Positions 1 to 33,733 of a DNA stretch of 33,733 nt are shown here, one piece after another; within the stretch, counting starts at the first letter, position 1, and every line of letters begins with the position of its first letter. A program made the position numbers and the translations under genes. The stretch is from Eubacteriales bacterium. GTDB taxonomy: Bacteria > Bacillota > Clostridia > Lachnospirales > Lachnospiraceae. The notes beneath the pieces were generated by a model, which did not search any database, had not been told where the DNA came from, and saw nothing but the letters and a program-made list of their open reading frames with translations. The stretch spans positions 1 to 33,733 of the forward strand of contig JAUNGB010000031.1 of assembly GCA_030524715.1 (NCBI GenBank), in the 5' to 3' direction.

Positions 1-36
1 AGGTATTCTCTTTAGTCAACTCCCTTTACACTTTAA

Positions 37-279
37 ATTATACAGGAAGCTATCTGGTGGTACGTCGCCCCGACTATTGTGAACACGTTTCTGGAGCAGT
101 ATGATTTGTCCGGAAAGACGATTATTCCTCTGGCAACTTCAGGCAGCAGCGGTATGGGGAACACAAACAAGGAATTGGCGGTTTCCTGTTCGGGAGCAGA
201 ATTAAAGGAAGGGAAGCGATTCCCTGCGGACGCAAGTGCGGAAGAACTGAAAGCATGGGCAGAGGGATTCGTGAATTAA
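37..279 (+). pseudogene. Flavodoxin, C-terminal fragment
   Basis: The reading frame is open from about position 37 (stop codon at 34-36) to the stop at 277-279. It reads through a typical flavodoxin segment, PIWWxxAPTIVNTFLEQYDL-like (here IWWYVAPTIVNTFLEQ), followed by the IIPLATSGSSGMG stretch and a C-terminal helix. Flavodoxins of this kind are electron carriers of about 150-190 residues; only the last 75-80 are present. The FMN-phosphate loop at the N-terminus is absent, so the fragment cannot be functional. A GTG at 79 could act as a start but falls inside the conserved core. In Clostridia such flavodoxins often sit beside MerR regulators, alcohol dehydrogenases and DUF362 genes, all of which occur near 19-23 kb here. 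Confidence 0.75.
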
Positions 280-381
280 TATGAAGCTCTTATGCAATCC
301 GGTATAATGAGTATATAGAAATTGTTGTCAGGAGCAAGTATTGGTTTGTAGGTGTCGGATGAAAATGTAAAATAGGTAATG

Positions 382-420
382 GCATCTGTCAGTGGTTGAA
401 AGCTGGCAGATGCTTTTTTT
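382..420 (+). terminator. Rho-independent terminator
   Basis: GCATCTGTCAG (382-392) pairs with CTGGCAGATGC (403-413), with one G-U pair, and is followed by seven T. It ends the upstream unit. The sequence after the T run (421-455) resembles the one after the terminator at 2881-2917. Confidence 0.7.
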
Positions 421-523
421 CGCAGATTATGCTATCCTATAAGCAGTTTCTTGATTGCAGATACGAGTATAATCAGTGTTATACTGTGAAATAACGAAAT
501 GATTACCTGGAAAGGAGAAAATA

Positions 524-1198
524 ATGGTTGGTAAAAAATTATTAATCATTGAAGATGATATGGATTTAAAAGAAGGATTGCGCTTTTCTTTTGAAGGAGA
601 TGGCTATGAGGTTTTCGATGTGGGAACCGGAAGAGAAGGACAACAGGAAATCAAAAAAGGGAGTTATGATCTTGTTCTTTTGGATTGCAACCTCCCGGAT
701 GGAACCGGATTTGACCTGTGCAGAGAAGTGCGCCGGTTCAGCATGATTCCCATTATCATGCTGACTGCCCGTGATACGGAAATGGATGAGATCAAGGCAT
801 TGGAATTGGGTGTAAATGATTATCTGTCAAAACCGTTTTCCCTGGGTGTGCTGAAAGCGAGAATGAAACGGATTCTAAATGAAAAAGTAGAAACGACAAA
901 TTTATGCTCCGGAAATATTGTCATTGATAAAGGTACCTGTAAAGTCTATAAGAATGAGGAAGAAATCGCATTAAGCAAATTAGAGTACAGGTTACTGATG
1001 TACTTGATTGAAAATAAAAACCATGTACTGTCGAAGGAGCAGATTTTGAGTCAGATTTGGGATAGTGATGGGAAGTATGTAGATAACAATACGGTTTCCG
1101 TAAATATCAGCAGATTGAGAACGAAGATAGAAGATGATGCGTCCAATCCAAAGTTCATAAAGACCGTACATGGAGTTGGATATATTTGGAAGGAATAG
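524..1198 (+). CDS. OmpR/PhoB-family response regulator
   Basis: This 224-residue two-component response regulator appears complete. The receiver domain (about 4-115) has the acidic pair D11/D12, the phospho-acceptor D54 in LLLDCNLPDG, the switch T81 and K103 in LSKPF. A winged-helix DNA-binding domain (about 125-222) ends in the usual KTVHGVGYIW wing. AAAGGAG lies nine bases before the ATG. Such regulators (BceR/VanR-like) are usually paired with a membrane kinase and an ABC transporter of FtsX type. Remains of both follow directly, so this regulator seems to have lost its kinase. Its original target was probably a peptide-antibiotic resistance transporter (inference). Confidence 0.93.
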   Translation: MVGKKLLIIEDDMDLKEGLRFSFEGDGYEVFDVGTGREGQQEIKKGSYDLVLLDCNLPDGTGFDLCREVRRFSMIPIIMLTARDTEMDEIKALELGVNDYLSKPFSLGVLKARMKRILNEKVETTNLCSGNIVIDKGTCKVYKNEEEIALSKLEYRLLMYLIENKNHVLSKEQILSQIWDSDGKYVDNNTVSVNISRLRTKIEDDASNPKFIKTVHGVGYIWKE

Positions 1199-1202
1199 GA
1201 AC

Positions 1203-1870
1203 ATGATACTCAATATCATACTTGTGGCGCTGTTATTCCTCACTGTAGGGTACAGTATTTATAAAAACAGGAAAACTTACCGTTCAATAGACAGGTTATT
1301 AGACTGTGTGTTAAATCAGGAAAAGATAGAACTATCCGATGTCCAGGAGGGAGAACTGTCTGCCCTGGTAAATAAGATCAACCGGATTCAGGAAGTCTTA
1401 GGAAAACAAGTGGAGATGGCAGAGGCGGAAAAAGAGCAGGTAAAAAGCCTTGTTTCCAATATGTCGCATCAGCTTAAAACACCGTTGGCAAACCTCTCTA
1501 TCTATACGGAAATATTAAATGGTCGGGAATTAGAGGAAAAGAAGAAAGCAGAAGTTGCTGAAAAAATCAAAAAGCAGATTGATAAGCTGGATTGGATCAT
1601 AGGCTCGTTGGCTAAGATGGTAAAACTGGAGCAGGATGTGATTGTATTTGATGCAGAAGGCATCTCGATTAGAAAAACGCTTCTGGATGCAATAGACACC
1701 GTATATGAAAAGCTGGAAAAAAAGGGATTATGCTTGTTTCGGAACCGTATGAGGATATCCTGCTGTTTCATAACCGGAAATGGACGGTTGAAGTTTTTGT
1801 AAATCTTCTGGAGAACGCGGTCAAGTACACGCAGCAGGGAGGCACAATACAGATATGGCGGCGGTTATGA
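1203..1870 (+). pseudogene. Sensor histidine kinase, frameshifted and truncated
   Basis: The kinase starts at ATG 1203, four bases after the regulator stop. It has one N-terminal membrane segment (residues 4-20), a linker, and an H-box with phospho-accepting H89 in NMSHQLKTPLANLS. Around 1733-1740 the frame breaks. The first frame runs on to a stop at 1802, while the homologous frame continues as VSEPYEDILLF...VNLLENAVKYTQQG, which is the N-box of the ATP-binding domain. Right after that (about 1850) kinase homology ends: the D/F/G boxes are missing and the sequence changes to an FtsX permease tail. It can be phosphorylated by nothing and lacks catalysis, so it is a pseudogene with both a frameshift and a 3' deletion. 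Confidence 0.85.
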
Positions 1871-1959
1871 TATTAAATATTGCGATTGCGGTTATAGCCG
1901 TCAGCATTCCAGCGAGAAAGATTGTGAAATCGAATATCATAAATGAAATTGAACGGTAG
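1855..1959 (+). pseudogene. FtsX-type ABC permease, C-terminal tail
   Basis: A 34-residue frame reads MAAVMILNIAIAVIAV-SIPARKIVK-SNIINEIER. It is one membrane helix followed by the PARK-I-K-xNIxxxI signature that ends MacB/BceB/FtsX-like permeases. The rest of the permease and its ATPase partner are absent. The fragment overlaps the broken kinase frame, so a single deletion took out the kinase ATPase domain, the ABC ATPase and most of the permease. The expected order of such modules is regulator, kinase, ATPase, permease. Confidence 0.7.
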
Positions 1960-2003
1960 AATGGGAGAAGAAAGATTGTGAGATTAAACAGGCAGGTGAT
2001 TCA

Positions 2004-2243
2004 ATGGGAAAATCATAATTCTGTCAATTCCAGAATCGGAGGAACATGTTTGTGACAGGCTGGTGGACGCCCTAATGGATTTCCTGCCTTTAGAACAGAT
2101 TGACATTACAAGTGCTAAAATGGTGTTATCTTTTCCTGGACTGGAAATCAATATCAAGGAACAGACTGTCTACCACTAGAAAGAAAATAGGAGAGAGGTA
2201 CATAGAAACAGTAATTGGCAGCGGATATCGGTTTGTTGAATAG
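2004..2243 (+). pseudogene. Receiver-less winged-helix protein, copy 1 (decayed)
   Basis: Read in one frame, it gives IIILSIPESEEH...FPGLEINIKEQTVYH, then a TAG at about 2177. The sequence resumes in another register as RKKIGERYIETVIGSGYRFVE, stop at 2241-2243. This is the same protein as the intact genes at 11290 and 14758, which share FPGLEI-x-(I/L)NEQTVY and the final G-Y-(R/K)-F-E wing. The middle, holding the recognition helices, has been deleted and no start codon remains in frame. It is therefore a remnant. Confidence 0.75.
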
Positions 2244-2248
2244 AGGAA

Positions 2249-2286
2249 GCCCGGAGTACAGTGTGGAAAATGCACAGTATTCTGGG
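2249..2286. other. Long imperfect hairpin
   Basis: GCCCGGAGTACAGTGT and its imperfect complement (ending in GGGC at 2286) form a long stem with a short GGAAAAT loop. Only a weak T stretch follows. It is related in sequence to the terminator at 13407-13451 (shared CCCGGA..TCAGTGTGGA..ATG), so it is probably a decayed terminator. Confidence 0.5.
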
Positions 2287-2453
2287 CTGCGTCTTATAAT
2301 CATTAAATTCGCATACTGCGTTTCCCCAAAAAGTTATCAATATAGACTTATAATTGACCCATAAAGTTATCTTTCATGACAACGAATAATAAGAAATCTG
2401 TGGTAACATCCTACCCGTAGTGGTAAATTATTCTACAGGAAAGGGTGCGAATC

Positions 2454-2873
2454 ATGGAAAATGAAGTATATGAAAAAGATTACGGAGAGGAATTCAGGGA
2501 ACGGAGCGATAAGTCAGAGGGAAAGAATTTTCTGGACACATTAATGGAGGTTGGATTCTTCCGGAAGTACCAGGAAGAAATGAATGAAATCCCAAAGCGT
2601 GTGGTTCCCAAAGAAAAAGCGGATTATGAATACTTACTTGGCGAGTGTGACGCTTACGTCCGGCAGTTCGGAGGAAGAATCCGGGGCGAGGTGGATTACC
2701 AGAAATGGCAGGCGACTATTGACCTGTACCTGAAACATTTTGAGTTCTGTGACCGGGAGGCACTGACGCTGTTAAAGGAAATCGCAGAACGGGCGGAAAA
2801 TGTGACGTTTTCAATGAAAGATGGATTGATTCGGATGTCGGTGTTCATTGGGTATTTTGATGAGGTGTATTAA
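2454..2873 (+). CDS. Hypothetical protein, mobile-element associated
   Basis: This 139-residue soluble protein is rich in Glu and Lys, with no membrane segment or signal peptide. I chose ATG 2454 over the GTG at 2445 because AGGAAAGGG lies eight bases before it. Predicted helices cover most of the sequence (for example YEYLLGECDAYVRQF and ALTLLKEIAERAENV). I do not recognise an enzymatic motif. It is followed by a terminator and a second small unknown gene, an arrangement common among small accessory genes of integrative elements in this bacterial group. The upstream stretch (2290-2440) contains two AAAGTTATC repeats of unknown meaning. Confidence 0.65.
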   Translation: MENEVYEKDYGEEFRERSDKSEGKNFLDTLMEVGFFRKYQEEMNEIPKRVVPKEKADYEYLLGECDAYVRQFGGRIRGEVDYQKWQATIDLYLKHFEFCDREALTLLKEIAERAENVTFSMKDGLIRMSVFIGYFDEVY

Positions 2874-2880
2874 TGTGTGA

Positions 2881-2917
2881 AAGCATCTGCTAGTGTGACT
2901 GGCGGGTGTTTTTTTCT
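2881..2917 (+). terminator. Rho-independent terminator
   Basis: AAGCATCTGCTAG pairs through several G-U pairs with CTGGCGGGTGTT after a TGTGA loop, followed by a T run. It ends the 2454-2873 gene and is a diverged copy of the terminator at 382-420. Confidence 0.65.
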
Positions 2918-2965
2918 CACAGATATTGTATGCTGTAAGCAGTATATCAGCTTAGAGGTACGGGT

Positions 2966-3124
2966 ATGGAAAAACAGCAGAATCCATTGATTTATGGCAG
3001 CATGAGAACCTATGTGGACGAGGATATGAAACAATCCATTATTCTGAACCTGCTGGAGATGATACCGGACTTCCCTTTGGAGGAAGCGGAGAGGATAGCA
3101 GAAATGGAAAATGCGGATAATTGA
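2966..3124 (+). CDS. Small hypothetical protein, 52 residues
   Basis: A short open frame starts at ATG 2966 with GAGGTACGG upstream as a weak ribosome-binding site. It encodes an acidic 52-residue protein beginning MEKQQNPLIYGSMRTY and ending in DFPLEEAERIAEMENADN. The part VDEDMKQSIILNLLEMI is predicted helical. It resembles the C-terminal halves of small CTn-encoded proteins (compare the HTH fragment at 24601). A terminator follows within ten bases, which supports a real small gene. Function unknown. Confidence 0.55.
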   Translation: MEKQQNPLIYGSMRTYVDEDMKQSIILNLLEMIPDFPLEEAERIAEMENADN

Positions 3125-3130
3125 AAGAAT

Positions 3131-3180
3131 GAGGCCGATAGCGGACATCTGGAAAATGTGATGTGGCTATCGGTCTTTTT
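3131..3180 (+). terminator. Rho-independent terminator
   Basis: GGCCGATAGC (3133-3142) pairs with GCTATCGGTC (3166-3175), with an inner ACATC/GATGT stem and five T after it. It separates the small-gene area from the transport block. Confidence 0.75.
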
Positions 3181-3188
3181 GTATCTCT

Positions 3189-3282
3189 AAAACTCGTTGT
3201 CAGCAGGAGCATTTTAACTTTTGCGGAGTTGGTAACAAAGTTAAAAATAGAGTAAGATAAAAGGCAGTTAGCAGAATCTAAC
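3189..3282 (+). promoter_or_regulatory. Promoter with activator box and GTTAG palindrome (ABC pair)
   Basis: Seen in order: AAAACTCGTTG (3189-3199), six bases, GGAGCATTT (3206-3214); a possible -35 TTGGTA (3229-3234); an 18-base spacer; -10 TAAGAT (3253-3258); and the palindrome GTTAG-CAGAAT-CTAAC (3267-3282) at the expected start of transcription. The first motif, with the same six-base gap, and the palindrome recur at 6936-7031. The upstream motif is placed as an activator site and the palindrome as a repressor operator (inference). Confidence 0.65.
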
Positions 3283-3320
3283 CAAATAAAAGTATTTCGC
3301 TCGGAAAGTGAGGAATAGAA

Positions 3321-5198
3321 ATGGCTAAGAAAAAAAGTCAACCTGGCGAACCAAAGCAAGGTTTGTCGCGCCTGATGGAACTGGCAATGACGAAGAAAGC
3401 GCCGATGGTCAGCGGGATTATTTTATCCGTATTGGCTACCGTGGCATCGTTTGTTCCCTATCTGGCAATCTATTTTGTGATTCGGGAGATCGTAGGCGTC
3501 TATCCCGATTTTAACGACCTGAATGTAACGGCTGTATTAGGGTATGGCGCGCTTGCGTTAGGCGGTGTCCTTGTCAATGTTTTGCTTTATACTGCATCTG
3601 TGGCATTGTCACACCTTGCGGCGTATGGAACCCTGTACGAACTGAAAATTTCCTTTGTATCTCACATTACGAAGCTGCCGCTGGGGTATCATCTGAACAC
3701 GGGCAGCGGCAAACTGCGTAAGATCATGGACGACAACATTGAAAGTTTGGAGGGTTTTATCGCTCACGATCTACCCAACATGGTTTCGGCTTTTGTTTCC
3801 CCGGTTGTTATGCTGGTGCTTTTGTTCGCCGTTGACTGGCGTTTCGGTCTGGCAACCCTTTTAGGCATTATCGTGGCTTTTGTGCTGTATGGTGCTACCT
3901 CTGGCGGCAACACGACGCAACAACTAATGACGGACTATCAGGCATCCCTTGAAAATATGAGCAATGCTTCTGTGGAGTACATACGCGGAATTTCCGTGGT
4001 GAAAGCCTTTCGTCAGACAGCGTTTTCCTTTAAGCGCCTGTACGATTCGATCAAGAACTATACCGCAACGGTAATCCCTTATTCTCTTTCTCAGGAGCTT
4101 ATGACCGCTACCCTTACGGCGGCGCTCAATGCAATCTACCTGTTTTTGATTCCCATTGGAATCCTTGTAGGAAGCCATACACAGGATTATCAGTCCTTTG
4201 CAGCGACCTTTATCTTTTATCTGATTTTTGTCCCTGCGGTTGCAGCTATCTTGATGAAAGTAATCTATGCAATGGTGAATACCATGCAGATCAGCGGTTC
4301 GGTGGCGCGTCTGGATCAGATTATGACAGAACCGGAAATGAAAGAGGGAACCTATACAGAAAAGCCGGAAAATTATGATATTGTCTTTGAAAATGTGACT
4401 TTCTCATACACGAAAGATGGTCCGGCTGCACTGAAAGACATTTCGTTCACGGCAAGACAGGGTGAGGTTACAGCAATCGTTGGGCCATCCGGCGGCGGCA
4501 AGAGTACGATTGCAAATCTGATTCCCCGCTTTTACGATGTGGAGCAGGGAGCAATCAAGATCGGTGGAATTGATGTACGGGATATGGAAAGTGCTGCCCT
4601 GATGGAAACGGTGAGCTTTGTATTTCAAGATAACTTCCTGTTCAAGCAAAGCATTATGGATAATATACGGATGGGCCGCCCGGATGCTACCGAAGATGAA
4701 GTAATCGCTGCCGCGAAAGCGGCCCGGTGTGATGATTTTATTTCTGAACTTCCTAACGGCTATCAAACGATATTCGGCAAAGAGGGCGTAAAACTGTCTG
4801 GCGGCCAGATTCAGAGAATTGCCATTGCGCGGGCAATCGTGAAAAATGCGCCGGTGCTGGTACTTGACGAGGCCACTTCATTTTCTGACCCGGAGAATGA
4901 ACATCTGATTCAGCAGGCGTTGAATGAGCTGATGAAAGGCAAAACAGTTATTATGATCGCGCATAGGCTGTCTACTATACGAAACGCAAATCAGATTCTC
5001 GTCATTGACAGTGGAGAGCTTGTTCAGACTGGCACACACGAAGATTTAGTACAGCAACCAGGAAAATATCTTACTCTTTGGGAGAACTACACGCAGGCGC
5101 TCCGCTGGAAAATGGCCCGCCCTGTGGCAGAAGAAGCGAAACACCCTGCGGGTATACCTGGATGCCATTCGGCAGAGTCAATGAAAGGAGGCTGTTAA
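3321..5198 (+). CDS. ABC half-transporter (TMD-NBD fusion), YbtP/IrtA-like
   Basis: This 625-residue protein has an exporter-fold membrane domain with about six helices (residues 30-320), then an ATPase domain. The ATPase has Walker A GPSGGGKST (about 388-396), signature LSGGQIQR (about 491), Walker B VLVLDEATSFSDPENE and H-loop IMIAHRLST. The D-loop reads SFSD instead of the usual SLD, typical of one half of a heterodimer. Its partner starts two bases after its stop. YbtPQ and IrtAB are exporter-fold pairs that import ferric siderophores, and the neighbouring AraC, ECF and DtxR genes suit that role. Direction and substrate cannot be decided from sequence. The start has only a weak ribosome-binding site (GTGAGGAAT). 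Confidence 0.88.
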   Translation: MAKKKSQPGEPKQGLSRLMELAMTKKAPMVSGIILSVLATVASFVPYLAIYFVIREIVGVYPDFNDLNVTAVLGYGALALGGVLVNVLLYTASVALSHLAAYGTLYELKISFVSHITKLPLGYHLNTGSGKLRKIMDDNIESLEGFIAHDLPNMVSAFVSPVVMLVLLFAVDWRFGLATLLGIIVAFVLYGATSGGNTTQQLMTDYQASLENMSNASVEYIRGISVVKAFRQTAFSFKRLYDSIKNYTATVIPYSLSQELMTATLTAALNAIYLFLIPIGILVGSHTQDYQSFAATFIFYLIFVPAVAAILMKVIYAMVNTMQISGSVARLDQIMTEPEMKEGTYTEKPENYDIVFENVTFSYTKDGPAALKDISFTARQGEVTAIVGPSGGGKSTIANLIPRFYDVEQGAIKIGGIDVRDMESAALMETVSFVFQDNFLFKQSIMDNIRMGRPDATEDEVIAAAKAARCDDFISELPNGYQTIFGKEGVKLSGGQIQRIAIARAIVKNAPVLVLDEATSFSDPENEHLIQQALNELMKGKTVIMIAHRLSTIRNANQILVIDSGELVQTGTHEDLVQQPGKYLTLWENYTQALRWKMARPVAEEAKHPAGIPGCHSAESMKGGC

Positions 5199-5200
5199 TT

Positions 5201-6937
5201 ATGACGAGCTTAAAAGAAATGTTCCAGCTTTCAGACCGGGGTGCAAAAGATTTGAAAAAAGGGATTCTGGCCTGCACTTTGACAAACCTTTCTCTGATCT
5301 TGTCTGTGGCTGTTACGGTTCAGATTTTTATAGAGGTCTTAAAACCGCTCTCTGGCGGCGAAATTTCATGGAGCCGGATGTGGCTTTTACTTGCTGCCGG
5401 TGCCTTATCGGCGGTCATCAATTTCCTGTGCTGTAAAAATGATTACCGCAAGACTTATGTTTCCTGCTACACCGCAGCCGAGGATTCCCGTATCCGAATT
5501 GCGGAATTGGTACGCAAATTCCCTATGAGCGTTTTCAATGATAAGGATTTGACGGAGCTTACCACAAATATGATGGGCGACTGTGCCAGCATTGAACACT
5601 CCATGAGCCATATTGTGCCGCCCCTGATGGCAAACGGGATTTCCTGCACCCTGATCTGTATTTGTATTATGCTTTTTGACTGGCGCATGGGATTGTCCAT
5701 CTTCTGCACCCTGCCGCTTTCTTTCCTGATTATTCTGGGCAGCCGCAAAGTGCAGGAAAAAGCAAGCAGAAAACAGGTGGACGCAAAGTTAAAGGCGTCG
5801 GAGGAAGAGCAGGAATATTTGGACGGAATTAAGATCATCAAATCCTGCCATTTAGACGGGGAAAAGTATTCCAGTCTGAATCATGCGCTGAAAGCACTCA
5901 AGCAAGAATCTATCCGCATGGAATTGGGAACCAGCGTGTTTATTTCCGTAGCGCAGTTCGTCTTACAGGCCGGTATTGGTATTACTGTCTTTGTCGGGGT
6001 ACATCTCCTGACAGGCGGAAGTATAACCATCCTCCCGCTGCTGCTTTCTTTAGTCATTGTATGCCGGTTGTATGGGCCAATCCTGACAATCCTGACACTT
6101 CTGCCTATGCTGTTCCATACTCTTGTATCAACACAGCGTATGCGGGAATTAGCGTCTATCCCGATCATGGAGGGCAAAGCAGATGTGCCAATCGAAAATT
6201 ATGAAATTTCTTTTGAGGACGTGTCCTTTGCCTATAACAAGGAACCCGTTTTGGAGAATGTCACGGTAAAAATTCCAGAGGGAAAGATTACCGCACTGGT
6301 TGGGCCGTCTGGCAGCGGAAAAAGCACAATGTCGAGATTGATCGCACGATTTTGGGACGTAAACAGTGGAAAAATTACTGTGGGCGGCGTAGATGTGAAA
6401 ACACTTGACCCGGAATATCTGATGGGCTATATGTCCTTTGTGTTCCAGGATGTGATTCTGTTTAACGATACCATATTGAACAATATCCGTATCGGAAATA
6501 TGGATGCAACCGATGAACAGGTCATTGCCGCAGCGAAAGCGGCCTGCTGTGACGAATTTGTGCAGAAATTGCCGGATGGATATAACACCATGTTAGGTGA
6601 GAACGGCAGCACTCTGTCCGGTGGGGAACGTCAGCGGATTTCTATTGCCCGCGCTCTCTTAAAAGACGCACCTATTATTTTGCTGGACGAGGCAACAGCA
6701 AGCCTTGACCCGGAAAATGAAGTGCTGATTCAGGAGGCCATCTCCCGGCTGATTACTGGAAAGACGGTTCTTGTTATTGCTCACAGACTCCGCACGATTG
6801 TAGACGCCGATCAGATTATCGTTCTGGAAAACGGCCATGTTGCAGAGTGCGGTTCTCACAATGAACTGGTGGAGAGACCCGGAACGTATCGCAAACTCTA
6901 TGAGATTCAGACAAAGAGCCAGAAATGGGCGGTGTAA
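5201..6937 (+). CDS. ABC half-transporter (TMD-NBD fusion), YbtQ/IrtB-like
   Basis: I chose the ATG at 5201 because AAAGGAGG lies just before it; the open frame reaches further upstream but only into the preceding gene. The protein has 578 residues: about six membrane helices (25-320), then an ATPase with Walker A GPSGSGKST, signature LSGGERQR, Walker B IILLDEATASLDPENE and H-loop LVIAHRLRT. All catalytic motifs are canonical, in contrast with the altered D-loop of its partner. The two genes almost certainly form a heterodimer in the cytoplasmic membrane. The likely cargo is a siderophore, heme or other metal complex, inferred from the neighbours. Confidence 0.88.
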   Translation: MTSLKEMFQLSDRGAKDLKKGILACTLTNLSLILSVAVTVQIFIEVLKPLSGGEISWSRMWLLLAAGALSAVINFLCCKNDYRKTYVSCYTAAEDSRIRIAELVRKFPMSVFNDKDLTELTTNMMGDCASIEHSMSHIVPPLMANGISCTLICICIMLFDWRMGLSIFCTLPLSFLIILGSRKVQEKASRKQVDAKLKASEEEQEYLDGIKIIKSCHLDGEKYSSLNHALKALKQESIRMELGTSVFISVAQFVLQAGIGITVFVGVHLLTGGSITILPLLLSLVIVCRLYGPILTILTLLPMLFHTLVSTQRMRELASIPIMEGKADVPIENYEISFEDVSFAYNKEPVLENVTVKIPEGKITALVGPSGSGKSTMSRLIARFWDVNSGKITVGGVDVKTLDPEYLMGYMSFVFQDVILFNDTILNNIRIGNMDATDEQVIAAAKAACCDEFVQKLPDGYNTMLGENGSTLSGGERQRISIARALLKDAPIILLDEATASLDPENEVLIQEAISRLITGKTVLVIAHRLRTIVDADQIIVLENGHVAECGSHNELVERPGTYRKLYEIQTKSQKWAV

Positions 6938-7031
6938 AACTCGTTGCTATTTGGAGCATTTGTGTCGGCAAGAGTAGAAAAGACGGGAAATACCTGCTAT
7001 ACTAACATACATAAGGTTAGACATGGCTAAC
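6936..7031 (+). promoter_or_regulatory. Promoter with activator box and GTTAG palindrome (araC gene)
   Basis: It begins at the stop codon of the ABC gene: AAAACTCGTTG (6936-6946), six bases, GGAGCATTT (6953-6961); a weak -35 TAGAAA (6975-6980); a 17-base spacer; an extended -10 TGCTATACT (TATACT 6998-7003); and GTTAG-ACATGG-CTAAC (7016-7031), extended by one base to GGTTAG/CTAACC. The layout matches 3189-3282 within two bases. It indicates that the AraC gene has its own co-regulated promoter. Confidence 0.7.
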
Positions 7032-7055
7032 CAAAGCGTGGGGAGGTGATATTTT

Positions 7056-8039
7056 TTGAAGCCAGAAACAGTCATTTCAGCTTATGCCGAGGAAATAGAC
7101 GCTCGTACTAATACAAGGGTATTGACGAATGAGCCGGGCAGGATGGTTTACCAGATTGACGGCCAGGACGGGAGCGGTACGGTTGAAGTGCTGACATTGT
7201 TTCCCGGAGTAATCCTGCAATTTCACAGTTTTCATTGTAAGTCCTTTCGTCTTGCGGTGAATGGGAATGTCAATGAGGGGCTGAAAATCAATTTTTGTTC
7301 CGAGGGACGTATGGAAGTCCGTATGTCAGACAATCTTTGTTTGTTCATGGAACCGGGAAATTTAAGTCTGGACGTGCGGACGGCACAGGATAGTTTTCAG
7401 TTTCCATGCGGCCATTATCACGGGGTAGAGTTGTTCCTGCATCATTCTTCTATTGGAAAAGTGTTCCCGGAAGCATGGGAGGAACTAAAAATTAACCCGA
7501 CGAAAATACAAGACCGTTTCTGTGGCGAGGGCAAAAGCTATGTGATTTTTGCAGATGAACGGTTTAAGCAGATTTTTGATAATATGCTGAACGCACCTGA
7601 CGAGTGCAGAACGGAATATCTCAAAATCAAGGCAACAGAGCTTTTATTTCTTTTAGGTTCGGTAGAAATGCCGGACAAGAGCGACACCGCTTCTTTAATG
7701 ACAACGGGACAGGTGGAGATTGCAAAACAGGTCATGGAAATTGTAACAAGGGATTTAAGCCAGCATACTTCTGTGGAAACCCTTGCCGGAATGTTTGGAA
7801 TCAGCCCATCTTCCATAAAGAATTATTTTCGCGGGGTCTATGGAAAGAACATCTCTACCTATCTGCGGGAAACCCGTATGTCTGCCGCCGCCCTTGCATT
7901 AAGGGACGGGAAACAGCCCATTGGAGAAATCGCTACGGCTGTGGGGTATGAAAATGCCAGCAAATTTTCAGCGGCATTTAAGAGTTTCTTCGGGGAAACC
8001 CCGTTGGAATACCGGCGTCAAAGCCGGTGTGGAATTTAA
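7056..8039 (+). CDS. AraC-family transcriptional regulator
   Basis: This 327-residue regulator starts at TTG 7056 after an excellent GGGAGGTGAT. The N-terminal 210 residues form an unrecognised ligand-sensing part. The C-terminal 100 residues carry two helix-turn-helix motifs, SVETLAGMFGISPSSIKNYFR and PIGEIATAVGYENASKFSAAFKSFFGETPLEYRR (split here by family convention); the second is the classical AraC signature. YbtA, a regulator of this family, activates siderophore-uptake genes when bound to the siderophore. By analogy this protein may activate its own promoter and that of the ABC pair through the shared box upstream of -35 (inference). Confidence 0.9.
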   Translation: MKPETVISAYAEEIDARTNTRVLTNEPGRMVYQIDGQDGSGTVEVLTLFPGVILQFHSFHCKSFRLAVNGNVNEGLKINFCSEGRMEVRMSDNLCLFMEPGNLSLDVRTAQDSFQFPCGHYHGVELFLHHSSIGKVFPEAWEELKINPTKIQDRFCGEGKSYVIFADERFKQIFDNMLNAPDECRTEYLKIKATELLFLLGSVEMPDKSDTASLMTTGQVEIAKQVMEIVTRDLSQHTSVETLAGMFGISPSSIKNYFRGVYGKNISTYLRETRMSAAALALRDGKQPIGEIATAVGYENASKFSAAFKSFFGETPLEYRRQSRCGI

Positions 8040-8142
8040 GGTATCAAAACTGCAAAGCAGTTTTAAGGCTTTCACTGCGTGTGAAAGCCGCAGGCTCGCA
8101 AGAGCCGATACCTTAACGAAGAAAAATGTGCCACATTTTTCT
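8040..8142 (+). ncRNA. Possible structured RNA element (cloverleaf plus hairpin)
   Basis: Directly after the AraC stop, GGTATC (8040-8045) pairs with GATACC (8107-8112). They enclose three perfect hairpins: AAAACTGC/GCAGTTTT (8046-8064), GGCTTTCAC/GTGAAAGCC (8067-8089) and GGCTC/GAGCC (8093-8106). A fourth hairpin follows, AGAAAAATGTG/CACATTTTTCT (8120-8142), 34 bases before the ECF S-component start. No open frame explains it. It may be an mRNA control element, an RNA-processing site or a mobile palindromic repeat. The pairing is seen directly; function is unknown. Confidence 0.55.
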
Positions 8143-8176
8143 GAGTCTAAACAATTTAAAAATGGAGGTCTTTGAA

Positions 8177-8773
8177 ATGAGTAACAAAACCAATACAAAG
8201 AAATCAAAACGGCTGGTATCAGCCGGGGTATTCATTGCCCTGTACTTTGTCGTATTTGTCGTGATCGGAATGTGCTGTATGCCGGTTCCGGTTCTGTATC
8301 TGTGTATGTCCAGTCTGATTGCGCTGTTTGCCGCCCCGGTCTACATGATGTTGCTGGCGAAAGCGCCCGTACATGGCCCAATCTTTATTGCAGCGATTCT
8401 TCCCTGCCTGTTCCTGTTGCTGCAAGGTAACATCTGGATTGTGATTCTGACTGGCATTGTGGCTGGCATCCTGGCGGAAGTCATTGCGGGGATGGGAAAA
8501 TTCCGCAATCCGAAGTTGAATGTTTTAAGCTATGTGTTCTTCTCTGAAAACCTGTTGGGCGGATTCCTGCCGATTTGGGTTATGCGTGACTATTATTTCG
8601 CTGACACATTGGAGCGTGGCATGAGTGCCGATTTCTGCAATACTTTGGAGGCGCTGACGCCGGTTTGGGTACTGCTTGTGATGATCGCCGGTACGGTTAT
8701 CTTTTCTCTGATTGGCTGTGTGGTCAGCAAAAAGCTATTCAGAAAGCATTTTGAAAAGGCCGGAATGGTATGA
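8177..8773 (+). CDS. ECF transporter S component, MptD/Trep_Strep-like
   Basis: This 198-residue integral membrane protein starts at ATG 8177 after GGAGG. It has about five or six hydrophobic helices, a Lys/Arg-rich N-terminus and no soluble domain, as expected of a substrate-binding S component. I recognise it as the MptD/Trep_Strep type. Relatives of this type in lactobacilli and staphylococci (for example LhaS) have been linked to heme uptake, which fits the metalloregulator in this operon; the substrate here is inferred. Its stop overlaps the next start (ATGA), so the T component is translationally coupled. Confidence 0.8.
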   Translation: MSNKTNTKKSKRLVSAGVFIALYFVVFVVIGMCCMPVPVLYLCMSSLIALFAAPVYMMLLAKAPVHGPIFIAAILPCLFLLLQGNIWIVILTGIVAGILAEVIAGMGKFRNPKLNVLSYVFFSENLLGGFLPIWVMRDYYFADTLERGMSADFCNTLEALTPVWVLLVMIAGTVIFSLIGCVVSKKLFRKHFEKAGMV

Positions 8774-9453
8774 GTACCAACAAGGGGCTGACTTTTGACC
8801 CTCGCACAAAAATATTACTGCTGCTTTTGGTAAATCTCCTTTTGCTGCTTAGTCATTCCCTGTGGTTTGAAATTGTCCTTTTTACAAGCTGTATTGTGAT
8901 TGTCGGCATCAGCGGGCAAGTAAAAAGTGCAGGTCATTTTCTGATTGCTTTCCTGCTTATGCTGGGGATTGACCGTGGACTGACACCGTATATGAGAGGT
9001 TTCGTTTTTACTTTGGTGTCGTTTGTTAGTCTTGCGCTGCGGAAATTCCTGCCCTGCTTTATTTTAGGGAAATGGATTCTCACAACTACGGAGGTCAGCG
9101 AATTTGTGGCGGCTATGTGGAAGATTCATCTTCCGCAGACAGCGATTATTCCACTGTCCGTTGTGTTCCGATATTTCCCAACAATCAAAGAGGAATGGGG
9201 TGCAATCCGGGCCGCCATGAAAATGCGGGGCATCCATGTTTCGTTAGAGCATATCATGGTTCCGCTTTTAATGTCTGCAATCAACGTCAGCGAAGAATTG
9301 TCGGCTGCGGCCTTGTGCCGCGGCCTGGACAATCCGGGAGAACATACCTGTATGTGTAAAGTGGAGTTTCAGCAGCAGGATAAAATTGTCCTGCTGCTGT
9401 GCTTTATTCTTGCGGCTTTCGCAATCTTTTTGAAAGGGGTTGGAATCTTATGA
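8770..9453 (+). CDS. ecfT: ECF transporter T component (EcfT-like)
   Basis: This 227-residue membrane protein has about five helices. Two coupling motifs of the AxxxRG type are visible, AMKMRG in the middle and AALCRG near residue 190; in EcfT proteins these dock into the two ATPase subunits. ATGA overlaps link it to the S gene before it and the ATPase gene after it, so the three are made together in fixed proportion. Because the operon has its own S, T and ATPases, this is a dedicated (group I) ECF system, not one sharing a common energising module. Confidence 0.85.
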   Translation: MSTNKGLTFDPRTKILLLLLVNLLLLLSHSLWFEIVLFTSCIVIVGISGQVKSAGHFLIAFLLMLGIDRGLTPYMRGFVFTLVSFVSLALRKFLPCFILGKWILTTTEVSEFVAAMWKIHLPQTAIIPLSVVFRYFPTIKEEWGAIRAAMKMRGIHVSLEHIMVPLLMSAINVSEELSAAALCRGLDNPGEHTCMCKVEFQQQDKIVLLLCFILAAFAIFLKGVGIL

Positions 9454-10934
9454 TTGATATTCAAAGCGTTTCCTACTCTTATCAGGAGGATGGAACCGAT
9501 CAAAGCTTGAAAAATATTGATCTGAAAATACAGGACGGCGAATGTGTTTTGCTATGCGGAAAAAGCGGCTGCGGGAAAACAACGATTACCCGGCTGCTGA
9601 ATGGCATGATACCCAATTTTTACGAGGGTGCTGTGACAGGCAAGGTTATGTTGGATGGAGATAATCTTCTGGATTTACCCATGTTTGAGATTTCAAAGAA
9701 AGTGGGTACAGTGTTCCAGAACCCCCGTACACAATTTTATACCGTAAATACCACCAGCGAGATTGCGTTTGGGTGTGAGAATTTGGGGATGCCGCCAGAG
9801 GAAATAGCAGATCGTGTCAGACAGACAGCAAAGGATTTACAGATTGAATTCCTGCTGAACCGAAATATCTTTGCGTTATCCGGCGGCGAAAAACAGATTG
9901 TCGCATTTGCCAGTATCTATGCAATGTCTCCGCAGATTTATGTGTTGGATGAGCCGTCTTCAAACCTGGATGTGCAGGCTATTGAGAAAATCAGAAAAAT
10001 CCTTACGCTATTGAAGCAACAGGGTAAAACGATTGTGATTGCGGAGCATCGAACCTATTATCTGAAAGATTTGGTTGACCGTGCCGTGTATCTGGACAAC
10101 GGAAAAATTGTCCGGGAATACTCCATGAGTGAGCTTGCTCATTTTACAGTCGCAGAGCAGTTAGAACGTGGGATTCGGACAGTAGATTTACTGAACTATC
10201 CGGTGAAGCCATATACTGCACCTGCCACCTGTGGGAGTATTCGGATAGATCATCTGCGATTCTCTTATGGAAAGGACGAAACGCTGCATATTGACCACAT
10301 GGAAATTCCATCTGGACATATCACTGCTATTATTGGAACCAACGGGGCCGGCAAGTCCACCTTTGTTTCCTGCCTATGTGGATTGCTGAAAAAAACAAAA
10401 GGAAATTTCGTTCTTTCAGAAAAGCCATTCCGCACAAAAGATCGTTTGCGGCAAAGCTATCTTGTCATGCAGGAGGTGAATCATCAGCTTTTTTCTGACA
10501 GTGTGCAGGAGGAAATTGTCTTAGGGGTAAAAGAGCAATCAGACAGCCAGCTAAAAACAATTACGGACGCCCTGGATATTACCGCACTCTATGACCGCCA
10601 TCCCATGACTTTATCTGGCGGGCAGAAACAGCGCGTGATTATTGCGTCAGCTATGTTTTGTGGTAAACGGATTCTGTTCTTTGACGAGCCTACAAGCGGC
10701 CTGGATTTTTCACATATGATGCACACCTGCGAACTATTGAAAGGTTTGCAGAAGAAAGATACATTCCTGTTTATCATTACACATGATTTTGAATTTATTG
10801 CTTCAGTATGCGACAGCGTGATTCATATTGAACAGGGAAAAGTGATAGAGCAGTATGACCTTAATCAAGAGGGCGTTGAGAAATCAGAAAACTTTTTCAA
10901 GCAGAGCATGAGGGAAAAACATGAAGATACATGA
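9450..10934 (+). CDS. ECF transporter ATPase, two fused ABC domains
   Basis: I chose ATG 9450, which overlaps the T-gene stop as ATGA; the open frame upstream is just read-through. The product (494 residues) carries two complete ABC ATPase domains: Walker A GKSGCGKTT, signature LSGGEKQ and Walker B IYVLDEPSSNLD in the first; Walker A GTNGAGKST, signature LSGGQKQR and Walker B ILFFDEPTSGLD in the second. It therefore replaces the separate EcfA and EcfA' subunits. It powers uptake by the S and T proteins encoded just upstream. Its last 14 bases overlap the DtxR-family gene. Confidence 0.88.
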   Translation: MIDIQSVSYSYQEDGTDQSLKNIDLKIQDGECVLLCGKSGCGKTTITRLLNGMIPNFYEGAVTGKVMLDGDNLLDLPMFEISKKVGTVFQNPRTQFYTVNTTSEIAFGCENLGMPPEEIADRVRQTAKDLQIEFLLNRNIFALSGGEKQIVAFASIYAMSPQIYVLDEPSSNLDVQAIEKIRKILTLLKQQGKTIVIAEHRTYYLKDLVDRAVYLDNGKIVREYSMSELAHFTVAEQLERGIRTVDLLNYPVKPYTAPATCGSIRIDHLRFSYGKDETLHIDHMEIPSGHITAIIGTNGAGKSTFVSCLCGLLKKTKGNFVLSEKPFRTKDRLRQSYLVMQEVNHQLFSDSVQEEIVLGVKEQSDSQLKTITDALDITALYDRHPMTLSGGQKQRVIIASAMFCGKRILFFDEPTSGLDFSHMMHTCELLKGLQKKDTFLFIITHDFEFIASVCDSVIHIEQGKVIEQYDLNQEGVEKSENFFKQSMREKHEDT

Positions 10935-11283
10935 ATCGGGTGAGGATTATCTGGAGACTATCCTCATGCTTCAAAGGCAAAAAGGTATGGTGCGTTCCGT
11001 TGATCTTGCCCGATACATGGGGTTTTCCAAACCGAGTATCAGCCACGCAGTAAAGGTTTTGCAGGAAGGCGGTTTTCTGATAAAGGATGAGGATGGTTAT
11101 CTCCACTTGACCGACATAGGTAAAGAAGTGGCGAAGAAAATCTATGAAAAGCACCAGTTTTTTACGAATGGTTTGATAGAGCTTGGCGTTGATCCTGCCA
11201 TAGCTGAAGCGGATGCCTACAAAATTGAACATGTGATAAGCGAGGAAAGTTATACGAAACTGAAAGAAGCAAAGCGGAGGTAA
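10921..11283 (+). CDS. DtxR/MntR-family metal-dependent repressor
   Basis: This 120-residue protein has the N-terminal winged helix of DtxR (ESGEDYLETILMLQ, then SVDLARYMGFSKPSISHAVKVL as recognition region) and a dimerisation part with the metal-binding pattern DAYKIEHVISEESYTKL. There is no C-terminal SH3-like domain, as in short MntR-type members. The start overlaps the ATPase gene by 14 bases, so it belongs to the operon. It is the best candidate for binding the GTTAG-N6-CTAAC palindromes when metal is sufficient. That palindrome contains the GTTAG/CTAAC halves of the classical DtxR box, but the spacing differs, so the assignment is inference. Confidence 0.85.
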   Translation: MKIHESGEDYLETILMLQRQKGMVRSVDLARYMGFSKPSISHAVKVLQEGGFLIKDEDGYLHLTDIGKEVAKKIYEKHQFFTNGLIELGVDPAIAEADAYKIEHVISEESYTKLKEAKRR

Positions 11284-11289
11284 AAGCCT

Positions 11290-11730
11290 ATGATAAATAT
11301 TCTTGTCACCCCGTCCAGGGAGGAGGATGGAATTCTGCAAGAGATCGTGGACTTCTTATCCTCAAGGACACAGTGCCAGGTTACACATTTAACATCCTCT
11401 CCCCAGGTATTAAAATTCCCTGGTTTGGAAATCCATCTGAATGAGCAGACGGTCTATCGGGATGGCGTGTTAGTTCCTATGACATACCATGAGTTCTTTA
11501 CCCTTGCCTACTTAGCATCCCATCCCGGATGGGTATTCAGTAAGGCACAAATCTATGAGGCAGTGTGGAAAGAGGCTGGTGGGAATTGCGAGGGTGCGGT
11601 AACGAACATCATCAGTCATCTACGTCACAAATTGAATCCAGACAATCCGAAGGAAGGTTATATCCGCACTGTGGTCAACAGCGGATATAGGTTTGAAGCT
11701 GATGGAACAATGGAGACTGGGCAAAAATAA
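11290..11730 (+). CDS. Receiver-less winged-helix protein, copy 2
   Basis: This 146-residue protein has a C-terminal OmpR/PhoB winged helix (about 48-135): FPGLEIHLNEQTVYRDG, YHEFFTLAYLASHPGWVFSK and the wing RTVVNSGYRFEA. The N-terminal 45 residues are not a receiver domain and lack phosphorylation-site residues, so it is not a normal response regulator. GGAGG overlaps the DtxR stop seven bases before the ATG, making it the last gene of the transport operon. Related copies occur at 2004 (broken) and 14758 (intact). It probably binds DNA without a partner kinase; targets are unknown. Confidence 0.75.
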   Translation: MINILVTPSREEDGILQEIVDFLSSRTQCQVTHLTSSPQVLKFPGLEIHLNEQTVYRDGVLVPMTYHEFFTLAYLASHPGWVFSKAQIYEAVWKEAGGNCEGAVTNIISHLRHKLNPDNPKEGYIRTVVNSGYRFEADGTMETGQK

Positions 11731-11783
11731 AAATAACAGATGCTATGTACTTTTTGGGGTTGACCTATTGTAATAGAAGAAAC

Positions 11784-11827
11784 AGGGTTAAGGAAGTGAA
11801 TATTTTTCGCTCTTTAGCCCTTTTTTT
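11784..11827 (+). terminator. Terminator of the ECF/DtxR operon
   Basis: AGGGTTAAGGA pairs with TCTTTAGCCCT around an AT-rich loop and is followed by a seven-T run. It lies about 55 bases after the last gene of the transport block. Confidence 0.7.
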
Positions 11828-11900
11828 CGTGGGATAAATGGAATAAACGTTGAGGGGGATAGGGGTAGAATACCGGGGTAAATCGCAAGAGGGGTTCTTT

Positions 11901-12206
11901 TGCGGAAAAGTATAACCATAGAAGTTTTGTGCTAAAAAGTATGGTTCACCACAGTCTGTCAGGTGTCTGATTTTTTGGAGTATCGGGCTTGAAAACAGTT
12001 CAAGGATACATTATGTGCAAAAAGTCCGAAATAAGCCCTATATGTGGGAAAAATCCGGCTCCTGCAGAAAGCAGAGTACATAAAATTTGTGTGTTTCTTG
12101 GACGAGCGGTTCATACTCATGGAAAAATAACAGGGTGGGGTAAACTTCTGAAAAAGAAGCCCCACCTTTTTGCATAACTAAGAGAGTGTCAGAACTTTTC
12201 CGCAAA
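11901..12206. repeat. Inverted-repeat-bounded segment (MITE-like) in a gene-free stretch
   Basis: The 489 bases from 11731 to 12219 hold no convincing gene. Within them TTTTGCGGAAAAGT (11901-11914) recurs as its exact complement ACTTTTCCGCAAAA (12193-12206). The enclosed 306 bases include a smaller repeat (AACCATA/TATGGTT, 11917-11945) and a terminator near the right end. No clear target duplication is visible. It could be a small non-autonomous transposon or two unrelated regulatory halves. Confidence 0.4.
12133..12171 (+). terminator. Rho-independent terminator
   Basis: GGTGGGG (12134-12140) pairs with CCCCACC (12160-12166), with an inner TTC/GAA stem, followed by five T. No intact gene lies immediately upstream, so it probably belonged to a lost gene. 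Confidence 0.65.
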
Positions 12207-12219
12207 ACGGAAAATAAGG

Positions 12220-12741
12220 TTGTATCTTTTCGCAAAAGAGGATTTGCAGGGTAAAAAAGTCGGCATTATCTTTTTGACTACCCTCACACAATACGGTTTA
12301 GAGGGATATAAATATCAGGCCACCAATTACATCATTAAGCCGATGAAATATGTCCGGCTGAAAGCAGAAATGGATCAGTGGTTGAAAAAGCATCGGAAAG
12401 ACGATAGCCCCGCTATGATGGTTTCCAACGATACAGGGAGATATAAGGTGTTTCTGAAATCTCTCCGTTATGTAGAAACCTTTAACCGCAATCTGCTTCT
12501 GCATACAGAGCAGGAAAATATTATCTGCTATAAGAGCATGAAAGAAATGGAACATGAGTTGCAGGACAAAGGGTTTGTCCGCTGCCATACCAGCTATATT
12601 GTCAATCTGTACTATGTGAAGAATGTCAAAGTAAAGAACCTGGAAATTGAGCTGATAACAGGCGAGACAATCCCAATCAGCCAGCCGAAGCGTAAAGCGT
12701 TCATGGAACAGCTTGCAGAATATATGGGAGATCAGTTGTAA
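12220..12741 (+). CDS. LytTR-family response regulator, N-terminally truncated
   Basis: The frame begins inside a receiver domain: IIFLTTLTQYGLEGYKYQATNYIIKP is the last third of the receiver, with the conserved Lys of YIIKP. A complete LytTR DNA-binding domain follows (about 70-170; RYVETFNRN, FVRCHTSYIVNLYYVKNV, ISQPKRKAFM). The phosphorylated Asp and the acidic pocket (about the first 55-60 residues) are missing, and TTG 12220 is only a possible start without a good ribosome-binding site. Whole proteins of this AgrA type have about 240 residues; 173 remain. The kinase gene that follows is also broken. Confidence 0.75.
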   Translation: MYLFAKEDLQGKKVGIIFLTTLTQYGLEGYKYQATNYIIKPMKYVRLKAEMDQWLKKHRKDDSPAMMVSNDTGRYKVFLKSLRYVETFNRNLLLHTEQENIICYKSMKEMEHELQDKGFVRCHTSYIVNLYYVKNVKVKNLEIELITGETIPISQPKRKAFMEQLAEYMGDQL

Positions 12742-13011
12742 TGATGGAAGTTTTTTTATGCCATAGACATATTAGCTACAATGTTTGAGTTTTTCTGTCT
12801 GGCCCTGTTGCTTTCAAATATTGTAGATTATAAGAATAGACTTGGGAAAGTGTTTTTCATTTATGGCCTCGCTGTAGTATGGGTCTTTGGAATGACTTTC
12901 CTATCGGTGTCATATCTGCTGAAAATGATTTTGGAAGTCATATACATTATGGTCATGTATAGACTGCTATTTTCTGTAAAGATGGCAACATCCGGGATAT
13001 ATGCTATTTGA
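12741..13011 (+). pseudogene. GHKL/AgrC-type sensor kinase, 5' fragment with homopolymer frameshift
   Basis: The ATG at 12741 overlaps the stop of the LytTR gene, the usual coupling in agr-like pairs. It reads MMEVF and breaks at a run of seven T. With six T it would join the long frame as MMEVFYAIDILATMFEFFCLA, leading into three hydrophobic helices. After about 90 residues homology ends at roughly 13000, where the sequence changes to a serine recombinase tail. Intact kinases of this class have about 430 residues, with the catalytic domain at the C-terminus, which is completely missing here. Confidence 0.65.
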
Positions 13012-13037
13012 CATTTCTTTTGTATGTCGGCACAGGA

Positions 13038-13394
13038 ATGGAATCTGTCAGCAATGAGATGGAGGTAGTCACCGGGCTGATCCAGAAGCTGATTGTGGAA
13101 AACGCAACCCGGAAACTGGACCAGAACGATTACCGCAGGAAGTATGAGGGATATGTCAATAAGTACGCAGCTTTAGAGAGCCGGATGGACAGCCTGAAAA
13201 AAGAACGGGAGAGCCGGGAAATCAAGTTTGGCATTTTCAGCGGGTTCCTGTTTGAACTGAGTGAGCTGGAGGAGCTGCCACTGGAGTTTGATGTGAAGCT
13301 GTTCCACAGCCTGGTGGATTATGCAACGGTGTACCACGATGGGAGGGTGGTGTTTACCTTTCGGAATGGCGCAGAGGTTGAGACAAGAATATAG
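13038..13394 (+). pseudogene. Large serine recombinase, C-terminal fragment
   Basis: The last 118 residues of a large serine site-specific recombinase are present. They show the long coiled-coil insertion (ESVSNEMEVVTGLIQKLIVENATRKLDQ, then YVNKYAALESRMDSLKKE) and the final VVFTFRNGAEVE beta segment. The catalytic serine domain, recombinase domain and zinc ribbon (about 400 residues) are gone. Such enzymes integrate and excise conjugative or mobilisable elements of this bacterial group, so this marks a former element end. A strong terminator follows. Confidence 0.75.
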
Positions 13395-13406
13395 GAAAAA
13401 AGGGAT

Positions 13407-13451
13407 GCCCCGGAATTCAGTGTGGAGATGCTGGTTCCGGGGCTTATTTTT
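13407..13451 (+). terminator. Terminator of the recombinase remnant
   Basis: GCCCCGGAATTCAG (13407-13420) pairs with CTGGTTCCGGGGC (13431-13443), followed by TTATTTTTG. It is related to the hairpin at 2249-2286. Confidence 0.75.
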
Positions 13452-13499
13452 GTTAATAATTTGTAAACGGAGATGGCTGTCGGCTTATTTACATTATCT

Positions 13500-13591
13500 A
13501 AAAAGTGATATATTTATCTCTTTTGGCATTGACAGCAGTTACGGAAAGTGATATATTTGTCTTAACAAGAGATAAATATATCACTTTCGGA
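13500..13591 (+). promoter_or_regulatory. Promoter with three operator copies (DUF3796/HTH pair)
   Basis: A consensus promoter, TTGACA (13529-13534), 17 bases, TATATT (13552-13557), is overlapped by repeats of AGTGATATATTT. Two copies are direct (from about 13504 and 13547), and one is inverted (GATAAATATATCACTTT, ending near 13589). The second and third make a near-perfect dyad of about 19 bases per arm around the start of transcription. This is a repressor site, probably for the HTH protein encoded at 14274. Confidence 0.75.
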
Positions 13592-13601
13592 GGACGAAAT
13601 T

Positions 13602-14270
13602 ATGAAAAAGATTAATATTAAGCTCACAATTTTATTTGGTGTGGTATGCGCTTTGCTTGTAGCAGTATCATCATGGCATGCAGTTATTTTTAATGAGTCA
13701 AGGTTTGTTGTCCCGATGGACTTCGCTGAATACACTTTTCGGATGAAAGATCTGCCTATGATTATTTCTATTACATTTCTTGGTTTGTATATCTTGTATC
13801 TCTTTGTATTGTTGGTACGGGGGATTATTATAAACAAACGTAAAGGAGTAACTGTGCAGTCTACAAGAACAATAAATCCCAAATTGGGCTTTTTAGGCTT
13901 TTTTGGTTTCTTTGGCTTTTTAGGCTTTTGGACGTATAGCGTGGATAAGACCATCTTTCCATTTGTGTTTTTTATGTTTTTTGGTTTTTCTGGTTTTTTT
14001 TATGAAGGAAAAATGTCAAATACCTTTATGGATGAGAGATATAAAGAAAACAAAATCAAAGCGCACATGACAGCGAACAAAATTGCATTGGCTATTATAT
14101 TTGTTTCTATACTGTTTCTGGGACAGGGAAAGCTTATTGGAAATTTGGAATATACATTAATAGCCCTCATAATAGTTGTAGCACTGTCCATAGCACTTGA
14201 AATGTTCCTTAGTGAATATTTGCTGTACCGGTATGACCATGACGAACAGTTTGATGAAAGCGAGGAATAG
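13602..14270 (+). CDS. DUF3796 membrane protein
   Basis: This 222-residue integral membrane protein has helices near 8-28, 52-78, 96-130, 153-170 and 180-205. Residues 94-110 carry the DUF3796 hallmark, NPKLGFLGFFGFFGFLGF, a Gly-Phe-Leu repeat. A clear GGAGG precedes the ATG. The following HTH gene starts three bases after its stop. In Firmicutes this family commonly forms a pair with a small HTH regulator; its molecular function is unknown. The operator repeats upstream suggest tight self-control by that partner. Confidence 0.85.
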   Translation: MKKINIKLTILFGVVCALLVAVSSWHAVIFNESRFVVPMDFAEYTFRMKDLPMIISITFLGLYILYLFVLLVRGIIINKRKGVTVQSTRTINPKLGFLGFFGFFGFLGFWTYSVDKTIFPFVFFMFFGFSGFFYEGKMSNTFMDERYKENKIKAHMTANKIALAIIFVSILFLGQGKLIGNLEYTLIALIIVVALSIALEMFLSEYLLYRYDHDEQFDESEE

Positions 14271-14273
14271 AAA

Positions 14274-14477
14274 GTGCCAGATTTTGAGTGTAGATTAAAG
14301 AAGTATAGGCAAATGAAGGAAATGACGCAGGAACAGTTGGCAATTCGGGTCGGGGTACGGAGAGAAACAATTATGCGTTTGGAAAAAGCTCAATATAACC
14401 CTTCTCTCAAATTGGCGATAGATATTTCGAGAGCCGTTGATGCGCCTATTGAAGAAATATTCATTTTCAAAGAATGA
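14274..14477 (+). CDS. Small Cro/CI-type HTH regulator
   Basis: This 67-residue single-domain DNA-binding protein starts at GTG 14274. The HTH reads KYRQMKEMTQEQLAIRVGVRRETIMRLEKAQYNPSLKLAIDISRA (in parts), followed by the short tail PIEEIFIFKE, typical of YozG-like regulators. It forms an operon with the DUF3796 gene. It is the likely ligand of the AGTGATATATTT operators at 13500-13591, giving autoregulation (inference). Confidence 0.88.
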   Translation: MPDFECRLKKYRQMKEMTQEQLAIRVGVRRETIMRLEKAQYNPSLKLAIDISRAVDAPIEEIFIFKE

Positions 14478-14507
14478 TTTGGAGTAAAAATCTTCATATT
14501 TACCGGG

Positions 14508-14727
14508 AGTTGCGCTGATGTTAGTTTGCGTTGCTTGCCGCATATGGAATGACATGGTATTTTGAATCCATCAAAAGTAAATTTGGAAAGCTATTGCTAT
14601 TATAGTGGTTGCTGCTGTTGTAATAAACTTTTTCATTGCTGTTTTTTTCAGTGTCCCAGATATAAGTGACGGTGGAACCAATAGCCAATCTACGGTGACA
14701 GAGGAAACACAAATAGTACAGGATTAA
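14508..14727 (+). pseudogene. Remnant of a small membrane protein with frameshifts
   Basis: Across three registers the stretch reads GVALMLV, FALLAAYGMTWYFESIKSKFGK, then AIAIIVVAAVVINFFIAVFFSVPDISDGG and an acidic Thr/Glu tail to the stop at 14725-14727. The pieces join smoothly if one base is added near 14590 and one shift is allowed near 14525. This suggests a two-helix membrane protein that has decayed. I do not recognise the family. It may have been the third gene of the DUF3796/HTH operon. Confidence 0.45.
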
Positions 14728-14757
14728 ATTCTGTTTGAAATATGGAAAGGGAAAGAG

Positions 14758-15159
14758 GTGGCATTGATTGGAACGATAGAAATTGTAATGAGGAAGATTG
14801 CTCCATCCGGGAGCGTCTCAGAAACCGTTCTGGTTTCGCTACCGGGTGCGGAATCCCAGGAAGCCACCCACAGTTCCGACATCCTCACCTTCCCTGGTCT
14901 GGAAATATGTATCAATGAACAGACTGTTTACCACAATAACCAACTCGTTTTCCTCACCCACCATGAGTTCTTCACACTGCTTTACCTGACCCGGCATCCG
15001 GGCTGGGTATTCAGTAGAGAGCAGATTTATGAAGCAGTGTGGAGAGAATCCGGTGATGGCGGGGCGGCGGTTACAAACGTGGTAAGTCAGATTAGAAGGA
15101 AGATTGGAAATAGATATATTAAGACCGTTATTGGAAGCGGATATAAATTTGAAGCGTAA
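14758..15159 (+). CDS. Receiver-less winged-helix protein, copy 3
   Basis: This 133-residue protein starts at GTG 14758 after GGAAAGGGAAAGAGG. It has an OmpR/PhoB-type winged helix (about 42-133): FPGLEICINEQTVYHNN, HHEFFTLLYLTRHPGWVFSREQIYEAVW and the wing KTVIGSGYKFEA. The short N-terminal part is not a receiver. It is more similar to the broken copy at 2004 (RYIxTVIGSGY) than to copy 2 at 11290. A terminator follows two bases after the stop, so it forms its own unit. The DNA target is unknown. Confidence 0.75.
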   Translation: MALIGTIEIVMRKIAPSGSVSETVLVSLPGAESQEATHSSDILTFPGLEICINEQTVYHNNQLVFLTHHEFFTLLYLTRHPGWVFSREQIYEAVWRESGDGGAAVTNVVSQIRRKIGNRYIKTVIGSGYKFEA

Positions 15160-15160
15160 G

Positions 15161-15204
15161 AAAAGCCGGCAGCAGGCATCTATGGATGTGGCTGTCGGCT
15201 TTTC
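15161..15204. terminator. Terminator with symmetrical A/T flanks
   Basis: AAAAGCCGGCAGC pairs with GCTGTCGGCTTTT. The A run on the left and T run on the right allow it to act in both directions, between the winged-helix gene and the convergent ribbon-helix-helix gene. Confidence 0.7.
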
Positions 15205-15255
15205 TCCAATAAAAATAACCGGGCTGCATTCCTACGACCTGGTTATCTTAATTTC

Positions 15256-15435
15256 CTATTGTATCTGGTCTGTCTTGATCTCCCCGCGTTCTTTTTCTAC
15301 CTGCTCTAGATGCTGGATCAGCACATATTCAATGTAGTTGGTCATAGAACGGTGCTCTTCTGTAGCCAGAATACCGATCTTATCAAACACTTCGTCCGAC
15401 AGACGCAGAGTAAATACACGTTTGTTGGTTGCCAT
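15256..15435 (-). CDS. Ribbon-helix-helix (CopG/Arc-like) protein, copy A
   Basis: On the minus strand ATG at 15433-15435 opens a 59-residue frame, MATNKRVFTLRLSDEVFDKI, then GILATEEHRSMTNYIEYVLIQHLEQ and a charged tail, ending at 15256. The pattern FTLRLSDE (beta strand) followed by two helices with the (S/N)-x-T/Y turn is a ribbon-helix-helix DNA-binding fold. Its neighbour at 15565-15738 differs in only about a dozen residues. Each has the same regulatory motif 65 bases upstream. Such proteins are antitoxins or plasmid/element copy-control repressors; no toxin gene is seen next to this one. Confidence 0.75.
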   Translation of the reverse strand: MATNKRVFTLRLSDEVFDKIGILATEEHRSMTNYIEYVLIQHLEQVEKERGEIKTDQIQ

Positions 15436-15499
15436 TTCTCCTGCCCTCCATTCCGGGTATGAATTTATGGTATACCAATTTGCCGTAAATTTATACGTT

Positions 15500-15530
15500 C
15501 ACTAGACAGCTAAGTGATAGCACTTTACAT
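15500..15530 (-). promoter_or_regulatory. Predicted ribbon-helix-helix operator, copy A
   Basis: CACTAGACAGCTAAGTGATA-GCACTTTACAT contains three ACTT/AAGT half-sites. It lies 65 bases upstream of the 15435 start and recurs almost unchanged at 15803-15833, with the same distance to its gene. Confidence 0.6.
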
Positions 15531-15564
15531 CAAAAAACAAAGAAACAGACACAGATGGCAGTTC

Positions 15565-15738
15565 TTATTTTTCTGTTTTGATCTCTCCGCGTTCCTTTTC
15601 CACCTCTTCCAGATGTTTGATGAGGACATATTCAATGTAATTGGTTAAGGAGCGGTGTTCACTTGTAGCCAGTATGCCGATTTTGTCAAACACTTCATCT
15701 GACAAACGTAAGGTAAATACTCTTTTGTTGGTCGCCAT
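15565..15738 (-). CDS. Ribbon-helix-helix (CopG/Arc-like) protein, copy B
   Basis: On the minus strand ATG at 15736-15738 opens a 57-residue frame ending at 15565. It is nearly identical to copy A through FTLRLSDEVFDKIGILAT, with changes at SEHRSLTN and a shorter C-terminus. The gene and its upstream operator form a unit of about 300 bases that has been duplicated in tandem. The two proteins could form mixed dimers and regulate each other's promoters (inference). No ribosome-binding site stronger than GGGAGG is needed: it lies about nine bases upstream (ACAGGGAAT/GGGAGGACAG region). Confidence 0.75.
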   Translation of the reverse strand: MATNKRVFTLRLSDEVFDKIGILATSEHRSLTNYIEYVLIKHLEEVEKERGEIKTEK

Positions 15739-15802
15739 ATTCCCTGTCCTCCCATTTTAGTATAGGTAAATGGTAATCGAAACCGAATGCAAAATATACA
15801 GT

Positions 15803-15833
15803 CACTTGACAGGTAAGTGATAGCACTTTATAT
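15803..15833 (-). promoter_or_regulatory. Predicted ribbon-helix-helix operator, copy B
   Basis: CACTTGACAGGTAAGTGATA-GCACTTTATAT has a clean CACTT-N7-AAGTG dyad plus a third half-site. It is 65 bases upstream of the 15738 start and matches the element at 15500-15530. Confidence 0.6.
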
Positions 15834-15871
15834 TGTAAGAGTAGTTTAAAACAAAAAAAGGAGTGCTAAGA

Positions 15872-15901
15872 GTGAAGAAAGTGAAAAGGTGTGGAGTATG
15901 A
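15872..15901 (+). CDS. Possible leader peptide VKKVKRCGV
   Basis: AAAAGGAG followed eight bases later by GTG 15872 opens a nine-codon frame whose TGA overlaps the ATG at 15898 (ATGA). The strong ribosome-binding site belongs to this tiny frame, not to the downstream gene. This suggests translational coupling or, alternatively, an ancestral start lost by frameshift. Basic residues dominate. Confidence 0.35.
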   Translation: MKKVKRCGV

Positions 15902-16713
15902 AAAGGTTGTGCCAATGGATAAAGGCAAAATGGAGGAAATTCTGGAGGGATGATGAGTATGATCCTTATATGAAGCATTTGAGCCAGTCAGATAAAAGGG
16001 AATTATGGTATGGGGCTTTTATGGTCTGTATGTCTGCTGTCGCCCTTTGCAGTTTTGCGATTGCGTTCAGCAATATCCGGGTGAGCCGTCAGAACAATGA
16101 AGATATGGAAGAACTTATGGAAATGGTAGCCACATATATGGGTTCTGCCACAGAGGATGAATACGAGGGGATTGCAAAGGCCATACGGCATGCCCTGGTG
16201 TTTTCCGAGTATGGGCAGGAGATAGAAAACTACATCCGTTATATTCCCAATACGGCGGACGGCTGCCGGACATGCGGAGAAGAGTTCCCGTCACAGGCGT
16301 ATCTTGTGTGTACCAATACGGGGGAATTATATGAACTGGATTTATTTGAAAAAGGGGAGAATCCGGATACAGGTGAATATGGCTATACAAGCATGAGTTT
16401 TGGATATGATGAGGTAAGCCAGACAAGTCTGCATATCACAAAAACTCCGGGAAATAAGGAAGGAACTGTGACTGTGCAGAGGGGACGTGGGATTGTCAGC
16501 GTCCAGAAAATGAAATCGTTATTCTGTGATGACTGTATCCGGGAGATGTTAGAAACGGTTGAAAACCAGCTGGTAGAAGAGTTCGTGATCTTTGACGCAG
16601 GAGAACAGAAGTTTTACGCTGTGGATGATGGAAGTGTGCAGATCGGGGACTATGAACTGCAGGTGGAGTATGACGCGGGAGATTATGAAATAACAGTGCG
16701 GTATGCGAAATAA
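15898..16713 (+). CDS. Hypothetical single-pass membrane protein with paired CxxC motifs
   Basis: This 271-residue protein has a basic cytoplasmic N-terminus (about 35 residues), one membrane helix (YGAFMVCMSAVALCSFAIAF, about 42-62) and a large outer domain. That domain contains a helical stretch (DMEELMEMVATYM), CRTCGEE and CDDC motifs that could bind metal or form disulphides, and C-terminal beta strands (YELQVEYDAGDYEITVRYAK). I prefer ATG 15898, coupled to the leader frame, over the GTG at 15889. I do not recognise the family. The nearest neighbours are element-type regulators, so an accessory role is likely. Confidence 0.65.
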   Translation: MKRLCQWIKAKWRKFWRDDEYDPYMKHLSQSDKRELWYGAFMVCMSAVALCSFAIAFSNIRVSRQNNEDMEELMEMVATYMGSATEDEYEGIAKAIRHALVFSEYGQEIENYIRYIPNTADGCRTCGEEFPSQAYLVCTNTGELYELDLFEKGENPDTGEYGYTSMSFGYDEVSQTSLHITKTPGNKEGTVTVQRGRGIVSVQKMKSLFCDDCIREMLETVENQLVEEFVIFDAGEQKFYAVDDGSVQIGDYELQVEYDAGDYEITVRYAK

Positions 16714-16784
16714 GTGGGAAAATTCCTTATTGTATGATAGAATGAAGAACAATGACAGATTTGGATTTAACGGAGAGAAGTACC

Positions 16785-17070
16785 ATGGATATTATTGAAA
16801 AATTACAAGATAAGAATAACACAGCTGCATATAGGTTTCTCTTGGAGTATGCGTCCGCTTATTGAAATATCTGAGGCGCTACTGGAGGTAGATTCCAATG
16901 ACGCGGCAGAAGTGATGGGCTGGCCGGATAATCTGAAACTGAAATCTTCCATGACGTTATTTGCCTTGGCAAAACCGGAATGTTGTGAAGTATTTCAAAA
17001 GGTATTGGACAAGTTCTTCCGGGGAGAACGGGATCAGAGAACTGTGGAAATCCTATTGGGGAAAAGATGA
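16785..17070 (+). pseudogene. Chimera: N-terminal stub joined to DUF1810 C-terminus
   Basis: ATG 16785 reads MDIIEKLQDKNNTAAYRFLLEYASAY and stops at 16866; this resembles the first residues of a HEAT-repeat (SufBD-annotated) protein. In another frame from about 16853, RPLIEISEALLEVDSNDAAEVMGWPDNLKLKSSMTLFALA and VFQKVLDKFFRGERDQRTVEIL form the C-terminal half of a DUF1810 protein. The join is within about ten bases of 16850. Full DUF1810 proteins have about 140 residues; roughly 70 remain. Neither part can work. A second DUF1810 tail is found at 18494. Confidence 0.7.
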
Positions 17071-17198
17071 AACAAAAAGTCTGTATCAGAAAAAAGGTAG
17101 GCTTTAAGGCTTTTAGTATCTGAGGATAAAATCATCCTATTGTATGTGCAGTGAACCCAGAAAACAAAGAGGGAATTAAAATTGAGGAATGCGAATGT

Positions 17199-17987
17199 AT
17201 GAATATAATAGATAAAAATATAGATGGTGGAAAAGCATTTGACTGGGGTAAAACTTCCGCAGATTATGCAAAGTTCCGTGATATTTATCCACAGGAATTT
17301 TACGATAAAATTATAAAACGTGAATTATGTATAAAAGGTCAGAGTGTTCTCGATGTTGGAACAGGAACTGGAGTGCTTCCAAGGAATATGTATCGTTATG
17401 GTGCAAAATGGATAGGGACAGATATTTCTGTGAACCAGATTGAACAGGCAAAAATTCTTTCAAAGGGTCTGGATATTGAGTATTATCCATTATCCACAGA
17501 AGATGTAAATTTTCCGGATAATTCCTTTGATGTTATCACTGCGTGTCAGTGTTTTTGGTATTTTAATCACCAGCAGATCAGTGATAAGTTTTTCCATATG
17601 CTGAAACCGGATGGACGTATTCTTGCATTATATATGGCATGGCTGCCTTTTGAGGACAAAATTGCAGGAGAAAGTGAGAAGCTTGTTCTGAAATATAGCC
17701 CCAAATGGAGTGGCGCAGGGGAAACGATTCATCCAATATTTATACCTGATTGCTACAAAGAAAAATTTGAACTTGTTTATCATGAGGAATATCCGTTAGA
17801 AGTGCATTTCACTCGTGAGAGTTGGAATGGCAGAATGAAAGCCTGCCGGGGTATTGGCGCTTCTCTTACAGAACAGGAAGTTTCTGCATGGGAACGGGAG
17901 CATATAAAATTACTTGTTGAAATTGCTCCTGAAGAGTTTAATGTCTTACATTACGGTGCCATTGCTGAACTAAAAGTGAAAAAATGA
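17199..17987 (+). CDS. Class I SAM-dependent methyltransferase
   Basis: This protein has 262 residues from ATG 17199 (GAGGAA upstream). A GTG at 17151 would add 16 residues without conserved features. Motif I, VLDVGTGTGVLPRN (about 50-63), and the acidic GTDISVNQIEQAK loop bind S-adenosylmethionine; DNSFDVITACQCFWYF is the post-II region and LKPDGRILALYMAW is motif III. The rest resembles UbiE/Methyltransf_11-type small-molecule enzymes. It stands alone, separate from the three methyltransferases at 29317-31384, and its substrate is unknown. Confidence 0.85.
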   Translation: MNIIDKNIDGGKAFDWGKTSADYAKFRDIYPQEFYDKIIKRELCIKGQSVLDVGTGTGVLPRNMYRYGAKWIGTDISVNQIEQAKILSKGLDIEYYPLSTEDVNFPDNSFDVITACQCFWYFNHQQISDKFFHMLKPDGRILALYMAWLPFEDKIAGESEKLVLKYSPKWSGAGETIHPIFIPDCYKEKFELVYHEEYPLEVHFTRESWNGRMKACRGIGASLTEQEVSAWEREHIKLLVEIAPEEFNVLHYGAIAELKVKK

Positions 17988-18088
17988 TAATTTCCAAGGT
18001 GTCTGATAAAGTAATTAAATCTGTGGCCTGGAAAGAACTGGATCAGAAAACAATAGAGATAAAAAATGTATGCTGAGGAGGTTTGCTT

Positions 18089-18469
18089 ATGAAAAAAACA
18101 AGTTTAACAATATTGGCAATTGTGTTAATGCTGTCTTCGGCTGCGTGTGGCGGAAAAGCAAAAGACCTATATGAAATTCCAGATTTATCACAATACAAAA
18201 CAGAATATGTTGGGGATGCTCCTAACGTTGTAAATATTGTCAGCAAACAAGATTATCCAGAGGGGTATTCTTATGATAGTATAGAGATACAGTCTGAAAT
18301 AGAGCCATATGGATTAACGGTTTTTCTAAAAGAAGAACCCTCGGCATCTAAAATTGAAGATGAATTACAGATTAATGCAGATATGATATTTGATTTGATT
18401 GGCAATTTAGGAACTCTTGAGTATAGAGAAGCTGATAGCAAAGAACTTATTGCTGCATATGAGCGTTAG
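18089..18469 (+). CDS. DUF4825-like lipoprotein
   Basis: This 126-residue protein starts at ATG 18089, seven bases after GAGGAGG. A lipoprotein signal runs to C20 (MLSSAACGG). The remainder, beginning DLYEIPDLSQYKTEYVGDAPNVVNIVSK, matches the YKTxYVGDNxxVxxIV pattern I associate with DUF4825. It should be anchored to the outer face of the membrane. Domain function is unknown, though it often accompanies BlaR1-like sensors; none is visible here. The length is normal for a minimal member. Confidence 0.7.
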   Translation: MKKTSLTILAIVLMLSSAACGGKAKDLYEIPDLSQYKTEYVGDAPNVVNIVSKQDYPEGYSYDSIEIQSEIEPYGLTVFLKEEPSASKIEDELQINADMIFDLIGNLGTLEYREADSKELIAAYER

Positions 18470-18493
18470 GGTAGCGGGCTTTGGCAGTGTTTT

Positions 18494-18535
18494 TTGACCG
18501 GTGAACGGGATCAGAAAATTGTGGAAATCCTGTAA
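18494..18535 (+). pseudogene. Second DUF1810 C-terminal remnant
   Basis: The frame FLTGERDQKIVEIL-stop corresponds to FRGERDQRTVEILLGK at the end of the remnant at 16785-17070, with high base identity (GAACGGGATCAGA, GTGGAAATCCT). Only about 14 codons survive. It shows that this locus once held two copies or has been duplicated. Confidence 0.5.
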
Positions 18536-18543
18536 TTCAATAA

Positions 18544-18693
18544 TTTAACGATAGGGTGCATTTTCAACCCCAAGGGTGCAAATTTAACGATTCCTACTCT
18601 CAAAACGATAGTATTGTTAAATTTTTGCCTTCCTACTCACGAAAAAGGTACAAACCCTACTCGAAAAACGATAACAGCACCTACGAGGGTGCA
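18544..18693. repeat. Iteron-like cluster of short repeats
   Basis: In about 150 bases I see AACGAT four times (18547, 18585, 18604, 18667), CCTACTC three times (18593, 18632, 18656), the latter followed by C/G and an A run, and GGGTGCA three times (18554, 18574, 18687). GCACC/GGTGC can form a small hairpin at the end. No good gene lies across it. Spaced repeats of this kind occur at plasmid or element origins and partition sites; here the function is not known. Confidence 0.45.
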
Positions 18694-18705
18694 TCCCATC
18701 ATACA

Positions 18706-18732
18706 GAAAACGCCCTAACCATGGGCGTTTTC
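18706..18732. terminator. Perfect 10-bp hairpin, possibly bidirectional terminator
   Basis: GAAAACGCCC and GGGCGTTTTC are separated by TAACCAT. The A/T ends of the stem supply U tracts in both directions. Confidence 0.5.
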
Positions 18733-18746
18733 GCATATTCAAAAAA

Positions 18747-18938
18747 ATGATAGCTCCGATTATTTCTGCCCGTATAGAAAAAGGATGGAATGCTCCTGAC
18801 CCGAAGAAACGGGCGCAATGGAGGAAGATACCTTGTGAGGGCGAAATTCCTACGCCAGATGAATGGCTGCGGTATGCAGTTGAGAAACTGCAGGAAGAAG
18901 GTCGAGAGGATTTATTGCGGTGGTATCTGGATTTCTAG
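18747..18938 (+). CDS. Small hypothetical protein, 63 residues
   Basis: The frame encodes a charged protein with many Trp, including PDPKKRAQWRKIP and the helical tail PDEWLRYAVEKLQEEGREDLLRWYLDF. Codon use looks genuine, but no ribosome-binding site precedes ATG 18747, so it may be the 3' end of a larger lost gene. It stands next to the iteron-like block, which raises the possibility of an element replication or maintenance gene. I do not recognise it. Confidence 0.4.
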   Translation: MIAPIISARIEKGWNAPDPKKRAQWRKIPCEGEIPTPDEWLRYAVEKLQEEGREDLLRWYLDF

Positions 18939-18971
18939 AAGATGCCTTAGATTACGAGCTGATATTATTGT

Positions 18972-19012
18972 AAAAATTAAAAGTGGCGAGTAAGTCGGAC
19001 TGCTTACTCGCC
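18972..19012 (-). terminator. Terminator of the MerR gene
   Basis: GGCGAGTAAG (18985-18994) and CTTACTCGCC (19003-19012) make a perfect stem. On the minus strand it is followed by ACTTTTAATTTTTAC, a U-rich tail, about 40 bases past the MerR stop. Confidence 0.65.
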
Positions 19013-19050
19013 ATTGCTTGTTAATCCGTATTTAAAGATTACTTCTTAAA

Positions 19051-19470
19051 TTATTTCTCACATGGTAGTTTTTCAGTATCATTTCCTTTAAAGTGAATTT
19101 TTTCTGTCCCAGCTTCAATCGCAGTTTCATAATACCAGCATTTGTGGTTGATAAAGTCGAGCGTTTCCTGCAACTCAGCCATTTGCGCTTCCACAGTGCA
19201 CTTTCGCTCCAGAAACATTTCATAACGCTCCTGTAAAGAATTGTCCCCCATCTGTACCCATTTTGAAAACTGCCGGATGTCTTTGATTGGCATACCGGAT
19301 TTTTTCAGGCACTCAATAACCCGAAGCATTGCAATATCTTCTTCCGAGAAAATGCGGTAGCCGGATTCCTTCCGTTCCATGAAAGGCAATAGGCCCTGTT
19401 TATCGTAATAGCGAAGGGTTGTCGGTGTTACATTCATGATTTCTGCCGCTTGTTTTATCGTGTATGACAT
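19051..19470 (-). CDS. MerR-family transcriptional regulator, AdhR-like
   Basis: This 139-residue protein is read on the minus strand from ATG 19470, where GGGAGGA precedes at good spacing; the six extra upstream codons lack support. The MerR HTH (YTIKQAAEIMNVTPTTLRYYDKQGLLPF...GYRIFSEEDIAML) is followed by the recognition continuation ECLKKSGMPIKDIRQF and a dimerising helix. There is no cysteine-based metal site at the C-terminus apart from scattered Cys, so it is not a mercury-type sensor. Related regulators (AdhR) respond to aldehydes and activate alcohol dehydrogenase genes, as found here on the opposite strand. Confidence 0.88.
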   Translation of the reverse strand: MSYTIKQAAEIMNVTPTTLRYYDKQGLLPFMERKESGYRIFSEEDIAMLRVIECLKKSGMPIKDIRQFSKWVQMGDNSLQERYEMFLERKCTVEAQMAELQETLDFINHKCWYYETAIEAGTEKIHFKGNDTEKLPCEK

Positions 19471-19520
19471 AAAAAGTCCTCCCGTCACAAAAAATTCAAA
19501 AATAATCGGAGAAAAGGGGG

Positions 19521-19551
19521 TTGACCTTCACCTCAAGGTTAATGTTACTCT
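19521..19551 (+). promoter_or_regulatory. MerR-type promoter with 19-base spacer
   Basis: TTGACC (19521-19526) and TACTCT (19546-19551) are separated by 19 bases instead of 17. The spacer holds the dyad ACCTT-CACCTC-AAGGT. This is the classical MerR-activated layout, in which bound regulator twists the DNA to align the two boxes. It faces the 19640-22744 genes, divergent from merR. Confidence 0.8.
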
Positions 19552-19639
19552 ATAACCAGCAGGAAGTCAAGGGGGTGTAGCACATAGAAATCAAACACAT
19601 AAAAAAGAAAAAGGTCGCAGGCCGGAAAAAGTGGTGCAT

Positions 19640-19909
19640 ATGAAAGAACTACCCTATTTTATGTATCTGCTTCTGGCAGAGGCGGGCTGTCATAAAGGCG
19701 GTGGAGAAAATCGACACGCAAGCTGGAAATCAGAAAAGATTCAAAAAGAATCCAAGGTGCTGTTTCAGGAATTGTGTGGCATGGCAGAAATCCAGACTGA
19801 TCCCATTTGCCAGCTTTGTGTGGTCTTGATGGGATACAGCCGGTATCGAGTTGATGCGGAGCTTTGGATGCACAGTATGGAGCTATTGCTCTGCAAGTAT
19901 TGTAATTAA
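19640..19909 (+). CDS. Hypothetical Cys-rich protein
   Basis: This 89-residue protein begins at ATG 19640; an in-frame start three codons earlier is equally possible. It contains six cysteines (AGCHKGG, LCGM, DPICQLC, CKYC), a Leu-rich C-terminus and no clear signal peptide. It is the first frame after the MerR-type promoter, so it may be the regulator's first target or a fragment of a larger gene. I do not recognise the family, and its ribosome-binding site is weak. Confidence 0.5.
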   Translation: MKELPYFMYLLLAEAGCHKGGGENRHASWKSEKIQKESKVLFQELCGMAEIQTDPICQLCVVLMGYSRYRVDAELWMHSMELLLCKYCN

Positions 19910-20000
19910 CAGCGGATTAAAATCCGGCAATTAGGAAATCCCCAAGGGGATACCATTATGCCGTTCATAACACGGCAAACAGATGAAAGGAGAAATCATA

Positions 20001-20375
20001 ATGAGTTATATTTGGAATCTTCCCACGAAGGTATTGTTTGGCGCAGGAAAAGTGCAGGAGTTATATAAGGAGCAGATGCCGGGTAAGAAGGCTCTGCTGG
20101 TTATCTCCAATGGCAAATCCGTGAAGGAAAATGGAAGTCTGGCGGCGGTGGAGCAAGGACTGACCGCTGCGGGTGTAGATTATGTCCTGTTCGATAAAAT
20201 TCAGGCTAATCCTTTGGAGCCGACCATAATGGAGGGCGTACTGGCTGCCCGTGAAAATGGCTGCGACTTTGTTGTTGGTTTGGGCGGCGGTTCGGTACGA
20301 AAAGAAGCTATTGTCTATTTGCCGTATGGTTTGATGAAGCAGATGCTGAAACCCGATATGACATTCTCTATCTGA
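20001..20375 (+). pseudogene. Iron-containing alcohol dehydrogenase, N-terminal third
   Basis: From ATG 20001 (AAAGGAG upstream) the first 100 residues follow the Fe-ADH/YqhD pattern: FGAGKVQEL, KKALLVISNGKSVKENG and the NAD(P)-binding FVVGLGGGSV. Immediately after GGGS the frame changes to RKEAIVYLPYG, the start of an esterase domain, and runs to a stop at 20373-20375. Full enzymes have about 380 residues with metal-binding His residues at the C-terminal side, all missing here. The joint (about 20300) looks like a deletion at a short Gly-Gly-Ser coding match, since GGGS also precedes the second esterase copy. Confidence 0.82.
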
Positions 20376-20830
20376 TGCATGGCGGCGGAGGTTCCGAAGC
20401 GACTTACATAGGGCGAGAAGGTCAAGGTAATCGACTGAAAAATATGATTGACCACATGATTGCATACGGCGATATAGAGCCTCTTATTATTGTGATGCCA
20501 ACCTTTCCGACCGGAGGTTTAGAGGAATGCAGGGAAAGCGCCCTGACAGATGCAACAGAGTATTTCCGCTATTATATGCCTATGAGCAGCGATTGTTGGG
20601 AGCTGCAAGCCTTTGGCTGCAGAGATCGGGCGGATGAAACTACAGAATACCTCTACGATACGCTGACAGCTTCCGGTTATTCATCAGAGGATTTCAAAAT
20701 CTTTGCGGCTGCCGGTACGGAAGAATTTTCCGGGTTGTCCGCACCCGCACAGATCACTTCCATGAAGAACTACCCGGATATGTTTTCCTATACGGAGAGA
20801 GATTTTGAGGATGGCAATTGGAGGTGGAAG
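20303..20830 (+). pseudogene. Esterase-D-like enzyme, copy 1, frameshifted and deleted
   Basis: AIVYLPYG, then after a one-base shift near 20320 DEADAETRYDILYLMHGGGG, continues in the frame that starts at 20375: IEPLIIVMPTFPTGG and later IFAAAGTEEFSGL. Compared with copy 2 about 50 residues are missing around 20552, including the nucleophile motif GGFSAGG. Near 20815 the frame leaves homology (DFEDGN, then non-homologous residues), and copy 2 begins. It is an inactive relative of the feruloyl/acetyl esterases that trim plant polysaccharides. Confidence 0.75.
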
Positions 20831-21596
20831 CGCCATCCAGAGCCAGGCCACAGTTTATCTGCCCTATGGATACAATCAGGATGATAGCTCTACACGTTAT
20901 GACATCCTCTATTTACAGCATGGTGCCTATGGAGATGAACGAACGTGGATGTACGAGTATGGGGACAGCTTCAAAAATATGATCGAAGATAAGCTGATTT
21001 CGCCGCTCATTATCGTTATGCCATACCTCCCGTCAGGAAACCAGTGGTATCACGATACAACACCGATCTTTTACTCAGAAGAAATCAAAAACGATCTGAT
21101 GCCTGCGGTAGAATCTCACTACCACACCTATGTGAGTGGAATCACAGATACAGATTTTACTGCATCCCGCAGTCATCGGGCTTTCGGAGGATTCTCGGCA
21201 GGCGGCACAACAACGTGGCGGGTATTCCTTGAAGGGCTTGACCGGTTTGAATACTTTATACCTATGAGCGGCGGACTGACGCTTGGCGGAGATGGTTCCA
21301 CTGATACGGAGGACGCACAGCGGCTTGCAAATGCGGCAGTTTCCTCCGGTTATGGAAAAACAGATTATTATATCTTTGCCGCTACTGGTACAAGGGACGT
21401 AGCGTATCAAGGACTTTCTGCTCAAATAGAAGCTATGAAGCCACTGACAGAGGCATTTGATTATACGGATACGGATTTCGCGGATGGGAACCTGATGTAC
21501 TATACCGTTTCTGGAAACCTCCATGATTATCAGTATACCTATGAATATGTTTACAATGGTCTGCGGCTATTTGCTCACCATGGGCATTTAGGATAA
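20805..21596 (+). CDS. Esterase-D-like (feruloyl esterase type) hydrolase, copy 2, N-terminally shortened
   Basis: This 263-residue alpha/beta hydrolase of the PF00756 type has VYLPYGYNQDDSSTRYDILYLQHGAYG at the N-terminus, the nucleophile Ser in HRAFGGFSAGG, and the catalytic His in SGNLHDYQYTYEYVYNGL. Enzymes of this class are normally secreted; here no signal peptide or carbohydrate-binding part precedes the domain, and ATG 20805 lies in the joint with copy 1 with no good ribosome-binding site. The domain core looks complete, so activity is possible, but expression and export are doubtful. The next gene is a DUF362 lipoprotein. Confidence 0.75.
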   Translation: MRMAIGGGSAIQSQATVYLPYGYNQDDSSTRYDILYLQHGAYGDERTWMYEYGDSFKNMIEDKLISPLIIVMPYLPSGNQWYHDTTPIFYSEEIKNDLMPAVESHYHTYVSGITDTDFTASRSHRAFGGFSAGGTTTWRVFLEGLDRFEYFIPMSGGLTLGGDGSTDTEDAQRLANAAVSSGYGKTDYYIFAATGTRDVAYQGLSAQIEAMKPLTEAFDYTDTDFADGNLMYYTVSGNLHDYQYTYEYVYNGLRLFAHHGHLG

Positions 21597-21625
21597 AAAT
21601 ATCAAAATTTGAAAGGGGCTTTATT

Positions 21626-22744
21626 ATGAAAAGAAAATGGATTGCGTTATTACTTGCAGTTTCTATGGTATCTACGCTGGGGGCCTGTGGAAATTCTTCT
21701 GACACACCAGCAGAGGAAAGCAACACCCCTGCGGATACAAGCAATACAGATACACAAGAAAATACCTCATCAGAAGAATCCAGCAGCGAGGTGACAGAAA
21801 ACGAAAGCGTAACAACCAGCGGCGATTATGTCATCAATCTGTCCGACTTGGAGCATCAGACGGATTCTGAGGATGTTCCTACGGTTTATTTCACGAACGA
21901 GATTACCCCTGAATCCCTGATGGCAATTTATGAGGCTCTTGGCCGTACTCCAACAGGAAATGTGGCTGTGAAACTTCATACCGGCGAGGGAGAAAACAGC
22001 TATAATCTGGAACCGGATTTTATTAAGGATTTGGTGCAGGCAGTGGACGGTACGATTGTGGAGTGCAACACCGCTTACGGCGGCAACCGGGCAAATACTG
22101 CGCTGCATATGCAGGTTGCCGAGGATCGGGGATATACGGCCATAGCGGACGTTGATATTATGGACGCAGATGGAGGATTAGAGATTCCTGTCATTGGCGG
22201 AACGAGATTGGAAACCAATCAGGTTGGTTCCCATTTTACAAATTACGATTTCTTTGTTGTGCTTTCCCACTTCAAGGGCCATGCACAGGGCGGTTTCGGT
22301 GGAGCCTTAAAAAATATTTCCATTGGTATCGCTTCCTCAGAGGGAAAATCGCTGATCCACAGCGGCGGTACAGAAACCACCGGATTTGGATGGAACACTC
22401 CTGCGGAAGTGTTTACAGAGTCTATGGCAGAGGCTGCAAAATCTGTCTATGACTATTTGGGCGAGGGAGAAAATCTCCTTTACATCAATGTGATGAATAA
22501 TGTGTCCGTGGACTGTGACTGCAATGCGAATCCGGCAGAACCGGATATGCACGATGTAGGCATCTTTGCCTCTCTTGACCCGGTGGCACTGGATCAGGCG
22601 TGTGTGGACTTTTTGTATGCCGTACCGGATGGAGAATCCGTGATTGAGCGTATGCAGTCCAGAATGGGCGAACATATTTTGGAACACGCAGAGGAAATCA
22701 GCTTCGGCAGCAGGGAATACCATCTGGTGTCGATTGACGAATAA
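21626..22744 (+). CDS. DUF362-domain lipoprotein
   Basis: This 372-residue protein starts at ATG 21626 after GAAAGGGG. The signal ends at the lipobox C21 (STLGACGN), followed by a Ser/Thr/Glu linker to about residue 70. The DUF362 domain comes next: GNVAVKLHTGEGEN, TIVECNTAYGG, FVVLSHFKGHAQGGFGGALKNISIG, DPVALDQACVDFLY. DUF362 proteins are often iron-sulphur associated; this one has two Cys in DCDCNANP but no ferredoxin repeat. It sits on the outer membrane face. In Clostridia it often travels with MerR, flavodoxin and oxidoreductase genes, so a redox role under MerR control is plausible. Confidence 0.85.
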   Translation: MKRKWIALLLAVSMVSTLGACGNSSDTPAEESNTPADTSNTDTQENTSSEESSSEVTENESVTTSGDYVINLSDLEHQTDSEDVPTVYFTNEITPESLMAIYEALGRTPTGNVAVKLHTGEGENSYNLEPDFIKDLVQAVDGTIVECNTAYGGNRANTALHMQVAEDRGYTAIADVDIMDADGGLEIPVIGGTRLETNQVGSHFTNYDFFVVLSHFKGHAQGGFGGALKNISIGIASSEGKSLIHSGGTETTGFGWNTPAEVFTESMAEAAKSVYDYLGEGENLLYINVMNNVSVDCDCNANPAEPDMHDVGIFASLDPVALDQACVDFLYAVPDGESVIERMQSRMGEHILEHAEEISFGSREYHLVSIDE

Positions 22745-22758
22745 AAGGAGATGCTGAA

Positions 22759-22809
22759 ATGAAAAAAACGACAAAAAACCTTATCTTATCGTCCTTGGGA
22801 CTGCCATAA
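22759..22809 (+). pseudogene. Sixteen-codon stub of a lost gene
   Basis: After AAAAGGAG, ATG 22759 opens MKKTTKNLILSSLGLP-stop. It has the look of an N-terminal signal segment cut short. Directly after it the sequence becomes a nucleoside kinase tail. A gene in the DUF362 operon was probably removed at about 22800. Confidence 0.4.
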
Positions 22810-22816
22810 GCAGGAA

Positions 22817-23074
22817 ATGGGAGAACCTGTTCTGATAATTCCAAAGTCCCTTACTATCATAGAAGGCTCCTATTCCTGTCATCCGGCATTAAAAAGCCAT
22901 TATGATTTAACGGTTTTTCTGAATGTAGATGCCACAGAGCAAATACGGCGTATCCACCAGAGAAATGGCGCAGATGGCGTTCAAATGTTTCAGGAACATT
23001 GGATTCACATGGAAGAACACTATTTTCGTTCGTTTCACATTCAGGAAGAATGTGATTTGCGCTTTCAGACTTAA
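22817..23074 (+). pseudogene. Uridine-kinase-like protein, C-terminal fragment
   Basis: The frame reads IIEGSYSCHPALKSHYDLTVFLNVDATEQIRRIHQRNG, then MFQEHWIHMEEHYFRSFHI. It matches the C-terminal half of P-loop uridine kinases (EGSYS-HP-L...YDL-VFL-V...R-R-N). The Walker A region is missing, so it has no ATP-binding site. The ATG at 22817 is not a natural start. A gene for a kinase of this kind often lies near membrane genes, but no functional link is clear. Confidence 0.65.
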
Positions 23075-23089
23075 AGGAGGTGATTCCGC

Positions 23090-23989
23090 ATGGACGTATT
23101 GAAGCGGGAGTTTATTTATCTGTGGTACTATATCACGATTTTATTAGAGCAGATTTTCCCCTATTGGCTTATGGGTATGGTGATTGGATCAGTCGTTTCT
23201 GTTTTTGGAAAAGAAAGAATCCACCGTCTGTTTGCCGGTATGCAGGGAAAGAAATGGGGCATATTTGGTATCATTCCAGCTTGTATTCTTGGCATTGCCT
23301 CTCCGCTGTGTATGTATGGAACGATACCGATTGCTGCGTCTTTTTCTGAAAAAGGAATGCGTCAGGACTGGCTGGCAGCATTTATGATGGCATCTATTCT
23401 GCTGAATCCGCAACTGATTGTGTATAGTGCGGCCTTGGGCAGTGTGGCGTTAATTGTTCGGGTTGTAAGCTGTTTTCTGTGCGGGATTGCGGCAGGGTTA
23501 CTGGTTCGCTTTTTCTATCGGGAAAAACCGTTTTTCGATTTCACCGGTTTTGGAGAAGCAAAGAGCCGCGACACTGATCCAAATGTGGTTCTCAGACTGT
23601 TGAAAAATTTTGGCCGCAATGTGAAAGCTACGGGAGTATATTTCCTGTTCGGCATTTTACTCACTGCCATGTTTCAACGGTATGTTCCGACAGATGCCTT
23701 TGTAAGTCTGTTTGGAAAAAACGAGGGATTTGGAGTGCTGATGGCTGCAACATTAGGCGTTCCCCTTTATGCCTGCGGCGGCGGAACAATCCCCCTGTTG
23801 CAGGAATGGCTAATGGATGGAATGAGCATGGGAAGCGCCGCATCCTTTATGATAACAGGCCCAGCAACTAAGATTACAAATCTGGGCGCAATGAAAATTG
23901 TGCTGGGAATAAAGCGGTTTATCCTTTATTTGCTTTTTGTTATGGTATTTTCATTGATAACCGGATTGCTTATAAATTCATTCATTTGA
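23090..23989 (+). CDS. ArsP/UPF0718-type permease
   Basis: This 299-residue integral membrane protein has about eight helices. GGAGGTGATTCCGC precedes the ATG at 23090. Two repeated motifs mark the family (PF03773): CILGIASPLCMYGTIPIAASF in the first half and GVPLYACGGGTIPLL in the second, both with conserved Cys and Pro. A charged cytoplasmic loop (about 140-165) lies between. The ArsP branch exports trivalent organoarsenicals; other branches are unassigned, so the substrate is open. The paired cysteines would suit a thiol-reactive metalloid. Tandem hairpins end the transcript. Confidence 0.85.
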   Translation: MDVLKREFIYLWYYITILLEQIFPYWLMGMVIGSVVSVFGKERIHRLFAGMQGKKWGIFGIIPACILGIASPLCMYGTIPIAASFSEKGMRQDWLAAFMMASILLNPQLIVYSAALGSVALIVRVVSCFLCGIAAGLLVRFFYREKPFFDFTGFGEAKSRDTDPNVVLRLLKNFGRNVKATGVYFLFGILLTAMFQRYVPTDAFVSLFGKNEGFGVLMAATLGVPLYACGGGTIPLLQEWLMDGMSMGSAASFMITGPATKITNLGAMKIVLGIKRFILYLLFVMVFSLITGLLINSFI

Positions 23990-23996
23990 TATACAA

Positions 23997-24055
23997 GGCA
24001 AGCCCATCTTGCCCGAAAAGGTCAATCTGCCTTGAGTGGATTGACCTTTTTATAT
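23997..24055 (+). terminator. Tandem hairpins with terminator
   Basis: GGCAAG/CTTGCC (about 23998-24013) is followed by AAAAGGTCAATC (24016-24027) pairing with GATTGACCTTTT (24039-24050) and more T. It ends the permease gene. Confidence 0.75.
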
Positions 24056-24203
24056 TGCGTTGTCGAAAACTGTCGGCGGTATAAGAAAAATTTTCTCGGA
24101 TTTTTTCAAAAAACTTTCCGGTTTTGTATGGTGAGAAACGTTTTGGTAGGGCGAGGAGGTGAAAACAAGCCACGGTCAAATCTGAATAAAGGAGGGGAAT
24201 GTT

Positions 24204-24701
24204 ATGTCATCTCCGTCCTTTAAAGACGAATTGATTGCGATGTTCGATTCTTTCTGTAAGGAAGCGTCACGCAACTTTATCAAGGATTTGGCGAGGAAAG
24301 AAGAGCGCCGGATGAAACACTATACAAAAGAACCGGTAGACTATTTACTTGAAATCACAGGCAATACAGATGTTTACCCGTCCGATTCTTTTACGCTTTG
24401 GGTAGACGGGCAGCCCTGTGAGATTGAGGACGAGCTTTTGTATCAAGCGCTTTCCGCTTTGAAGGAGAAGCAGCGGAACGTCCTGCTTCTGGATTTCTGG
24501 CGGGAACTGAGAGACTATGAAATTGCAGAAAAAATGGAGGTAACAGTCCGGACGGTATATAACCTGCGGCAGCGGGCCTTCCGGGCAATCAAAGACTATT
24601 ATGGAAAAAAATCAACAGACAAAACAGCTTACTCTGGAACTGATCCGCCGGGCGGTGCACGGGGATCGGGAAGCAATGGACAAGATATTGCGGATTTATG
24701 A
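24204..24701 (+). CDS. Sigma-70-like factor of conjugative-transposon type
   Basis: This 165-residue protein starts after AAAGGAGGGG. The core has a region-4 HTH: LKEKQRNVLLLDFWRELRDYEIAEKMEVTVRTVYNLRQRAFRAIKDYY (about residues 85-135), as in sigma-like proteins encoded near the regulation end of CTn/Tn916-type elements. There is no region 2 of housekeeping sigma factors. The last 34 codons overlap the next HTH gene by 101 bases in a different frame; this long overlap hints that the true stop was lost through a frameshift. A role in switching on element transfer genes is the usual inference. Confidence 0.72.
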   Translation: MSSPSFKDELIAMFDSFCKEASRNFIKDLARKEERRMKHYTKEPVDYLLEITGNTDVYPSDSFTLWVDGQPCEIEDELLYQALSALKEKQRNVLLLDFWRELRDYEIAEKMEVTVRTVYNLRQRAFRAIKDYYGKKSTDKTAYSGTDPPGGARGSGSNGQDIADL

Positions 24702-24765
24702 GCCGTTTCATGATTCCATTGCAACTTATGAAGCGCAGGATGCGAACGGGAATACATACTATTGA
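24601..24765 (+). pseudogene. CTn-type helix-turn-helix protein, 3'-truncated
   Basis: ATG 24601 reads LELIRRAVHGDREAMDKILRIYEPF, then TYEAQDANGNTYY and stops. The pattern (A-x-GD-EAM-x-IL-x-YE) is that of short HTH_16-like proteins that follow the sigma gene in conjugative elements. The C-terminal part normally continues into a D/E-L helix; it has been replaced by a phage tail gene at exactly the stop, so about 20-25 residues are missing. Confidence 0.6.
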
Positions 24766-25106
24766 AGGAATCGCTGGATGGGAATAAGGTGCTGGTGGAA
24801 AATGCGAATGTGGAAACGGCGAATTTTGCCCTGCTGTTTGAGTTTGACGGGGACATCCGGAAAATCCGCCATGTCCTGTACCATTGCTCGGCGGCCCGCC
24901 CGAATATTGAATCCAAGACCAATGAGGAAGAAATTGAGGTACAGACGGAAACCCTTGCTCTGAAAGCGTCCCCGCTGGCAAACGGGTATGTGAAGGCGCG
25001 GACGGGGGACGGTACGACAGCGGCAATTTATCCAGGGTGGTACGATGAGGTGTACCTGCCGGTGCCTGCTACCGGCGGAAATGAGGAAGGAGGGGAAACG
25101 GCATGA
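24766..25106 (+). pseudogene. Phage major tail (tube) protein, phi13-like, C-terminal part
   Basis: The frame reads KESLDGNKVLVENANVETANFALLFEFDGDIRKIRHVLYHCSAARP, then ESKTNEEEIEVQTETLALKASPL and IYPGWYDEVYLP. This corresponds to the later two thirds of phi13/TP901-type tail tube proteins (PF04630-like). The N-terminal part (about 70-80 residues) is cut off at the joint with the CTn HTH gene. The next tail gene starts within an overlap (ATGAGC at 25103), as in intact phages. Confidence 0.7.
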
Positions 25107-25258
25107 GCATGAAGCAGAATATCGAGATTGACGGGCGGATGGTGGCGTTCCGCGCTTCCGCCGCCATCCCCCGGATTTACCGGATGAAATTCCACAGGGA
25201 TATTTATAAGGATTTAAGCGCACTGGAGAAGGCGGTAGGGGATGGGGATGGCATGGGG
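25103..25258 (+). pseudogene. Phage tail-assembly chaperone, N-terminal fragment
   Basis: From ATG 25103, MSMKQNIEIDGRMVAFRASAAIPRIYRMKFHRDIYKDLSALEKAV is the start of a TP901-type tail chaperone (the gene between tail tube and tape measure). Homology ends near 25250, where the sequence becomes the 3' end of a toxin gene on the other strand. The open frame runs on to 25558 only as antisense of the toxin-antitoxin genes. About half of the protein is left. Confidence 0.65.
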
Positions 25259-25444
25259 TTATTTATCCCCATAATGGCCTCTGCAGTGGGCGATGTAGAG
25301 CCGTCCGTCTTCCATATGGTAGACGAGGCGGTCTTTTTCGTTGATCCGGCGGCTGTATTCGCCCTGCAGGTCGCCGGTCAGGGGTTCGGGCTTTTCGATA
25401 CCTTCCATGCAGCCGTTGCGCTCAATATCCTTGTTTTCACTCAT
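25259..25444 (-). pseudogene. YoeB/Txe-like toxin, internally deleted
   Basis: On the minus strand the ATG at 25444 overlaps the antitoxin stop in ATGAGTGA, the native arrangement. It reads MSENK and then goes straight into DIERNGCMEGIEKPEPLTGDLQGEYSRRINEKDRLVYHM and ends CRGHYGDK. This is the second half of a YoeB/Txe mRNA interferase with its catalytic Arg/His/Tyr-rich end. About 25-40 residues from the first half are absent, so 61 residues remain of about 85-90. The mRNA-cleaving fold is probably destroyed. Confidence 0.7.
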
Positions 25445-25706
25445 CGTCCACCTCGATCAGCTCGTGCGCGGTGCCTTTCCCGGCTTTTAGCTCCTGTACG
25501 GATTTTTTCACATAAGCCATGTTGGTTTCGGAGAAAAACGGATCAGGAGCCTGTGTGATCTCAAACGGGATACGGTTCTCGCGTAAAACTGCTTTCACAA
25601 AAAGATTGATTGCGGTTGAGGTGTTTAAGCCGACATTGGAGCAGAATTTGTCAAAGCTGGCCTTGTCTTTTTCGTCTACCCTTGCGGTTAAAGTTGCCAG
25701 TGCCAT
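25437..25706 (-). CDS. RelB/DinJ-family antitoxin
   Basis: This 89-residue protein is read on the minus strand from ATG 25706, eight bases after GGAGGTG. The N-terminal ribbon-helix-helix (ATLTARVDEKDKASFDKFCSNVGLNTSTAINLFVKAVL) and the acidic C-terminal toxin-binding tail (ELKAGKGTAHELIEVDDE) match DinJ/RelB antitoxins, and the length is normal. It overlaps the toxin gene. With the toxin internally deleted it is an orphan, still able to regulate its own promoter. Confidence 0.9.
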   Translation of the reverse strand: MALATLTARVDEKDKASFDKFCSNVGLNTSTAINLFVKAVLRENRIPFEITQAPDPFFSETNMAYVKKSVQELKAGKGTAHELIEVDDE

Positions 25707-25739
25707 GAGGACACCTCCTTTCGTGTTCTTTGTGAGTTT

Positions 25740-25768
25740 ATTATAGCACTATTGTATGCTAAAAGCAA
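25740..25768 (-). promoter_or_regulatory. Promoter of the antitoxin-toxin operon
   Basis: On the minus strand TTGCTT, 17 bases, TATAAT. The spacer holds TAGCA/TGCTA halves, a probable antitoxin operator. Confidence 0.65.
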
Positions 25769-25828
25769 GTGATTGTATTACATAAGAATGAAAATTCTAT
25801 AAATTTACAGATGATTTAGAGAAGATAT

Positions 25829-25857
25829 TTGACAGAGATGCAGGACTATGATAGAAT
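25829..25857 (+). promoter_or_regulatory. Promoter of the DUF4180 gene
   Basis: TTGACA (25829-25834), 17 bases, TAGAAT (25852-25857), 47 bases before the DUF4180 start. Confidence 0.7.
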
Positions 25858-25904
25858 TTGCCTTTAACTGGAATTTGTACTGCAGATTTGGTTAGGAGGA
25901 CATT

Positions 25905-26270
25905 ATGAATATTGAATATATAAAGGAAAATGAAGCGAATATTGCAGTTGTTTCCAGTGAAGAGAAAGTTATTGTTGATGTACAATCTGCTTTGGATTTG
26001 GCAATGACCGTAAAATATGAAACAGGTGCAGATAAAATTGTAATTGATAAAAAGGCGGTTTCAGAGGATTTCTTTATACTCAGTACGGGAATGGCGGGGG
26101 AAATTCTCCAGAAATACATGAATTATCATGTGAAACTGGCTGTTTATGGGGATTTTTCCCATTATACGAGTAAACCGCTCAGAGATTTTATTTATGAATC
26201 TAATCATGGAAAAGATTTTTTCTTTGTCCGGACGAAGGACGAGGCTGTTGCACAGTTAAAAAAGATATAA
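25905..26270 (+). CDS. DUF4180 protein
   Basis: This 121-residue soluble protein follows TAGGAGG. The pattern VVSSEEKVIVDVQSALDLAMTVKYETGADKIVIDKKAVSEDFFIL and the C-terminal HYTSKPLRDFIYESNHGKDFFFV is that of DUF4180, and the length is complete. Members are small cytosolic proteins found near regulators in many Firmicutes; biochemical function is not known. It has its own promoter and terminator and is inserted between the chaperone and tape-measure genes of the phage tail module, so it is cargo, not a tail gene. Confidence 0.85.
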   Translation: MNIEYIKENEANIAVVSSEEKVIVDVQSALDLAMTVKYETGADKIVIDKKAVSEDFFILSTGMAGEILQKYMNYHVKLAVYGDFSHYTSKPLRDFIYESNHGKDFFFVRTKDEAVAQLKKI

Positions 26271-26315
26271 TATAAATAATGTACAGATTCCAGTTTTGAA
26301 TCATGTATCTGTAGG

Positions 26316-26343
26316 GCATCGGTAAATAACCGGTGCTTTTTTT
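26316..26343 (+). terminator. Terminator of the DUF4180 gene
   Basis: GCATCGGT-AAATA-ACCGGTGC followed by seven T. It lies about 75 bases before the tape measure gene and resembles the terminator at 32616-32645 in the same position before the next tail gene. Confidence 0.8.
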
Positions 26344-26418
26344 CTGCTCGGAGTGATCCGGGCTTTTTTAATGCCTGTTTTGGGCGTACCGCATTTTGAG
26401 GGAAGGGAGGTGCCGGGA

Positions 26419-29055
26419 ATGGCAGGGAGCCGGATTAAAGGAATTACAGTAGAAATCGGCGGCGATACGACAAAGCTGCAGACCGTCTTAAAGGGTGTGA
26501 ATACGGAAATCCGCAATACCCAGTCGCAGCTCCGGGATGTGGAGAAGCTCTTAAAGCTCGATCCGGGCAATACGGAGCTGCTGGCGCAGAAGCACCGGCT
26601 CCTTGGGGATGCGGTAAAGGAAACGAAAGAGAAGCTGGAAACCTTAAAGCTGGCGGCGGAGCAAGCGAATACCGCCCTGGCAAACGGGGAGATTTCGCAG
26701 GAGCAGTACGATGCGCTGCAGAGGGAGATTATTGAGACGGAAAACGCCTTAAAAAATCTGGAGCAGCAGGCAGGCCGGTCGGCTGTGGCGGTGCAGAAGA
26801 TTGCGGCTACCGGGGAGAAGCTGAAAACGGTCGGGGATAACATTTCTTCTGTGGGGCAGAAATTCCTCCCGGTTACGGGGGCGGTAGGCGCGCTGGGGGC
26901 TGCGGCTGTCAAAACGGCGGCGGATTTTGATTCTGCCATGAGCCAGGTGGCGGCGGTATCCGGGGCGACCGGCGATGATTTAGACCGCCTGCGGGAGAAA
27001 GCCCGTGAGATGGGGGCGAAGACAAAGTTTTCTGCCTCGGAGGCTGCCGAGGCCATGAATTACATGGCGATGGCGGGCTGGAAAACGGAAGATATGCTGT
27101 CCGGCATTGAGGGTATTATGAACCTTGCGGCTGCTTCGGGGGAGGATCTAGCGACTACCTCGGATATTGTGACGGACGCGCTTACCGCTTTCGGGCTGTC
27201 GGCAAAGGATTCCGGGCATTTTGCGGATATACTGGCGGACTGCCGGGCGGCATTTTCGGGGCTTTCTGAGTCGGAAAAGGCTGCGGCGGCGGAGACGCTG
27301 GTAGGGAAAAACGCCATGAGCGGATTCCTGGCGCTGATGAACGCGGCCCCGGCGGATATTGAAAAGCTGAGCGGGGCGATTGCAGGCTGTGGCGGTACGG
27401 CGGAAAAAATGGCGGAGACCATGCAGGGCGCTGGACATCCGGGGGATGTCCGTTTAGCGCCGACCGAAGCGGAGCGTAGAAACCTTGCGGGGCAGCTTAC
27501 CATTTTGAAAAGCCAGTTGGAAGAGCTGGCGATTTCTTTCGGCGAGCTTCTGATGCCTGCGATCCGTATGATTGTGGGATGGATTCAGACATTTGTGGAC
27601 TGGCTCAATGGCATGGGGGAAGGGACAAAAAAGGTCATTGTTACCATTGCGCTCCTGGCAGCGGCTATCGGCCCGGTGCTGATCGTGATAGGGAAGGTGG
27701 TGTCGGCAGTCGGGAGCATTATGGCTTTTGTGCCGAAGCTGGTTTCCGGTATCCAGATGGTAAAGACGGCTTTTTCCGCGCTGGGTGCGGTTATGGCGGC
27801 GAATCCGCTGGTTCTGATCGTTGCGGCGGTCGCAGCGGCTGTGGCGGCGCTGGTACTGCTTTACCAGAAATGTGAGTGGTTCCGCGACGCGGTCAATGGG
27901 GTATGGGCGGCGGTTCAGGAGTTTTTTGTTTCCGCCTGGACGGTTATCTGCTCCTTTTTTACAGATAAGATACCGGATGCGTGGAACTCCCTGGCAGGAT
28001 TTTTCGGGCAGGTTCCGGCATGGTGGTCGGGCCTGTGGAACTCCGTGAGTGATTTTTTCGGGAATATCTGGACGGGCATGATGAACAATCCGGTGCTTTC
28101 CGGCATTGTTACACTGATCCGGTCTTTGTGGGAAAATCTGGTGGTCACGCTCCAGGGGATCTGGACTGGGCTGCAGAATATCGCGGCGGGCGCATGGGAG
28201 CTGATTAAAAATGTGATCCTTGCGCCGGTACTTCTGCTGATCGACCTGCTTACCGGGAACTTTACGCAGCTACGGGAGGATGTCGTCCATATTTTTACGA
28301 ACATCCAGTCGGCAGCTTCGATGATCTGGTCGGGAATCCGGCAGGTGGTTTCCACGCTGGCGCAGGGGCTGGTAAACCATGTGGTTCTGCTGCTGTCGGG
28401 GCTTAGAAGTACGGCGGCAAATATCTGGGCTGCGATCAAAAATACGGCTTCTTCTGCCTGGAATGTGCTGAAAAATACGGTGGTTTCCATTGCCGGAAAT
28501 CTGAAAAATGCGGCGGTTCTGGCTTTCCAGAATATGGTTTCGGGTATCCGTTCGGCGCTTTCCTCCCTTGGCGGGGTGGTGCAGCAGGGCTTCCAGTCTG
28601 CAATCAGCTTCATTACGTCCCTTCCGGGGCGGGCGCTTGGCTGGGGGCGCGACTTCGTAAACGGGATCGCAAACGGCATCCGTGGGGCTGTTGGGAATGT
28701 GGTGTCCGCTGTGTCGGATGTGGCAAATGCGATCCGGTCTGTCCTGCATTTCTCTGTGCCGGATGAGGGGCCGCTTACGGATTATGAAAGCTGGATGCCG
28801 GACTTCATGGGCGGGCTTGCCCGTGGGATTGAAAAAAGCCGGGGGATGGTACAGAAGGCGATGGATGGCGTGGCTGCGGATATGGTGCTCAGCCCGAAAG
28901 CGGGTATGATGGATTATGATACCTATGGAGGCGGATTCCGGCGGGGAGACGGAGGCAGGTACGAAGCAGCGGGACGTGGTACGGCTTGGCGTAGTGAGCA
29001 TTTCCGTGTCCTTTTCCGTATCCGCCCGGTGGCTTGCGTTGCTTACGGGCTTTAA
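26419..29055 (+). CDS. Phage tail tape measure protein (TP901 family), internally altered
   Basis: I chose ATG 26419, directly after GGGAAGGGAGGTG; the frame upstream covers the terminator. The protein has 878 residues: an N-terminal coiled coil (TEIRNTQSQLRDVEKLLKLDPGN), the TP901 core (ADFDSAMSQVAAVSGATGDDLDRLREKAREMG), then hydrophobic and Trp-rich repeats. Three changes stand out. After HFADILAD about 80-95 residues of the core are missing. After AETMQ an 18-codon palindromic insert (27427-27480) interrupts the usual step to NLAGQLTILKSQLEEL. After about 28950 the frame enters a different register of the next gene. A working tail is unlikely. GC is far higher than in neighbouring genes. 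Confidence 0.82.
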   Translation: MAGSRIKGITVEIGGDTTKLQTVLKGVNTEIRNTQSQLRDVEKLLKLDPGNTELLAQKHRLLGDAVKETKEKLETLKLAAEQANTALANGEISQEQYDALQREIIETENALKNLEQQAGRSAVAVQKIAATGEKLKTVGDNISSVGQKFLPVTGAVGALGAAAVKTAADFDSAMSQVAAVSGATGDDLDRLREKAREMGAKTKFSASEAAEAMNYMAMAGWKTEDMLSGIEGIMNLAAASGEDLATTSDIVTDALTAFGLSAKDSGHFADILADCRAAFSGLSESEKAAAAETLVGKNAMSGFLALMNAAPADIEKLSGAIAGCGGTAEKMAETMQGAGHPGDVRLAPTEAERRNLAGQLTILKSQLEELAISFGELLMPAIRMIVGWIQTFVDWLNGMGEGTKKVIVTIALLAAAIGPVLIVIGKVVSAVGSIMAFVPKLVSGIQMVKTAFSALGAVMAANPLVLIVAAVAAAVAALVLLYQKCEWFRDAVNGVWAAVQEFFVSAWTVICSFFTDKIPDAWNSLAGFFGQVPAWWSGLWNSVSDFFGNIWTGMMNNPVLSGIVTLIRSLWENLVVTLQGIWTGLQNIAAGAWELIKNVILAPVLLLIDLLTGNFTQLREDVVHIFTNIQSAASMIWSGIRQVVSTLAQGLVNHVVLLLSGLRSTAANIWAAIKNTASSAWNVLKNTVVSIAGNLKNAAVLAFQNMVSGIRSALSSLGGVVQQGFQSAISFITSLPGRALGWGRDFVNGIANGIRGAVGNVVSAVSDVANAIRSVLHFSVPDEGPLTDYESWMPDFMGGLARGIEKSRGMVQKAMDGVAADMVLSPKAGMMDYDTYGGGFRRGDGGRYEAAGRGTAWRSEHFRVLFRIRPVACVAYGL
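27427..27480. repeat. Palindromic in-frame insert in the tape measure gene
   Basis: GGCGCTGGACATCC (27427-27440), loop GGG, GGATGTCC (27444-27451), bulge GTTT, AGCGCC (27456-27461): a 14-bp stem with one bulge, then a 19-base tail to 27480. It adds exactly 18 codons without a stop, at a position where family members have none. It is similar in kind to palindromic elements that insert in coding DNA; origin unknown. Confidence 0.55.
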
Positions 29056-29209
29056 GCAGCAGGAGAAAATAAGTGTGGGGTATTTTGCGCCGGAGATGTT
29101 GGCGGTAAAAAATGCGGAGATGTATATGGAGGGATTTAAGTCGGTGCTGGTAAAGGATACCTTCGGGAGAGGGCTGTGGACGGTGTCGTTTACTTTGAAG
29201 GAGTTTTAG
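28957..29209 (+). pseudogene. DUF6711-like phage tail protein, C-terminal part
   Basis: The frame from about 28957 reads QRDVVRLGVVSISVSFSVSARWLALLTGF, then YFAPEMLAVKNAEMYMEGFKSVLV and ends LWTVSFTLKEF. I recognise this as a small protein placed after the tape measure gene in phi13-like prophages (DUF6711-like). The N-terminal part is missing: the tape measure gene is joined to it at about 28950 in a different frame. An ATG at 28916 opens the same frame but lies in tape measure sequence. Confidence 0.55.
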
Positions 29210-29216
29210 GAAACTA

Positions 29217-29269
29217 TTGTAATCTGCGTAAGTATGGTGTATGATATAGGAAGTTAGCAATAGCTAACT
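29217..29269 (+). promoter_or_regulatory. Promoter with GTTAG palindrome (methyltransferase operon)
   Basis: TTGTAA (29217-29222), 17 bases, TATGAT (29240-29245), then AGTTAGC-AATA-GCTAACT (29252-29269), a perfect dyad with the same GTTAG-N6-CTAAC spacing as at 3267 and 7016, again at the expected transcription start. The upstream AAAACTCGTTG box is not present. This ties the operon to the transport block regulator. Confidence 0.72.
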
Positions 29270-29316
29270 GAAAGCATTTCAAACATTATCTATCATAGAA
29301 GGAATAGTAAAATATC

Positions 29317-29961
29317 ATGCCATTGAGTGAAAGAGAATATAAGGAATTAACAATCAAGGAATTTACCAAAGCAGCAAAGGTCTATGACAGCGGACACGCA
29401 GGCATCTATGAGATGTGTAAGGATGATTACCCTCCGGTTCTCGCGGAGTTGGAAAGGGAACCGTTTACGGATATTCTCGATTGTGGCTGTGGCACCGGGC
29501 CTATGATCGAGCTTATTTCTTCCAGATACCCGGATAAGCATTATACCGGTCTGGATATTACCCCGGAGATGATTAACAGGGCAAAGGCAAAAAAGCTGTC
29601 CAATGCCGAATTTATCGTCGGTGATTGCGAAAGGCTTCCGTTTGAACCGGAATCTTTTGATGTCATAATCTGCACGAACAGCTTTCATCATTATCCGAAT
29701 CCGCAGGATTTCTTTGACAGCGTATATCGCGTCCTCAGAAAAAGCGGACGGCTGATTCTCAGGGATTATACCTCCTCAGATTTTATGGTATGGCTCATAA
29801 ATCATGTGGAAATGCCTTTATCACATCTCTGCGGTCATGGGGATGTTCGTATTTATAAAAAAAGCGAATATTTGGAAATGATAACCAGGGCGGGGCTGAC
29901 GCCGGTCACTCTTGAGGCACAGAAAAAATTCCGTTTTCATATGGTTGCAAAAAAAGAATGA
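29317..29961 (+). CDS. Class I SAM-dependent methyltransferase, first of three
   Basis: This 214-residue protein has SAM-binding motif I, ILDCGCGTGPMIEL (about 53-66), motif II YTGLDITPEMINRAK, FVVGDCERLPFEPESFDVII-like (here IVGDCERLPFEPESFDVIIC) and motif III VLRKSGRLILRDY. The N-terminal EYKELTIKEFTKAAKVYD resembles UbiE/BioC-like enzymes that methylate small molecules. The ribosome-binding site is modest (AGAAGGA). It is the first gene under the palindrome-controlled promoter, and the next methyltransferase starts within 90 bases. Each of the three differs in sequence, so this is not a simple recent duplication. Confidence 0.88.
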   Translation: MPLSEREYKELTIKEFTKAAKVYDSGHAGIYEMCKDDYPPVLAELEREPFTDILDCGCGTGPMIELISSRYPDKHYTGLDITPEMINRAKAKKLSNAEFIVGDCERLPFEPESFDVIICTNSFHHYPNPQDFFDSVYRVLRKSGRLILRDYTSSDFMVWLINHVEMPLSHLCGHGDVRIYKKSEYLEMITRAGLTPVTLEAQKKFRFHMVAKKE

Positions 29962-30046
29962 AATAAGGCAGAAGTTTCAGACTGACCAGGATAAGCAGTC
30001 GGACAAGTCGGGATGGGGGAGCAAAAAGAGGCGGCGAGAAAATAGA

Positions 30047-30700
30047 GTGGAGGAGAAAATTCAGAACGCATATCATGATTCAAAAAACATTTATGATGAT
30101 GTTTTAACCCAGAGCAATTTTTTTAGTAAAGCGTATATCAAGCTGTTTTGGAGCGGGACGGATGATAATAAGATTGCCGGAAAGGTTCTTTCCTACATTC
30201 CGGATGATTTTTCGGGGACGCTTTTGGACGTCCCTGCTGGTACTGCGGTATTCACGTATAAAAAATGGGCACAGCTTTCGGATGCTCAGATTATCTGCCT
30301 GGATTATAGCGAAGACATGATTGGGCAGGCAAGAAAGCGGCTGAAAGACTATGCCCATGTTTCCTGTGTGCAGGGAGATGTAGGAAACCTTCCCCTGGAG
30401 AATAATTCCTGTAATATTGTATTGAGCATGAACGGTTTCCATGCGTTCCCGGATAAAGAGAAGGCTTTTCAGGAAACATGGCGTGTCCTGAAGCCGGGAG
30501 GAAAATTTATCGCCTGCTTTTATATCAAAGGGGAGTCTGGCATTACGGACTGGCTGGTTAAAAATGTCCTGTCAAAAAAGGGCTGGTTTACGCCGCCATT
30601 CCAGACCGGAAGTGAATTGAAGGCGGTGCTGGAACAGATGTACAAAAAGATTGATTTCCATATAGACGGGTCTATGGTTTATTTCGAGTGTATAAAATAG
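30047..30700 (+). CDS. Class I SAM-dependent methyltransferase, second of three
   Basis: Starting at GTG 30047 gives 217 residues; the open frame extends upstream to 29912 but only through the end of the previous gene and a Lys-rich stretch. Motif I is unusual: LLDVPAGTAVFTYK has Pro-Ala in place of GxG. The other motifs are normal: CLDYSEDMIGQARKRL, QGDVGNLPLENNSCNIVLSMNGFHAF and WRVLKPGGKFIACFY. The C-terminus (KGWFTPPFQTGSELKAVLEQ) resembles the methyltransferases near iron-uptake genes of Clostridia as I remember them. The start codon is the least certain part. Confidence 0.82.
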   Translation: MEEKIQNAYHDSKNIYDDVLTQSNFFSKAYIKLFWSGTDDNKIAGKVLSYIPDDFSGTLLDVPAGTAVFTYKKWAQLSDAQIICLDYSEDMIGQARKRLKDYAHVSCVQGDVGNLPLENNSCNIVLSMNGFHAFPDKEKAFQETWRVLKPGGKFIACFYIKGESGITDWLVKNVLSKKGWFTPPFQTGSELKAVLEQMYKKIDFHIDGSMVYFECIK

Positions 30701-30757
30701 GAAATCAATAGCTTCTGGCTGTGCTGAAATAATCAGAATTTAAGAAAGGTATCGCAA

Positions 30758-31384
30758 ATGAATAAAAAAATATGGGACTTATATGCACCAATATATGAGC
30801 GGGCAATGCGTTTGGATCGTAAAATTTATCAGATGATGTATGAGCGGATTCCGAAAGTCATTCAGGAAAAGGATGTGCTGGAGATCGCCACCGGCCCCGG
30901 TTTGCTGGCTAAGCATGTGGCATATGCTGCAAATAAAATGATCGCCACGGATTACTCCGAAGGAATGATTGCGCAGGCCACAAAGGGAGAATATCCTGCC
31001 AATCTGACGTTTGAAGTAGCAGACGCTGTAGACCTGCCGTTTGATGATCAATCCTTCGATGTGGTTCTGATTGCCAATGCGCTTCATGTGATGCCGAATC
31101 CGGAAAAGGCGCTTATGGAGATAGATCGGGTATTGAAGGAGAAAGGACTGCTGATTGCACCTAATTTTGTAAATCATAAAGGCGGTTTTATAAGCCGCAT
31201 ATGGTCCCGCATCCTGAAAATTGCAGGAATAAGCTTTGAACACCAGTGGGAAGAAGAGGAATACAGACAATTTCTTGAAAAAAACGGCTGGAAAATTAAA
31301 AACTGGAAAGTAATGCAGGCGCGCATCCCGATGGCCTATGCTGAATGCGTAAGAGAACGGAATACTCTGGTTTGCAAAAAATGA
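30758..31384 (+). CDS. Class I SAM-dependent methyltransferase, third of three
   Basis: This 208-residue protein starts after AGAAAGG. Motifs: DVLEIATGPGLLAKHV (motif I, about 39-54), MIATDYSEGMIAQATK, VADAVDLPFDDQSFDVVLIANALHVM and VLKEKGLLIAPNFV. The N-terminal NKKIWDLYAPIYERAMRLDRKIYQMMYERI is a lid helix pair typical of UbiE-like and phosphoethanolamine-type methyltransferases. It follows the second gene by 57 bases with no terminator, so the three appear co-transcribed. Substrate unknown; the shared operator suggests action during metal limitation. Confidence 0.86.
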   Translation: MNKKIWDLYAPIYERAMRLDRKIYQMMYERIPKVIQEKDVLEIATGPGLLAKHVAYAANKMIATDYSEGMIAQATKGEYPANLTFEVADAVDLPFDDQSFDVVLIANALHVMPNPEKALMEIDRVLKEKGLLIAPNFVNHKGGFISRIWSRILKIAGISFEHQWEEEEYRQFLEKNGWKIKNWKVMQARIPMAYAECVRERNTLVCKK

Positions 31385-31502
31385 AGTGCCAGGATAAACA
31401 ATATGAAAACAGCCCCGGAATTTGAAGATGAAAAATTATGAGAAATTAAGATTAAGAAAGCGATAAATCGGGAGTTGTTAAGATGATTGAAGGAGGATAC
31501 AA

Positions 31503-31991
31503 ATGCTTATATTGTTGCAAATTGTGCTGTACTGCCTTTTGTTTATTCTTCCAGTAAAATGTGCGGTAGGAAACAATGGCCTTAATTGCCTCTATTTTTA
31601 TCCAAAAGAATATATAGATGAAGCATGTAAACGGGGAATTGCAAATAAAGATGTCATAATGAAAAAAGGAAAACTCTTTATGATACCATTTTGTATTGTC
31701 TTATTTATAGCTTTGGTCATGATTATTTCTATTTGGAATCATGTTACAGATTTTAAAACCGCATATATTCAGGCATATCTGTTTCTGGTGGTTATGAATT
31801 GGTTTGATGGTATTGTCCTTGACAGGCTGTGGGTAGGCCATAGTAAAATTTGGATTATTAAAGGTATGGAAGATGTTCCTTATATTAAATCCTGGAAAAA
31901 TGTAATAACAAAACGAGGTATGGCTACAATCATATATCTAATCTTTGCACTTGTGATAGCCGGTATTGTGGTGTTGGTTGGGAAAATTTGA
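31503..31991 (+). CDS. Four-helix membrane protein, paralog A
   Basis: This 162-residue protein starts at ATG 31503 after GAAGGAGG. Four hydrophobic helices (about 2-20, 55-75, 88-105, 140-160) surround a conserved-looking cytoplasmic segment, DRLWVGHSKIWIIKGMEDVPYI. The next gene carries the same segment (DDFWVGHTRAWIIPGTEDLKPYI), so the two are paralogs and may form a heteromer. I do not recognise a named family. The distance from the methyltransferase genes (118 bases, no terminator seen) allows the same transcript. Confidence 0.65.
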   Translation: MLILLQIVLYCLLFILPVKCAVGNNGLNCLYFYPKEYIDEACKRGIANKDVIMKKGKLFMIPFCIVLFIALVMIISIWNHVTDFKTAYIQAYLFLVVMNWFDGIVLDRLWVGHSKIWIIKGMEDVPYIKSWKNVITKRGMATIIYLIFALVIAGIVVLVGKI

Positions 31992-32059
31992 TGTTATACA
32001 TAGTAGCAAAAATAGAAAAACAAGGATACAAATTATTATTTATACCGGGAGGATATGCA

Positions 32060-32551
32060 ATGATAATACAGGTTTTATTAGAGGGACTCGGTCTTGGGCT
32101 ATTGTTGGTTTTGGTTTGTGCATTTGGCATCCGCAAGGGTGCAGTGGGAATGGTGCATCTCTATGACTCTACGGTGCAGGTACGTTGTGTGGAATTGGGA
32201 CTGACGAGCAATGATAGAATCAGACGAAACAGCGTTATTTTTAAAGTGGTGTGTGTTCCTCTCTATATTGCCTATGTTCTTGTGTGTGTATATGTAATTA
32301 ATGATGCGCGAGGATTTATGAGCGGATTTTGGCAGTTGTTTGTAATCCTGTCGGTGATGAATCTCGTTGACCGCTTTCTAATTGATGACTTTTGGGTTGG
32401 GCATACGAGAGCGTGGATCATACCGGGTACAGAGGACTTGAAACCCTATATTCCAGCCGCTGCCAAGCGCAGAAAGTGGATATTTGGAACATTAGGAATG
32501 GCGGTAATCGCTGCTTTGCTGTCCGGCGTGATGGCACTCTTTGTGCGATGA
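32060..32551 (+). CDS. Four-helix membrane protein, paralog B
   Basis: I chose ATG 32060, eight bases after GGGAGG; the frame is open from 31988 but that part overlaps a region without conserved residues. The 163-residue product has four helices and the loop RFLIDDFWVGHTRAWIIPGTEDLKPYI shared with paralog A. Its first cytosolic loop is rich in Arg (RRNSVIFK). Function is unknown. A terminator follows within 65 bases, closing the cargo block before the phage tail gene. Confidence 0.65.
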   Translation: MIIQVLLEGLGLGLLLVLVCAFGIRKGAVGMVHLYDSTVQVRCVELGLTSNDRIRRNSVIFKVVCVPLYIAYVLVCVYVINDARGFMSGFWQLFVILSVMNLVDRFLIDDFWVGHTRAWIIPGTEDLKPYIPAAAKRRKWIFGTLGMAVIAALLSGVMALFVR

Positions 32552-32615
32552 GGTGGGACTGGACAAACGTTCCCGAAAAATAAAAATTAGTGTAGTGATA
32601 ACAAAAAGTATTTAA

Positions 32616-32645
32616 GCATCATTCAGAAATGGGTGGTGCTTTTTT
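32616..32645 (+). terminator. Terminator at the end of the methyltransferase/membrane-protein block
   Basis: GCATCATTC (32616-32624) pairs with GGGTGGTGC (32631-32639) through several G-U pairs, followed by six T. It sits 27 bases before the tail gene. Confidence 0.65.
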
Positions 32646-32671
32646 GATGCGGAAAATTAGGGGGTGGTTCC

Positions 32672-33733
32672 ATGTATCCGGTCAGTGAGGCGTTTCTGCA
32701 GGCGGTTAAGGAGAATACCCGGCGGTATTACTGGACGGGGAAGATCACTACTACGGCAGGCGCTGTGTACGAATTTACCCAGGCAGATATTGTAAAGGGG
32801 AGCGGCTATCTTTCCGGCCAGTGCTGCGGAAGCTCGGAAATTGAGCTGGGGACGGTCTATGCGGCGGAGCTTGGGATTTCCCTGTTTTCTGAGATTGACC
32901 GGTATACGCTGGAGGATGCGCAGATTGAATTGCTGTACTCCCTGCGCCTGGCGGACGGTTCCTATGAAAGTGTCCCTATGGGGATTTTTGAGGTAAGCGA
33001 GGCGAACCGGACAGCCCATGTGCTGGAATTGAAGGCTTATGATTATATGCTCCGGTTTGAGCGGAGCTTTAATGGTTTTGAGACGGTGGGGACGGCTTAC
33101 GATTTTATGGAGCTGTGCGCAGATGCCTGTGGTGTGGAGCTGGCGCAGACGCGGGGCGAGATCAGCGCAATGGCAAACGGGGCGGAGCTGCTTTCCATCT
33201 ATGCAGAGAATGATATTGAAACGTACCGGGATGTGCTTTATTTTGTGGCGCAGGTGCTGGGCGGGTTCTTTGTGGTCAATAGGGACGGGCGGCTGTAGCT
33301 GCGCAAATATGGGGCGGAGCCGGTCATGGAGATCGGGCAGAAGCACCGGTATTCCAGCAGCTTTTCGGATTTTATTACCCGGTATACGGCGGTGAGCTCT
33401 ACGAACCTGCGGACGCAGACGGCGGAGTATTATGCCCTGGAGGAAGATGACGGGCTTACTATGAACCTGGGGGTAAATCCCCTGCTGCAGTTTGGCCTGG
33501 ATGAAACGAGGGAGCAGCTCTGCCGGAATATCTTAAATGACCTGGCGGCAGTGAATTATGTGCCGTTTGATTCGGATACCATAGGGAACCCGGCGCTTGA
33601 CCTTGGGGATGTACTGAAATTCTCCGGCGGGCAGGCGGATGAAACTAAGAATACCTGTATTACTTGGTGGAGGTGGAGCTGCCGGTGGTATGGTCTGAGG
33701 ACGGGATGGCGGAGGCTTATGTGACGTTTGAGC
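32672..33733 (+). pseudogene. Phage tail-tip (prophage endopeptidase/receptor-binding type) protein, amber stop and frameshift, cut by window end
   Basis: From ATG 32672, after GGGGGTGG, the frame reads MYPVSEAFLQAVKENTRRYYWTGKI and later SYESVPMGIFEVSEANRTAHVLELKAYDYMLRF, as in tail proteins that follow the distal-tail gene in phi13/TP901-like phages. A TAG at 33296-33298 interrupts it, yet the same frame continues in homology, QLRKYG being expected where TAG-LRKYG is seen. Around 33645 the frame changes again to YLYYLVEVELPVVWSEDGMAEAYVTFE, which runs off the window. Two independent defects show decay, although a suppressed amber could explain the first. Confidence 0.72.

Follow-up and report, generated by a model that had tools for sequence, protein, structure and literature searches.

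The window (the whole stretch of 33,733 nucleotides analyzed here) carries a cassette consisting of a YbtP/YbtQ-like ABC pair, an araC gene, an MptD-type ECF importer and a dtxR-like gene, with the following features:

3189–3214, + strand: putative AraC box of the ABC promoter, upstream half-site with flank (20 of 26 columns invariant)
3225–3234, + strand: putative second AraC half-site GGAG, spaced 19 bases from the first; it overlaps TTGGTA (3229–3234), a weak -35 (7 of 10 columns invariant)
3253–3258, + strand: -10 TAAGAT of the ABC promoter, assigned by eye, absent from the consensus scan
3267–3282, unstranded: predicted iron operator of the ABC promoter, EqbA/DtxR type, GTTAG-N6-CTAAC
3321–5198, + strand: ABC half-transporter, YbtP/IrtA-like
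5201–6937, + strand: ABC half-transporter, YbtQ-like
6936–6961, + strand: putative AraC box of the araC promoter (13 of 26 columns invariant)
6970–6980, + strand: putative second AraC half-site AGAG, GAG-to-GAG distance 18 bases, abutting the -35 TAGAAA (6975–6980)
6998–7003, + strand: -10 TATACT of the araC promoter, from the consensus scan
7016–7031, unstranded: predicted iron operator of the araC promoter, EqbA/DtxR type
7056–8039, + strand: AraC-family regulator, TTG start, HTH_18 at residues 243–322
8177–8773, + strand: MptD-family ECF substrate subunit, start uncertain (the frame opens at 8126)
8770–9453, + strand: ECF T subunit (CbiQ family)
9450–10934, + strand: double ECF ATPase, ATG at 9450 (the frame opens with GTG at 9399)
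10921–11283, + strand: short DtxR/MntR-like protein, Tyr100 (11218–11220) in the metal-ligand column
29253–29268, unstranded: third copy of the predicted iron operator, before a methyltransferase gene (29317–29961)

As had been predicted, an AraC regulator accompanies an exporter-fold transporter pair: the C-terminal double HTH domain of the AraC protein was recognized (PF12833, 77 bits), and the ABC proteins were, judged from their sequences, nearest to YbtP/YbtQ and IrtA among single-subunit solved structures, which longer two-domain exporters outscore by summing two stretches. No Pfam N-terminal domain was found in the AraC protein, its N-terminal strands were predicted only at low confidence, and its structure model (pLDDT 55.7) was too poor for a fold search. 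Searching plasmids with this protein returned 2 records (28% and 33% identity). No siderophore synthesis gene was seen beside the cassette.

The original prediction placed a common box, AAAACTCGTTG-N6-GGAGCATTT, at 3189–3214 and 6936–6961. The two copies are exact, they were the only matches in the window at up to 3 mismatches (0.01 expected), and they are the only 2 exact copies in the whole 5.28-Mb genome, on which grounds chance was rejected for the box. The limits drawn for it are partly off: relatives keep mainly TTG, GGAG, and ATTT, and the AAAACTC of the box is missing at several of their araC promoters. A second half-site, which had escaped the first reading, was found 19 and 18 bases further on (GGAG at 3225–3228 and AGAG at 6971–6974, respectively). 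The AraC box is thus the upstream half of a putative direct repeat whose second half overlaps or abuts the -35 element; the predicted AraC operator, called from the sequence, consists of two direct half-sites with the inner one at the -35. Direct repeats spaced by 18 to 21 bases were present also in distant promoters, and in this test the inverted-repeat reading of the box was dropped in favour of the direct repeat. The word TGGA was picked after the promoters had been inspected, and the AraC half-site was not among the output of an unguided motif search, which gave a G/C stretch and a T-run instead.

At the araC promoter, the consensus scan gave TAGAAA and TATACT separated by 17 bases (9 of 12 positions). 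The same scan listed no + strand promoter at the ABC gene, where TTGGTA and TAAGAT, 18 bases apart, were assigned by eye. A half-site borders a weak -35 on its upstream side at both promoters; this placement and the direct repeat of 18 to 21 bases fit activation. AraC-family proteins can also repress, and in Yersinia the expression of ybtA falls when producer supernatant is added (PMC8725597, cited throughout from excerpts), but we consider it improbable that AraC reads this box as a repressor, or as both, rather than as an activator.

The palindrome GTTAG-N6-CTAAC follows the box after 52 and 54 bases, exactly the spacing originally described. It had been placed at +1; with +1 inferred as approximately 7 bases after the -10, it is indeed near the start at both promoters but begins a few bases beyond it. 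The third exact copy (29253–29268), missed in the original prediction, has no exact AraC box. A phage search with the methyltransferase encoded behind it gave 18 records, all below 60% identity. In the window, 3 palindrome matches were found at up to 1 mismatch where 0.61 were expected, and 4 of 100 shuffles reached 3. This count alone is not rare by chance, and the weight of the palindrome rests on other genomes. Of 87 copies of TTAG-N6-CTAA, 47 lay in the 350 bases preceding a cassette gene, a zone that makes up 11.5% of the sequence, and ten control patterns had 1 to 8 such upstream matches each; the palindrome was absent at 6 of the 34 cassette loci. The organism's own genome contains 20 copies (2 for the reversed control), behind which stand feoA-feoA-feoB, a second MptD gene, another dtxR gene (C80), a gene for a Shr-like haem protein, and others. 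Chance was ruled out on the other genomes and this own-genome count, not on the window count alone. Since iron genes (feoA-feoA-feoB, MptD, dtxR) stand behind genomic copies, the palindrome is a predicted iron box, although several of the 20 sites precede genes without a known iron link (among them DUF3793, NusG_II, and a TetR-like gene, the last below the cut-off).

The core of the palindrome is the GTTAG-N6-CTAAC pattern of the operator of EqbA, the DtxR-type repressor of the equibactin locus, which was identified by gel shift in Streptococcus equi (PMC3672683, cited throughout from excerpts). Only the 16-base core is common to both, the flanks differ, and the extended 36-base palindrome present at eqbB was not found at the window operators. 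As in the window, the equibactin locus (eqbA-N, on ICESe2) combines a DtxR-type repressor and this operator core with an importer (eqbHIJ) and a YbtPQ-like pair (eqbKL). In contrast to the window, EqbA controls an NRPS operon there, and the gene list in the excerpted part of the report names no AraC regulator (PMC3672683). We regard the cassette as a probable siderophore uptake system. A different cargo (a cofactor, haem, or a toxic compound), with iron control as just one input, is unlikely: the MptD family record names no substrate, ABC proteins of the exporter fold often export, and eqbKL seemed to act in efflux, but S. equi needs eqbHIJ to import iron by way of equibactin (PMC3672683), the solved single-subunit structures closest to the ABC pair are those of YbtP/YbtQ and IrtA, and both promoters carry the predicted iron box.

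When orthologous loci were compared, as the original prediction had proposed, both elements were found at the araC gene in 6 of 6 loci with a 64% to 66% identical AraC protein, the boxes being variants of the window box in all 6, and at the ABC gene in all 3 loci that reach it; the refuting outcome named there, motifs missing upstream of orthologs, thus did not occur. Across relatives, the putative AraC box tracks the AraC DNA-binding domain: the box accompanied 9 of 11 AraC proteins whose domain is 53% to 79% identical and 3 of 38 below that range, counts in which the rows are not independent. Among promoter pairs of the same locus, only 5 of 15 had a common box. The strict composite pattern, searched in 397 genomes of the family, matched 3 times in 2 genomes (the organism's own and G355), and controls gave 0 matches; the boxes of three loci (L068, L069, and L073) read GGGCC and hence fall outside it. 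That the motif pair is a relic of promoter duplication, or chance, is very improbable. The two copies lie 3.7 kb apart within one cassette, but the remaining promoter DNA differs and relatives keep both elements at both places, which agrees with the earlier statement that the motifs are not merely a recent duplication. On these grounds promoter duplication was rejected, and the expectation of 0.01 speaks against chance; conservation already refutes this explanation unless the orthologs carry the same relic.

The original prediction let the DtxR-family protein encoded at 10921 stand in for Fur. A predicted DtxR-type operator is present at both promoters, but the candidate itself is questionable. 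It contains PF01325 (N-terminal DNA-binding) and PF02742 (metal-binding and dimerisation), both over the cut-off, and shows Tyr100 in a column that holds Cys in all 12 relatives covering it; neither the Cys (DtxR/EqbA) nor the Glu (MntR) ligand of the primary metal site was found at this position. Most substitutions of Cys102 of DtxR are inactivating. The genome contains two other open DtxR genes, C141 and C80, both with Cys, the C80 gene itself standing behind a palindrome, and one more copy, at C63, is interrupted by a stop. Because of this Tyr/Cys difference, the repressor at work may be a different DtxR. We give a little less than an even chance to the explanation that C80 or C141 acts in trans and that the 10921 protein is a metal-blind or decaying copy, binding constitutively or never. 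Against this explanation, the 10921 gene is open over its full length with the other recognisable ligand positions kept, and a Tyr-type DtxR protein may respond differently. In EqbA, the counterpart of this Tyr is Cys104 (PMC3672683).

The yersiniabactin system offers a close parallel in logic. As predicted for the window, an AraC activator gene lies beside YbtPQ-type transporter genes, and promoters carry metalloregulator boxes and AraC repeats, there Fur boxes and putative YbtA repeats (PMC8725597 and PMC11225919, the latter also cited from excerpts). Unlike that system, the window has a predicted DtxR-type repressor rather than Fur, no NRPS, and an importer made of an ECF (MptD) system and an ABC pair without an outer-membrane receptor (PMC8725597, PMC11225919). 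The window system would thus work like YbtA/Fur control without being a member of the YbtA/Fur-controlled siderophore systems, because its operator and genes are of the DtxR type and not of the Fur family; it appears to be a Gram-positive counterpart of yersiniabactin control in a gut bacterium. Island 023_CTn of Clostridium difficile RT023, a mobile element, resembles the window in that its genes run, by product names, in the order ABC, ABC, AraC, ABC ATPase, ECF; the excerpted part of its report describes no promoter elements (PMC6814731).

We consider it likely that the cassette is governed at its two promoters by an AraC operator and a DtxR-type iron operator acting as an AND gate with positive feedback, and we infer the binding, the direction of control, the ligand and the acting member of the three open DtxR genes as follows. 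AraC would occupy a direct-repeat operator of two half-sites at each promoter and, because the second half-site overlaps or abuts the -35, would probably recruit RNA polymerase, most likely once bound to imported ferric siderophore. Because an EqbA/DtxR-type operator sits just past each start site, metal-loaded DtxR would block transcription there when iron is plentiful. Expression would then demand both low iron and the ligand, with positive feedback because araC has its own box. More tentatively, and with clearly less than even confidence, this may be a two-key cassette of gut Lachnospiraceae for foreign siderophores, in which AraC senses the imported foreign ferric siderophore and turns on its own importer only when DtxR signals iron shortage. 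In this strain, the repressor encoded in the cassette would have been left without its metal ligand, and control may have been handed over, through the common operator spelling, to the iron regulator of the host chromosome.

In the open-licence literature we found no description of the two-site arrangement, nor of the substrates or signals of MptD/ECF/YbtPQ-like cassettes of gut Firmicutes. The finding provides a concrete code, an iron box plus an activator box, for these cassettes, and a natural collection in which AraC proteins and sites have changed together. It also indicates that an operator spelling taken from one streptococcal element marks a predicted genome-wide iron regulon in this anaerobe, and that iron genes may therefore be callable in gut genomes from sequence.

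Both elements lie where the original prediction placed them. At each of two promoters, a shared box, here called the AraC box, is followed by the palindrome GTTAG-N6-CTAAC, 52 bases further on in one case and 54 in the other. The features concerned are (forward-strand numbering of the window):

3189-3214, AraC box of the ABC promoter
3267-3282, palindrome of the ABC promoter
3321..5198 and 5201..6937, ABC gene pair
6936-6961, AraC box of the araC promoter
7016-7031, palindrome of the araC promoter
7056..8039, araC
10921..11283, DtxR-like gene
29253-29268, third palindrome

The upstream operon encodes two ABC half-transporters. Among the best 60 PDB sequences, the top single-subunit match of the first was 6p6i_A (352 bits), followed by IrtA, and those of the second were 6p6i_B and 8vsi_B, the latter named YbtQ (304 bits); because 6p6i_A also represents an 8vsi chain, we took it by inference as YbtP. 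Two-domain eukaryotic exporters outscored single subunits in this comparison through the summing of two stretches. The downstream operon comprises araC, an MptD-family ECF substrate subunit, a T subunit, a double ATPase and the short DtxR-like protein. A small winged-helix (Trans_reg_C) protein repeatedly adjoins the DtxR-like gene or the cassette (window 11290-11730; L132 306-725; L131 3049-3576; L033 5735-6139 and 14165-14566; those in L131 and L132 by reading translations).

With up to 3 mismatches allowed, the window contains two copies of the box (0.01 expected), and the exact form is present twice in the entire 5.28-Mb genome. The palindrome at 29253, overlooked in the original prediction, makes three, a number within chance when the window is considered alone: 0.61 are expected if 1 mismatch is tolerated, and three or more arose in 4 of 100 shuffles. 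In a consensus scan the araC promoter had a -35/-10 pair scoring 9/12, and no + strand promoter above threshold was found for the ABC gene, which fits an activator-dependent promoter without proving one. In the window a second half-site follows the first at 19 (ABC) or 18 (araC) bases and overlaps or adjoins the -35. The third palindrome precedes three methyltransferase-like genes (29317, about 29990 and 30758; region 29253-31384). These sit among phage tail genes, with a tape measure gene at 26353-29055 on one side and a tail protein gene at 32672 on the other; it looks as though a prophage bore a set of cargo genes subject to the host's iron control. Two adjacent frames at 32672-33724 match consecutive parts of the phage family phrog_23052 (positions 1-208 and 219-332), as if this phage gene were split.

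Both motifs are retained in relatives; the ortholog comparison proposed with the original prediction did not refute it. A single scan of genome contigs gave six orthologous loci (L033-L038; AraC approximately 65% identical), and in all six araC is preceded by a palindrome ending 20-28 bases upstream and by a GGAG[C/T]ATTT box at a distance similar to that in the window; all three loci extending to the first ABC start (L033, L036 and L037) carry both elements there. Invariant columns amounted to 13/26 in the araC box versus 17/69 outside named elements (7 aligned promoters), 20/26 in the ABC box versus 30/85 (4 promoters), and 10/16 in the palindrome of either alignment. Of the box, mainly TTG, GGAG and ATTT are kept, and the AAAACTC part is missing from several araC promoters of relatives. 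In two of these related MAGs, araC (L038 1292-2068) and the ECF ATPase gene (L037 6776-8771) were matched in two and in separate pieces, respectively.

The palindrome extends well beyond these promoters. The own genome has 20 copies versus 2 of a reversed control; six same-genus genomes have 36 versus 6 (one of the six has none) and four more distant genomes 12 versus 7, and therefore the signal weakens outside the genus. The 20 copies stand beside, among others, feoA-feoA-feoB and genes for a second MptD protein, a Shr-like haem protein, enolase, a methyltransferase, DUF2325 and DUF3793 proteins and two ABC membrane proteins; one copy is next to a dtxR gene that diverges from a Fur-family gene. 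Two neighbours matched no Pfam family, and a TetR-like one fell below the cut-off. From this company we read the palindrome as a putative iron box. At the dtxR site (contig C80; L116 1105-1994) it lies inside the intergenic region between the diverging genes. Enolase follows the operator on contig C48 (L114; Pfam) and, by reading, in two related MAGs (L035 12239 and L037 10460).

Across 47 sequences (the window, 6 orthologous and 40 distant loci; 842,566 bases), TTAG-N6-CTAA occurred 87 times. Of these copies, 47 fell in the 350 bases preceding cassette genes, a zone making up 11.5% of the total; each of ten control patterns had 1-8 matches there, out of 2-49 overall. Two of the 47 (L036 1784 and L037 329), approximately 300 bases off, probably serve divergent genes. 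With the window excluded, 28 of 34 loci matching ABC1, EcfS or EcfT had the palindrome (the others being L090, L092, L094, L096, L098 and L099), as did 2 of 12 with an AraC relative and none of these three genes. In Streptococcus equi, gel shifts showed binding of the DtxR-type repressor EqbA to the eqbB promoter, assisted by Fe2+, Zn2+ and Mn2+ and requiring a 36-bp palindrome (PMC3672683); this palindrome has GTTAGATGTATCTAAC at its centre and flanks unlike those of the window sites. In distant cassettes, a terminator-like hairpin and T-run lie at most 75 bases before the palindrome, often past a -10-like site (L079 4200, L081 12774, L097 6316, L104 10106, L105 14342 and others; 12/26 promoters versus 8/130 shuffles); the 11 promoters from the window and the orthologous loci had none. 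Some of these hairpins may terminate the preceding gene; an attenuator in a leader next to the operator is possible.

The box follows the AraC protein. When AraC proteins were ranked by identity to the window DNA-binding domain, 9 of the 11 others at 53-79% had a box within 5 kb, as did 3 of the 38 below that range (at most 48.5%, or domain unmatched; Fisher p 5e-6, with rows not independent). At the two exceptions, L034 and L035, araC has a variant of the box, and the loci end before the ABC promoter; in L070, two AraC genes have two boxes in common. The palindrome has no such restriction, a difference that would be explained if two different proteins read the two elements. TGGA pairs 18-22 bases apart, a word picked after inspection, occurred 8 times in 26 non-redundant distant promoters (300 shuffles: mean 0.76, maximum 5). 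Against the box reading, an unguided motif search returned a hairpin-like motif and not the AraC half-site, and a common box was present in just 5 of 15 promoter pairs from the same locus. A strict composite pattern matched 3 times in 397 family genomes, 2 being the window's own, with 0 control matches.

The original prediction assigned repression to the DtxR-family protein at 10921. Iron control of the cassette is likely, but that protein may not be the one exerting it. It has Tyr100 (11218-11220) in a metal-ligand column occupied by Cys in 12/12 relatives covering it and by Glu in the aligned MntR; most substitutions of Cys102 abolish DtxR activity. Two other open DtxR genes of the genome encode the Cys, C141 (77% identical) and C80 (47%), the latter with the palindrome upstream, and control is therefore perhaps exerted in trans. 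A further copy on C63 (L132 3-296; 87% identical) is truncated by the contig start and contains a stop codon.

Under this arrangement, low iron would free the operator, and AraC, probably carrying imported siderophore, would activate both promoters, its own included. IucA/IucC had no match in the own genome and a condensation domain had one, in a 483-residue frame; thus a siderophore of foreign origin is plausible. Yersiniabactin promoters also bear Fur boxes together with putative repeats for the AraC-type regulator YbtA (PMC8725597, PMC11225919). The cassette would thus be controlled in the manner of YbtA/Fur systems, without being a member of them because its repressor would belong to a family other than Fur.
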